This document shows, piece by piece, positions 1-49,109 of a stretch of 49,109 nt of DNA. The notes under the pieces are model-generated. The model ran no database searches, was not told where the DNA came from, and saw only the letters and a program-made list of their open reading frames with translations. Location: NCBI GenBank assembly GCA_902564345.1, contig CACFAY010000006.1, positions 1 through 49,109 on the forward strand. The letters are read 5' to 3'. A program made the position numbers and the translations under genes. Within the stretch, counting starts at the first letter, position 1; every line of letters starts with the position of its first letter. Origin of the DNA: an uncultured SAR324 cluster bacterium (lineage in GTDB: Bacteria; SAR324; NAC60-12).

Positions 1-633
1 GGCTGCCATTAATCCAGCCAGACCTGCAAGCGCAGCACCTAAGCCAAAAACTATAGTATAGAGAAGGTTTATATTTACCCCAAGGGCACTTATCATTTGA
101 CGATTGCTTGCTCCTGCACGAATCAGCATCCCTAATTTTGTATGTGATACGAGTAAGTAAAGTAAAATTGCTACTATTATTCCTGCAGCAATAATTGCCA
201 ATCTAAATGCTGGATATCTTATTCCAAAAATTAGTTCTACACTACCGTTTAATATTTCTGGAAGTTGTATATCCAACCCTATGGGACCCCATAATAGTCT
301 TACAAACTCATTAAAAAAAAGAATAAGCCCAAACGTTGCCAAGACTTGATCAAGGTGACTACGCGTGTAAATATTTCTTATTGCAATGATTTCTAGTAAC
401 ATTCCCAATACCATACATGCTGGTAAAGTAAGAAGTAATCCAACAAAAAAAGATTCTGTCCAGTTAGTAAATGTTGCCGCAAGGTAGGCTCCCAACATGT
501 AGAGTGATCCATGTGCTAGGTTTATGAGGTCCATTATACCAAAAATCAAAGTGAGTCCTGCTGCCAGTAGAAACAGCAAGACTCCCAATTGTAAACCGTT
601 CATTATTTGCTCTAAAAGCAGTATCCAGTTCAC
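1..633 (-). CDS. livH: Branched-chain amino acid-type ABC transporter permease (LivH family), 3' part cut by window edge
   Basis: I translated the minus strand from 633 and found an open frame running off the left edge (211 codons visible). The product is very hydrophobic and carries the LivH hallmark stretch FGIMDLINLAHGSLYMLGAY about 30-50 residues from the start, plus the conserved cytoplasmic loop RAGASNRQMISALGVN near the end. LivH is one of two inner-membrane permeases of HAAT-type ABC importers for branched-chain amino acids, amides or aromatic acids. A GTG at 633 is chosen as start because the family begins with a W-x-LLLEQ-NGLQLG segment; the ATG at 603 would remove ten conserved residues. 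It follows the binding protein gene on the same strand after about 220 bases. The partner permease and ATPases presumably lie beyond the left edge. Confidence 0.9.
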   Translation of the reverse strand, partial: MNWILLLEQIMNGLQLGVLLFLLAAGLTLIFGIMDLINLAHGSLYMLGAYLAATFTNWTESFFVGLLLTLPACMVLGMLLEIIAIRNIYTRSHLDQVLATFGLILFFNEFVRLLWGPIGLDIQLPEILNGSVELIFGIRYPAFRLAIIAAGIIVAILLYLLVSHTKLGMLIRAGASNRQMISALGVNINLLYTIVFGLGAALAGLAGLMAA

Positions 634-853
634 TAGGATATTAATATTTTTGCAGTATCTTTTGAATTTATGAATGGTAAGTTAAAAATTATAACATTTT
701 CTTACCAAAATTTTGTTAAAATCTAGAAAAAATCTCAGGAAATTTTCTTGACAAGATGAGTAAGATATAATTTAGTCATTGCTCTAAGAAATGAGTTTTG
801 GAAGGAAGATATGAGAAATTAAGTGACAAGAAGTGCCTCAAAATTCAGGAAAG

Positions 854-2026
854 CTACCATGACATTTTACAATTCTTTGCGTAAGTATCTTGATGGTTTG
901 TATAAACAGTTTTCACAATACTTGTTGTAAAGTTTCCTTCAGAATCTTTAATTACTTTACGTAAATAAAAATTCTGGATTGGGAAATGGTTATTACCATA
1001 TTTAAAAGGCCCTCGAACAGATGGGAAATTAGCTTTGCGCATTGCTGTTCGCATTGCTGCTTTATTTGATAAATCCCCATTAACAGCTTCAACTGCACTA
1101 TTAATAAGCATAATTGTGTCATAAGATTGTGCAGCGTAAAATGTAGGATAACGTCCTGTCATTTTACGGTAATCTGCTACAAAACGCTTATTTACAGCAT
1201 TATCCATGTCTGGTGCCCAGAATTGAGTCATCAAGCTTCCTTCAGCAAGACCTTTCAACCTTGGTAAATTTAATGAATCTACTGTGAAGGCAGAGTAAAA
1301 AGGGATTTTACCCTGTAATCCAGCCTGTGCATACTGCTTGATTATTTGAAGTCCATGCTTACCAGGGTAAAATACGAAAACTGCGTCGGGTTTAGCCGAG
1401 CGAATTTTGGCAAGTTCTGCTGAAAAATCAATCTGCGCTGGAAACTTGGTCATATCTTTCCCTACGATATTTCCTTTAAATGTTCTTGTAACCCCCGCTA
1501 CCATATTTTTCCCAGCAGCATAATTTGGGGCCATTATGTAGAGAGTCTTAATTCCAAGCTGATTTAGCACCTCACCCATGGCCATGGTAGTTTGGTCGTT
1601 TTGCCATGATGTCGAAAAAAAATCTTCATGGCAAAGTTTTCCAGCAACTGGACCAGGACCGGCATTAGAGCTAATCATAAATGGTCCCTTACCTACAACA
1701 GAATTACGGGAAGCCATAAGAACATGACTCCATATATAACCTGAAACAAAATGGACTTTGTCCTTTTTTACTAATTTGTCAGTTTTTTGCTTTCCTACAT
1801 CAGGTTTGAAAGTATCGTCTTCATAGAACATTTTAACATCTGAACCTGCCATTTTTCTTCCCAGGTGATCAAGTGCCAGCTCTACAGCATCACGCATGTC
1901 ATTCCCAATAGCACCTGCTCCGCCCGTAAGGGTAGTTACAAATCCAATTTTAACAGTCTCAGCTGTTGCAACTTGACTAATAATCAGTAATGCAGAGGCA
2001 GAAATCCAGAATAAGATTTTTCTCAT
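854..2026 (-). CDS. ABC transporter periplasmic substrate-binding protein (LivK/aromatic-acid type)
   Basis: A 390-residue periplasmic binding protein of the LivJ/LivK (Peripla_BP_6) fold. Residues 1-22 form a Sec signal peptide with a likely cut after VATA. The mature protein starts with the typical ETVKIGFVTTLTG strand. C132 and C386 could form a disulfide. The C-terminal segment around RGPFKYGNNHFPIQNFYL resembles binding proteins assigned to aromatic-acid uptake rather than classical LivK, so the ligand could be an aromatic acid; a box pathway lies 20 kb away. The ligand cannot be fixed from sequence. A good promoter sits upstream and the permease gene follows downstream on the same strand. 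The ATG at 2026 has a purine-rich ribosome site (AAGGAG) just before it. Confidence 0.85.
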   Translation of the reverse strand: MRKILFWISASALLIISQVATAETVKIGFVTTLTGGAGAIGNDMRDAVELALDHLGRKMAGSDVKMFYEDDTFKPDVGKQKTDKLVKKDKVHFVSGYIWSHVLMASRNSVVGKGPFMISSNAGPGPVAGKLCHEDFFSTSWQNDQTTMAMGEVLNQLGIKTLYIMAPNYAAGKNMVAGVTRTFKGNIVGKDMTKFPAQIDFSAELAKIRSAKPDAVFVFYPGKHGLQIIKQYAQAGLQGKIPFYSAFTVDSLNLPRLKGLAEGSLMTQFWAPDMDNAVNKRFVADYRKMTGRYPTFYAAQSYDTIMLINSAVEAVNGDLSNKAAMRTAMRKANFPSVRGPFKYGNNHFPIQNFYLRKVIKDSEGNFTTSIVKTVYTNHQDTYAKNCKMSW

Positions 2027-2345
2027 TTTTTCTCCTTATCCTTGTAAAAATATTTTACCAGTATGACTGGGAACAATTAATTAAAGCACGAAAACAATAA
2101 CCCTACTTTCAGGTGATGTCAACTAAAATCTAAGTTCTAATGTGCGATCATTTCTTTGGTTCAAGAATTAAAAAATTTATAATTCCATTAGCATTTAATT
2201 TTCCATTACAAGTTTTCAGGGAATTGCTAATTGTTATTTCCTTAATATTCTGAATTTTTATCTTATTTTTATCAGATCTTCATTCTTTAAACCTTTTATG
2301 GCTCCAAACTGATTCCAAAATGGCTTTAATAGCAAGCTTATTATC
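2027..2345. other. Intergenic region (319 bases) between binding protein and zinc-ribbon protein
   Basis: Very AT-rich. The right part, 2027-2122, holds the ribosome site and promoter of the ABC binding protein. I see no reading frame, tRNA or strong hairpin in the rest. Confidence 0.5.
2094..2122 (-). promoter_or_regulatory. Sigma-70-type promoter of the ABC binding protein gene
   Basis: On the minus strand a perfect -35 box TTGACA (2122-2117) is followed by 17 bases and a -10 box TATTGT (2099-2094, 4 of 6 consensus). Transcription would start about 60 bases upstream of the binding protein ATG. Confidence 0.6.
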
Positions 2346-3143
2346 TCAATATTCTAATTCATTGAGATAGTTTTTTACGCATTCCACATCTTTTTTGACT
2401 AGTTTATAAAATTCAATGTTATGTCCGAGTCTCGGACTGCTTCTGTGTCTCAATTCGTGAACCAGAGTATTAAGTAATTGGGTTTTTTTAGGCAAACCAA
2501 AGAACCAAAAGTTTGAGCGATGAATTTTGATGTATTCTTCTCCCCAGTATATTCCTGCTTCACCATATTGAATAAAATCCTTATGCACTGTAGGCTCTCT
2601 GGTATATTTAATTGGTACAGTTTTGATTTTGCTCTTCATGATTGAAGGGAAGCACTGGACTTTCAAAAGCACTTCAGCAAAATCTATAATATGCTTTTGC
2701 CTTGCTTCAGGAAATTCTAAAATCGGGTCAAGTAGATGCCAGCGATCTAAAATAAAAAATAAAACTATTCCAAATATCAAAAAGGCGAGGCAAAGTTGTG
2801 AATACTTAGAAAATAACGTTTTATGTGATACGTGCGAATTTAGGTGTCTCTTTTTCCAGCCTACCCATTCCTCCCATTCTTTTTGTAAAAAATTGATATT
2901 TATTAAATTATTATTATCATAATCTTTTTCTGATTCTTTATTGGGACTTGAGTAAAATGAAGTCTGAAATAATAAATGTTCTCCACAATTATTACAAAAA
3001 ATTCTGATAAAATGTTCACCTTTAAATCCTGACAAAGGAATAACTTTGAATTCATCTCCACCACATGAAGGACATTGCAAATTTGAGAATTCCTGAGAAG
3101 CTTCAGGAAACAAAATATTTTTTTCAGGAGTTAAATTTTTCAA
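2346..3143 (-). CDS. Zinc-ribbon, single-membrane-span protein with C-terminal HExxH metallopeptidase-like motif
   Basis: A 265-residue protein I cannot name. An N-terminal zinc-ribbon is seen as CPSC (C24, C27) and CNNC (C50, C53). One hydrophobic helix covers about residues 115-133. Near the C-terminus lies HELRH (H229, E230, H233) followed by H241 in a GHNIEF context. This resembles the HExxH...H..F zinc site of the YgjP/SprT/WLM-type minimal peptidases. The order ribbon, membrane anchor, metallopeptidase core is unusual, and a role in membrane protein or peptide processing is only inferred. It stands alone, with AT-rich gaps on both sides. The third zinc ligand and any proteolytic activity would need structural modelling to confirm. 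Confidence 0.6.
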   Translation of the reverse strand: MKNLTPEKNILFPEASQEFSNLQCPSCGGDEFKVIPLSGFKGEHFIRIFCNNCGEHLLFQTSFYSSPNKESEKDYDNNNLININFLQKEWEEWVGWKKRHLNSHVSHKTLFSKYSQLCLAFLIFGIVLFFILDRWHLLDPILEFPEARQKHIIDFAEVLLKVQCFPSIMKSKIKTVPIKYTREPTVHKDFIQYGEAGIYWGEEYIKIHRSNFWFFGLPKKTQLLNTLVHELRHRSSPRLGHNIEFYKLVKKDVECVKNYLNELEY

Positions 3144-3640
3144 ACGAAGGTAGAGCAGAAAACAAATTATTAGTAGTTATATTTTATATCCATAGAGAGC
3201 TTATAAATTAATTGTATATTACAAATTAAAAAAAGCATTTCTGATAAAAAATAAATGCATAAATTAAATAAATTAATCGTTATTTAATGGTACTCTAAAA
3301 AACTTGATTGATTTTAATGAGTATATATTTAAACTCTAATTTAGATTTGTGAAAAATTCCTTGAAAAAAACGATTCTGCTAATAATAAATAGACTTTAAC
3401 TGCATCAAAAAAATATTCTTGATTTTAATTTTTTCCATTAATTTTCAAAAATATTTTCCGATTTCTGAAAAATTTAATAAGCTTGAGTATTTTAAAACTA
3501 AAATAATATTTATTGTAATTTAAATTATCTTGCATTTCACTCGTTTTAGAAAGGACAATGCATGTGAAAAATTTGAACCATGTTAAAGATTACTAAATAA
3601 ATATTTATAGTTTTTAAAATTGCCTTAAGAGGGGGAGCTA
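3144..3640. other. Long AT-rich intergenic region (497 bases) upstream of the aldehyde dehydrogenase
   Basis: Extremely AT-rich, between two divergent genes, so it must hold promoters for both. I see no RNA gene. A weak hairpin (GCATTT at 3235-3240, AAATGC at 3253-3258) and a 12-codon open frame with a good ribosome site (3558-3596) are the only local structures noticed. Confidence 0.4.
3558..3596 (+). CDS. Possible 12-residue leader peptide upstream of the aldehyde dehydrogenase
   Basis: An ATG at 3558 is preceded by AGAAAGGA and opens a 12-codon frame (MHVKNLNHVKDY) closed by TAA at 3594-3596, 44 bases before the aldehyde dehydrogenase start. It could be a translated leader. It could equally be chance in AT-rich DNA; no attenuator hairpin follows it. 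Confidence 0.15.
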   Translation: MHVKNLNHVKDY

Positions 3641-5131
3641 ATGTCAGATGTTACGAGCGAAACAGTCAAATCAATTGGAATAAGAGATTCTTCATTATTC
3701 CGGCAACAGGTCTTCATAAATGGTAAATGGTCTGATGCAGATAATGGAGAAATCAATGAAATTACCAACCCATCCAATGGGAAGTTACTAGGTACCGTTC
3801 CTAATTGTGGGACTACCGAGGCTAAAAGAGCTATAGAAGCTGCAAATAAGGCATGGCCAAAATGGCGTTCCAAAACATCAAAAGAACGTGCATTAATATT
3901 ACGCAGGTGGTACGAACTGATGATGGAAAATCAGGAAGACCTTGCACGTTTAATGACTGCAGAGCAAGGTAAACCTTTAACTGAATCTGTCGGAGAAATA
4001 GCATATGCGGCAAGCTTTGTGGAGTGGTTTGGAGAAGAAGGCAAGCGACTCTATGGCGATACCATTCCTGCACATGCATCAGATAAGCGTATTGTAGTTA
4101 TCAAGCAGCCAATTGGTGTTACAGTTGCAATAACTCCATGGAATTTTCCCGCTGCAATGATCACTCGGAAAGCAGCTCCTGCCTTGGCTGCAGGATGTCC
4201 AATGGTAATCAAACCAGCTCCTGACACACCTTTTTCAGCTTTTGCACTTTGTGAGCTTGCTGATAGAGCTGGAGTACCTCCCGGGATATTAAGCACAATT
4301 ACAGGAGATGCTATTGAAATAGGTGGTGAATTTACTAGCAATCCAATAGTAAGAAAATTAAGTTTTACGGGTTCAACTGGAGTAGGCAAGCTACTAATGA
4401 AACAATGTTCAGGCACTGTCAAAAAACTTGCACTTGAACTGGGAGGTAACGCACCTTTTATTGTTTTCGATGATGCTGATTTGGAAGCAGCGGTTTTAGG
4501 AGCATTGGCCAGTAAATTCAGGAATGCAGGTCAAACATGTGTTTGTGCCAACCGAATTATGGCACAAAGTAAAGTATACGACAAATTTTGTGATATGCTG
4601 GCAGAGGCAGCTAAAAATATAAAAGTTGCAGATGGTTTTGAAGATGGATCCCAGCAGGGACCACTTATTAATGAGGCTGCCGTTGAAAAAGTTGAAAGCC
4701 ATGTTAAAGATGCACTTTCCAAAGGAGCAAAACTTCTGGCGGGAGGACAAAGACACCAACTTGGTGGAACTTTTTTTGAGCCTACAGTGCTCTCAGGGGT
4801 AACAAAAGGAATGCTGGTTGCAAAAGAAGAGACATTTGGACCGATGGCGCCTGTATTTAAATTTGAAACAGAAGAAGAAGCTATTGAAACTGCAAATGAC
4901 ACTGAATTTGGCTTAGCTGCATATTTTTATAGCAGGGATATAGGACGTATATGGAGAGTCTCTGAAGCTCTTGAATACGGTATTGTTGGAATAAATGAGG
5001 GTATTATTTCTACCGAAACGGCTCCATTTGGCGGAGTAAAAGAGTCTGGAACAGGGCGTGAGGGTTCTAAATATGGTATTGAAGACTACCTTGAAATTAA
5101 GTATCTATGTATGGGTGGAATAAACAATTGA
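3641..5131 (+). CDS. gabD: NAD(P)-dependent aldehyde dehydrogenase, succinate-semialdehyde dehydrogenase (GabD) type
   Basis: A 496-residue cytosolic aldehyde dehydrogenase that matches GabD closely along its whole length. The conserved block IKQPIGVTVAITPWNFPAAM, the catalytic C300 in GQTCVCANR (with neighbouring C302, as in GabD), the general base E266 in LELGGN and the C-terminal GREGSKYGIEDYLEIKY are all present. The known family reaction is oxidation of succinate or glutarate semialdehyde to the acid. Here it stands immediately before a MoaD-like gene and an aldehyde:ferredoxin oxidoreductase, so its real substrate may be a different small aldehyde such as sulfoacetaldehyde or a dicarboxylic semialdehyde (inference). 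The ATG at 3641 has a strong ribosome site, AGAGGGGGA. Confidence 0.88.
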   Translation: MSDVTSETVKSIGIRDSSLFRQQVFINGKWSDADNGEINEITNPSNGKLLGTVPNCGTTEAKRAIEAANKAWPKWRSKTSKERALILRRWYELMMENQEDLARLMTAEQGKPLTESVGEIAYAASFVEWFGEEGKRLYGDTIPAHASDKRIVVIKQPIGVTVAITPWNFPAAMITRKAAPALAAGCPMVIKPAPDTPFSAFALCELADRAGVPPGILSTITGDAIEIGGEFTSNPIVRKLSFTGSTGVGKLLMKQCSGTVKKLALELGGNAPFIVFDDADLEAAVLGALASKFRNAGQTCVCANRIMAQSKVYDKFCDMLAEAAKNIKVADGFEDGSQQGPLINEAAVEKVESHVKDALSKGAKLLAGGQRHQLGGTFFEPTVLSGVTKGMLVAKEETFGPMAPVFKFETEEEAIETANDTEFGLAAYFYSRDIGRIWRVSEALEYGIVGINEGIISTETAPFGGVKESGTGREGSKYGIEDYLEIKYLCMGGINN

Positions 5132-5175
5132 TTATTTAACAAATTTACAAAAACATTTTTATTGAAGAATTTTAA

Positions 5176-5409
5176 TTGGAAATTAATCTGGAGTTAATGG
5201 GACCTTTGGTTGATTTTTTACCGAATTCAGACAGAGGTAAAGCAGTTTTGAATCTGACAAATAATTCTACTATTGCTGATATGTTGGACAAATTGAAAAT
5301 CAAACAAAGGGTTGTTGTAGCTGTTAATGGTGATGAAGAGAAGGGACTTGACCACATTCTAAGTGACGGAGATGAGGTACTTGTTATCTCCCTTGTAAGC
5401 GGAGGTTAG
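5176..5409 (+). CDS. MoaD/ThiS-family sulfur carrier protein, likely for the pterin cofactor of the adjacent oxidoreductase
   Basis: A 77-residue beta-grasp protein ending in the diagnostic double glycine (LVISLVSGG), which is adenylated and thiocarboxylated in the MoaD/ThiS family. MoaD supplies sulfur for the dithiolene of molybdopterin and tungstopterin. No ATG is well placed at the family's N-terminus; the frame starts at a TTG (5176) after a GAAGA stretch. The gene lies 44 bases after the aldehyde dehydrogenase and 34 bases before the AOR gene, as MoaD-like genes often do beside tungsten AORs. A dedicated role in W/Mo pterin assembly for this AOR is therefore likely. A ThiS or general sulfur-carrier role is the alternative. 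Confidence 0.8.
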   Translation: MEINLELMGPLVDFLPNSDRGKAVLNLTNNSTIADMLDKLKIKQRVVVAVNGDEEKGLDHILSDGDEVLVISLVSGG

Positions 5410-5443
5410 CTAATAATTTCAAAAAACAATCAGAGCAAAAAAT

Positions 5444-7384
5444 ATGACTTACGGATACACAGGAAAAATATTACATGTAAACTTAACAAAAGGTGAGCTG
5501 GAAATTGAAGAACCTGATGAACAGTTTTACCGCACTTATATGGGTGGTAGTGCGATGGGTATGCACTATGTTCTTAAAGAGACACCAGCAGGGGTTGATC
5601 CCTTCAGTCCTGATAATGTACTTGCTTTATGTACAGGGATTTTAACGGGAACACCAATTTCTGGACAAAGTCGTTTGACTTCCGTTGCAAAATCTCCACT
5701 TACAGATTGTATCGGAGACGCACAAGGTGGGGGTTATTTCCCAGCTGAGATGAAATTTTCTGGATTTGATGCAGTAATTATTAAAGGTAGATCTCCAAAG
5801 CCTGTTTATCTATGGATGCATCATGGTGAGGCAGAACTTCGTGATGCTGGTCATTTGTGGGGGTTAAAAACAGGAGACGCCGAGGATAAACTTAAAGAAG
5901 AATTAGATGATAAAAGAATTGAGGTCCTGCAGATTGGACCTGCAGGGGAGAATCTAGTGAGATTTTCTGCGCTGATAAGCATGAGCAACCGCGCAAATGG
6001 CCGAACAGGTATGGGAGCTGTTATGGGTTCAAAGAATCTTAAAGCAGTTGTGGTAAGGGGAAAAATGAAACCTGTTATTGCAAATCCAGAAAAATTTAAG
6101 GAGATGCAGAAGTTGGCAAAGGTAAATATGGAACCTACGGGTATGGACGGCTTTGGTAAATATGGAACTCCTGGTGTATGTTCTCCACAACATAGAGCCG
6201 GAGGTTTACCGACTTATAATTTCAACAGCGGTAACTTTGATAAACATGAAGAAATTGATGGTCACAAACTTTACAATGAGCATCTAAGAGGCCATGAAAA
6301 AGACGATCAGAATCGTTTTGGGAGAGATACTTGTTTCAGTTGTACAGTCAAATGCAAACGTGTTTCAGAAGTCGTTGAAGGTCCTTTTAAAACAGATGCT
6401 AAATACGGTGGTCCGGAATATGAAACCTTGGCCACTTTTGGAAGTTATTGCGGCATAAGTGATATGGATGCGATTATTCATGCCAATGCCCTTTGTAACA
6501 TGTATGGAATGGATACTATTTCCTGCGGAGCCACAATAGCATGGGCCATGGAGTGTTGGGAAGAAGGTAAATTAACACTAGAAGATACAGGAGGAATCAA
6601 ACTGAATTATGGAAACGCTGAAGCAATGGTAAAAGTTACTGAGATGATAGCTCACCGAGAAGGTTTTGGTGAAATCCTTGCGGAAGGCTCCAAGAAAGCT
6701 TCTGAGATAATTGGCCGTGGAACTGGAGAATACTTAATTACAAGTAAAGGTCAGGAAGCACCTGCACATATGCCTCAGGTAAAACGTAGCTTGAGTGTTA
6801 TTTATGCGGCAAATCCATTTGGCGCAGATCATGAGTCAAGCGAACATGATCCAGGGTATAAAGCCTATCCGGAACGTATGAAGGAAATTGGACTGACTAA
6901 TCCTCAAGAAAAATTGGCGCTTAACAAAGAAATGATGCGCTTTGCAATGATCACTCAGCATTTGTCAAGTGCGGTGGACAGTATCTCAGTCTGCGCATTT
7001 GTTTTTGGAGCTTCCTTTCAGCTTTATACGCCTGAACAATTGGTCCAAGCAATTAATGCTGTAATGGGCTGGAATGTAGATATGGAAGAGATTCTGCAAG
7101 TTGGTGAACGCCGACTCAACATGTTAAGGGCTTTTAATTCAAGAGAAGGTGTTGGAAGAGAATCAGACACTCTTCCGAAAAAGATGTTTAATAGGCCTCT
7201 TAAAGGAGGTCGGTCTGATGGTTATTTTATAAATGAGGAAGAATGGGAAGCTGCATTGGAAGATTACTACCGTTTATGCGATTGGGATGTGGATACTGGT
7301 CATCCGTCACTAAAGAAAATGGAATCACTTGGTCTGGGTTGGGTAGTTGCAGATAACAATGAACTTTCGAAAGTTATTATCTAA
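5444..7384 (+). CDS. aor: Aldehyde:ferredoxin oxidoreductase (AOR), Mo/W-pterin [4Fe-4S] enzyme
   Basis: A 646-residue AOR-family protein. It opens with the typical MTYGYTGKILHVNLTKG strand and the GGSAMGMHYVLKE loop. The [4Fe-4S] ligands are C297, C300 and C304 (CxxCxxxC), with C517 in the downstream DSISVCAF motif. These enzymes interconvert aldehydes and carboxylic acids using ferredoxin at a tungsten- or molybdenum-bis-pterin centre. The length fits the family (about 600-650). No AorA-type ferredoxin or AorC flavoprotein subunit is nearby, so the electron partner is unknown. It forms a tight cluster with the upstream sulfur carrier and NAD(P) aldehyde dehydrogenase. The substrate is not readable from sequence. 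Confidence 0.92.
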   Translation: MTYGYTGKILHVNLTKGELEIEEPDEQFYRTYMGGSAMGMHYVLKETPAGVDPFSPDNVLALCTGILTGTPISGQSRLTSVAKSPLTDCIGDAQGGGYFPAEMKFSGFDAVIIKGRSPKPVYLWMHHGEAELRDAGHLWGLKTGDAEDKLKEELDDKRIEVLQIGPAGENLVRFSALISMSNRANGRTGMGAVMGSKNLKAVVVRGKMKPVIANPEKFKEMQKLAKVNMEPTGMDGFGKYGTPGVCSPQHRAGGLPTYNFNSGNFDKHEEIDGHKLYNEHLRGHEKDDQNRFGRDTCFSCTVKCKRVSEVVEGPFKTDAKYGGPEYETLATFGSYCGISDMDAIIHANALCNMYGMDTISCGATIAWAMECWEEGKLTLEDTGGIKLNYGNAEAMVKVTEMIAHREGFGEILAEGSKKASEIIGRGTGEYLITSKGQEAPAHMPQVKRSLSVIYAANPFGADHESSEHDPGYKAYPERMKEIGLTNPQEKLALNKEMMRFAMITQHLSSAVDSISVCAFVFGASFQLYTPEQLVQAINAVMGWNVDMEEILQVGERRLNMLRAFNSREGVGRESDTLPKKMFNRPLKGGRSDGYFINEEEWEAALEDYYRLCDWDVDTGHPSLKKMESLGLGWVVADNNELSKVII

Positions 7385-7526
7385 GGTTTTAGATTTTAAT
7401 TTAAATCAAAATTATAAACTTTTTTGACAGAGTCAAACCAAAAAAAACTTCACCGTCAGAAAACATTCAGGTAAATGATGAATTTTGGAATCTTCTCTGT
7501 TTTAAGTCGATGGATTATTAAACAGA

Positions 7527-9062
7527 TTATTTAGAGTTGGAGTATTGATCTGAAAGTTTTAGGCGCTGAATTTTACCCGAGGGGCCTTTTGGTAGTTCAT
7601 TGAGGAAAAAGTAGTGGTCCGGGGATCTATATTCTCCTAATGCAACCAGACATAGTTTCCTGAGTTCAGATTCAGGAACTTTTTCCCCAGGACGCGGAGC
7701 TATAGCTGCTGCAATAATTTGTCCATAATGTTTATTTGGTAGTGGGAAAGCTGCAGCCTCCAAGACACTTTTATGTCTGTATAAAACATCATCAATTTCT
7801 CGTGGTGAGATGTTCTCTCCGCCTTTGATAATGAGTTCTTTAAGACGTCCGGTAACAAATACGTAGCCTTCAGAATCCATCTTTCCAAGATCACCTGTTC
7901 TATACCATCCATCAGGGGTGAATGCTTCTAGAGTTGCTTTAGGATTTTTAAGATAGCCTTTCATTAAATTTAATCCTCTAACCTGTATCTCACTTTCTGT
8001 ATTTGAAGATGCTTCAGTTCCATCAGCGTCAGCTATTCTTACCTCGTTTCCATACGCTATTCCAGGTGAACCAAGTTTATGCAGTTTTGGGTCAACTGGG
8101 TTTGAAAGTAGCGGAGAAGCAGTTTCAGTAATACCCATGGTTTCAACAACTTTTATTCCAAAACGTTCTTCAAATGCTTTTTGCAGGGCAGGAGGTAATG
8201 CTGCTGACGCAGAGCGTCCAAATCTAACGCTTCCCATTTTTGATTTTAATTTTTCTCCTTCTTCAATATTCATCAAATAAGAGATAATTGTAGGAACTAC
8301 ACTAAACCAAGTACATTTTTGGTCAACAACCAAGGACCAGAATTTGGATGCCTGAAAACGTTTTGGCATAACTAAACCTGAACCGTTTACAAGTGTGCCC
8401 ATAACAGAAACTACTTGTGCGTTGATATGGTAGAGTGGCAATACGCAAAGGCTTTTGTCATAAGGTTTTAGATCATGAGCTATTTCGGTATTCCAGCCTC
8501 CATAAAGAAGGCTTTCATGTGTGTGTATAACTCCCTTTGGACGTCCCGTAGTTCCAGATGTATAAATAAGTAAGGCTTTTTCTTTCGGGGTAGGTTTATA
8601 TTTTAAAAGTTTTTTGACCGGGACATTGTTATTCCAAACCGGCAATTCGTCCTCAAAATTAAGTATGATTTCCGGTTTGTTTGTAAGATGAGAAAGTGCA
8701 TGTTCTGCTAATTCTTGGTATTGATGCGCTACAAACAGTATTTTAGTTTCAGAATGTTCTAATACATAAGCTAAAATATCTCTGCCTGATAAGGGATTTG
8801 CCAGCAAGACTTGAAATCCTCCGTACATTCCTCCCAAAAATAATTCCAACGCTGTTTGTCCATTACCAAGTAGGCCTGCTATAGGAACTTTACGGGAAAG
8901 TCCCTTCTCATTCAAATAAGATGATACAGACTGAACACGTTGTTTAAATTCTCTCCAGCTAAAAGATTTCCCTGTTTCAGGATAAACCACATAATTCTGT
9001 TTCGGAATATTATCCGCGTGGTGGTCAATCAAACTCTGGATTGTATGTCCTAATGGATTCAC
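7527..9062 (-). CDS. sauT: AMP-forming acyl-CoA ligase, SauT-like (sulfoacetate-CoA ligase candidate)
   Basis: A 511-residue member of the ANL superfamily. The ATP-binding P-loop YTSGTTGRPKG lies at 167-177, the A8 hinge GWYRTGDLG and motif GRLKELIIKGGENISP follow, and the catalytic lysine is K497 in GPSGKIQRLKL. It forms an acyl-adenylate and then a CoA thioester. It lies 47 bases after a SauS-like CoA-acylating aldehyde dehydrogenase on the same strand, the same gene pair as in the sulfoacetate operon sauRSTU of Cupriavidus. Sulfoacetate is therefore the first candidate substrate; oxalate or another short acid remains possible. The assignment rests on context more than on substrate-specific residues. 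Confidence 0.6.
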   Translation of the reverse strand: MNPLGHTIQSLIDHHADNIPKQNYVVYPETGKSFSWREFKQRVQSVSSYLNEKGLSRKVPIAGLLGNGQTALELFLGGMYGGFQVLLANPLSGRDILAYVLEHSETKILFVAHQYQELAEHALSHLTNKPEIILNFEDELPVWNNNVPVKKLLKYKPTPKEKALLIYTSGTTGRPKGVIHTHESLLYGGWNTEIAHDLKPYDKSLCVLPLYHINAQVVSVMGTLVNGSGLVMPKRFQASKFWSLVVDQKCTWFSVVPTIISYLMNIEEGEKLKSKMGSVRFGRSASAALPPALQKAFEERFGIKVVETMGITETASPLLSNPVDPKLHKLGSPGIAYGNEVRIADADGTEASSNTESEIQVRGLNLMKGYLKNPKATLEAFTPDGWYRTGDLGKMDSEGYVFVTGRLKELIIKGGENISPREIDDVLYRHKSVLEAAAFPLPNKHYGQIIAAAIAPRPGEKVPESELRKLCLVALGEYRSPDHYFFLNELPKGPSGKIQRLKLSDQYSNSK

Positions 9063-9109
9063 AATTTTTGTTAATTCTTCAGTTATTTTGTAAATGATAT
9101 TAAATATTA

Positions 9110-10504
9110 TTAGCGACCATGTTTTTTCCAGAAGTCACCAAATATTTCTTCTTCACTGGGTTCTATTGGATTTAGAGGATGAACTACCTGTACTATATTA
9201 AGAAAATGTCGATAATTGAGATTATCACTTATGCTATTTTTACCCCATGTACCACAACCCATTGAAAGAGAAAAGGGCAACCCGTTACCAAAACTGCCGC
9301 CAGTAGCTAGACAATGTGGCTGATTTACAATTACGCGACATGCAGGAAGCTTCAGCCCCATTTCCAGAGGACGTTTTTCACTTTTTGAATGTATTCCAAC
9401 TGAGTGTCCTTTTCCTTGGAATTCGTATAATTCTATTATTTTTTGGCAAGCATTTTCAAAATTATCTGCTCTATATATGGTCAATACGGGGCTGAGTTTT
9501 TCTCCAGAAAATGGATATTCGCTTCCTGTGCCTTTTTCTTCTACCATTAGCATTTTTGCTTGCTTCATTTCCGGGCGCTGCAAGCCAACTATTTCAGCGA
9601 TCTCAGGGGCTGATTTTGCAATCAAATGTGGATTTAATTTTCCTTTAAACCATAAATTGTTTTTTAATTCTTCTGTTTCCTTAGGGTCAAGAAGAACTCC
9701 ACCCTCAATCTGCAGTGCTTTAATAGCATTTTCATAAACTTCATCCACAATCATGAGACTATTTTCAGATGAACAACTGGTTGAATTGTCAAATGTCTTT
9801 GAAGTCACGACCTTTCTAGCAGCAGAAGCCATATCAGCAGTTTCATCAATAATAACCGCTACGTTTCCTACACCAACGCCTATTGCTGGAGTACCACTTT
9901 TATAAGCAGAACTTACATTTTTTTCAGATCCTGTAACCACCACCATGTCAACACACTGCATCAGTTTACTGGTTGACTCCTTGCTTGCAGGAGATGGGAT
10001 TTTTTGTATAAGGTACTGGGGATGATCAAGCCTGATCAGGACCTTTTGCATTATTTTAACAATAATTTCACAGATAGCATCACCTTTAGGTGATGGAGCT
10101 AGTATGATTGAGTTTCTTCCTTTAATTGCGTTTATAGTATTATTTAAAGGCGTTGCAATCGGATTAGTGGAAGGAGTAATTGCTCCCACTACTCCTACTG
10201 GACGAGCAATTTCAACTAATCCCTTTTCTGGAATTTTTTTTATGACACCCACAGAAGGAGCATTTTTCAAGTCTCTGAGGAGACCTAAAGTTTTTCGGTA
10301 ATTTTTGTTGAATTTATCATCTGAATTTCCAAGTCCAGTATCATGGACAGCTTTATTTGATAAGGAATGGTTAGTTTTTGGCTCTATTAATGACCATGCT
10401 AGACCTATAATTAATTCATCAACTACTTCTTGTTTGGCACTTTCAAAATGCTTCTGAGCTTCATAAGCCTGTTTGATTATTGTTTCAATTGGGACTTTTG
10501 TCAT
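9110..10504 (-). CDS. sauS: CoA-acylating aldehyde dehydrogenase, SauS-like (sulfoacetaldehyde dehydrogenase, acylating)
   Basis: A 464-residue enzyme of the EutE/AdhE-N acylating aldehyde dehydrogenase family. Conserved blocks are ITPSTNPIATPLNN, GTPAIGVGVGN, the catalytic C244 in KTFDNSTSCSSENS, YPFSGEKLSPVL, and a C-terminal GNGLPFSLSMGCGTWGKNS. From memory the last three fit SauS better than EutE or PduP. Residues 1-20 look like an ordinary N-terminal helix without a clear encapsulation peptide, so microcompartment targeting is not evident. The reaction expected is acyl-CoA + NAD(P)H to aldehyde + CoA. It sits between a TauE exporter and the acyl-CoA ligase, all transcribed leftward, as expected for sulfoacetate use. 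Confidence 0.68.
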   Translation of the reverse strand: MTKVPIETIIKQAYEAQKHFESAKQEVVDELIIGLAWSLIEPKTNHSLSNKAVHDTGLGNSDDKFNKNYRKTLGLLRDLKNAPSVGVIKKIPEKGLVEIARPVGVVGAITPSTNPIATPLNNTINAIKGRNSIILAPSPKGDAICEIIVKIMQKVLIRLDHPQYLIQKIPSPASKESTSKLMQCVDMVVVTGSEKNVSSAYKSGTPAIGVGVGNVAVIIDETADMASAARKVVTSKTFDNSTSCSSENSLMIVDEVYENAIKALQIEGGVLLDPKETEELKNNLWFKGKLNPHLIAKSAPEIAEIVGLQRPEMKQAKMLMVEEKGTGSEYPFSGEKLSPVLTIYRADNFENACQKIIELYEFQGKGHSVGIHSKSEKRPLEMGLKLPACRVIVNQPHCLATGGSFGNGLPFSLSMGCGTWGKNSISDNLNYRHFLNIVQVVHPLNPIEPSEEEIFGDFWKKHGR

Positions 10505-10728
10505 AAAACAAATTACTATGTAATTTGGAAGTTTATTTTAAAATTAATTCTATTATTTAAAACAAATTTCTTAGAAAGAATTGGTGTAAACAAATATTTT
10601 GAGTTATTCAAACTATTTTTAATTTAAATATAATACTCTGATGTGAATCAAATTGTATTATTGAAATTATTTTACATAAAGGTATCACTAAGAGCATAGT
10701 AAAAGTAAAATATATTATTCAAATAATT

Positions 10729-11493
10729 TTAGAATATTTTATTCGCAAATTTTTGTGATGAATTAACTAGTATAAAATTCCCCAATAAAATAAGGCAAAA
10801 GAAAAATATTTTTTTGAATAAATCTTCAGGAATTATTTTTCTTATTAGCTGACCTATTAGTACACCTGTAATTGCTGGTAAAATTGCAAATGATGACCAT
10901 AAAAACAGTTCAAGCGTTAGAATATTTTTTGTTTTAAGTGAGAAAATCATCATCATTGTTAAAGCTGAGAATAAAATTCCCATTGACTGTACTAACCATT
11001 CTTTGCGTAGTTTAATTGCCTGAAAATAAAAAACACATGGTAAAACAAAAATACCAGTCATTCCTGTAACTAACCCGTTAATTAACCCAATAATTGGTGC
11101 TATCCACAACTCATTTTTTGTTTTAACCTCTATACTGAGACCGAAAAGGCTCAATGTGGAATAAAAAATAAGGAGAATGCCTAGAAATGAAGAAAGATAT
11201 GGTAGTGAAACAGTTTTTAATGCCATCGAACCAAACCATACCATTATACTGGCTGTAAATACCAATAGCCAATGACGTCTCAGCATTTTAAATAGATCTC
11301 CTCCTGCTAAAGCCTGCCAAAAATTTGTTACAAGGGATGGAATAAGTAACAGCGTAATAGCGTTAGGTAAGTTCGTTATAATTGTTAAAAACGCAATACC
11401 AACTGTCTGAAAACCAACTCCGATTGTTCCTTTAAGCATACCAGCAATGAATATGGAGCAAAAAATTGCTAAAGCAGTTGTTTCGTTAAACAT
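10729..11493 (-). CDS. tauE: TauE/SafE-family membrane protein, probable sulfite or organic anion exporter
   Basis: About 254 residues with seven to eight hydrophobic helices and the family signature GxxKGTIGVGFQTVGIAFL near the N-terminus, repeated in degenerate form (LINGLVTGMTGIF) in the second half. TauE/SafE proteins are commonly placed with sulfonate catabolism and are thought to export sulfite or sulfoacetate. I start at the ATG at 11493, preceded by GAGAG at good spacing; an in-frame TTG at 11508 would add five residues and lacks that spacing. The gene is divergent from the TTT binding protein (about 160 bases between starts) and upstream of the acylating aldehyde dehydrogenase on the same strand, which supports a sulfonate role. 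Confidence 0.8.
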   Translation of the reverse strand: MFNETTALAIFCSIFIAGMLKGTIGVGFQTVGIAFLTIITNLPNAITLLLIPSLVTNFWQALAGGDLFKMLRRHWLLVFTASIMVWFGSMALKTVSLPYLSSFLGILLIFYSTLSLFGLSIEVKTKNELWIAPIIGLINGLVTGMTGIFVLPCVFYFQAIKLRKEWLVQSMGILFSALTMMMIFSLKTKNILTLELFLWSSFAILPAITGVLIGQLIRKIIPEDLFKKIFFFCLILLGNFILVNSSQKFANKIF

Positions 11494-11563
11494 TTTAATT
11501 ACTCTCAAAAATTTGAATGTGTTAACAATATATTTAATATGAAAAAATAATGAGACAATTTTC

Positions 11564-11591
11564 TTGACATATTATAGTATTTAGTTAGATT
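11564..11591 (+). promoter_or_regulatory. Promoter of the TTT transporter operon with an overlapping inverted repeat
   Basis: A perfect -35 box TTGACA (11564-11569) is followed after 16 bases by TAGATT (11586-11591, 4 of 6 consensus), giving a leader of about 57 bases before the tctC ATG at 11655, which has the ribosome site AGAGAGG. An inverted repeat TAATATG (11535-11541) / CATATTA (11568-11574) overlaps the -35 region with arms about three helical turns apart and could be an operator. Confidence 0.5.
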
Positions 11592-11654
11592 ACCTGATCA
11601 TTCTTCACAATTCAGTGATTAATGAATATTTTAGTAAATTAAAAGAGAGGTAGG

Positions 11655-12686
11655 ATGAAAATAAATTATCTTAAGAAATTAATTGCATTTGGATTTGTGG
11701 GTGTGCTGAGTTTTTTCCTGGCTAGTTCAGCAGGCGCATTCGAGTGCAAGATTAAGAAAAGCAGTATGGCTAAGCCTTCAGGATATCCTAGTCGAGCATT
11801 AACCATGATTGTTCCATATGGGCCTGCCGGAGGATCAGGGCAGATAGCCGCGGCAATGGCTGAGGCTGTAACAGATCTTACAGGTGTAAGTATTAATCGT
11901 GATCACAAACCTGGCGGCTCAGGAACAGTAGGCATGACTGCATATATGTCTGCCCCCTCAGATGGTTATACAGTGCTTGAACATATAGATGATGCTTCTT
12001 CTGCTCATGCTCTTGATTCTAGTAGACCTAATCCTGCTGTTGACTTAATACCTTTGGTTATATCACAAGTCACATTTTCTCAGATATATATACGTACAAA
12101 TGAGACTCGTTACAATAATTGGTTCACATTCGTTAAGTGGGTCAAAGCTCAAAATGGGAAGTCAACTATTGCTAACGTGTCCAAAGAAGGATCGATGGAG
12201 CGTGTAACAATGAAATTTATCACTGAAGCAACTGGCATGAAAATACAACAGATTTCCTTCGACAAGGGTGCTCCGCGATATGGTGCACTGCTAGGGGGAC
12301 AAGTTGATGCACTATTTGAGCAACCAGGTGATGTCAGGAAGTTTCTTGATTCAGATAAATTCAAACCAATCCTTACAGTATTTAATGAAAGGCCATCTGT
12401 TTTTGCAGATGTTCCAACTCACAAGGAAATGGGTATGAATTTTGAGCCACTTCTGCGATTCAGAGGATTTTATGTACATGCAAATGCTCCGTCTGATAGA
12501 GTTAAATGGCTACAATGGGCATTTCAGCGTGCATATTGCCAAGATAGCTATCAGAAATTCAACGAGTCTAAATTCATGACTGTAATTGATAGTTATCGTG
12601 ATACTCAGGGTGCAAGGGATTTGATTAAATCCTCAATTATTCAGTATAGAAATGTCTATAAAGACATGGGTCTGAATGTTAAATAA
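11655..12686 (+). CDS. tctC: Tripartite tricarboxylate transporter (TTT) substrate-binding protein, TctC family
   Basis: A 343-residue periplasmic binding protein with a signal peptide (charged start, hydrophobic core, cut near SSAGA, about residue 28). The mature part has the TctC/Bug features YPSRALTMIVPYGPAGGSG and KPGGSGTVGMTAYMSAPSDGYT, which line the carboxylate site in the family. Known TctC proteins bind citrate, other di- and tricarboxylates, terephthalate or small sulfonated acids. It is followed by tctB and tctA on the same strand, making a full TTT system. Its divergent neighbours (TauE, SauS-like, SauT-like) suggest a sulfonated or short acid ligand. That ligand assignment is inference. 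Confidence 0.88.
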   Translation: MKINYLKKLIAFGFVGVLSFFLASSAGAFECKIKKSSMAKPSGYPSRALTMIVPYGPAGGSGQIAAAMAEAVTDLTGVSINRDHKPGGSGTVGMTAYMSAPSDGYTVLEHIDDASSAHALDSSRPNPAVDLIPLVISQVTFSQIYIRTNETRYNNWFTFVKWVKAQNGKSTIANVSKEGSMERVTMKFITEATGMKIQQISFDKGAPRYGALLGGQVDALFEQPGDVRKFLDSDKFKPILTVFNERPSVFADVPTHKEMGMNFEPLLRFRGFYVHANAPSDRVKWLQWAFQRAYCQDSYQKFNESKFMTVIDSYRDTQGARDLIKSSIIQYRNVYKDMGLNVK

Positions 12687-12730
12687 TGGTTAAACTTTTT
12701 TTTAATTTTTTAAAGCACCATTTCTAAATA

Positions 12731-12755
12731 GTGTCCGGTACTTCCTGCCGGACAC
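12731..12755 (+). terminator. Stem-loop between tctC and tctB (attenuating or mRNA-stabilising hairpin)
   Basis: GTGTCCGGTA pairs with TGCCGGACAC (ten pairs, one of them G-U) around the five-base loop CTTCC. No long T-run follows, so full termination is unlikely. In solute-transporter operons such a hairpin after the binding-protein gene typically keeps its transcript more abundant than those of the membrane subunits. Confidence 0.55.
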
Positions 12756-12779
12756 ATTTCAAAAATATTTATCAAGTAT

Positions 12780-13349
12780 TTGACCATGAATAAGTTAAAG
12801 GTTTCTCATATTTTTGAAACCAGCGTATGGATAGTCATCATTTTTGTCTTTTTTGCGTTTTCATTCGAGTTTGATCAGGAGATTGAAATTTATATTTTTG
12901 GTGCTACAGGTTGGCCAAGGACAATTTTGGGGATCCTTTTGCTTGTAGTGCTTGGTAATTTTTTCCAGCTATACAAAAAAGGTTCTCAAGAGCACCATGG
13001 ACGTATAGGCATATCAGAAGATGATGAGAGCATTTCATATGAAAGCTTCAAATCCGTACAGAAACTTATAGCAATTTTACTGCTCCCATTTCTTTACTCA
13101 TTGTCTCTTAAGCCAGTAGGATTCTATTCGGCAACTCCATTTTTCATTGCATTTTTAATTATGCTTTTAGGTGAAAAGAGAACTAAGTGGATTTTAGCAA
13201 ATACATTGTTAATATATTTCCTTATTATTTTACTTTTCATGGTTTTACTTAACGCTCCTCTACCTCAGGGTAATGTTTCACCATTCTACGATTTTAGTGC
13301 TTTCATGCTTACAATTAATACCAATCTTCATCAATACTTTAATTTCTAA
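12780..13349 (+). CDS. tctB: TTT transporter small membrane subunit, TctB family
   Basis: A 189-residue protein with four predicted membrane helices (about 12-29, 40-58, 90-130, 138-162) and a hydrophilic loop in the middle, the architecture of the poorly conserved small subunit of TTT transporters. The call relies mainly on its position between tctC and tctA. The start is not certain: the frame opens at a TTG at 12780, with ATG codons two and three residues later. It ends nine bases before tctA. Confidence 0.82.
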   Translation: MTMNKLKVSHIFETSVWIVIIFVFFAFSFEFDQEIEIYIFGATGWPRTILGILLLVVLGNFFQLYKKGSQEHHGRIGISEDDESISYESFKSVQKLIAILLLPFLYSLSLKPVGFYSATPFFIAFLIMLLGEKRTKWILANTLLIYFLIILLFMVLLNAPLPQGNVSPFYDFSAFMLTINTNLHQYFNF

Positions 13350-13358
13350 TCTAAGATT

Positions 13359-14843
13359 ATGATTGATAACTTTTTAGCGGGAACTGTTGCACTGTTTGGA
13401 GATCCTTTTTCTATTTTAATCTTTGTCTTCGGCGTCATTGGAGGGATGTTATTTGGTGCGATTCCTGGTGTCAGCATGCTGACTCTTGCAGCAATATTAC
13501 TCCCTTTTACAGCAAATTTTGACCCTGCACAGGGTGTTATGCTTTTTGCTGTTATTTACTGTACCGGGACTTATGGAGGAGCAATTACAGCAATTCTGTT
13601 TAATATCCCGGGTGCTCCTGAAAATGCTCCTACGGCGTTTGATGGATACCCCATGACAAAAAATGGTCAATCAGGAAAAGCAGTAGGAGCTGCAGTATTA
13701 TGTTCTGCTATTGGTGGAGTAACTTCTGCCGTAATTATGATGATGGCAACTGAACCTTTGGCAAACTGGGCAATCTCCAATATTGGTCCACCTGAGATTT
13801 TTGCATTGGTGTTTTTTGGACTAGCAGTCGCATCTTCAGTTGGAGGAAGAACCATTTGGAAGGGCTGGATTTCAGTATTATGCGGTTTAATGATAGCTAC
13901 AATCGGTCAGGACCCAGTTGGAGGAATCAATCGTTATAATTTTGGTTTTGCTGATCTTGCTGCAGGGATTGCATTTGTTCCAGCCATCCTTGGATTTTTT
14001 GCAGTTTCAGAGATATTTGTACAGGCAGAGAAAAAAGCAATTGGAAAATATGTGGCTCCAGAACTTAGTTTTGATTTTCCTACAATTATAGAATTGTGGA
14101 TTAATAAAATTGCTGTAGTAAGATCAATTGTTGTTGGGTTTTTTTGCGGCATTTTACCTGGGATAGGGGCTACTCTTGCTGCATTTATGGGTTATGGAGA
14201 AGCGGTTAGGTGGTCCAAGAATAAGAAAGAATTTGGAAAAGGTAAACTGGAGGGTGTAATATCTTCAGAGACTGCAAATAATGCCGCTACTGGTGCAGCA
14301 ATGATCCCTTTACTTGCACTTGGGCTTCCTGGAGGCGCTATGACGGCATTAATGGTTGGAGTATTTCAGATGCATGATTTGGAACCAGGTCCAATGGTGT
14401 TCTATAATTCCCCTGAACTAATTTGGATTGTATTTTCAGCAATGTTTTATGCAAATCTATCTATTCTGTTCATAGGTTTAATTGAGACAAAGACTATACT
14501 TTATCTGCTTAAAATACCATTTCAGTTTTTGGCACCTATGATTTTGCTGCTTTCAAGTATTGGCTCTTACATAGGAAGGGGTTTGGTACTCGATGTGATG
14601 ATTATGTTTGGTGCAGGCATAATTGGGTTTTTGCTTAGAAGATCTGGCTACTCGATACCTGGTATTGTGCTGGGAATTATATTGGGTAAAATTGGAGAAC
14701 AGAACTTTGCTCAGGGAATGCAAATGGTGCATTATGACATTTTTGAGTACTTGTCTAGGCCAATATGTCTACTTTTAATTGTTGCTGGCTTGCTAACATT
14801 ATTAGCAGGAGTATACAGGGCGGTGTCTTTTTCTATGAAATAA
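13359..14843 (+). CDS. tctA: TTT transporter large membrane subunit, TctA family
   Basis: A 494-residue integral membrane protein with about twelve helices. It carries the TctA motifs GAIPGVSMLTLAAILLPFT in the first half and GFFCGILPGIGATLAAFMGY in the second, the two repeated G-x-PG-x re-entrant elements of the family, and the conserved NIPGAPENAPTAFDGYPM loop. It forms the sodium- or proton-driven channel that accepts ligand from TctC. It is tightly linked to tctB (nine-base gap) and completes the transporter. Confidence 0.93.
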   Translation: MIDNFLAGTVALFGDPFSILIFVFGVIGGMLFGAIPGVSMLTLAAILLPFTANFDPAQGVMLFAVIYCTGTYGGAITAILFNIPGAPENAPTAFDGYPMTKNGQSGKAVGAAVLCSAIGGVTSAVIMMMATEPLANWAISNIGPPEIFALVFFGLAVASSVGGRTIWKGWISVLCGLMIATIGQDPVGGINRYNFGFADLAAGIAFVPAILGFFAVSEIFVQAEKKAIGKYVAPELSFDFPTIIELWINKIAVVRSIVVGFFCGILPGIGATLAAFMGYGEAVRWSKNKKEFGKGKLEGVISSETANNAATGAAMIPLLALGLPGGAMTALMVGVFQMHDLEPGPMVFYNSPELIWIVFSAMFYANLSILFIGLIETKTILYLLKIPFQFLAPMILLLSSIGSYIGRGLVLDVMIMFGAGIIGFLLRRSGYSIPGIVLGIILGKIGEQNFAQGMQMVHYDIFEYLSRPICLLLIVAGLLTLLAGVYRAVSFSMK

Positions 14844-15110
14844 TTAATTTGCATAAGCAAAAGAATAATTAATGTCTTTCAAACCTTTTAAAATGAATGC
14901 ATTAGATAATTTTTCTCGTAAATTAAATTTATCAAATACCTTAAAGACTCTAATTCAATAAAAATTATTTTAAGAAAATTGTGATGAGCTAAATCAATGA
15001 AGACTAATACTTCATAGATTAAAATTCCTTGAATTGATGTTAGGAAGAAAAGCCATTATATGCTTACCACTTATCCCACCTTAATTCTGTTTTTACAGTA
15101 AATAAATATA

Positions 15111-16358
15111 ATGAAAAAAGTTCAATCTGACACAGAATTATTAAATATATCTCCAGTAAAAATGATTTTCTGGACATGTTTTTCTGTGGTGCTTTTGATG
15201 CAGGGAATTTTTACATTTTCATCAATGCTTCCTTTTTTCTTCAATGAATGGCAACTCGATAGTGTTGACGCTGGTTGGATAAGTGGAATTTATTACGGGG
15301 CCTACATGTTTTTTGTATTGATTCTTGTAAGTATTACAGACTGGATAGATGCAAAAAAAATATTTATTGGTGGTGCTTTAATTACATGCCTGAGTTGTTT
15401 TGGATTTGCTTTCTTCGCAGAAGGATACTGGACAGCCATGCTTTTCAGGACTATGGGTGGTATTGGTCTAGCTGGAACATATATGCCAGGTCTCAAGGCT
15501 CTGACAGACCGCTTAACTGGTAAATCCAGAGTAAGGGCAACATCCTTTTATACATCCTCATTTGGTGTGGGGAGTGCGTTTTCATTCTTAATAGGGGGTT
15601 ATATTCAGGACTGGTTTGCCTGGGAAGTTGCATTCTGGTTTGCAGGAATATGTGCATTGCTTGCAATTTTGATTATTTGTTTCACTCTAGATAATCTGCC
15701 TAATAAGTTTGGGTTATATTCAGGACTACGATCTCTAGATCTCAGACCTGTTTTGCGAAATCGGAGAGCAATGGGTTGGATTGCATGCTATTCAACTCAT
15801 AATTATGAACTTTTCGCATTCCGTTCATGGATTGTTGCTTACCTGGCTTTTGCTCTTACTGGTTTAGACAGTGGGAAAATTCAGCCATCACTAATTGTAT
15901 TTGTAGGAGTGTTACTAAGTATGCCTGCTAGTGTTTTAGGTAATGAGTTGTCAATGCGTTTTGGTAGAACACTCATTGTGAACAGCATTATGGGGCTTTC
16001 TTCAGTATTTGCCTTTTTAGTAGGATATAGTGCTGGTTTAGCAGTACCATATTTGATTTTAATTGTGTTGGTTTATGGTTGTTTTGTAACTGGAGAATCA
16101 GCATCAATTACAACAGGTGCAATAGAAAGTGCAACAGAAGATAGTCGTGGAGTTACTTTAGCGGTTCATTCTAGTATCGGTTTCATCGGATCATTTATGG
16201 GACCTGTTGGATTTGGAATAGTTCTAAATACTTTTGGTGGGCATAATAGTGAAAAAGCTTGGTTTTGGGCTTTTGCTTCAACAGGTATGATTCTTCTGAT
16301 AGGACCTTTAATTAATTTTTATCTCAGTAACTATAAATTTGACGTTTCTAATGATTAG
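15111..16358 (+). CDS. Major facilitator superfamily transporter
   Basis: A 415-residue MFS protein with about twelve hydrophobic helices. The loop 2-3 region has SITDWIDAKK, a degenerate form of the GxxxDRxGRR motif, and helix 4 contains FRTMGGIGLAGTYMPGLKALTD. Family members carry small anions, sugars or drugs; the substrate is not readable. It follows the TTT operon by 267 bases and precedes an orphan sucD. SauU, the sulfoacetate carrier in Cupriavidus, is also an MFS protein, so a role as second acid carrier is possible but unproven. Confidence 0.8.
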   Translation: MKKVQSDTELLNISPVKMIFWTCFSVVLLMQGIFTFSSMLPFFFNEWQLDSVDAGWISGIYYGAYMFFVLILVSITDWIDAKKIFIGGALITCLSCFGFAFFAEGYWTAMLFRTMGGIGLAGTYMPGLKALTDRLTGKSRVRATSFYTSSFGVGSAFSFLIGGYIQDWFAWEVAFWFAGICALLAILIICFTLDNLPNKFGLYSGLRSLDLRPVLRNRRAMGWIACYSTHNYELFAFRSWIVAYLAFALTGLDSGKIQPSLIVFVGVLLSMPASVLGNELSMRFGRTLIVNSIMGLSSVFAFLVGYSAGLAVPYLILIVLVYGCFVTGESASITTGAIESATEDSRGVTLAVHSSIGFIGSFMGPVGFGIVLNTFGGHNSEKAWFWAFASTGMILLIGPLINFYLSNYKFDVSND

Positions 16359-16484
16359 AATTCCTGAATTTAATAAAAAACTATTTAAAGTAAGAATGGA
16401 CACATTATTTGCCTTTATTGATCGAAAAAAACATTTTAGAATTAAGATGCGTTTGGTAGTTTTAAAAACTAAGTTAGATTAAAG

Positions 16485-17360
16485 ATGTCCATTTTAATTG
16501 ATAAAAATACAAAACTATTGATTCAGGGAATTACTGGTTCTCAGGGAATGCTCCATACCAAAGGCTGCATTGATTACGGTACAAACGTTGTGGCGGGTGT
16601 AACTCCTGGAAAAGGTGGACAGAATTTTGAAGGAGTTCCAATTTTCAACTCCGTAATTGAAGCGATTAGAGCAACTGCCGCAAATGCCTCAATGATTTTG
16701 GTCCCACCTGCATTTGCTGCCGATGCAATAATTGAGGCAGCAGCTGCTGAAGTGCCTTTAATTGTGGCGATTACCGAAGGGGTACCAGTAATTGATATGG
16801 TACAGGCCGTTTACTTTGTACGTAAAAAGGGATGTCGGTTGATTGGCCCAAATTGTCCAGGAATAATAACTCCAAGTCAAAGTAAAATTGGTATTATGCC
16901 TGGTGCAATTCACAAAAAAGGGAGAATTGGAATTGTCTCAAGATCGGGAACTCTTACTTATGAGGCTGTAGGCCAAATTACTCGTATTGGTTTGGGCCAA
17001 TCAACCTGTGTTGGGATTGGGGGGGACCCAGTTAATGGAACAAATTTTATTGACTGTCTGAGTTTGTTTGAACAGGACGAGCAGACCGAAGCAATAGTTA
17101 TGATTGGTGAGATAGGGGGAGATGCAGAAGAACAGGCAGCAGAATACGCGAGAAATAATGTAACTAAACCCATAGTCAGTTTCATTGCAGGACAAACTGC
17201 TCCTCCCGGAAGAAGGATGGGGCATGCTGGAGCTATTATTTCAGGAGGACATGGAACTGCAGAAGAAAAAATGAATGCCTTAAGAGAAGCTGGAATCCAT
17301 GTGATTAAATCCCTTGATGAAATTGGAATTAAGATGCTTCAAGCTTTAGGAAAATCCTAA
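16485..17360 (+). CDS. sucD: Succinyl-CoA synthetase alpha subunit-type acyl-CoA ligase, without adjacent beta subunit
   Basis: A 291-residue protein matching SucD end to end: CoA-binding Rossmann region [28 protein letters not shown], and the phosphorylated active-site H247 in [14 protein letters not shown]. The enzyme couples a CoA thioester to NDP phosphorylation and needs a beta subunit for the ATP-grasp reaction. No sucC lies on either side, which is unusual because sucCD is normally a pair. It may work with a distant SucC, or be a paralog for another acid in this locus; an NDP-forming SucCD-like sulfoacetate-CoA ligase is known in Bilophila. A 15-base palindrome (16457-16471) lies just before the ATG. 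Confidence 0.88.
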
Positions 17361-17385
17361 TTTTTTGCACATAGTTAGTTTTGCG

Positions 17386-17415
17386 ACAAATTTATGCATT
17401 GAAAACGAAATTTGT
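17386..17415. terminator. Weak AT-rich stem-loop between convergent genes
   Basis: ACAAATTT (17386-17393) pairs with AAATTTGT (17408-17415) between the convergent sucD and the next minus-strand gene. The stem is A/T only apart from one C-G pair and no long T-run follows, so this is a weak bidirectional terminator candidate. Confidence 0.2.
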
Positions 17416-17460
17416 TTGAATTGTAGTTGAATTTGTTGAAGTCTATCTTAAATGAAGATT

Positions 17461-17991
17461 TTAATGTACTGAACTTCTCGATATCGAAGGAAACTGAACT
17501 GAATTGGAAATAGTTGAAGTTGTATTCGCAGAAATAATGGCATGCTGTATACGGGGATCAGACTGAAGTGTAGAGATTATTTTCTCAATGTTTTTATATT
17601 CGAAATATTTACAGAATATAGATAAATAAAGTTGATTAATACCTCTTTCTGTTTTTGATCCATTCTTAGTTTCTGCCTCTACAATGCGCTTTGCTATATC
17701 ATTCACTAACCAGGGCATTTCTTCAAATTTGTTGCGTAACAAACTAAATATTTCTGCAAAAACCTCAATTAGGCAAACAGAAAATTCTTCACTAAGGGCG
17801 TCCTTTTCAATTTTGTAATAGTTGCTTACACGTTCTTTTATATGTTCCAGCATTCTTCCCTGGAGCATGTTTATAAGCAACTGCATTACCTGTTTTGTAT
17901 CGCATGCACATCCATCCGCTTTATCGTCAGAAAGTGAATGCAGACATTCTTCAATAACCCGTGTGTACGGGCTGACATTAGACATTTTCAC
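17461..17991 (-). CDS. Hypothetical protein, all-helical
   Basis: A 176-residue protein I do not recognise. It lacks a signal peptide and membrane segments. Residues about 25-135 look all-helical with heptad-like hydrophobics (QVMQLLINMLQGRMLEHI and following). Residues 28-30 read CAC. The last 25 residues are rich in serine and threonine and look disordered. There is no clear helix-turn-helix. It starts at an ATG at 17991, with a second Met at residue 3, and is followed (leftward) only by the convergent sucD. Coding is supported by its length in AT-rich DNA and a protein-like composition. Confidence 0.55.
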   Translation of the reverse strand: MKMSNVSPYTRVIEECLHSLSDDKADGCACDTKQVMQLLINMLQGRMLEHIKERVSNYYKIEKDALSEEFSVCLIEVFAEIFSLLRNKFEEMPWLVNDIAKRIVEAETKNGSKTERGINQLYLSIFCKYFEYKNIEKIISTLQSDPRIQHAIISANTTSTISNSVQFPSISRSSVH

Positions 17992-18253
17992 CTGAATAAC
18001 AACAGAAAATCTTTATAAAGATTATCTTTAAGCGGCTTGTCCGTATTTATGTTTAACAATTTAAAAAAAAAATTGTGATTAATGATTAGACAACCCGTTG
18101 AGAATATGAAGCTTAAACAAATAATGCAAGCCCATTAGGAAAAAAAGTTCTTTCTTTTTTTGTTTTTTCAAATTGTGCAATCAGCACACCATACTATTTT
18201 AAGTTTTTACGTTTTTTATAACAAATATTCCAATGTATGATGATCCTGAACTT
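17992..18253. other. Intergenic region (262 bases), no feature identified
   Basis: AT-rich with long A and T runs (18061-18071, 18140-18170). I see no gene, tRNA or G+C-containing hairpin; it should carry the promoter of the hypothetical gene to its left. Confidence 0.4.
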
Positions 18254-18478
18254 TCAGTTGCATTTGATAAACATTTCTGGAATCTCTTCCGAAATCGAAA
18301 CTAACATCACACGATATCCTCGATGACAAACAAGATCAGATTTACGGTAGCAATAAAAAATGTGAGGTGGGCATGAAACTAAATATCCATCTTCAGTTCG
18401 TTGGTTGTTTTCTAATGGGAGAGAACCTGTACATCCTGCAAAAGTAAAAGTTAAAAGAATATTTATAATTCGTTTCAT
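18254..18478 (-). CDS. Small lipoprotein of unknown function
   Basis: A 74-residue protein with a short lipoprotein signal peptide (MKRIINILLTFTF) and lipobox FAGC with C16 as the likely lipidated cysteine. The mature part contains four further cysteines in a pattern SCPPHIFYC...LVCHRGY...IKC, likely two disulfides. A CxxGY motif occurs in small uncharacterised envelope lipoproteins. Its ATG overlaps the stop codon of the upstream phosphohydrolase by one base (TAATG), so the two are translationally coupled. Confidence 0.6.
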   Translation of the reverse strand: MKRIINILLTFTFAGCTGSLPLENNQRTEDGYLVSCPPHIFYCYRKSDLVCHRGYRVMLVSISEEIPEMFIKCN

Positions 18479-19329
18479 TATACATTTATAACTAAACGAA
18501 TTGGTTGATGATCGGAGGCATTTGTTTCAGTATTTACCGAGATTTGATTTATTTTCTTTGTTAGGCTTTGACTTACGAAAAAATAATCTCTGCAATGAGG
18601 GCCAATTCCCCATTGTTTGAAATCAAAAATTCCGCAGGTTGGAATATGGGAATTGTTCCCCTTTTGCGATGCCCATGCATCAACAAGGTCCATTTTATTT
18701 TCAGAAAACTCTGCTATCATACTTAAGTAAGGTTTGCTGTATGGAGTAAAGTTAAAATCACCACAGATGACAGTCTTTTCAGGGCGTCTTACGAGTTCAA
18801 ATGGAGTGTCAGGCATGTCTTTACTAGGGTAGTGAAATTGGTAATATGCTTCATTATGAATTTCGCGTATGCGATTTATTTGAGCCATTTGCTGTATTTC
18901 TGAAAAAAATTCAAGATGAGTAGACATTACGCGTAGATTAATTGTTTTTACAGGTATTATTAATTCTGTTATCTGCCTTGACATGAATTTTACTTTTGGA
19001 TCAGCAGGAGATGGCAGCAGGTGATGAAGAACTTGTAAGGGTGATAGCTTTGATAAAACAAGGTTCCCAAATTGTTTTCGATTTTCCCCTTTGCCTGCGG
19101 AACGATCATGAACTGCTCCAAAAAATGATTCATAATCTGGGAAAAAGCGTTCAAGTTCCTTTACTTGATCAGCCCCCTCACTGATAGAGGGATAGTTTCT
19201 TGAGACTTCCTGAAAACAAATCACATCAGGTAATTTATCTTTGTGAATAGTTTCTGCTATGCGACTTAAATCAATACGTTGGTCAGAACCTTTACCGTAC
19301 TGAATATTCCAACTGACAATTGTTAACAT
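18478..19329 (-). CDS. Endonuclease/exonuclease/phosphatase (EEP) family protein
   Basis: A 283-residue EEP-superfamily phosphohydrolase. The motifs appear in order: SWNIQYG at the N-terminus, DVICFQEV (metal-binding Glu), RVMSTHLEFF, the catalytic VICGDFNFTP (Asp/Asn) and ASDHQPI (catalytic His) at the end. The family includes DNA repair nucleases, sphingomyelinase-like and other phosphodiesterases, so the substrate is open. No signal peptide is present, suggesting a cytoplasmic enzyme. It begins six bases after MtaB ends and its stop overlaps the start of the small lipoprotein gene; the three form a minus-strand operon. Confidence 0.85.
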   Translation of the reverse strand: MLTIVSWNIQYGKGSDQRIDLSRIAETIHKDKLPDVICFQEVSRNYPSISEGADQVKELERFFPDYESFFGAVHDRSAGKGENRKQFGNLVLSKLSPLQVLHHLLPSPADPKVKFMSRQITELIIPVKTINLRVMSTHLEFFSEIQQMAQINRIREIHNEAYYQFHYPSKDMPDTPFELVRRPEKTVICGDFNFTPYSKPYLSMIAEFSENKMDLVDAWASQKGNNSHIPTCGIFDFKQWGIGPHCRDYFFVSQSLTKKINQISVNTETNASDHQPIRLVINV

Positions 19330-19335
19330 GACTTT

Positions 19336-20742
19336 TTAATTTACTACATTCACACCCACAACATTTTGTCCCTGATGTGCTAATAGTCTTGTAGTCAAAA
19401 TTTTATTCTGAAAATCATAGCATCCTTTTTCAGTCAGTATTACTCTTATATAATTGTCTGTGTAACCACTTATATTTCCTTTAGAATCAGGAGATTCCCA
19501 AAGTACTTTTCTGATCTTTCCCAGAAATTGGTCATGAAATTTATGTCTTTTTTGAGCACTAAGTATTCTCAAAATATCTCCTCTTTTTTGTTTTACTGAT
19601 GGCAATACCTGATTTTTAATAGTGTAAGCCGTTGTACCTTTTCGCCTAGAAAAAGGAAAAACATGAAAATAAGCAAAAGGGAGTTTTTCCAACAAATTTT
19701 TTGTACATTCAAATTCTTCTGAGCTTTCTTCAGGGAACCCAACCATCACATCAGTACCGATGCATATATCTGGGACTTCTTCATATGCTTCCCATACCTC
19801 ATCAGCATATTGGGCGGACGTATAACGGCGTCGCATTTTTTGTAAAACCGAATCAGATCCCGACTGCAAGGGAAGATGGAAAAATGGAACTAGTTTGTGC
19901 TGTGGATCAGACATATACTCAAAAAAAACCTTTGGAAAAGTCGTTGGTTCAATTGAACTGATGCGGATACGCTCTAATCCTGAGAGATTATTAAGAAAAT
20001 CCACGACTCCAATAATGTTTTCTTTCTCAGTCTCGTATGTCCCTATATTTACACCCGTTATTACTATTTCACGAACCCCTTCCGAAATAAGCATTTTGGC
20101 TTCATCCTTTAAATTTTCTAATTCACGAATGCGTGAACGTCCTCTAGCAAAAGGAATGATACAAAATGTACACATGAAATCACAACCGTCCTGAACTTTT
20201 AACATTGCTCGTGTATTTTTTATACCTACCTCAAGACGTGTTTCTTGTCCATATTTTAATCTTTTTAGTTCCTTTGCCTTGAATTCTTGGCGATCTTCTG
20301 AAAAATTTTTTATTTTAAATTTTTCGTCTTTTGAAAATACTGGTGTAGCAAATGTTTTCCTACTTATTTTTGGCCTAACAATTAAAGGATAATCATTAAG
20401 TTTCAGATTTTTCAGGTATTCAGTAATCTTCATTTTATCTTGATTCCCTAGAACAATTTTAACGCCTTCAATGCCCGCTAAAGTATCGGGGTTCATTTGT
20501 GCGTAGCACCCAGTGACTGCAATTATTGCTTCAGGATTTTGACGGTGCAGTCTTCTAATAAGCTGTCGATTTTTTGAGTCGCTTTGTTCGGTAACAGTAC
20601 AAGTATTTACTACGCAGACATCTGCCTTTTCTGTTTCATTAATAACGGTATAACCATTCTGCTTAAAGTTGCGGATTAAACTTTCAGTTTCATATTGGTT
20701 TAGACGACAACCCAAAGTATGAAAAGAAACACGTTTTTTCAT
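19336..20742 (-). CDS. mtaB: tRNA (N6-threonylcarbamoyladenosine-37-C2)-methylthiotransferase MtaB
   Basis: A 468-residue radical SAM methylthiotransferase that converts t6A37 to ms2t6A37 in ANN-decoding tRNAs. The N-terminal UPF0004 domain holds the auxiliary [4Fe-4S] ligands C12 (FHTLGCRLNQYE), C48 (VVNTCTVTEQS) and C79 (VTGCYAQ). The radical SAM cluster is C187, C191, C194 (GCDFMCTFC). A C-terminal TRAM-like domain follows. The sequence FHTLGCRLNQYE identifies MtaB rather than MiaB or RimO. A charged linker between the UPF0004 and radical SAM parts (about 120-170) makes it slightly longer than typical homologues. It is first in the operon with the EEP protein and lipoprotein. Confidence 0.92.
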   Translation of the reverse strand: MKKRVSFHTLGCRLNQYETESLIRNFKQNGYTVINETEKADVCVVNTCTVTEQSDSKNRQLIRRLHRQNPEAIIAVTGCYAQMNPDTLAGIEGVKIVLGNQDKMKITEYLKNLKLNDYPLIVRPKISRKTFATPVFSKDEKFKIKNFSEDRQEFKAKELKRLKYGQETRLEVGIKNTRAMLKVQDGCDFMCTFCIIPFARGRSRIRELENLKDEAKMLISEGVREIVITGVNIGTYETEKENIIGVVDFLNNLSGLERIRISSIEPTTFPKVFFEYMSDPQHKLVPFFHLPLQSGSDSVLQKMRRRYTSAQYADEVWEAYEEVPDICIGTDVMVGFPEESSEEFECTKNLLEKLPFAYFHVFPFSRRKGTTAYTIKNQVLPSVKQKRGDILRILSAQKRHKFHDQFLGKIRKVLWESPDSKGNISGYTDNYIRVILTEKGCYDFQNKILTTRLLAHQGQNVVGVNVVN

Positions 20743-20953
20743 AAATTCAGTGTCCTCATAATTTCCATTTATTCATTTACAGAGAGTTGTAATGGTGTGT
20801 ATGATTAAATTTCTAGTGGTGAAATTTTGCTTAAAAGTAGACTGGTATTTGTCTTCCTGTTAATATGATTGTAGTAATTTTAATCTCCATAATCAAAAGA
20901 AATTTAAAATTATGAATGTTACATTGCACTCATAATTGGAATTATTCCCCAAA

Positions 20954-22603
20954 ATGATTAATTTCAATACTAATCCTAAAAAATATCAACACTGGACTTT
21001 GGAAATAAAGGGCCAAATTGCTTCACTTATTCTTAATGTTAGTGAAGAAGGCGGTCTTTATAAAGGGTACAAATTAAAACTTAATTCTTATGACCTTGGA
21101 GTTGATATTGAACTTAATGACGCAATACAGCGTTTACGTTTTGAATATCCACAAGTCAGTGTAGTAGTAATTACTTCTTCCAAGGATAAAGTTTTTTGTT
21201 CAGGTGCGAATATTAAGATGCTTGGTCTTTTGTCTCATGCGCAGAAGGTAAATTTCTGTAAATTCACAAATGAAACAAGAAATTCAATTGAAGACTCAAC
21301 TAGATTTTCAGGACAGACTTATATCGCCGCCATTAATGGTGCTGCTGCAGGGGGGGGATACGAGCTTGCGTTGGCATCGGATTATATTTTGCTGGTAGAT
21401 GATGGTTCTAGCGCTATTTCATTACCTGAAGTTCCAATGCTTGCAGTACTTCCCGGTACTGGTGGGCTGACGAGGATTGTGGATAAGCGAAATGTGAGGC
21501 GTGATCATGCTGATTTTTTTTGCACCATTGCGGAAGGATTGCGAGGTAATCGTGCAGAGCAATGGAAACTAATTGACGAACTTGTTCCACGCTCTAAATT
21601 TTCTGAAACAGTTGAAAAACGGGCAATGGAAATTTCAGAGAAATCTAACAAGCCAGCAAGCTTAAAAGGAATTGATCTAACTGATCTTACAAGGGAGTTT
21701 AATGATAATAGCATAACATATGAAAACATTTTGATAACTTTAGATCGTAAGACAGGAGTTGTAAATCTGACGATAAAAGGGCCTTCTGGAGATTTACCAA
21801 TGGATCCTGAAAGCATTGCAATATTAGGAGATAAATACTGGCCTCTAGCTCTAGCAAGGGATCTTGATGATGCAATTATACACCTATCATTCAATGAACT
21901 GGAATTAGGTACCTGGGTTTTCCGCTCAGTGGGAGATATTGATAGTGTAGCAGATGTGGATGATATTTTAATTAAACACAAAAATCATTGGCTAATAAAT
22001 GAGATAATTCAATACCTCAAACGAGTACTGAAACGTCTTGATCTTGCTTCTCGTAGCTTAGTCACGCTTGTAGAACCAGGCAGTTGCTTTGCTGGAACTT
22101 TGCTAGAATTGGTTTTTGCTGCGGACAGGAGCTATATGCTTGACGGAACTTTACAAGATAGTAATGATTCTCCTGCGGTGCTGCGAACAACTAAAATGAA
22201 TTTTGGAAATTTGCCAATGTGCAATGACCTAACCCGCTTGCAGACTAGATTTCTGAACCAACCCGAGGAAGTGAAAAAAATTCATGACCATAGAGGAAAA
22301 GACATTCCAGCATTAGAAGCATTTGAGTCAGGAATGGTAACTTTTATTCCAGATGATATAGACTGGGAGGAAGAAGTTAGAATCGCCATTGAAGAAAGAA
22401 CAAGTTTTTCACCTGACGCATTAACTGGCATGGAAGCTTCTTTAAGATTTGCAGGGCCGGAAACACTTGAAACAAAAATATTCGGGAGATTATCCGCCTG
22501 GCAAAACTGGATTTTCCAGCGACCAAATGCAGCAGGGGAAAATGGAGCATTAAAGCTATATGGTACGGGTAAATTGGCCTATTATAATAAGGAGCGTGTT
22601 TAA
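20954..22603 (+). CDS. boxC: Benzoyl-CoA-dihydrodiol lyase (BoxC)
   Basis: About 549 residues with two crotonase-like parts. BoxC opens the 2,3-epoxybenzoyl-CoA ring hydrolytically, giving 3,4-dehydroadipyl-CoA semialdehyde and formate. Diagnostic features are the N-terminal NTNPKKYQHWTLEIKG (the BoxC-specific Y-x-HW), the oxyanion loop SSKDKVFCSGANIKMLG, AAINGAAAGGGYELALASDY, and the second-half stretch LVEPGSCFAGTLLELVFAADR. I prefer the ATG at 20954 because BoxC proteins begin about there (MINFNTNP); an in-frame TTG at 20936 would add six residues. It is divergent from mtaB and is followed by boxB after a 232-base gap that holds a long palindrome. Confidence 0.93.
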   Translation: MINFNTNPKKYQHWTLEIKGQIASLILNVSEEGGLYKGYKLKLNSYDLGVDIELNDAIQRLRFEYPQVSVVVITSSKDKVFCSGANIKMLGLLSHAQKVNFCKFTNETRNSIEDSTRFSGQTYIAAINGAAAGGGYELALASDYILLVDDGSSAISLPEVPMLAVLPGTGGLTRIVDKRNVRRDHADFFCTIAEGLRGNRAEQWKLIDELVPRSKFSETVEKRAMEISEKSNKPASLKGIDLTDLTREFNDNSITYENILITLDRKTGVVNLTIKGPSGDLPMDPESIAILGDKYWPLALARDLDDAIIHLSFNELELGTWVFRSVGDIDSVADVDDILIKHKNHWLINEIIQYLKRVLKRLDLASRSLVTLVEPGSCFAGTLLELVFAADRSYMLDGTLQDSNDSPAVLRTTKMNFGNLPMCNDLTRLQTRFLNQPEEVKKIHDHRGKDIPALEAFESGMVTFIPDDIDWEEEVRIAIEERTSFSPDALTGMEASLRFAGPETLETKIFGRLSAWQNWIFQRPNAAGENGALKLYGTGKLAYYNKERV

Positions 22604-22767
22604 AATCTTATAATAATTCATTAATGTTTTTGTAGGTTAAGTTTTGAAAAATAATCCTAACTTTGAGTACATTTTAAAATTTTCAGCTAATCCTAACCTA
22701 TTTTTATTTAATTAAATGACTCTCACTTTATCATTTTAAGAGTTCACATATAAAATTATTTTTGATC

Positions 22768-22797
22768 TTTGATTTGTCTTGTACAATCAAAATCAAA
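22768..22797. promoter_or_regulatory. 30-base near-perfect palindrome upstream of boxB (operator or leader hairpin)
   Basis: The left arm TTTGATTTGTCTTGT (22768-22782) and the reverse complement of the right arm (22783-22797) agree at 12 of 15 positions, with the centre reading TTGTACAA. It ends 38 bases before the boxB ATG. Symmetry and position suit a dimeric repressor site; as RNA it would form an AU-rich hairpin followed by a short T-run, so partial termination is also possible. Confidence 0.4.
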
Positions 22798-22835
22798 TTG
22801 GTTTTTAATTAAAATTAATATTATATTTCAGTTAT

Positions 22836-24251
22836 ATGACCATTAATTATAATGAGAAAATACCTAACAATGTTGATTTAAGCAGTGATAGAAGACTGCA
22901 GCGAGCATTGGAAAATTGGCAGCCAAAATTTCTTGACTGGTGGGAAGAACTTGGTCCTAATTATAGTTCTGAGTTCGATGTCTATCTGCGGACTGCCGTA
23001 AGCGTAGAAAAACAGGGATGGGCCCATTTTGATTATGTTAAAATGCCTGAATATCGATGGGGGATTTTTCTTACTCCATCAGACCCCAACAGGAAAATTG
23101 ATTTTGGTATGCACAAAGGAGAGCCTGTCTGGCAAGAGGTCCCTGGTGAATATCGTTCAGAGCTGAGACGCTTGATAGTAACTCAGGGTGATACTGAGCC
23201 AGCTTCAGTTGAGCAACAGAGGCATCTGGGTAAAACATGTCCTTCATTATATGACTTAAGAAATCTATTTCAGGTAAATGTTGAGGAAGGAAGACATTTG
23301 TGGGCAATGGTTTATTTATTACAAGCGTACTTTGGACGAGATGGTAGGGAAGAAGCAGATTCCCTTCTGGAAAGACACTCCGGTGATCAAGACAAACCCC
23401 GTATTTTGGGGGCCTTTAATGAAAATACTTCGGACTGGCTTTCTTTTTTTATGTTTACATATTTTACTGATCGTGACGGAAAATTTCAGTTGGCTTCTCT
23501 GGCAGAGTCAGCATTTGATCCATTGTCACGTTCATGCAGGTTTATGCTGACTGAAGAAGCACACCATATGTTTGTAGGAGAAAGCGGGGTGGGGCGAATA
23601 GTTCAGAGAACTTGTGAATTAATGAATGAATATAATACTTTTGATGTTAGAGAATATGGAGGAATCGATCTTCATACTCTGCAAAAATATCTCAATTTTC
23701 ACTTTAGTGTTTCCACTGATTTATTTGGCCAAGAGATTTCTACTAACGCGGCAACATATTTTAATACAGGACTAAAGGGTCGGTTGAACGAAGCAAGGAT
23801 TAATGATGATCATTTACTTCATGATGCAAGTTACCCAGTATTTCAAGTTAGTGAAGAACAAATATTTATAAACGAAACTCCTGCACTTAATGCCATAAAT
23901 GAACGTCTTCGTGATGACTACATTGCAGACTGCGATTTAGGGATAAGAAGGTGGAATAAAATAATTGAAAATTCAGGTCATGAATTTCGTTTTGAACTCC
24001 CCCACCGAGCTTTTAACAGAAATATAGGCCATTTTTCAAATATTAAAGTAAACCCAGAAGGAAGAATTATTTCTCAGCAAGAATGGGAAAAACGAAAATT
24101 TGAATGGATTCCTTCAGAAAGCGATCAATCATTTGTACAGTCTTTAATGAAACCAGTTATTGAACCAGGGAAAATAGCTGGATGGATTGCTCCACCTAAA
24201 GGCAGGATTAATCGTCAATCTTTTGAGTTTGACTATGTGCGTTTCAATTAG
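22836..24251 (+). CDS. boxB: Benzoyl-CoA 2,3-epoxidase, di-iron oxygenase component (BoxB)
   Basis: A 471-residue protein almost superposable on BoxB of Azoarcus. BoxB uses O2 and electrons from BoxA to form 2,3-epoxybenzoyl-CoA. Two ExxH di-iron motifs are visible: E151-G-R-H154 in NVEEGRHLWAM and E241-A-H-H244 in LTEEAHHMFVGESG. Other diagnostic blocks are YNEKIPNNVDL at the N-terminus, GEYRSELRRLIVTQGDTEPA and the C-terminal FDYVRFN. The BoxA reductase is not in the window, so electrons must come from a gene elsewhere or an unrelated ferredoxin reductase. The benzoate-CoA ligase gene follows after 29 bases. Confidence 0.96.
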   Translation: MTINYNEKIPNNVDLSSDRRLQRALENWQPKFLDWWEELGPNYSSEFDVYLRTAVSVEKQGWAHFDYVKMPEYRWGIFLTPSDPNRKIDFGMHKGEPVWQEVPGEYRSELRRLIVTQGDTEPASVEQQRHLGKTCPSLYDLRNLFQVNVEEGRHLWAMVYLLQAYFGRDGREEADSLLERHSGDQDKPRILGAFNENTSDWLSFFMFTYFTDRDGKFQLASLAESAFDPLSRSCRFMLTEEAHHMFVGESGVGRIVQRTCELMNEYNTFDVREYGGIDLHTLQKYLNFHFSVSTDLFGQEISTNAATYFNTGLKGRLNEARINDDHLLHDASYPVFQVSEEQIFINETPALNAINERLRDDYIADCDLGIRRWNKIIENSGHEFRFELPHRAFNRNIGHFSNIKVNPEGRIISQQEWEKRKFEWIPSESDQSFVQSLMKPVIEPGKIAGWIAPPKGRINRQSFEFDYVRFN

Positions 24252-24280
24252 GTATTGCTTAGATATTAACTACGAAAAAA

Positions 24281-25882
24281 ATGGGAAAAAACACTGTAAT
24301 TATTGATACTTTTTCCAGACCAGCAAAGATTGAATTTACGTCCGAATTTAACGTTGCCGTTCCCTTTATTGATCGGCACCTTGATGAAGGCAGGAGGGAA
24401 AAAATTATAATACATACAACTTCAGGAGAAAAAGTAACTTATGGACAGCTCTTTGAGCGGGTCAATCAATCTGGGAATGTACTCAAAAGCATTGGCCTAG
24501 ATCCTGGTGACAGGATTCTGATGGTGGTTAAAGACTCTCCAGAATTCTTCTACTTATTCTGGGGGGCAATCAAGGCGGGTTTTATTCCAGTCCCGCTTAA
24601 CACTTTGTTCCGTTGCAATGATTATTCGCATATTATTGAGGATTCAGAGTGTGCTGCAGTTTTCTACTCCCCGGAATTCAAGACTGAAGTAGAATCAGCT
24701 TTAGCTCAAGTTTCTAGGAGTCCAGATCATTCATGTCTTACTGAAGGTGTTTCTGGAAGCTTTTTGGAACAGTTACAATCAGCTTCATTAGAACTTGATG
24801 CAGCACCTAAATCTGTAAATGATGATTGTTTTTGGCTCTATTCTTCCGGAACTACAGGAAAACCTAAAGGAGTGGTCCACAGTCATCGTGACATGGTGGT
24901 AACAAGTCAGCATTACGGTATAAACACTCTTGGAGTGAGAGAAGAAGATGTTTGTTTTTCAGCTGCAAAACTATTTTTTGCTTACGGTTTGGGAAACGCG
25001 ATGACATTTCCTTTATGGTCTGGTGCTTCCTGCATTTTATTTCCAGAACGTCCAACTCCTCAGTCAACTTTTGATATAATAAAGCAATTTAAGCCTTCAA
25101 TATTTTTTGGAGTTCCTACCCTTTATGCGGCACAGTTGAAGGAACTTAAATCAGGTTCAGACAGTTCTAATGCAATCCCAGATCTTTCTTCGATTAGAAT
25201 CGCAGTTTCTGCAGGTGAAGCCCTGCCAGCTGATATACTTCGCCGATGGAAAGAACATACGAAAACGGACATTCTCGATGGAATTGGGTCCACAGAAGCA
25301 TTGCATATTTTCATTTCAAATAGTCCGGATGATATCAGAGCAGGGAGCAGTGGAAGAATGGTGCCGGGGTATGATGCAAAAATTGTTGATGAAAACGGTA
25401 AAGAAGTTTCACAGGGTGAGGAGGGTCGTCTATTAATTCGTGGAGATTCAACCTGTAAATACTACTGGAATAATGAGCAGAAGACTGCTGAGACAATTGA
25501 GGGTGGATGGCTGCATACTGGAGACTCGTATCATCAAGATGAAGAAGGATACTATTTTTATGGGGGACGAAGTGATGATATGATGAAAGTAGGTGGAATA
25601 TGGTGTTCCCCATTTGAGATTGAAGCTAGGCTGGTAGAGCATCCAAAAGTACTGGAAGCCGCAGTTGTGGGACGTGAAGACGATTCAGGATTGATCAAGC
25701 CTGAGGCGCATGTGGTCCTTAATGATTCTGATGAAGAAACTGAATCTGTAACTGCTGAATTGCTAGTACACTGTAAATCGGGACTTGCTCCTTACAAATA
25801 TCCTCGATGGTTTAACTTTGCAGAACAACTTCCAAAAACTGCTACAGGTAAGATACAGCGTTATAAATTGCGATCTAACTGA
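24281..25882 (+). CDS. bclA: Benzoate-CoA ligase
   Basis: A 533-residue AMP-forming ligase of the benzoate/hydroxybenzoate-CoA ligase group. The P-loop YSSGTTGKPKG is at 187-197, the substrate-pocket stretch AAKLFFAYGLGNAMTFPL is typical of BclA/BadA enzymes, DGIGSTEALHIFISN is the A5 motif and K524 in TATGKIQRYKL is the catalytic lysine. It activates benzoate (or a substituted benzoate) to the CoA thioester used by BoxB. It sits 29 bases behind boxB on the same strand and 31 bases before alkB, so these genes are probably co-transcribed. Confidence 0.92.
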   Translation: MGKNTVIIDTFSRPAKIEFTSEFNVAVPFIDRHLDEGRREKIIIHTTSGEKVTYGQLFERVNQSGNVLKSIGLDPGDRILMVVKDSPEFFYLFWGAIKAGFIPVPLNTLFRCNDYSHIIEDSECAAVFYSPEFKTEVESALAQVSRSPDHSCLTEGVSGSFLEQLQSASLELDAAPKSVNDDCFWLYSSGTTGKPKGVVHSHRDMVVTSQHYGINTLGVREEDVCFSAAKLFFAYGLGNAMTFPLWSGASCILFPERPTPQSTFDIIKQFKPSIFFGVPTLYAAQLKELKSGSDSSNAIPDLSSIRIAVSAGEALPADILRRWKEHTKTDILDGIGSTEALHIFISNSPDDIRAGSSGRMVPGYDAKIVDENGKEVSQGEEGRLLIRGDSTCKYYWNNEQKTAETIEGGWLHTGDSYHQDEEGYYFYGGRSDDMMKVGGIWCSPFEIEARLVEHPKVLEAAVVGREDDSGLIKPEAHVVLNDSDEETESVTAELLVHCKSGLAPYKYPRWFNFAEQLPKTATGKIQRYKLRSN

Positions 25883-25913
25883 ATTACACCTAAGAGATCA
25901 TCATTTCTAACTT

Positions 25914-26540
25914 ATGATAACATACGACCTATTTTCTCATAGCAATGCAGGTTGCGAATATTGTTCTGAGATAGATATCCCCGATGCAGAAGTTTTTCTG
26001 TATCCTTCATTACTGTCCAATCAGGAAGCGGATCAGCTGTTTGACTCTCTTAAAACAAGTATTATATGGGAAAAACACAAGATAAAGATATATGGAGTAG
26101 TACATGATGTACCAAGACTTACCGCATGGTATGGTGATCCAAATAAATCATATGAGTATTCAGGAATTAAACTACAAACCAGACTTTGGAATTCACCTCT
26201 GCTAAAAATCAGAGAAAAAATTGAAACAATTTCCAAAACAAAATATAACAGTGTTTTACTGAATCTATATCGATCAGGTTCAGACAGTGTATTATGGCAT
26301 AGCGATGATGAGCCTGAATTGGGTAAAAACCCTGTTATTGGGTCCTTGAGTCTTGGTGAAGCAAGAGAATTTCAAATGAAACACAAATATGATCGTGATC
26401 TGAAACAAAAAATTTTACTTAAGCATGGCAGTTTTTTACTGATGAAAGGCAAAACTCAGCACAATTGGCTGCACCAGATTCCAAAAAGAAAGAATTTAAA
26501 AGGTGAGAGGATAAATCTAACTTTTCGTACTATTCATTAA
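25914..26540 (+). CDS. alkB: AlkB-type 2-oxoglutarate/Fe(II)-dependent nucleic acid demethylase
   Basis: A 208-residue dioxygenase related to the eukaryotic ABH2/ABH3 branch of AlkB. The iron triad is H129 and D131 in LWHSDDE plus H187 in HNWLHQIPK; RINLTFR at the C-terminus (R199, R205) binds 2-oxoglutarate. N-terminal PRLTAWYGD is the nucleotide-recognition lid. It removes methyl groups from 1-methyladenine and 3-methylcytosine. The start is the ATG at 25914. Its position 31 bases behind the ligase gene is probably incidental to benzoate use. Confidence 0.9.
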   Translation: MITYDLFSHSNAGCEYCSEIDIPDAEVFLYPSLLSNQEADQLFDSLKTSIIWEKHKIKIYGVVHDVPRLTAWYGDPNKSYEYSGIKLQTRLWNSPLLKIREKIETISKTKYNSVLLNLYRSGSDSVLWHSDDEPELGKNPVIGSLSLGEAREFQMKHKYDRDLKQKILLKHGSFLLMKGKTQHNWLHQIPKRKNLKGERINLTFRTIH

Positions 26541-26551
26541 AAAAATAAGAG

Positions 26552-27043
26552 ATGATGCGACAATTATTCTCAAAATCGGGAGCTGTTTTTTCTGATTGTA
26601 GAAAATATAGATACGCGCTCTGGCGAATTTGGGATGGGAATAAATCCCTTGCCATGATAATTGGTTTGAATCCATCGACTGCTGATGAAAATTCAAATGA
26701 TCCTACGATAATCCGGTGCATAAGTTTTGCCCGTTCATGGGGATATGGAGGAGTATTAGTAGCTAATCTTTTTGGGTTTCGTGCAACCTCTCCAACTGAG
26801 CTTAAGGCATACCATGAACCTGTTGGGAAGGAGAATGATTTATGGGTTCATGAAATAGCAAAAGAAGCTGTGATAAAAGTTGCTGCATGGGGTAACTATG
26901 GGAAATTCTTAAATCGTTCTGAAAAAATTTTGACTTCATTGGATCAATTACATTGCATTCAAATGAACAAGTCCGGTGAGCCAGCACATCCTCTATACTT
27001 GAAAGCAGAATTAATGCCTGTTCCAATGGATAGCTGCCATTAG
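26552..27043 (+). CDS. DUF1643 protein
   Basis: A 163-residue protein of the DUF1643 family, which has no established function. The signature is clear: IIGLNPSTADENSNDPTIIRC, then FARSWGYGGVLVANLFGFRATSP, then PVGKENDLW. It starts 11 bases after alkB on the same strand, so the pair is likely co-transcribed. The conserved Asn-Pro-Ser-Thr and Asp residues look like an active or ligand-binding site. Nothing indicates a link to benzoate metabolism. Confidence 0.85.
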   Translation: MMRQLFSKSGAVFSDCRKYRYALWRIWDGNKSLAMIIGLNPSTADENSNDPTIIRCISFARSWGYGGVLVANLFGFRATSPTELKAYHEPVGKENDLWVHEIAKEAVIKVAAWGNYGKFLNRSEKILTSLDQLHCIQMNKSGEPAHPLYLKAELMPVPMDSCH

Positions 27044-27192
27044 ACTGGAAAACTTTTTTTTTGGTAGAAAATATTAGTTATGTCCTGATATAGAGATGGA
27101 ACTCTGATTGCTGGAAGGGATATTTGTTTATATACTTACTATCAACCTCTTAAGGAATTATTACTAACAAAATATTAAATAATAACTTTATT

Positions 27193-27522
27193 ATGACCGA
27201 TTTGGCTAAAAAAACCTGTGTTCCGTGCAGAGGCGGTGTCCCACCACTGAAAGGCACTCAATTAAAAGAACTGCAGGATAAATTAAAAAATGATTGGAAT
27301 ATAATTAACGAGCACCATCTGGAAAAAGAATATTCATTTAAAAATTTTAAAGAGGCGCTTGATTTTACAATTAAAGTTGGAGAACTTGCTGAGAATCAGG
27401 ATCATCATCCGGATATTTTCCTTACATGGGGAAAAGTAAAAGTAACAATATGGACTCACAAAATAGATGGATTAACAGAAAGCGATTTTATCTTTGCAGC
27501 AAAGACTGACAGGGAACTTTAG
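27193..27522 (+). CDS. Pterin-4a-carbinolamine dehydratase
   Basis: A 109-residue PCD/DCoH-family enzyme. The N-terminal CVPCRGGVPPLKG and the catalytic motif ENQDHHPDIFLTWGKV with the paired histidines are typical, as is the C-terminal GLTESDFIFAAKTD. It dehydrates 4a-hydroxytetrahydropterin formed by aromatic amino acid hydroxylases. No hydroxylase is nearby. It may instead serve pterin metabolism for the adjacent Mo-pterin oxidoreductase, a role proposed for some bacterial PCD homologues. Confidence 0.9.
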   Translation: MTDLAKKTCVPCRGGVPPLKGTQLKELQDKLKNDWNIINEHHLEKEYSFKNFKEALDFTIKVGELAENQDHHPDIFLTWGKVKVTIWTHKIDGLTESDFIFAAKTDREL

Positions 27523-27613
27523 GAACAAAAATGTAATTTGGTAAAATCCAGTCTCTAAAACTTTGTAAATTAAAATTATAAAATACTTAAATTCTACTTT
27601 TAGTTTAAGCACG

Positions 27614-29671
27614 TTGATAAAGAATAAGAATATCATCGAAACAAAGCCGAGTGTCTGTCCGTTAGATTGTCCTGATACATGCAGTTTGTCAGTAAAGACC
27701 AATGGCGAGCATATCTTAGAAGTACGTGGTTCGATAGCCAATCCCTATACAGCCGGAGTAATTTGCAGTAAAGTTATGCGTGCCTACCCGGATTTCGTAC
27801 ACGGAGCGAAACGTCTTTCTCATCCTCTAAAACGTATTGGTCCACGCGGAGGTAATCATTTCGAAATTATTTCCTGGAAAAAAGCTTTAGATCTTGTGCA
27901 TGAGGGATTCACTTCTGCTATGGCTAAGTATGGACCCCAAACAGTAATGCCGCTTAATTACGCTGGGCCGCATGGTGAGCTTGCTTGCGCATCTATGGAC
28001 CGCCGTTTTTTTCACAAGCTTGGTGCATCCTTGCTCTCTCGTGGAGAACTTTGTGGTCTTGTACGTGAATCAGCCTACAATAGCCTTTATGGTGATGTTC
28101 CTGGAATGCCTCCTGAGCAGATGCGGCATTCTGATCTAATTATTATTTGGGGCAACAACGTCACAGTTTCCAATCTTCATCTGGCGAGGGTAATCAAAAC
28201 TGCACGGGAGAATCATTGTGCAAAACTGGTTGTAATAGATCCTAAGAGGACACGAATATCTGAACAAGCTGACTTGTTCATCCAGATTCAGCCAGGGACT
28301 GATGTTATTCTAGCATTAGCGATGTCCACAGAACTGGAGCAGCGCGGCGCTCACAAAATGGGATTCATAGATAAGTGGGTCGATGGCTATGAAGCCTATA
28401 TGGATAACGCACGAACTTATACAAAAGAAATGGTTTCCGAAAAATGTGGTATCGATTACGAGATCTTTAACCAGTTCTCCGAATGGTACAAAGATTCCAA
28501 TATAGTTAGTATCTCTGTTGGTAATGGACCGGAACGCGGCCATAGTGGTGGATCTGGAATTCGAGCTGCTATGGCTTTGCAAGCACTTACTGGAAATCAC
28601 GGTAAGATGGGTGCAGGTGTCTTCGCCAAACCAGGAAATTCCTTTCCGAGATCAACTGAACGACTCGAAAGACCCGATCTTATACCTGAAGGAACAAGGA
28701 CAATTAACATTGTCGACACATCTAAAGTATTGCTGAAGAAATCTATGGTACCACCTATAAAGGCGGTTTTCATATACAACCACAATCCAGTTGTCACACA
28801 TCCAGATCAAAATCGGATGCGCCGGGCTTTGGCCCAGGAGGATCTGTTCATTGCAGGTAGTGACGTTGTCATGACTGACTCCATGTCCTATTGTGACGTG
28901 GTTTTACCGGCAGCAAGTCATTTCGAATTCAACGATATATATGGCTCTTATGGTCATAACTATCTGCAAAGAGCTGAGCCTGTAATAACTTGTGTAGGTG
29001 AGTCTTTACCGAATACGGAGATCTTCCGTCGTCTTGCCGCAAGGTTTGGTTTCAACGATCAGATCTTCCAGGAAACAGATGCTGAATTGATGGACGCTGC
29101 GTTTGACGAAGGAGATCCAAGACTTAATGGATATAGACCTAGTGAGTTGCCTTTAGAAAAGGCTATAGCAATGAGTACCAAAGAAGGTGCGGATTTAATT
29201 CTTTGTGATACTGTCTTTCCTAAGACTAAATCAGGTAAGATTGAACTGTTTAGCCAAGATCTGGAAGAAAGATTCGGATACGGTCTTCCACGCTTCGAAC
29301 CAGTAGAGCGAAAATATCCTTTGTTGATAATCTCACCCTCTTCCTCGAAGAGGACCAATGCGACTTTTGGCGGATGTATTTTTTCGGAAGGACAAGAAGA
29401 ATTGGAGATTAATCCATTAGATGCCAAGATTCGCGGTATTTCTGATGGTGACAATGTAAAAGTTCATAACGAGCGTGGTGAGACTTTTCTTATCGCACGT
29501 ATTACAGATTCAGTCTTGCCTGGAGTCCTGTATACACCCAAGGGCACATGGATATCTGCAAGTAAGTCTGAACAAACTGTAAATGCGCTGCTTGATGCTG
29601 ACATCCGTACAGATATTGAGGATGGTGCTTGTTGTAACGAGGTCTTCTGCGAAGTTAGTAGAATTAATTAA
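27614..29671 (+). CDS. Molybdopterin (bis-MGD) oxidoreductase, formate dehydrogenase/DMSO reductase superfamily
   Basis: A 685-residue soluble-looking catalytic subunit. The N-terminal [4Fe-4S] motif is C15, C19, C23 and C51 (CPLDCPDTC...VICSK). The Mo-bisMGD domains follow (GNNVTVSNLHLARVI, VVIDPKRTRISEQADLFIQIQPGTD) and the C-terminal molydop-binding domain ends the protein. C147 in RGELCGLV is a likely metal ligand by alignment with related enzymes (inference). There is no Tat signal, and no electron-transfer or membrane subunit nearby. Formate is one candidate, which would fit formate release by BoxC, but the substrate is undetermined. The start is a TTG at 27614. The gene looks more GC-rich than its neighbours. 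Confidence 0.85.
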   Translation: MIKNKNIIETKPSVCPLDCPDTCSLSVKTNGEHILEVRGSIANPYTAGVICSKVMRAYPDFVHGAKRLSHPLKRIGPRGGNHFEIISWKKALDLVHEGFTSAMAKYGPQTVMPLNYAGPHGELACASMDRRFFHKLGASLLSRGELCGLVRESAYNSLYGDVPGMPPEQMRHSDLIIIWGNNVTVSNLHLARVIKTARENHCAKLVVIDPKRTRISEQADLFIQIQPGTDVILALAMSTELEQRGAHKMGFIDKWVDGYEAYMDNARTYTKEMVSEKCGIDYEIFNQFSEWYKDSNIVSISVGNGPERGHSGGSGIRAAMALQALTGNHGKMGAGVFAKPGNSFPRSTERLERPDLIPEGTRTINIVDTSKVLLKKSMVPPIKAVFIYNHNPVVTHPDQNRMRRALAQEDLFIAGSDVVMTDSMSYCDVVLPAASHFEFNDIYGSYGHNYLQRAEPVITCVGESLPNTEIFRRLAARFGFNDQIFQETDAELMDAAFDEGDPRLNGYRPSELPLEKAIAMSTKEGADLILCDTVFPKTKSGKIELFSQDLEERFGYGLPRFEPVERKYPLLIISPSSSKRTNATFGGCIFSEGQEELEINPLDAKIRGISDGDNVKVHNERGETFLIARITDSVLPGVLYTPKGTWISASKSEQTVNALLDADIRTDIEDGACCNEVFCEVSRIN

Positions 29672-29726
29672 ATAAACAAATATTTACTCCCATTTTGATA
29701 AATTCTAATAATTATAAAGTTTACTG

Positions 29727-30359
29727 ATGCTGAAAAATAATTCACATGTTGATTTGGAAGAAATAGAAAATCTAACTATTGGGCATTATGAGGAAAATGC
29801 GGAGTCTTTTAGAATTGGAACAAAGGATCATGATGTAAGTCAAAATATAGCGGCATTTCTTGGCGCACTTCCCAAGGGTAAGCAATTGGATATTCTTGAC
29901 TTTGGATGTGGCCCAGGAAGAGATTTAAATGTTTTTAAACAAATGGGACACAGGCCTACAGGATTGGATGGGAGCAAAGAATTTTGCAAAATGACTCAAA
30001 AATTAAGCAAATTCCCTATTCTACATCAAAAATTTTTACATCTTGAACTTGAAGATAACAGTTTCGATGGAGTTTTTGCTAATGCTTCACTTTTTCATGT
30101 TCCAAGCCTTGAACTTTCAAGGGTGCTTAAAGAAATACACTCTGCATTAAGAAAAGGAGGGATTTTATTTTCTTCCAATCCAAGGGGTTGTACAGAGGGA
30201 TGGCAGGGACAACGTTACGGCCATTACATGGAATTTGAAGAAAGTGAGATCTATCTTAAGAAAAACGGATTCAAAATATTATACCATTATTATCGTCCTT
30301 CTGGAAAGCCTAGGGAGCTTCAGCCTTGGTTGGCAATTGTAAGTCAACGGCAGGAATGA
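29727..30359 (+). CDS. Class I SAM-dependent methyltransferase
   Basis: A 210-residue Rossmann-fold methyltransferase. Motif I is LDILDFGCGPGRDL, followed by the acidic GLDGSKEF loop, motif II/III DNSFDGVFANASLFHVP and a C-terminal FLSSNPRG-like strand (ILFSSNPRGCTEGW). The substrate cannot be predicted. It follows the Mo oxidoreductase by 55 bases on the same strand and is convergent with the broken LysE gene. Confidence 0.85.
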   Translation: MLKNNSHVDLEEIENLTIGHYEENAESFRIGTKDHDVSQNIAAFLGALPKGKQLDILDFGCGPGRDLNVFKQMGHRPTGLDGSKEFCKMTQKLSKFPILHQKFLHLELEDNSFDGVFANASLFHVPSLELSRVLKEIHSALRKGGILFSSNPRGCTEGWQGQRYGHYMEFEESEIYLKKNGFKILYHYYRPSGKPRELQPWLAIVSQRQE

Positions 30360-30381
30360 GAATTAGGATCCCACAGGTTAA

Positions 30382-30409
30382 AATTCAAAACAAAAATTAA
30401 CTTTGAATT
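30382..30409. terminator. Weak bidirectional terminator candidate
   Basis: AATTCAAA (30382-30389) pairs with TTTGAATT (30402-30409) between convergent genes and is followed by ATTTTATTT on the plus strand and TTTTAA on the minus strand. The stem is AT-rich, so it is only a candidate. Confidence 0.3.
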
Positions 30410-30495
30410 ATTTTATTTCATGATTGAACCGCTGAACAAAAATAAAGATGGACGTCAAAAATATTTTAAAATACTGTAAAATTATTTTGATCCCA

Positions 30496-31110
30496 CTATT
30501 TAAAAGCAATCATTCCTCCTGCTCCAATCAATAAAATTCCTCCAATTCGATTAGTCCAAAGATGTATAAGGGGAAGCCGCATATGCTGCCCTACGAGGCT
30601 AGATAGCAGGGAGTATAAAAGGACTGATAGAAGAGCCAGCCCAAGGAAGGTTGATCCCAAAATCAGGGACTGTGTTATAAAAGATTTTCCAGAATCTATG
30701 AACTGGGGTAAAAAAGCCAGAAAAAATACAATGCTTTTTGGATTAAGTGCTGTTATTACAAATGCGTTAGCCATTATTGCATGCCATACTTCGGTATCTA
30801 TATTTTCTGTCAATTCTAGTGATTATGATTCACTTCTCCACATTCTAATTCCCAGCCAAATCAAATATGCGGCTCCGATCCACTTAAAAAATTGAAATAC
30901 TATCGAAACTGTCTGTAAAAGCAGTCCCACCCCTATGAATGAAAGTAACATAGCGACAACATCTCCCAGCCCCACTCCCAAGAGAAGAGCAAAAACTGCC
31001 TGTCTGCCGCGAATCAATGAGTAACTGATCACAAGCAGAATGGTTGGACCCGGTATTAGCAAAAAGCTTGATATTACTAAAGCGTAGGTCAGCCAAGTAT
31101 CTAATGGCAT
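30496..31110 (-). pseudogene. LysE/RhtB-family amino acid exporter interrupted by one in-frame stop codon
   Basis: Two half-proteins lie in the same frame. The first (31110-30823, 95 codons) is the LysE N-terminus with LIPGPTILLVISYSLIRGR and ends AAYLIWLGIRMWRSES, then TAA (30825-30823). The second half continues without frame change and holds the family core ALNPKSIVFFLAFLPQF and the C-terminal helices. Together they give about 204 residues, the usual LysE/RhtB length, with about six helices. A TTG at 30813 could restart the second half but this would leave two partial transporters. The stop is one base from several sense codons, so this looks like a recent nonsense mutation or a sequencing/assembly error. 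Confidence 0.8.
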
Positions 31111-31174
31111 TTATGAAACTTATTGTGGAGGGTAACTAGAAGCTTGAATTAAAAATTTTCAAGTCAATGCGTTG

Positions 31175-33640
31175 TCATGCCCTTAATTTTTTATTTTCTG
31201 GATCACAGGGTGATTCATTAATTACCCGGGCAGGACGTCGTTCACCAAGTATTTCAATTTCAAGTTGGGCTCCAGTCTCACTGTAACCTTTTCTGATATA
31301 AGCCAGAGCAAGACTTTTCCCGATACTGTGACCGAAGCATCCTGAAGTTGCGCGTCCAATCATTTCACCTGACAAGTCTGAATTGCCAGGAAGGAAAACA
31401 GGCTCGCTGCCCATTGCATCTGCATCAGTTGTGTCTATTTCGAGTGTAATAAATTCCTGAGGAACTCCAGTTTCTTTTTGCTTAAGCAGTCCTTGTTTAC
31501 CAACAAAATCATTCTTTTTGAATTGTACAAACTTGTCTAATCCTGCTTCTAAGATAGAATACTCACGTGTTAAATCAGCACCCCACATGCGATAAGATTT
31601 TTCTACGCGCATTGATTCCATTGCATACATCCCGAAGTGAGTTAAATCGAATTCTGCACCTGCCTCAACAATTGAATCAAACAACTGGATTTGTTGATCA
31701 ATAGGATGATGCAATTCCCACCCAAGTTCGCCTACAAAATTTACACGCATTGCCATAAGAGGTATGTCAGCTATTGAAATACGTTGTGATGTCAGCCATG
31801 GGAAAGCCTCATTGGACATATCAGCATCAGTAATTTTTGAAAGTAAATCACGAGATCGGGGTCCACAAACAACCAATGTTCCATAATCAAGAGTTATGTT
31901 TTTCAACGCTACGCTTCCATCACGAGGCATGTTGCGAAGAAGTAAATCATGATCATGACGCTCCGCAGCTCCTGAACTGACTGCAAAAAACTTATCCTTT
32001 TCTCTGGTAATAGTAAACTCCGATTCTACTCCGCCTGTTTTAGTTAAGGCATGAGCCAAGACTGTTCCTCCCTGCTTGGAGGGAAGACGGTTTGCTATCA
32101 TTTTGTTCAAAAATTCCTCTGCACCTGGCCCTGAAATTTCGTGTTTGGTGAAAGGTGTTAAATCTAGCAGACCAACATTCTCCCGAACTGACCTTACTTC
32201 TTCACCTACTCTTTCAAACCAGTTTGTACGATGAGTGTGGAAGCTGTATTTATTAAAAGGTTCCTCTCCTTCGGGCGCAAACCAATTTGGACGTTCCCAT
32301 CCATAGCGTTGACCAAATGCGGCATTAAGTGATTTATGACGCTCATATACTGGGCTTGTTTTGGCAGGGCGTGCTGCTGGTCTTTCTTCAAAATCATAGT
32401 GTATTATAAATACGTGTTCGTAACACTCTTCGTTTTTAGCTTTGATGAAATCACGTGTAGACTGTTCAGCACTGAAACGTCTAGGGTCAACTCCCATCAT
32501 ATCAATGCTAGGAGAACCTTCAATTATCCATTCAGCAAGATGTTTACCCGAACCTCCTGCTGCAGTAATGCCGAAACTATGACCTTCTGATATCCAGAAA
32601 TTTCTCAATCCCCATGCTGGTCCTACCATTGGATTGCCATCGGGTGTATAAGCTATTGGCCCGTTGATATGGTCTTTAATTCCTGCAGTTTCGAATAATG
32701 GCACACGTTCTCCCGCAGCAATTATGTGAGGCTCAAGTCGTTCAAGATCAGGGGGTAATAGTTCTTGTCCAAATCCTTCGGGGACTCCATCAAGGGCCCA
32801 GCACGGTGCACCCTTCTCATATGGTCCGAGAATAAGCCCATCTGCCTCCTGCCGCATGTAATATGATGCGTCGCTTTCACGTAAAACTGCCATTTCCGGA
32901 TTCCCACTGCGGTTATACTCGACCAGTTCAGGTATTGGTCCTGTGACAATAAACTGGTGTTCAACAGGTACGACAGGGAGCTCAAGGCCTACCATTCGTC
33001 CAGTTTGTCGTGCGTAATTTCCAGTACAAGAAACTACGACTTCACATGTGATGTCACCCTTGTTTGTACTTACAACCCATTCATCATTAGGCTTCTGTGA
33101 AATGGAAGAAACTTCTACATCTGTGTAAGCTTCGGCACCATTAGTTCTTGCACCTTTGAGCAGTGCCATTGTTACATCAACCGGAGCAACATGACCGTCA
33201 TCTGGATGATAAAGTGCGCCCTCAAGATCATCAACTTTTGCAAATGGCCAAAGTTTTTTGATCTCATCAGGACCAATCACTTCAAATGGTACTCCTATTG
33301 TGGAAGCAGTTCCACAATATCTCCTATATTCATCCATCCTCTCCTGATTCCTGGCCAGTCTAAGATTACCGGTTTTATGGAAACTGACAGGCTGGCCTGT
33401 TTCAGCTTCAAGTCCTTGGTATAAGTCAACGCTATATTTATGAATTTTTCCAACACTGTAACTCATATTAAAAAGAGGTAGTAATCCAGCTGCATGCCAT
33501 GTGGATCCTGAGGTATATTCATTTTTTTCCAGCAAAACCACTTCCTTCCAACCCATTTTTGCCAAGTGGTACAATGTGCTTGAACCTACTATCCCTCCTC
33601 CGATTACTACAGCTCTATAATGTGTTTTCATTTTTCTCAC
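31175..33640 (-). CDS. Dimethylglycine dehydrogenase/sarcosine dehydrogenase family flavoprotein
   Basis: An 821-residue protein with an N-terminal DAO-type FAD domain (VVIGGGIVGSSTLYHLA at about 11-27), a conserved STWHAAGL with H49 that corresponds to the covalent FAD histidine of dimethylglycine dehydrogenase, a middle FAO_M segment, and a C-terminal GcvT folate domain (about 430-820, including GELGWELHHP and GRATSGCFGHSIGKSLALAYI). It demethylates dimethylglycine or sarcosine and passes the carbon to THF as 5,10-methylene-THF and electrons to ETF. The etfB and etfA genes lie directly upstream on the same strand, 130 bases away. Dimethylglycine is favoured because a separate sarcosine oxidase is encoded next door. 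Confidence 0.88.
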   Translation of the reverse strand: MRKMKTHYRAVVIGGGIVGSSTLYHLAKMGWKEVVLLEKNEYTSGSTWHAAGLLPLFNMSYSVGKIHKYSVDLYQGLEAETGQPVSFHKTGNLRLARNQERMDEYRRYCGTASTIGVPFEVIGPDEIKKLWPFAKVDDLEGALYHPDDGHVAPVDVTMALLKGARTNGAEAYTDVEVSSISQKPNDEWVVSTNKGDITCEVVVSCTGNYARQTGRMVGLELPVVPVEHQFIVTGPIPELVEYNRSGNPEMAVLRESDASYYMRQEADGLILGPYEKGAPCWALDGVPEGFGQELLPPDLERLEPHIIAAGERVPLFETAGIKDHINGPIAYTPDGNPMVGPAWGLRNFWISEGHSFGITAAGGSGKHLAEWIIEGSPSIDMMGVDPRRFSAEQSTRDFIKAKNEECYEHVFIIHYDFEERPAARPAKTSPVYERHKSLNAAFGQRYGWERPNWFAPEGEEPFNKYSFHTHRTNWFERVGEEVRSVRENVGLLDLTPFTKHEISGPGAEEFLNKMIANRLPSKQGGTVLAHALTKTGGVESEFTITREKDKFFAVSSGAAERHDHDLLLRNMPRDGSVALKNITLDYGTLVVCGPRSRDLLSKITDADMSNEAFPWLTSQRISIADIPLMAMRVNFVGELGWELHHPIDQQIQLFDSIVEAGAEFDLTHFGMYAMESMRVEKSYRMWGADLTREYSILEAGLDKFVQFKKNDFVGKQGLLKQKETGVPQEFITLEIDTTDADAMGSEPVFLPGNSDLSGEMIGRATSGCFGHSIGKSLALAYIRKGYSETGAQLEIEILGERRPARVINESPCDPENKKLRA

Positions 33641-33769
33641 TCTTTACATATTTAATGCAAATTCTGGATATTAAATTCTCAGAAAAAAAATTAGCAAATT
33701 GTGCATGCAAAACACAATATTTTATGGTTTTAGGTAATTGCATTGTGGTTTTAATGACGCCTTTTATGT

Positions 33770-34732
33770 CTATTCCTTACGTTTTCCTACTTCCTCTCTT
33801 AAAACTGGTATGGCTTTGAAAAGATCTCCAACTATTCCGTAATCGGCAACTTTGAAAATTGGAGCTTCCGGGTCTTTATTAACTGCTACTATGACTTTTG
33901 ATCCGGACATACCTGCCAAATGCTGAATTGCCCCAGATATTCCCATGGCAAAATAAAAATCAGGATTAACCATTGTTCCTGTCTGTCCGACCTGGTGCTT
34001 GTGAGGGAGCCATCCTGCGTCACAAACTGCACGTGAAGCTCCAAATGCAGCACCTAATTCAGTTGCCAGTGGTCTGACGAATTCACATCCTTCTGTTCCA
34101 CCAACTCCGCGGCCAGCTGAGACAATAATACTTGCCTCATTAAGCTCCACTTCATTACTTTCCTCAACCTGTACTTCCCTGACCTCTATCTGTGAATGAC
34201 CAGAGGGGATGGAGAGAGAAACTGTGTTTGCAGAAGAAGGAGCAGAATTATCAGCAGGAAATATTCCGCTACGTATGCTAATTACGCGCAAACTGTCTTT
34301 GCTGAATTTACATTTTTGAACCGCCTTAGTGGCCATACATGGCCTATATGCGGTTATTTCGTCTCCATTGAATTCCAACCTAGTAACATCGCTTAAGGCA
34401 CCTGTTGACTGTCTAGCAGCTATACGTGGAGTAAGGTCTCTTCCAAATTCTGAAGATGTCAACCAGATTTGAGTAGCTCCTGACTGATGAATTGCATCTG
34501 ACACAAGTGCTGTGTATTGTTCTGTGTTGTAAATTTCTAACGATTTATCATCTCCAAGGTATACTGTACCAGCACCCTGACCTGCCAGAGTGTCTGCAAG
34601 AACAGATACTCCTGTCCCCAAGAGAACAGTATCCGATTCAAATCCCTCTGACTTTGCGAATGAAATTAATTCCAGAGTGTTTTTTTTGATTTCGCCATTT
34701 TTAACTTCGGCTACAATGAGAATTTTAGTCAT
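33770..34732 (-). CDS. etfA: Electron transfer flavoprotein alpha subunit
   Basis: A 320-residue EtfA. The C-terminal FAD domain is clear: VSAGRGVGG, GASRAVCDAGWLPHKHQVGQTG, AMGISGAIQHLAGM and VAVNKDPEAPIFKVADYGIVGD. The N-terminal half is the adenine-nucleotide-hydrolase-like fold. It pairs with the EtfB encoded 98 bases upstream to carry electrons from the neighbouring dimethylglycine dehydrogenase to ETF:quinone oxidoreductase, which is not in the window. Confidence 0.93.
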   Translation of the reverse strand: MTKILIVAEVKNGEIKKNTLELISFAKSEGFESDTVLLGTGVSVLADTLAGQGAGTVYLGDDKSLEIYNTEQYTALVSDAIHQSGATQIWLTSSEFGRDLTPRIAARQSTGALSDVTRLEFNGDEITAYRPCMATKAVQKCKFSKDSLRVISIRSGIFPADNSAPSSANTVSLSIPSGHSQIEVREVQVEESNEVELNEASIIVSAGRGVGGTEGCEFVRPLATELGAAFGASRAVCDAGWLPHKHQVGQTGTMVNPDFYFAMGISGAIQHLAGMSGSKVIVAVNKDPEAPIFKVADYGIVGDLFKAIPVLREEVGKRKE

Positions 34733-34830
34733 ATTATGTAATCTTTATAGAAATTAATTTATAATTTTAGGAAAATTGTTTTTTATCTTGCTATAATGAA
34801 TTTGTTGTTATGCAGAAACCTTTCAGATAA

Positions 34831-35616
34831 TTATGTTAAAAATTTAGCCTCTCCAACCATTAAATCCACTGCCTGCGTTACTGTATCAGCTTCATCTCCT
34901 TCAAATATTTGACCTTCTTTGCGTGACTCAGGTTTTTCAAATTGTAACACCTGTGTCATTGAACCTTGGATCCCGCTCATTTCGGATGTAATGCCTATAG
35001 AATCAAGATCAATTTCTTCCAAGGGTTTTTTCTTTGCCATCATAATACCGCGCATCGAAGCTAAGCGTGGTTCGTTTAAGCTGTCATTTACTGTAACTAA
35101 TCCCGGCATTACCATATCCACCACTTCAGTTCCATGATCGCCCTTTCGGTAAAGGGTGATATTTTTTTCAGAAACATCACTGAAGCGGATAATGTTTGTT
35201 ACTTGTGGTAGACCAAGGAATTCTGCTAGCATTGGAGCGGTTAATCCCGAATCCGTGTCCTGAGACTGCCTGCCGGTGAGTATAAGATCATAGTTGCGTC
35301 CCTCAAGAGCTTTTTGGAGTATTTTTGCGAAGGCATAAGAATCAGTTTCTCCAGCTTGATCATATTTGACGTGGATAGCTTTATGTGCTCCCATAGCCAA
35401 TCCTTTTCGCAGCGATTCTGCTGCTTTGTCAGGTCCGACGGTTAACAGTGTAACCTCACCTCCAACATCTTCTGTTATCTGCAATGCAGCTTCTAATGCA
35501 GTCTCATCCCAACTACTGATAACATAACTCAATCCTTCCTCTACTATTTCTCCTTCTTTCACTTTAATATTAAGTGCTACATCAGGAACTTGTTTAACTA
35601 GTACGATAATTTCCAC
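34831..35616 (-). CDS. etfB: Electron transfer flavoprotein beta subunit
   Basis: A 261-residue EtfB with the AMP-binding fold: IIVLVKQVPDV at the N-terminus, DETALEAALQI, LILTGRQSQDTDSGLTAPMLAEFLGLPQ and the LASMRGIMMAKKKP signature near residue 190. It forms the heterodimer with EtfA. Its place between soxB and etfA, all leftward, indicates a dedicated ETF for methylated glycine oxidation. Confidence 0.93.
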   Translation of the reverse strand: MEIIVLVKQVPDVALNIKVKEGEIVEEGLSYVISSWDETALEAALQITEDVGGEVTLLTVGPDKAAESLRKGLAMGAHKAIHVKYDQAGETDSYAFAKILQKALEGRNYDLILTGRQSQDTDSGLTAPMLAEFLGLPQVTNIIRFSDVSEKNITLYRKGDHGTEVVDMVMPGLVTVNDSLNEPRLASMRGIMMAKKKPLEEIDLDSIGITSEMSGIQGSMTQVLQFEKPESRKEGQIFEGDEADTVTQAVDLMVGEAKFLT

Positions 35617-35720
35617 TTTAGTTTATATTGTTAAATATTTTTTAAATAATTAGCTGAAAGAAAAAAATCAGAAAATTTTTGACTCAGCACATGAGAAATA
35701 CAGTCAGTAATAGATAATTA

Positions 35721-36917
35721 TCAACTGCCTACTGACGCAGCAGCCTTTTCTCCGCCTAATCGATTCTCCATGAAACGATTGTAACGGAAAGGTTTAATCA
35801 TTTCAGGTGTTCCTTGAGCTATCATTTGAGCTGTGTTGTAACCGCTTGCAGGCGAAGCTTTAAAGCCATATGTTCCCCAGCCGCCATTGACATAAAAACC
35901 TTCTATTTCGTCGATAGATGAGATTATTGGGCTGTAATCCGGTGTCATGTCACATAATCCTGCCCATTGTCGCTGAACTGCAACATTATGCAAGACGGGA
36001 AATAGTTCAAGTACATGAGCGGCATAACTTTCAAGAAAACCGAGAGTTGATCGCATTCCATAATGAGGATATGTGTCAATTCCATTTCCACACACAAGTT
36101 CTCCCCGATCGGTCTGACTGAGGTAGATGTGGAGTGAACCACTGACTACAACGTGATGCAGCCAAGGTTTATAGCCTTGTGTTACAAGAGCTTGAAGTGG
36201 ATGAGTCACAATAGGTAATTTAACACCAACTTTTCGGCAAACTTCCGAACTCCATCCCGCAACAACTGAAACGAGGCTCTTACAGTTTATTTTACCCTTG
36301 TTAGTTACAACTCCTTTAACTTTACCTTTTTCAATAATGATATCCTCTACCTTTGTCAACTGATGAATGTGCACACCTGCCTTGTCAGCTCCTCTTGCAT
36401 ATGCCCAGACTACGGCGTCATGACGAATAATACCGCCTGGAGGATGATAAAGCGCTCCCATTACAGGGAAACGAGGGTGATTAGAAATATCAATCTCAGG
36501 AAGCATCTCTTTAATCTCTTTTGGCTCAAGCATGTAACTGTCGATTCCAAGTGCCTTGTTGTTTTCAGCTCTTGTAACCAAACCCGACACTGCAGCTGTA
36601 GAATGACCTAGTGTGAAGTGCCCCTGCTGGCTGAACATCAGGTTATAATTAAGCTCTAATGACAGGTTTTCATAAAGTTTAAGGCTTTGGTCGTAAAATT
36701 TTATTCCTTCCTCTGTTCGATAATTTGAACGAAGAATTGCAGTGTTTCTGCCTGAGCCACCATAACCAATAAATTTCTGTTCGAGAACGGCAATATTTGT
36801 AATGCCGAGTTTGGTCAAATAATATGCTGTTGCCAATCCGTGTGCACCTGCCCCGATTATAACCACATCGTAGGATTTCTCCAGATCGTGGTTTTTCCAC
36901 ATTCGTTTATCCATCAT
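35721..36917 (-). CDS. soxB: Heterotetrameric sarcosine oxidase subunit beta
   Basis: A 398-residue SoxB. The FAD Rossmann motif is YDVVIIGAGAHGLATAYYL, followed by GYGGSGRNTAILRSNYRT. H166 in IIRHDAVVWAYARGAD corresponds to the histidine that binds FMN covalently in known tetrameric sarcosine oxidases (inferred by alignment from memory). C-terminal NGGWGTYGFKASPASG closes the FAD site. It oxidises sarcosine to glycine with release of the methyl group to THF. Its ATG overlaps the stop of soxG, showing translational coupling. In most genomes soxB comes first; here it is last of the four. Confidence 0.93.
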   Translation of the reverse strand: MMDKRMWKNHDLEKSYDVVIIGAGAHGLATAYYLTKLGITNIAVLEQKFIGYGGSGRNTAILRSNYRTEEGIKFYDQSLKLYENLSLELNYNLMFSQQGHFTLGHSTAAVSGLVTRAENNKALGIDSYMLEPKEIKEMLPEIDISNHPRFPVMGALYHPPGGIIRHDAVVWAYARGADKAGVHIHQLTKVEDIIIEKGKVKGVVTNKGKINCKSLVSVVAGWSSEVCRKVGVKLPIVTHPLQALVTQGYKPWLHHVVVSGSLHIYLSQTDRGELVCGNGIDTYPHYGMRSTLGFLESYAAHVLELFPVLHNVAVQRQWAGLCDMTPDYSPIISSIDEIEGFYVNGGWGTYGFKASPASGYNTAQMIAQGTPEMIKPFRYNRFMENRLGGEKAAASVGS

Positions 36918-37573
36918 TTATCCTTTTCAAATGAGACAGGAATTGTCTCAATTCCTGCTGGTACAAGTCCTACTCCAATGCCGACATCCATCAATGCATC
37001 ATAAAGCGATTCTGTGAGATTCCTCGGATGCATAATGATGTCAAAATTATTGGTTCGATACAGAGTCATATTTATTGTGTGAATCGATGATTGAATCACT
37101 GAACCGGCGACAACTCTGTCACGTCTCAAATCAACTGCTGTTGAACGCTCTAGAACCTCATCCCGTCGTGGGCCTCCTAATACTAAACAGCCGTTTGAAC
37201 CCGACTGATCAGTAACAGTTGTTATCTTTGAATCAATTTTCTCCAGCATACCTTTTTCCATGCCAGGGTTGCATAAAATCAGATAGTCATTTTTTGTCAA
37301 TCTCAGTATAGCCATTTTTGAATCAGCTATTGAACTCAGTGGCTCAATCTTAGAAGATCCCTTTAGTATCTTTTCAGCCGCTGCTGATGCATCCCCCCGA
37401 GAAAGAGAAATTTTGCCAATGTGCGACCAGTCGACGAGGACTGAACTTTTTTTCAGGTTCTCCTGCTCACGTTCAGTATTCCCAAAATTCCCGGCAATAT
37501 GCCATCCTGAAACTTCAAAAATATTTACTGGGTGATTGCGGTATATTCCTGAAAGAGGGCTTGTTTTAATCAC
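36914..37573 (-). CDS. soxG: Heterotetrameric sarcosine oxidase subunit gamma
   Basis: A 219-residue SoxG, a degenerate GcvT-like subunit that contacts SoxB. Recognisable are LVDWSHIGKISLSRGDA near residue 50, LRLTKNDYLILCNPG, GCLVLGGPRRDEVLERSTAVDLR and the terminal MHPRNLTESLYDALMDVGIG. The stop overlaps the ATG of soxB. It is separated from soxA by a GNAT acetyltransferase gene, an unusual insertion. Confidence 0.85.
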   Translation of the reverse strand: MIKTSPLSGIYRNHPVNIFEVSGWHIAGNFGNTEREQENLKKSSVLVDWSHIGKISLSRGDASAAAEKILKGSSKIEPLSSIADSKMAILRLTKNDYLILCNPGMEKGMLEKIDSKITTVTDQSGSNGCLVLGGPRRDEVLERSTAVDLRRDRVVAGSVIQSSIHTINMTLYRTNNFDIIMHPRNLTESLYDALMDVGIGVGLVPAGIETIPVSFEKDK

Positions 37574-37733
37574 TTCATTCTCCTCTTGTTTGTAATCTGA
37601 CTATGATGTTGTATTTTTTTGAATAATCTATTTTTTTAAATTTTAATCTCATCTTTTGGCTCGAAAACGTTTTATTAAAACTTAATAAAATCTCCACTAT
37701 ACTAAATGTCATTAGAAGATTAATTTTTTAAAT

Positions 37734-38453
37734 TCATTCATCCAAATTATTTCTTATTTCTGAAAGCCTTCTTATTTGTTCACCTTTTGAGTTAAAATTT
37801 TCTGGACTAAGCCATTTTTCAAAAGAATTTTTTAGAACGGGCCAGTTTTTGTCTATGACAGAATACCATGCTGTATCACGATTTCTTCCCTTATATACAA
37901 GTGCCTGTCTGAATATTCCTTCATAGGTAAACCCCAGCCTCAATGCGGTATTTCTCGAAGCAGCATTAAGAGAGTCACATTTCCATTCACACCGGCGGTA
38001 ACCAAGCTCATCAAAAATACGGCGCATCATCAAATACATTGCTTCAGTAGCAATGGTTGTTTTTTTCAATAATTGTGAAAAATGAATCTTTCCAAGTTCT
38101 ATAACCCCATTAGCTGGCTGAATCCTAAGGTATGCGCATATTCCTGTTGGCTTTTCTGTCTTTAAGTCTATGATTGCGAAGTAAACAGGATCATTCTCAT
38201 TACTGACATGCTTTATCCAAGATTCAAATACATCTAAGCTATCAAATGGGCCATACGACAAATAAGTCCATTCAGAGCCATCATTTTTTTCCAAAAAAGC
38301 GTTAAAAAGATCTTTTGTATGCTTTTCAGGTTCTAATGCCTCCACACGACACAAGTTGCCTGATACCATCGATCGTTGAGGCATTTGACAATCTTTCCAA
38401 TCAGGAACAGAAAATCCTACAGGCTGTTCAAATGAATTGTGGCAGTTCTCCAA
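37734..38453 (-). CDS. GNAT-family N-acetyltransferase (RimJ/RimL type) inserted in the sarcosine oxidase cluster
   Basis: A 239-residue GNAT. The body (about 30-220) has the Acetyltransf_3 features: a central strand VIELGKIHFS, the TTIATEAMYLMMRRIFDELGYRR helix region and CDSLNAASRNTALRLGFTYEGIFR, the CoA-binding end of the fold. The substrate, a protein N-terminus or small amine, is unknown. It starts 11 bases after soxA and ends 160 bases before soxG, so it is co-directional with the sox genes but not an oxidase subunit. Confidence 0.82.
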   Translation of the reverse strand: MENCHNSFEQPVGFSVPDWKDCQMPQRSMVSGNLCRVEALEPEKHTKDLFNAFLEKNDGSEWTYLSYGPFDSLDVFESWIKHVSNENDPVYFAIIDLKTEKPTGICAYLRIQPANGVIELGKIHFSQLLKKTTIATEAMYLMMRRIFDELGYRRCEWKCDSLNAASRNTALRLGFTYEGIFRQALVYKGRNRDTAWYSVIDKNWPVLKNSFEKWLSPENFNSKGEQIRRLSEIRNNLDE

Positions 38454-38464
38454 TCTTTCCTAAA

Positions 38465-41368
38465 TTAACTTTTTAAACGTTCACCTTCGGGGTCATATGC
38501 TGCATGATCCAACACAGTGGCTTGCACATCTTCTCCATTAGCCAATCTTATGAAGAAATGGCTGCCTGTTTCCGACAGATCATTTCTGACCCAGGCTAGG
38601 CCAATTCCTCTTTTCAAGGTAGGACTTAGCCGTGAACTTGTTACACGTCCGGCAATTTTCCCATTATCCAGCACAGCAACGCCATCGTCTGGAATGGGAG
38701 CGTCTGTTTCAAGTTGGTAAGGTACAAGTTTGTTTTCAATACCGCGTTCCTTGAAATGCTTCAAGAACGCCTTGCCGACAAAATCATCCTTATCATCTTT
38801 AATAGCGAAACCTACTCCAGTTTCATATGGGCTGCTCAGGGCATCAGTATCAGTTCCCGGTAACAGGTGACCTTTTTCCAAACGCAAAATACGCTGTGTT
38901 TCAACTCCAAAAGGCTTTAAATCAAACTCTTCTCCTTCAGCTAACAGATAATTCCACATAGATTCACCATATTCAGCAGGGAAATGAATTTCATACCCCA
39001 GTTCTCCGGTGAAGCCAATCCTATAGAATGAAACAGGTACATCTGCAATTTTAGTCTTTCGGCAATGCATGTAGGGAAAATCTTCGTTTGACATGTCGAT
39101 ATCAACAAGTTTCTGCAGAAAATCTCTGGCTGTCGTTCCTGTTACATTCACAGCTGCATTTGTTAGGCTGAGATTCCTGACCTGCACATCAAAATCTTCC
39201 ACCAGCAGCCACCATTGAAAAAGTGAATTTATTGCATCTTGGTTCCCTGTAGTAGTGGTAAGGTAGTAAATCCCATTTTCAATATGAGAAATAGTTCCGT
39301 CCTCAAACAGGATACCGTCTTCTCCAATCATTATAGAGTAACGCGTACGCCCTAACTCAAATTTTGCATATTTCCCTGGAAGTAAAAAATGTAGAAACTT
39401 TATTGCTTCCGGTCCGCTTATTTCAATTTTTCCAAGTGTACTAACATCAATCATTCCTAATCCATTACGAATAAATCCTGCTTCTATTTGGGGTGCAGTG
39501 TATGAATCAGGACGTTTCCATTGGCCAGCATCAAGAAATTTTACTCCTAGATCAATGTGACAGTGATGTAGTGGAGTACGCCTAATTGGAGACAGATGAG
39601 GTGCTCGTCCGGCAAGCAAACCAAATGTAGCTCCAGTGAAAGGAGGACGAACTGTGGTCACGACAGCATCCAGTTTAGAAAGTCCTGTGTCCTGAGCCGC
39701 AAGGCGAGCTACTGCCTCATGGCAGGCCTTACCCTGGCATGGCCCCATGCCCATGCTTGAGTAACGTTTTAGAGATTCTACTTGGTCATATCCCTCATCG
39801 ATGGATGCTTGTGCTTCAGTCCTTGTAACATCCATGCATTTGCATATAAAATGATGTGTTCCACCAGATTCAATATCTGCAGGCAGAGCAGTTATTATTT
39901 CTTCTGCAGTCCTTTCAGTCTTAACAGTATATACTTTCCCGGGAGATATTTTAGTTAAAGCAGCATCTTTTCCGGACTGAAATCCTTCTGCATATAAATG
40001 AGCAAACCCTGCTGATCCATGCACTTCTCCTGCAGAAAATACTCCAGAAGGTAATTCGGAAACACGCAAAATTTGGCGCTCAGCATCCCACTTTGGAGGC
40101 TTGTTTCCCATTGAGAGTAGGTTTATCTGTGGTTTAAAACCCACAGCCATTATAAGCAAATCACAGTCAAATGATTTTATCGAATTACCTCCGGAAAGTG
40201 GACCCACCTCTACACTTTCAATTCTTTTTCTGCCATTTGCAACATGAGCAGTAAGTCCCTTATAGACAGGAATTGCAAGCTCGCGTATTTTCTTTTCGAA
40301 AACTCCTTCATTATTTCCATCTTCACGTCCATCAACCACCGCTATAATTTTTGCTCCGGCACCATGCATAAGAAGTGCGGTATGAAACCCGCCATCATGA
40401 GTTGTAACCACAACCACATTTTCACCTGGTAGAACCGCATGACGCATGATCAGTCTTTCAACTCCGCGGGCAGTCATAATTCCAGGACGATCATTATTTT
40501 CAAAAACCAGATGCCTATCAGTCGCACCAGGCGCAAGAATAACTGAATCAGCCCTGATCTTGAACAAATCATGTCCACATTGTGCTGCAATCAAATTATC
40601 TTCATAAAGCCCAAACACATTTGAGTTTACTAATACTTCCAGGTTCGAAAATTCTGTAAGCTCATCAATTAATTTTTGAATGGCCTGATACTCTGGTAAA
40701 CCGTTGAGATTTAAATTTTCGCAATTGTCAACCTGTGCAATACTGTGAATTGAATGACCTCCAAGCACTGAGTTGTCATCCAGTAAAAGAACATGTTTCC
40801 CCTCCTGAACGGCAGCAAGAGTTGCTGCCAAACCCGACGGGCCAGCTCCAACAATGCACACATCAGGAAAACGGTATCTTTTTTCGTATCTTCTTTCAGC
40901 GTTTCTATCTTCAGTGTCTATTCTGCCAAGTCCTGCGGCCTTGCGGATTTGCTTCTCTGCAATGGGCCACATCCATTTTGGTTTGTGAAACATTTTATAG
41001 TAAAAACCGTTTGGAAGCATTGGAACGATTGTGTCATTTATTTCTCCAATATCGAACTCCAATGAAGGCCAGGCATTTTGCGATTTGACACTCATACCGT
41101 TTTGTACGAGTATTCGGTCAGCCAGCAGGTTTGGTTCATGATTGGCCGTAACCAATGATTCATGTCCTTGGCCGTATATGTCATAAGCACCCCGAGGTCT
41201 GTGATACTTGAAGCTTCGTGACAGTAGTGTTCGTCCTGATGCAATCAATGCAGAAGTAATAGTGTCAGTTGTATACGCCTGAATGCGTTTGCCGTTAAAC
41301 TTGAATGATAATTCCTTTCCTAAATCAGGAAGCTCGCAGTATTGATGAGTATCGATCCTATTTTTCAT
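38465..41368 (-). CDS. soxA: Heterotetrameric sarcosine oxidase subunit alpha
   Basis: A 967-residue SoxA with the domain order of the family. An N-terminal ferredoxin-like region without cluster cysteines contains RSFKYHRPRGAYD (residues about 15-95). The NAD(P)-binding disulfide-reductase-type domain follows (CIVGAGPSGLAATLAAVQ, about 170-480), then a cysteine-containing SoxA_A3 segment (CKCMD...MGMGPCQGKAC, about 505-560) and a C-terminal GcvT folate domain (about 585-960). It holds NAD+ and binds THF so that the methyl carbon leaves as 5,10-methylene-THF. Its ATG overlaps the stop of soxD by four bases (ATGA), as in canonical sox operons. Confidence 0.94.
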   Translation of the reverse strand: MKNRIDTHQYCELPDLGKELSFKFNGKRIQAYTTDTITSALIASGRTLLSRSFKYHRPRGAYDIYGQGHESLVTANHEPNLLADRILVQNGMSVKSQNAWPSLEFDIGEINDTIVPMLPNGFYYKMFHKPKWMWPIAEKQIRKAAGLGRIDTEDRNAERRYEKRYRFPDVCIVGAGPSGLAATLAAVQEGKHVLLLDDNSVLGGHSIHSIAQVDNCENLNLNGLPEYQAIQKLIDELTEFSNLEVLVNSNVFGLYEDNLIAAQCGHDLFKIRADSVILAPGATDRHLVFENNDRPGIMTARGVERLIMRHAVLPGENVVVVTTHDGGFHTALLMHGAGAKIIAVVDGREDGNNEGVFEKKIRELAIPVYKGLTAHVANGRKRIESVEVGPLSGGNSIKSFDCDLLIMAVGFKPQINLLSMGNKPPKWDAERQILRVSELPSGVFSAGEVHGSAGFAHLYAEGFQSGKDAALTKISPGKVYTVKTERTAEEIITALPADIESGGTHHFICKCMDVTRTEAQASIDEGYDQVESLKRYSSMGMGPCQGKACHEAVARLAAQDTGLSKLDAVVTTVRPPFTGATFGLLAGRAPHLSPIRRTPLHHCHIDLGVKFLDAGQWKRPDSYTAPQIEAGFIRNGLGMIDVSTLGKIEISGPEAIKFLHFLLPGKYAKFELGRTRYSIMIGEDGILFEDGTISHIENGIYYLTTTTGNQDAINSLFQWWLLVEDFDVQVRNLSLTNAAVNVTGTTARDFLQKLVDIDMSNEDFPYMHCRKTKIADVPVSFYRIGFTGELGYEIHFPAEYGESMWNYLLAEGEEFDLKPFGVETQRILRLEKGHLLPGTDTDALSSPYETGVGFAIKDDKDDFVGKAFLKHFKERGIENKLVPYQLETDAPIPDDGVAVLDNGKIAGRVTSSRLSPTLKRGIGLAWVRNDLSETGSHFFIRLANGEDVQATVLDHAAYDPEGERLKS

Positions 41369-41658
41369 CTGGAGTCCCCTTCATTTTTAGAAGAATTATT
41401 ATCCAGCTCATGATACCAAAAGCTTTTATGGTCAGTATTATTTGTGGTGTCACGTTCTGCTAAAAACCAGCTTTGACAACCGTTTCGGTGATACCACCAT
41501 TCGGTTTGAGGCCCCATTTTGTTTTTACGGAAATAGACATAATCTACCCAAACTGAAAAATCAGCATCTGGGGCAGGACGTTTCAAATATTCACTCCTGA
41601 AAGTAAATTCGCTTACAGCTCGTTTCCCACAATTTGGGCATTTTAATTGATAACTCAT
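41365..41658 (-). CDS. soxD: Heterotetrameric sarcosine oxidase subunit delta
   Basis: A 97-residue SoxD, the zinc-binding small subunit. The zinc ligands are visible as C7, C10 (CPNCGKR) and H57, C61 (WWYHRNGCQSWF), in the spacing of the known enzyme. The stop overlaps the soxA start. The gene follows a FAD-dependent oxidoreductase after 76 bases on the same strand. Confidence 0.95.
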   Translation of the reverse strand: MSYQLKCPNCGKRAVSEFTFRSEYLKRPAPDADFSVWVDYVYFRKNKMGPQTEWWYHRNGCQSWFLAERDTTNNTDHKSFWYHELDNNSSKNEGDSR

Positions 41659-41734
41659 AGTTATTTAATAAGAAAAATTTCTGTTATTTGATGTGCTTTC
41701 CCATTATTTTAGCTTAATTTTATTACTCTATTTT

Positions 41735-43048
41735 TCATCCATTTACAGAAAAACTGCTGTTAGGATTAATTTCACGATTGCGTGAGTAGAATCCCATGTT
41801 TAGTTCCAGTCCTGTATAGACAGTTTTTACTTTGACAGGATTTGTATCATGATCTTGTCCATTTTCACATGCGTTTATTAGTTCAGCCATGCAGTGCCCT
41901 GCAACGGGGGCGTTTTTAAATTGGTTACCGCTGGAACCGATTGCCATATAAAAACCCTTGAGCGCAGACTTATCATAAATTGGTAACCAATCGTCTGAAA
42001 CATCATATAAATCCACCACACCACTTGTTCGTGAGGGGATTTTTAGTTGTGGTATTCTTTTGGCACAACGGTAAACTTGGGCTTTCCATTGCGATTCTGT
42101 AACCTGCTGGTTATAGTTATCAGGATCAGAAATCCATTCTTTTGGATCACATAATGGGTCTTCACTGCCAATTAGGATTGTATTGCCTGTTTCCGGACGA
42201 AAGTATATTCCGTTGTCACCGTCAGAGGTATGGAATCCATCTTTTTCAAAATCATATCCCTCTGGAGATGGTACATGATGTACCTCATGTCTTAAGGCTC
42301 TTGTTTTAATATTCATGTCTCTCTCAACATCAGCCATTCTGTTGATTACAAAAGAATGAGGTCCCGCAACATTAACGACAATCGGTGAGTCAATTTGTTC
42401 ACCTGTTTTTAAAGTCACACCCTCGATCTTTCCATTTTGCTGCCTAATTTCTGTGATTTCACTATTAAATATAAAGTCACCACCGTTTGCCTCTGCTGCG
42501 ACCTGCAAATTGTGGGAAGTCAGCTGGGGATCACTTACATATCCTGATCCTGGAGTGTAAACGGCACCTTCTATTTTTTTCCCAGTCTTATCCCAAAAGT
42601 GATCATCTTCATCTGGTCGAGTTGTGCCGTCGTATTGATCATGGGAATAAATGGGAATCATTTCTTTGAGTTTTTCGAGATCCCATATTTCGTGTTCAAC
42701 TCCAATTTCTTTAAATAGTTTTAGGCATTTACTACTATGATCTTCGCCTTCAAGTTTAAATAAAATGGAACCAGTTTTCATATATTTTATCATCCCGCGA
42801 TCGTCCTTCACTCCGATATAATCATCCCAGTCATCCCAGTAAAAAAAACCCTCGTAAGCCATTGCTACACCATCCCATGTAGAGTAATGTGCCCTGACGA
42901 TAGCACATGAATTACTAGTTGATCCATATCCTGAAGTTGGAAGTTTATCTATGTTTAATGTTTTGTATCCACGTTTTGCTAATTCGAAGGCAACTGAGGA
43001 GCCAATTACTCCTGCCCCGACAATTATGGCGTCTGCGGTTCTATTCAT
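41735..43048 (-). CDS. FAD-dependent oxidoreductase of the DAO/SoxB family
   Basis: A 437-residue single-domain DAO-type flavoprotein. It has the FAD motif DAIIVGAGVIGSSVAFELAKRG, a SoxB-like YGSTSNSCAIVRAHYS stretch and a C-terminal FYMAIGSSGNQFKNAPVAGH. It is longer than monomeric sarcosine oxidase. The substrate should be an N-methylated amino acid or another secondary amine by family and by its position next to sarcosine oxidase. It lacks a GcvT domain, so any formaldehyde would be released or passed on. It lies 37 bases after the proline-editing gene on the same strand. Confidence 0.8.
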   Translation of the reverse strand: MNRTADAIIVGAGVIGSSVAFELAKRGYKTLNIDKLPTSGYGSTSNSCAIVRAHYSTWDGVAMAYEGFFYWDDWDDYIGVKDDRGMIKYMKTGSILFKLEGEDHSSKCLKLFKEIGVEHEIWDLEKLKEMIPIYSHDQYDGTTRPDEDDHFWDKTGKKIEGAVYTPGSGYVSDPQLTSHNLQVAAEANGGDFIFNSEITEIRQQNGKIEGVTLKTGEQIDSPIVVNVAGPHSFVINRMADVERDMNIKTRALRHEVHHVPSPEGYDFEKDGFHTSDGDNGIYFRPETGNTILIGSEDPLCDPKEWISDPDNYNQQVTESQWKAQVYRCAKRIPQLKIPSRTSGVVDLYDVSDDWLPIYDKSALKGFYMAIGSSGNQFKNAPVAGHCMAELINACENGQDHDTNPVKVKTVYTGLELNMGFYSRNREINPNSSFSVNG

Positions 43049-43085
43049 ATCTTTCCTTCTTGTTTATTATGACCTTAATAAATAA

Positions 43086-43580
43086 TTATTTTACAGGAAC
43101 TTCTACAAGCCTCAAAGTATGCCCAGTATTTTCAAGGAATTGCATTATTCCATCACGAGGAATGGCTAAAGTACACGTATTCACTAATGGATGACAAAGA
43201 ATTGTTTCTGAATTCCAAAGTTCATTGTCAACAAATACCTCTACTTTTTTTTTTTGATCATTTACTAATGCTAATATACTTACTGAACCAGGTTCTATTC
43301 CCAAATATTTTTTCATGCGATCTGGTGACGCGAAACTCAATCGAGATGCTTCCAGTATGGAAGAAAGTTCTTTTAAATCCACCTGCTTATCTTGAGGTAC
43401 GATTACCAGAAAATGTCTAATTCCTTTTTTATCTCTTAAAAACAGATTTTTAGTTGACGCTCCATCCATTTTCGGTGAAAGCTTTTTTGCTTCACTTACT
43501 GTATAAACGGCAGGGTGATCGAAACGTTCATATGAGACCTCAATTGTATCAAGAAATTCGTAAATATCAGTCAATTTCAA
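43086..43580 (-). CDS. Free-standing prolyl-tRNA editing protein (YbaK/ProXp-ala family)
   Basis: A 164-residue editing-domain protein. The conserved sequence DHPAVYTVSEA, GASTKNLFLRDKKG with the catalytic-type Lys-Asn pair, and FLVIVPQDKQVDLKELS identify the ProXp-ala/PrdX branch, which hydrolyses mischarged Ala-tRNA(Pro), rather than YbaK proper. It sits 14 bases before folB in a compact leftward run of genes, where it seems functionally unrelated to C1 metabolism. Confidence 0.85.
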   Translation of the reverse strand: MKLTDIYEFLDTIEVSYERFDHPAVYTVSEAKKLSPKMDGASTKNLFLRDKKGIRHFLVIVPQDKQVDLKELSSILEASRLSFASPDRMKKYLGIEPGSVSILALVNDQKKKVEVFVDNELWNSETILCHPLVNTCTLAIPRDGIMQFLENTGHTLRLVEVPVK

Positions 43581-43594
43581 TTACTTAATTAATT

Positions 43595-43975
43595 TTAATT
43601 TTTTCTAGAATCCCAGACTATCTCAACTTCCACGTGATCTAGTATCCCTTGAATCGGTACAGACGGCTTTCTGATTCTAACTAAAATCATTTCAAGAGGA
43701 TATCTATGCCTCATTTCCTCAATGATTCTATTCCCAAGAGTTTCAATCAAATTAAACGATTGCTCTGAACTTACCCTGCTTACAATTTTGTGAGCATTTA
43801 CATAGGAAATTGTAGTGTTTTCTTCATCTACCCATGGATCAGGAGGATCCTTAAGCATATATTCTAGATCTATTTCAAAACGCTGACCCAGAGTTTTTTC
43901 TTCCTGATGTACTCCGTGAAATCCGTATACAACTATGTTTTGTAGGCGAATTGTATATTTTTTATTACTTTCCAA
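43595..43975 (-). CDS. folB: Dihydroneopterin aldolase
   Basis: A 126-residue FolB. The family signature VYGFHGVHQEEKTLGQRFEIDLEY at the N-terminus includes the conserved Glu; LIETLGNRIIEEM and a C-terminal KPSVPIQGILDHVEVEI follow. It makes 6-hydroxymethyl-dihydropterin in folate synthesis. Its position beside formate-THF ligase and the folate-dependent demethylases suggests co-expression of folate supply with C1 use. Confidence 0.9.
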   Translation of the reverse strand: MESNKKYTIRLQNIVVYGFHGVHQEEKTLGQRFEIDLEYMLKDPPDPWVDEENTTISYVNAHKIVSRVSSEQSFNLIETLGNRIIEEMRHRYPLEMILVRIRKPSVPIQGILDHVEVEIVWDSRKN

Positions 43976-44025
43976 AGTAATTTTTTTTTACTTTAAAATA
44001 TTTCATATTTCATAAAAAAGACAAT

Positions 44026-45747
44026 TCATGACAACCCAGTTATTCTCCCCTCGGAGTCAATGTCAATTCTTTGTACTGCGGATTGTTTTGGCATTCCCGG
44101 CATTAGCATCATTTTCCCAGTGAGAACAACAATAAATCCTGCTCCATTAGAAACTTTCACATCCCTGACCTGTAAGCGCCAGCCAGTTGGAGCATTTCGT
44201 TTTTTTGGATCATCTGAAAGAGATGCCTGGGTTTTGGCCATGCAAATTGGCCAGTTGGCCAGCCCGTTTTCTTGTAAACGGATTATTGAAGCATCTGCTT
44301 CTTCTGTATAGTCAACCCCATCTGCTCGGTATATTTCCCGTGCAACGGTTTGAATTTTATCCTTTATAGTGTCAGTATCGTCATAATAATAATTAGGTGC
44401 ACCAGGACTTTCATCAACAACACGTTTTATTTTTTTTGCCAAGTCCATACCACCTTCACTCCCTTTTGCGACTACTTCGCTGAGAGAACATTCTACACCT
44501 ATTTCCTCGCAATAATGTCGAACTGTATCGAGTTCTGCAGGCGTGTCGGAAGGGAATCTATTAATTGCCACAATTACAGGTAGTCCGTATTTTTGAACAT
44601 TTTCTGCGTGAGTTCTTAAATTTTCACAGCCTGTTTTAAGTGCCTCAAGATTTTCTGTATTCAAATTATCTTTCTCAACACCTCCGTGATATTTAAGCGC
44701 CCTCACTGTTGCAACCAATACACAAGCATTTGGGTTTAGACCAGCCTGGCGGCACTTTATGTTTACAAATTTTTCTGCACCTAGATCTGCTGCAAAACCA
44801 GCTTCTGTAACAACGTATGGTGCTAGTTTAAGAGACAATCTTGTAGCTCTTACGCTGTTTGAACCGTGGGCTATATTTCCAAATGGACCACAATGAACAA
44901 AAACTGGTGTATGCTCACAGGTTTGAACAAGATTTGGCTTCAACACGTCTTTCAGAATTACGCACATTGATCCTATACAGTCTAACTCGCGTGCAAAAAC
45001 AGGTTCCCCGGAATTGTTGTAGGCAACTACTATTCTACCAAGCCGTTCTCGTAAATCATCCATGTCTAGAGCAAGTGCTACAATTGTCATAATTTCCGAT
45101 GCCGCTACAATATCAAATCCGGTTTTGTGAGGAAAACCATCAAACTTTGATCCTAGTCCAATTTCTCCGTTACGAAGCTGTCTGTCACATAAATCAATTG
45201 TACGTCTCCAGGTTACTTTTTCATAGTCAATTTTTAATGGATTATCAAAATGCATGGAATTATCTAGCACAGCAGACAAAAGATTGTGGGCAGCAGCTAT
45301 TGCATGTAAGTCACCTGTAAAATGCATGTTGATGTCTTCCATTGGAAGAACCTGGGAATAACCTCCGCCAGCGGCACCTCCTTTTATCCCAAATGTTGGC
45401 CCCATACTTGGTTCACGCAGAGCCAATGCGTGCTTGATTCCGAGCTTTCCAAATGCCTGAGCCAAACCTATAGAAGTGCAGGTCTTTCCCTCTCCAGCTG
45501 GTGTAGGTGTGATTGCTGTAACTAAAATTAATTTCCCGTCTGGATTATCTTTAACTTGTTCCCAGACACTGTTTTCAATTTTTGCTTTAAATTTTCCATA
45601 CAGTTCAAGTCCATCAATTTCAATATTTAGCATTGAAGCAATTTCTGGAATTTTTTTCATTGATGCATTCTGAGAAATTTCAATATCAGAAGGAATACTT
45701 GGCATCTTTGGATATTGGGATTCTAAATCTGATTCGGAAGGTTTCAT
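44026..45747 (-). CDS. fhs: Formate-tetrahydrofolate ligase
   Basis: A 573-residue Fhs with the usual N-terminal ILVTAITPTPAGEGKTCTSIGL P-loop, REPSMGPTFGIKGGAAGGGYSQV, NMHFTGDLHAI and FGNIAHGSNSV. It joins formate to THF with ATP, or runs in reverse to release formate and conserve ATP when C1 units from methylglycines are in excess. About 15 extra N-terminal residues are present compared with typical family members. It lies 50 bases upstream of folB. Confidence 0.96.
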   Translation of the reverse strand: MKPSESDLESQYPKMPSIPSDIEISQNASMKKIPEIASMLNIEIDGLELYGKFKAKIENSVWEQVKDNPDGKLILVTAITPTPAGEGKTCTSIGLAQAFGKLGIKHALALREPSMGPTFGIKGGAAGGGYSQVLPMEDINMHFTGDLHAIAAAHNLLSAVLDNSMHFDNPLKIDYEKVTWRRTIDLCDRQLRNGEIGLGSKFDGFPHKTGFDIVAASEIMTIVALALDMDDLRERLGRIVVAYNNSGEPVFARELDCIGSMCVILKDVLKPNLVQTCEHTPVFVHCGPFGNIAHGSNSVRATRLSLKLAPYVVTEAGFAADLGAEKFVNIKCRQAGLNPNACVLVATVRALKYHGGVEKDNLNTENLEALKTGCENLRTHAENVQKYGLPVIVAINRFPSDTPAELDTVRHYCEEIGVECSLSEVVAKGSEGGMDLAKKIKRVVDESPGAPNYYYDDTDTIKDKIQTVAREIYRADGVDYTEEADASIIRLQENGLANWPICMAKTQASLSDDPKKRNAPTGWRLQVRDVKVSNGAGFIVVLTGKMMLMPGMPKQSAVQRIDIDSEGRITGLS

Positions 45748-45813
45748 TTGATTAAAATGTTTTTGGTTAAATTATTGTTATTTAATCTTACTGGTATAAC
45801 TAATCGATTAGGT

Positions 45814-46683
45814 TTAGTGAACTGGCATTTTTTTACCAATGGCAACGATGGTAACTACCAATACTGCAAATATTATTGTTTGTAAGTTTACTGTCTCGTT
45901 GATTAAAAAAGCAGAGGCAAGTAGAGTTACAAAAGGTTGCATTAACTGTGTCTGGCTTACTCGGGCGATCCCACCTAAGGCCAGACCTTTGTTCCAAAGG
46001 AAAAAACCAAATAACTGACTGACTAAAGCCAAATATAAAAAACTTAGAAGAACATTTAGCGGAAGATTGCTGAAATCCTCTTCTGGTGCTTTCATCCATG
46101 CAGGAAAAATTATAAATGGGAATGAAATCACAAGTGCCCAACAAATTACCTGCCAACCTCCTAATTCCCTTGAGAGTTTACCTCCAAGTGCATATCCCAA
46201 TCCAGCACTTAAAATTGCTCCAATTAGTAACAAGTCTCCCAATTGGAAAGAACCAAATCCCTGCAAAAGCGAATATGTAACAACTACTATACTTCCAATC
46301 AGGCTAAAAATCCAGAAACCTACCGAAGGCTTTTCCTTGGAAACTATAACTGCTGAAGCTGCAGTTGCTAATGGTAAAACTCCTAGAACTACGCCTCCAT
46401 GTGATGCTGGTACTGTTTCCATTGCCCATGCTGTTAAGATAGGGAATCCTAAAACAACCCCTAATGCAACAACTGATAGTTGCATTAACTGATGCCTATT
46501 TGGTTTAGATTGTTTTGTAGCAATCAAAATAAATGCGGCTACAGCTGAAGCAATTACCGCTCGACCCAATCCTATGAATATAGGATCAAAATAAGGTACC
46601 ACAAATTTTGTGGCTGGAAGTGTTAACCCAAATGCGACAACTCCTAAAAAGCCAAGGATCATTCCTTTTGGTTCATTACTCAT
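45814..46683 (-). CDS. EamA-family (DMT superfamily) transporter
   Basis: A 289-residue protein with ten predicted helices in two EamA repeats. GMILGFLGVVAFGLTLPATKFVV and the AIVIASAVAAFILIATKQ-like stretch lie in the first repeat; ALVSQLFGFFLWNKGLALGGIARVSQTQLMQPFVTLL marks the second. Members export metabolites, often amino acids. The substrate is unknown. Being between sdaA and fhs in the same direction, export of an amino acid such as serine or glycine is an inference only. Confidence 0.85.
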   Translation of the reverse strand: MSNEPKGMILGFLGVVAFGLTLPATKFVVPYFDPIFIGLGRAVIASAVAAFILIATKQSKPNRHQLMQLSVVALGVVLGFPILTAWAMETVPASHGGVVLGVLPLATAASAVIVSKEKPSVGFWIFSLIGSIVVVTYSLLQGFGSFQLGDLLLIGAILSAGLGYALGGKLSRELGGWQVICWALVISFPFIIFPAWMKAPEEDFSNLPLNVLLSFLYLALVSQLFGFFLWNKGLALGGIARVSQTQLMQPFVTLLASAFLINETVNLQTIIFAVLVVTIVAIGKKMPVH

Positions 46684-46706
46684 TTTTCTGGGATTTTACT
46701 TTAGGA

Positions 46707-48077
46707 TTAGCACTCAGGCAAATTAACTGCAAGACCGCCTAATGAGGTTTCCTTGTAATGTTGGAGCATATCCTTCCCTGTTTTATGCATTGTAGCAATA
46801 ACTCTATCCAGCGAAATAATATGATTCCCATCCCCTCTCTTGGCAAGCCTTGCGGCATTAATTGCCTTTATTGCACCCATTGTGTTTCGTTCAATGCAGG
46901 GAATCTGAACCAAACCTCCTACAGGGTCACAGGTTAGTCCAAGATTATGTTCCATGCCAATTTCTGCGGCATTGGCAATTTGACTAAGTGTACAGTCCAT
47001 AATTGCAGCGAGGCCACCTGCTGCCATAGAACACGCAACTCCAACTTCTCCTTGACACCCAACTTCTGCTGCGGATATAGAAGCACCCTCTTTGAATAAA
47101 ATTCCTATTGCTCCTGCTGTTAGTAAAAAATTTATAATTTTGTCTTCATCGAAATCTGTTCTGAAACGACTGCAATAATGCATTACAGCTGGAATTACTC
47201 CGCCTCCTCCATTAGTTGGGGCTGTAACCATACGACCACCAGCAGCGTTTTCTTCATTGACTGCTATAGCAAATAAACTTACCCAGTCCATAACCTCTGA
47301 AGGTGATGAGTCTGGTTTTTCTATTAATTCTTTGTATAATAATGGAGCGCGTCGGCGTACATTCAATCCCCCCGGAAGTAGGTTTTCTTTAGAGGCCATT
47401 CCTCTTTTTGTACATTCCTGCATTACACTCCAAATATTTAACAATCCTTCCCTAATTTCAGATTCAGTGCGCCAGGTCTGCTCATTTTTCCACATTAATT
47501 CCTGACAGTTCATTCCTGTTCTTTCACAGTGTGTAAAAAGTTCTTCCCAAGTATTAAAAGGGAATGGAGTTTGAATTGTTTTAATTTCAACTTCATTTTG
47601 GATCTCATCACTGTTCAGAATAAATCCTCCTCCAATTGAATAAAATTCTTGTTCGTGAAGAACATTGCGGTCAGTATCAAAAACTGTGAAACGCATTCCA
47701 TTTGAATGATGAGGCAAAAATTCATCATGATTGAAGATTAAGGAGTTTTTCTCTTCAAAAGGAATACAGTGCTCATTCATCAGGTTAAGTGTCTTATTTC
47801 TATTTATTAGATCAAGACGGACAGGAATTTGTTCTGTATCAATTGAAGAAGGCTCATTCCCCTCTAATCCCATCAAAACAGCTCTATCAGTCCCATGACC
47901 CTTCCCAGTAAGAGCAAGTGACCCATATAACTCAATCTTAAGTGAAGCAATTTTTTTAAGAGGTAACTTTTCCATGTAGTTAAACAAAAATTGTTTTGCC
48001 GCGAACATTGGGCCTACAGTATGAGAACTTGAGGGGCCTATCCCTATTTTGAAAAGGTCAAATACACTAATATTCAT
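46707..48077 (-). CDS. sdaA: L-serine dehydratase, iron-sulfur dependent, single chain
   Basis: A 456-residue enzyme with the N-terminal SDH beta domain (SVFDLFKIGIGPSSSHTVGPM) and C-terminal SDH alpha domain (GGRMVTAPTNGGGGVIPAV, GCQGEVGVACSMAAGGLAAI, HNLGLTCDPVGGLVQIPC). The cysteines of these last blocks bind the catalytic [4Fe-4S] cluster. It converts L-serine to pyruvate and ammonia. In glycine betaine degradation clusters of other bacteria a serine dehydratase accompanies sarcosine oxidase, carrying the glycine and C1 products into pyruvate; the same logic applies here. Confidence 0.95.
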   Translation of the reverse strand: MNISVFDLFKIGIGPSSSHTVGPMFAAKQFLFNYMEKLPLKKIASLKIELYGSLALTGKGHGTDRAVLMGLEGNEPSSIDTEQIPVRLDLINRNKTLNLMNEHCIPFEEKNSLIFNHDEFLPHHSNGMRFTVFDTDRNVLHEQEFYSIGGGFILNSDEIQNEVEIKTIQTPFPFNTWEELFTHCERTGMNCQELMWKNEQTWRTESEIREGLLNIWSVMQECTKRGMASKENLLPGGLNVRRRAPLLYKELIEKPDSSPSEVMDWVSLFAIAVNEENAAGGRMVTAPTNGGGGVIPAVMHYCSRFRTDFDEDKIINFLLTAGAIGILFKEGASISAAEVGCQGEVGVACSMAAGGLAAIMDCTLSQIANAAEIGMEHNLGLTCDPVGGLVQIPCIERNTMGAIKAINAARLAKRGDGNHIISLDRVIATMHKTGKDMLQHYKETSLGGLAVNLPEC

Positions 48078-48100
48078 TTTCTATATTTATCTTAAATATA

Positions 48101-49006
48101 CTATGTACGTTTTACTCGAAGACGTCTTTTTTGTCTTCTTCCACCTGTTTCACTTAAAGAGACTGGCTGTCTGAATCTTTTTATCCATCTTACACAGTTA
48201 GGATCATTCCCCATCATTACATCAGCTCCCATTACTGCCTGCATAACTGAGTCGTGTATAGGGTTTGTTATTGCAGAGGTAAGACCGGAGGCAATAGCCA
48301 TTGTTAGGAAGGCGCTGTTAATTCCATTACGATTTGGTAATCCAAAACTAACGTTAGATGCACCACAAGTAGTGTTTACTTTTAATTCTTCCTGTAAACG
48401 CCTTACTAGCCTTATGACCTGCATTCCTGCTGAGTTTAGTGCTCCGATTGGCATAACTAGTGGGTCCACAACTATGTCTGAGCTAGAAATACCGAAATCT
48501 TTAGCACGATTAACTATTTTTTTTGCTACTTCAAAGCGTATGTCTGGGTCCTCTGATATACCCGTTTCATCATTGGAAATTGCAACAACCGCACAACCAT
48601 ATTTTTTGACGAGAGGCAAAACTGATTCAAGTCTTTCTTCTTCACCAGTTACAGAATTCAATAAGGCCTTACCTTGATAAACTTCCAATCCTGCTTGAAG
48701 GGCCGCAACGATTGATGAGTCAATAGAAAGAGGCAGGTCTGTAATTTTTTGAACTAGTTTAATTGTGTCAGCAAGAATTTTTGGTTCATCTGCAAGAGGA
48801 ATTCCGGCATTAACATCTAGCATATGTGCTCCTGCAGCTACTTGAGCATGAGTATCCTGCTCCACTCTACTAAAATCACCTTTTGCCATTTCCTCTGATA
48901 GCAATTTTCTACCGGTTGGATTTATTCTTTCGCCAATTATTACGAAAGGCTGATCAAATCCTATAATAACCTCTTTTGTTGCGGAACTAATTACGGTTTT
49001 AGTCAT
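48101..49006 (-). CDS. Methyltetrahydrofolate:corrinoid methyltransferase (MeTr, pterin-binding family)
   Basis: A 301-residue TIM-barrel protein of the pterin-binding family, without the homocysteine or cobalamin domains of MetH. Key stretches are FVIIGERINPTGRK, AAGAHMLDVNAG, DLPLSIDSS, KALLNSVTGEEER and CGASNVSFGLPNR. It transfers a methyl group between THF and a corrinoid protein. A basic C-terminal tail (GGRRQKRRLRVKRT) is unusual. No corrinoid protein or MttB-like partner is visible; it may lie beyond the right edge. The gene is 23 bases upstream of sdaA. Confidence 0.85.
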   Translation of the reverse strand: MTKTVISSATKEVIIGFDQPFVIIGERINPTGRKLLSEEMAKGDFSRVEQDTHAQVAAGAHMLDVNAGIPLADEPKILADTIKLVQKITDLPLSIDSSIVAALQAGLEVYQGKALLNSVTGEEERLESVLPLVKKYGCAVVAISNDETGISEDPDIRFEVAKKIVNRAKDFGISSSDIVVDPLVMPIGALNSAGMQVIRLVRRLQEELKVNTTCGASNVSFGLPNRNGINSAFLTMAIASGLTSAITNPIHDSVMQAVMGADVMMGNDPNCVRWIKRFRQPVSLSETGGRRQKRRLRVKRT

Positions 49007-49024
49007 TTAAGTTATATAATATTT

Positions 49025-49108
49025 TCAAGTTTGTTTGATATTAAGGCCTTTGTTTTTAACAATTTCTTTCAAGATATGATTAGTGTACTTTTGCTCCAGT
49101 TCTTCAGC
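49025..49108 (-). CDS. C-terminal end of an unidentified protein, cut by the window edge
   Basis: An open frame entering from the right edge ends at TGA (49027-49025). The 27 visible residues are charged and helical (AEELEQKYTNHILKEIVKNK then GLNIKQT). It ends 18 bases before the MeTr ATG on the same strand, so it is probably part of the same operon. The family cannot be recognised from so little. Confidence 0.45.
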   Translation of the reverse strand, partial: AEELEQKYTNHILKEIVKNKGLNIKQT

Positions 49109-49109
49109 T

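Follow-up and report, generated by a model that had tools for sequence, protein, structure and literature searches.

A candidate sulfoacetate module with a TTT transporter in SAR324, with Xsc encoded elsewhere in the genome

The SAR324 group is widespread in the ocean and uncultured. We analyzed a stretch of 49,109 nucleotides from an uncultured SAR324 cluster bacterium (the window, hereafter), which is contig 6 of a 1.86-Mb MAG with 136 contigs and an estimated completeness of 51.5%. The ORF list and a profile search of the window revealed a complete tctCBA set that is divergent from sauTS and a TauE/SafE-family gene (Table 1). An earlier note, made from the sequence of this stretch, had described the same leftward trio opposite a rightward tctCBA and MFS gene, and each of these ORFs was confirmed in position and by profile. 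The note was also correct in finding no xsc and no sau regulator in the window; xsc sits elsewhere in the genome.

Table 1. Genes of the candidate sulfoacetate locus and its boundaries (window coordinates).
Feature	Coordinates	Strand	Profile evidence and remarks
Aldehyde:ferredoxin oxidoreductase (AOR)	5444..7384	+	PF01314/PF02730; module boundary
sauT-like, AMP-forming acyl-CoA ligase, 511 aa	7527..9062	-	PF00501+PF13193; probable sulfoacetate-CoA ligase
sauS, CoA-acylating sulfoacetaldehyde dehydrogenase, 464 aa	9110..10504	-	NF047625
TauE/SafE-family membrane protein	10729..11508	-	PF01925, 74.5 bits; accessory; possible sulfite/sulfonate exporter
tctC, TTT periplasmic binding protein	11655..12686	+	PF03401, 67.7 bits
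tctB, small TTT membrane subunit	12780..13349	+	PF07331, 48.2 bits
tctA, large TTT permease subunit	13359..14843	+	PF01970, 421 bits
MFS transporter	15111..16358	+	PF07690; neighbor, probably not SauU
sucD, lone succinate-CoA ligase alpha subunit	16485..17360	+	NF004230, 455 bits (cut-off 336); module boundary

An SSADH-AOR-sauTS-(tauE)-tctCBA-MFS-sucD block is found again in congeneric genomes whose contigs reach far enough, with protein identities of ~60-97%, and the arrangement is therefore not an effect of chance or assembly. The locus is thus a real and conserved module, with a predicted role in sulfoacetate metabolism. SauS was found in 10 of the 17 genus genomes and scored above the model cut-off in eight of them; the two lower scores came from a copy truncated by a contig end (G014) and a copy broken by frameshifts (G015). 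The latter genome, a 5-contig assembly (locus L036), carries frameshifts in sauT, sauS, tctC, sucD, and livK that are probably long-read errors and not decay. TTT genes adjoin sauS in every congener whose contig extends that far, and the tctA orthologues beside the sau genes of the genus are 82-97% identical.

One congener, G008, has lost sauTS and tctCB; it is the only genus genome with >90% completeness. Its AOR and sucD are ~3 kb apart; sauTS and tctCB are missing from this interval, which holds a regulator gene, a short 3' remnant of tctA (61% identical), and the MFS gene. This joint loss of the sau and TTT genes fits a single function but may have been one deletion of neighboring genes. 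A gene for a sigma-54 activator of ~356 aa adjoins AOR in nine other genus genomes, with 81-85% identity to its G008 counterpart, and sits between AOR and sauT in those that have both. The corresponding position in the window is 142 bp long (7385-7526) and the bin yielded no closer match than 41%, which reflects either a lineage-specific deletion or an assembly fault.

The genes that flank the module were not assigned to the pathway. AOR and SSADH are conserved neighbors, yet they are present where sau genes were not found (AOR, for instance, in G002 and G008, neither with a detected sauS). We considered the downstream SucD as a SauD, the ADP-forming type of ligase, and found it 42-44% identical to proteins in the SauD position. 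We rejected this assignment given its score above the cut-off for canonical succinate-CoA ligase alpha subunits, the lack of an adjoining beta subunit, and its retention in the corresponding flank of G008 (82% identical) despite the absence of sau there. This gene, with no beta-subunit gene alongside, lies at the equivalent position in congeners, and most genomes of the genus yielded no other alpha copy at E<=1e-30.

The 464-residue protein, described as SauS-like in the earlier note, scored 697.7 bits against the curated NCBIfam SauS equivalog, above its cut-off of 600 bits. The cysteine that the note had singled out, C244 in FDNSTSCSSENS, is invariant in 8 of 8 aligned genus sequences, and we infer that Cys244 is the catalytic residue. 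The 511-residue ligase, whose gene lies 47 bp from sauS, matched no dedicated NCBIfam SauT model. Trees of both proteins, as the note had proposed, were built with general ligases (SauT) or other acylating dehydrogenases (SauS) as outgroups and without sequences from C. necator and B. wadsworthia. The window SauS fell among sauS-linked SauS proteins of other bacteria, several of them from loci with xsc, and the ligase fell with sauS-adjacent ligases of other bacteria, apart from the window's own other ligase. The two trees are mutually consistent: in both, the pair belongs to the sauST clade, away from the outgroups, and the window genus adjoins sauST of marine Gammaproteobacteria MAGs (SH-aLRT 95 for SauS and 96 for SauT).

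A desulfonating enzyme is encoded on another contig of the same MAG (G000:C18:846-2576), as a genome-wide search for xsc revealed. This Xsc scored 897 bits against TIGR03457 (cut-off 676.4) and 1001 bits against NF005713 (cut-off 620). After its gene come a class III aminotransferase gene, in the position of taurine:pyruvate aminotransferase (tpa), and an alanine dehydrogenase gene (582.9 bits, cut-off 391.85); no Tpa-specific model matched the aminotransferase, hence we call it Tpa-like only. The xsc-tpa-ald order is retained in congeners, including G008, and Xsc was found in 13 of the 17 genus genomes. Two fragmentary MAGs (G006 and G007) have sauS with no xsc found. The pairing of xsc and sauS is not merely a binning effect because G001 (contig C45) and G015 (contig C4) carry both genes on one contig, 122-126 kb apart.

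Within a 52-genome sample of the phylum, SauS above the cut-off was confined to two genera of one family, that of the window and that of G038 and G039. In these two genomes (loci L223 and L224), xsc, tpa, ald, sauS, and sauT are consecutive and in one direction, which ties SauST directly to Xsc in SAR324. No TTT, TRAP, or MFS genes were found among the scanned neighbors of L224. The SauST proteins of the two genera are not sisters in either tree, so the sau pair may have been gained twice, and we rejected a direct descent of the window pair from that of the sister genus. Taken with the xsc on another contig and the shared contigs of G001 and G015, the sister-genus gene order gives good support to the split pathway that the earlier note had supposed.

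Might the pair instead have a related acid as its substrate, for example 3-sulfopropionate or a short acid with no sulfonate group? The profiles and trees are compatible with more than one substrate, the solved structure nearest to SauS is a CoA-acylating succinate-semialdehyde dehydrogenase, and the 3-sulfopropionate route of Enterococcus also has a CoA ligase and a dehydrogenase (PMC12890257). The equivalog-level score of SauS, its grouping with SauS from xsc-carrying loci, and the position of the sister-genus pair directly after xsc-tpa-ald argue against this reading, which we regard as most improbable.

We conclude that the locus is very probably a sulfoacetate uptake and activation module that feeds the Xsc encoded elsewhere, as judged from the gene identities given by profiles, the conserved gene order, the presence of xsc, and the joint loss in one congener. 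TctC would bind periplasmic sulfoacetate and TctBA would import it. SauT would then convert sulfoacetate to sulfoacetyl-CoA, with ATP going to AMP, and SauS would reduce the sulfoacetyl-CoA to sulfoacetaldehyde. At this point the route would enter taurine breakdown, where the Tpa-like aminotransferase would yield the same intermediate, and the Xsc encoded with tpa and ald would split it into acetyl phosphate and sulfite, the latter possibly exported by TauE. The sulfoacetate and taurine routes thus probably converge on one Xsc.

The same genes could be read in the opposite direction, with taurine-derived sulfoacetaldehyde oxidized to sulfoacetyl-CoA and excreted as sulfoacetate by a TauE/SafE-like exporter, either as overflow or as a route to gain nitrogen. 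The Tpa-like aminotransferase encoded with xsc and the SafE/TauE-family protein adjoining sauS agree with such a flux. The known release of sulfoacetate in the use of taurine nitrogen relies on the non-acylating SafD, however, and the window SauS is far below the cut-off of the SafD model (27.6 vs. 700 bits). The locus also has a divergent, binding-protein-dependent importer, and TauE is missing beside sauS in several congeners. SqwD and SqwKL of sulfo-TK bacteria do run toward sulfoacetate (PMC12890257), but that route has an ADP-forming ligase that gains ATP, whereas the window ligase is AMP-forming. We consider reverse flux very unlikely.

The least conserved part of the locus is the TauE-family gene, found beside sauS in 4 of the 9 genomes that show this spot (the window genome, G001, G011, and G016) and absent there from G007, G009, G010, G014, and G015. 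Of the pta and sulfite dehydrogenase genes that the earlier note had suggested as search targets, no pta was found in the window's 51.5%-complete bin, and no SorA-type sulfite dehydrogenase (PF00174) was found in any of the 17 genus genomes. A PTA_PTB protein (PF01515) occurs in 9 of these 17 genomes. AprA (APS reductase) occurs in 7 of the 17 and was not found in the window's bin.

Searches for regulatory elements returned no sigma-54 promoters at the locus or its relatives (TGGCAC-N5-TTGCW, <=2 mismatches, GG/GC core) and no palindromic operator motif shared by the upstream regions of sau and xsc. Two near-identical palindromes, TTATCACACCATGTGATAA and TCACACCACGTGA, lie between tctC and sauS in G010 (L030, 6843-6892) and are a possible operator. 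A similar palindrome is present in G015 and none was found in the window.

SauST could be correctly named even if the TTT has another cargo, such as a di- or tricarboxylate, and a different carrier brings in sulfoacetate. TTT systems abound in the phylum (36 of the 52 sampled genomes), the kinship of the window TctA with sau-linked TctA proteins is compatible with all placements examined by AU test, and G003 has tctCBA-MFS-sucD at a contig end while sauS was not found in its bin. Against this stand the TTT genes beside sauS in all congener contigs that reach far enough and in most well-flanked loci elsewhere. Orthologous TctA (E<=1e-150) was, moreover, found in none of six genomes in which sauS was likewise not found (G002, G004, G005, G008, G012, and G013), with the end of a tctA visible at a contig edge in G013. 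On balance we view a different TTT cargo as unlikely, and we infer that sulfoacetate is the probable substrate. The solved structures nearest to TctC are BugD/TctC proteins (E 4e-21), at low similarity.

Relatives of the locus in other bacteria use several kinds of carriers. We examined 38 GTDB loci in which sauS is flanked on both sides by 5.5 kb or more; TctA was near sauS in 23 and DctM in 5, with one locus having both; this set is not a census because it was made of the relatives nearest to the SAR324 SauS. Annotated plasmid records showed sauST with MFS, sauST with TTT, sauSCD with TTT and xsc, and sauSCD with MFS and xsc. Several marine Gammaproteobacteria MAGs with sauST (L060, L061, L062, and L067) are among the nearest SauS and SauT outside SAR324 in both trees, but in place of a TTT their sauST is accompanied by TRAP genes (DctP, DctQ, and an 886-aa DctM) and one of the Pta family. 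TRAP is a further class of carrier for probable sulfoacetate uptake, judging from these gene neighborhoods.

The SAR324 TctA proteins formed a tight, separate clade in the free tree, set off by a very long stem (2.43 changes per column). The separate origin that this tree suggested for the SAR324 TTT was not upheld by AU tests, which did not reject monophyly of the sau-linked TctA as a whole (p 0.194) or SAR324 TctA joined to either Pseudomonadota group (p 0.317 and 0.609). The likelihood with SAR324 TctA constrained to the second Pseudomonadota group was slightly better than that of the free search. We offer only tentatively, as a possibility on the doubtful side, that SAR324 recruited its own TTT, which shares no recent descent with those linked to sau in Pseudomonadota, and joined it to a sauST pair that has mostly TRAP users as its nearest relatives; uptake would thus have been solved repeatedly, by MFS, TRAP, and several TTTs, around one enzyme pair.

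The window MFS protein was also considered as SauU. The comparators were MFS proteins encoded next to sauST in Paracoccus and Caballeronia, not the C. necator SauU itself, and the window protein shared only 19-23% partial identity with them (E 0.02-0.08); its gene is retained in G008 despite the loss of sauTS and tctCB. With such weak partial identity and its retention where sau was lost, we do not count it as a core part of the module.

The sauSTU genes of Cupriavidus necator were reportedly described by Weinitschke and colleagues in 2010. By a recent account (PMC12625764), they share with the window genome the proposed SauS and SauT chemistry and Xsc as the cleaving enzyme, whereas the window has a TTT in place of the MFS carrier SauU and no sau regulator at the locus. 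The sauSCD and SauXYZ genes of Bilophila wadsworthia (Liu et al., 2023, as represented in PMC12625764 and PMC12890257) likewise include SauS and a TTT as the predicted carrier; however, the ligase there is the ADP-forming SauCD, and sulfoacetaldehyde goes to isethionate and is cleaved by IseG, not Xsc. The closest published likeness is in dominant Arctic sponge symbionts (OTU1 and OTU4), for which "hybrid" sauST clusters with a TTT as the proposed sulfoacetate carrier were described in 2025, with reference to the TTT SauXYZ of Bilophila (PMC12625764). These symbionts have SauS, AMP-forming SauT, and TTT like the window, but they belong to other lineages, and in the window genome tctCBA and sauTS are transcribed away from each other while xsc lies on another contig, accompanied by a Tpa-like gene and ald (the comparison was one of gene content). 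The earlier note's main idea, a TTT in place of SauU, is therefore already published (PMC12625764).

As far as we searched, neither SAR324 as a host nor its split layout had been reported before, nor had the sauST relatives with TRAP genes; the search covered open-licence papers only and is weak evidence of novelty. A SAR324 pangenome study credits the group with freeing sulfite from alkanesulfonates by SsuD and from taurine by TauD, and a term search of the paper returned no mention of xsc (PMC8364033). An open-licence paper matched to both SAR324 and sulfoacetaldehyde did not assign the latter to SAR324. If our reading is correct, SAR324 would gain carbon and energy from both sulfoacetate and taurine through one Xsc and would be an added consumer in the marine C2-sulfonate cycle. 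The window TctC would provide a concrete protein for the still-predicted role of TTT in sulfoacetate uptake.

Further along the window (20936-25882), genes for a BoxC-like protein, a BoxB-like protein, and a CoA ligase, named by resemblance, have the look of aerobic benzoyl-CoA (box) degradation and are conserved in congeners.
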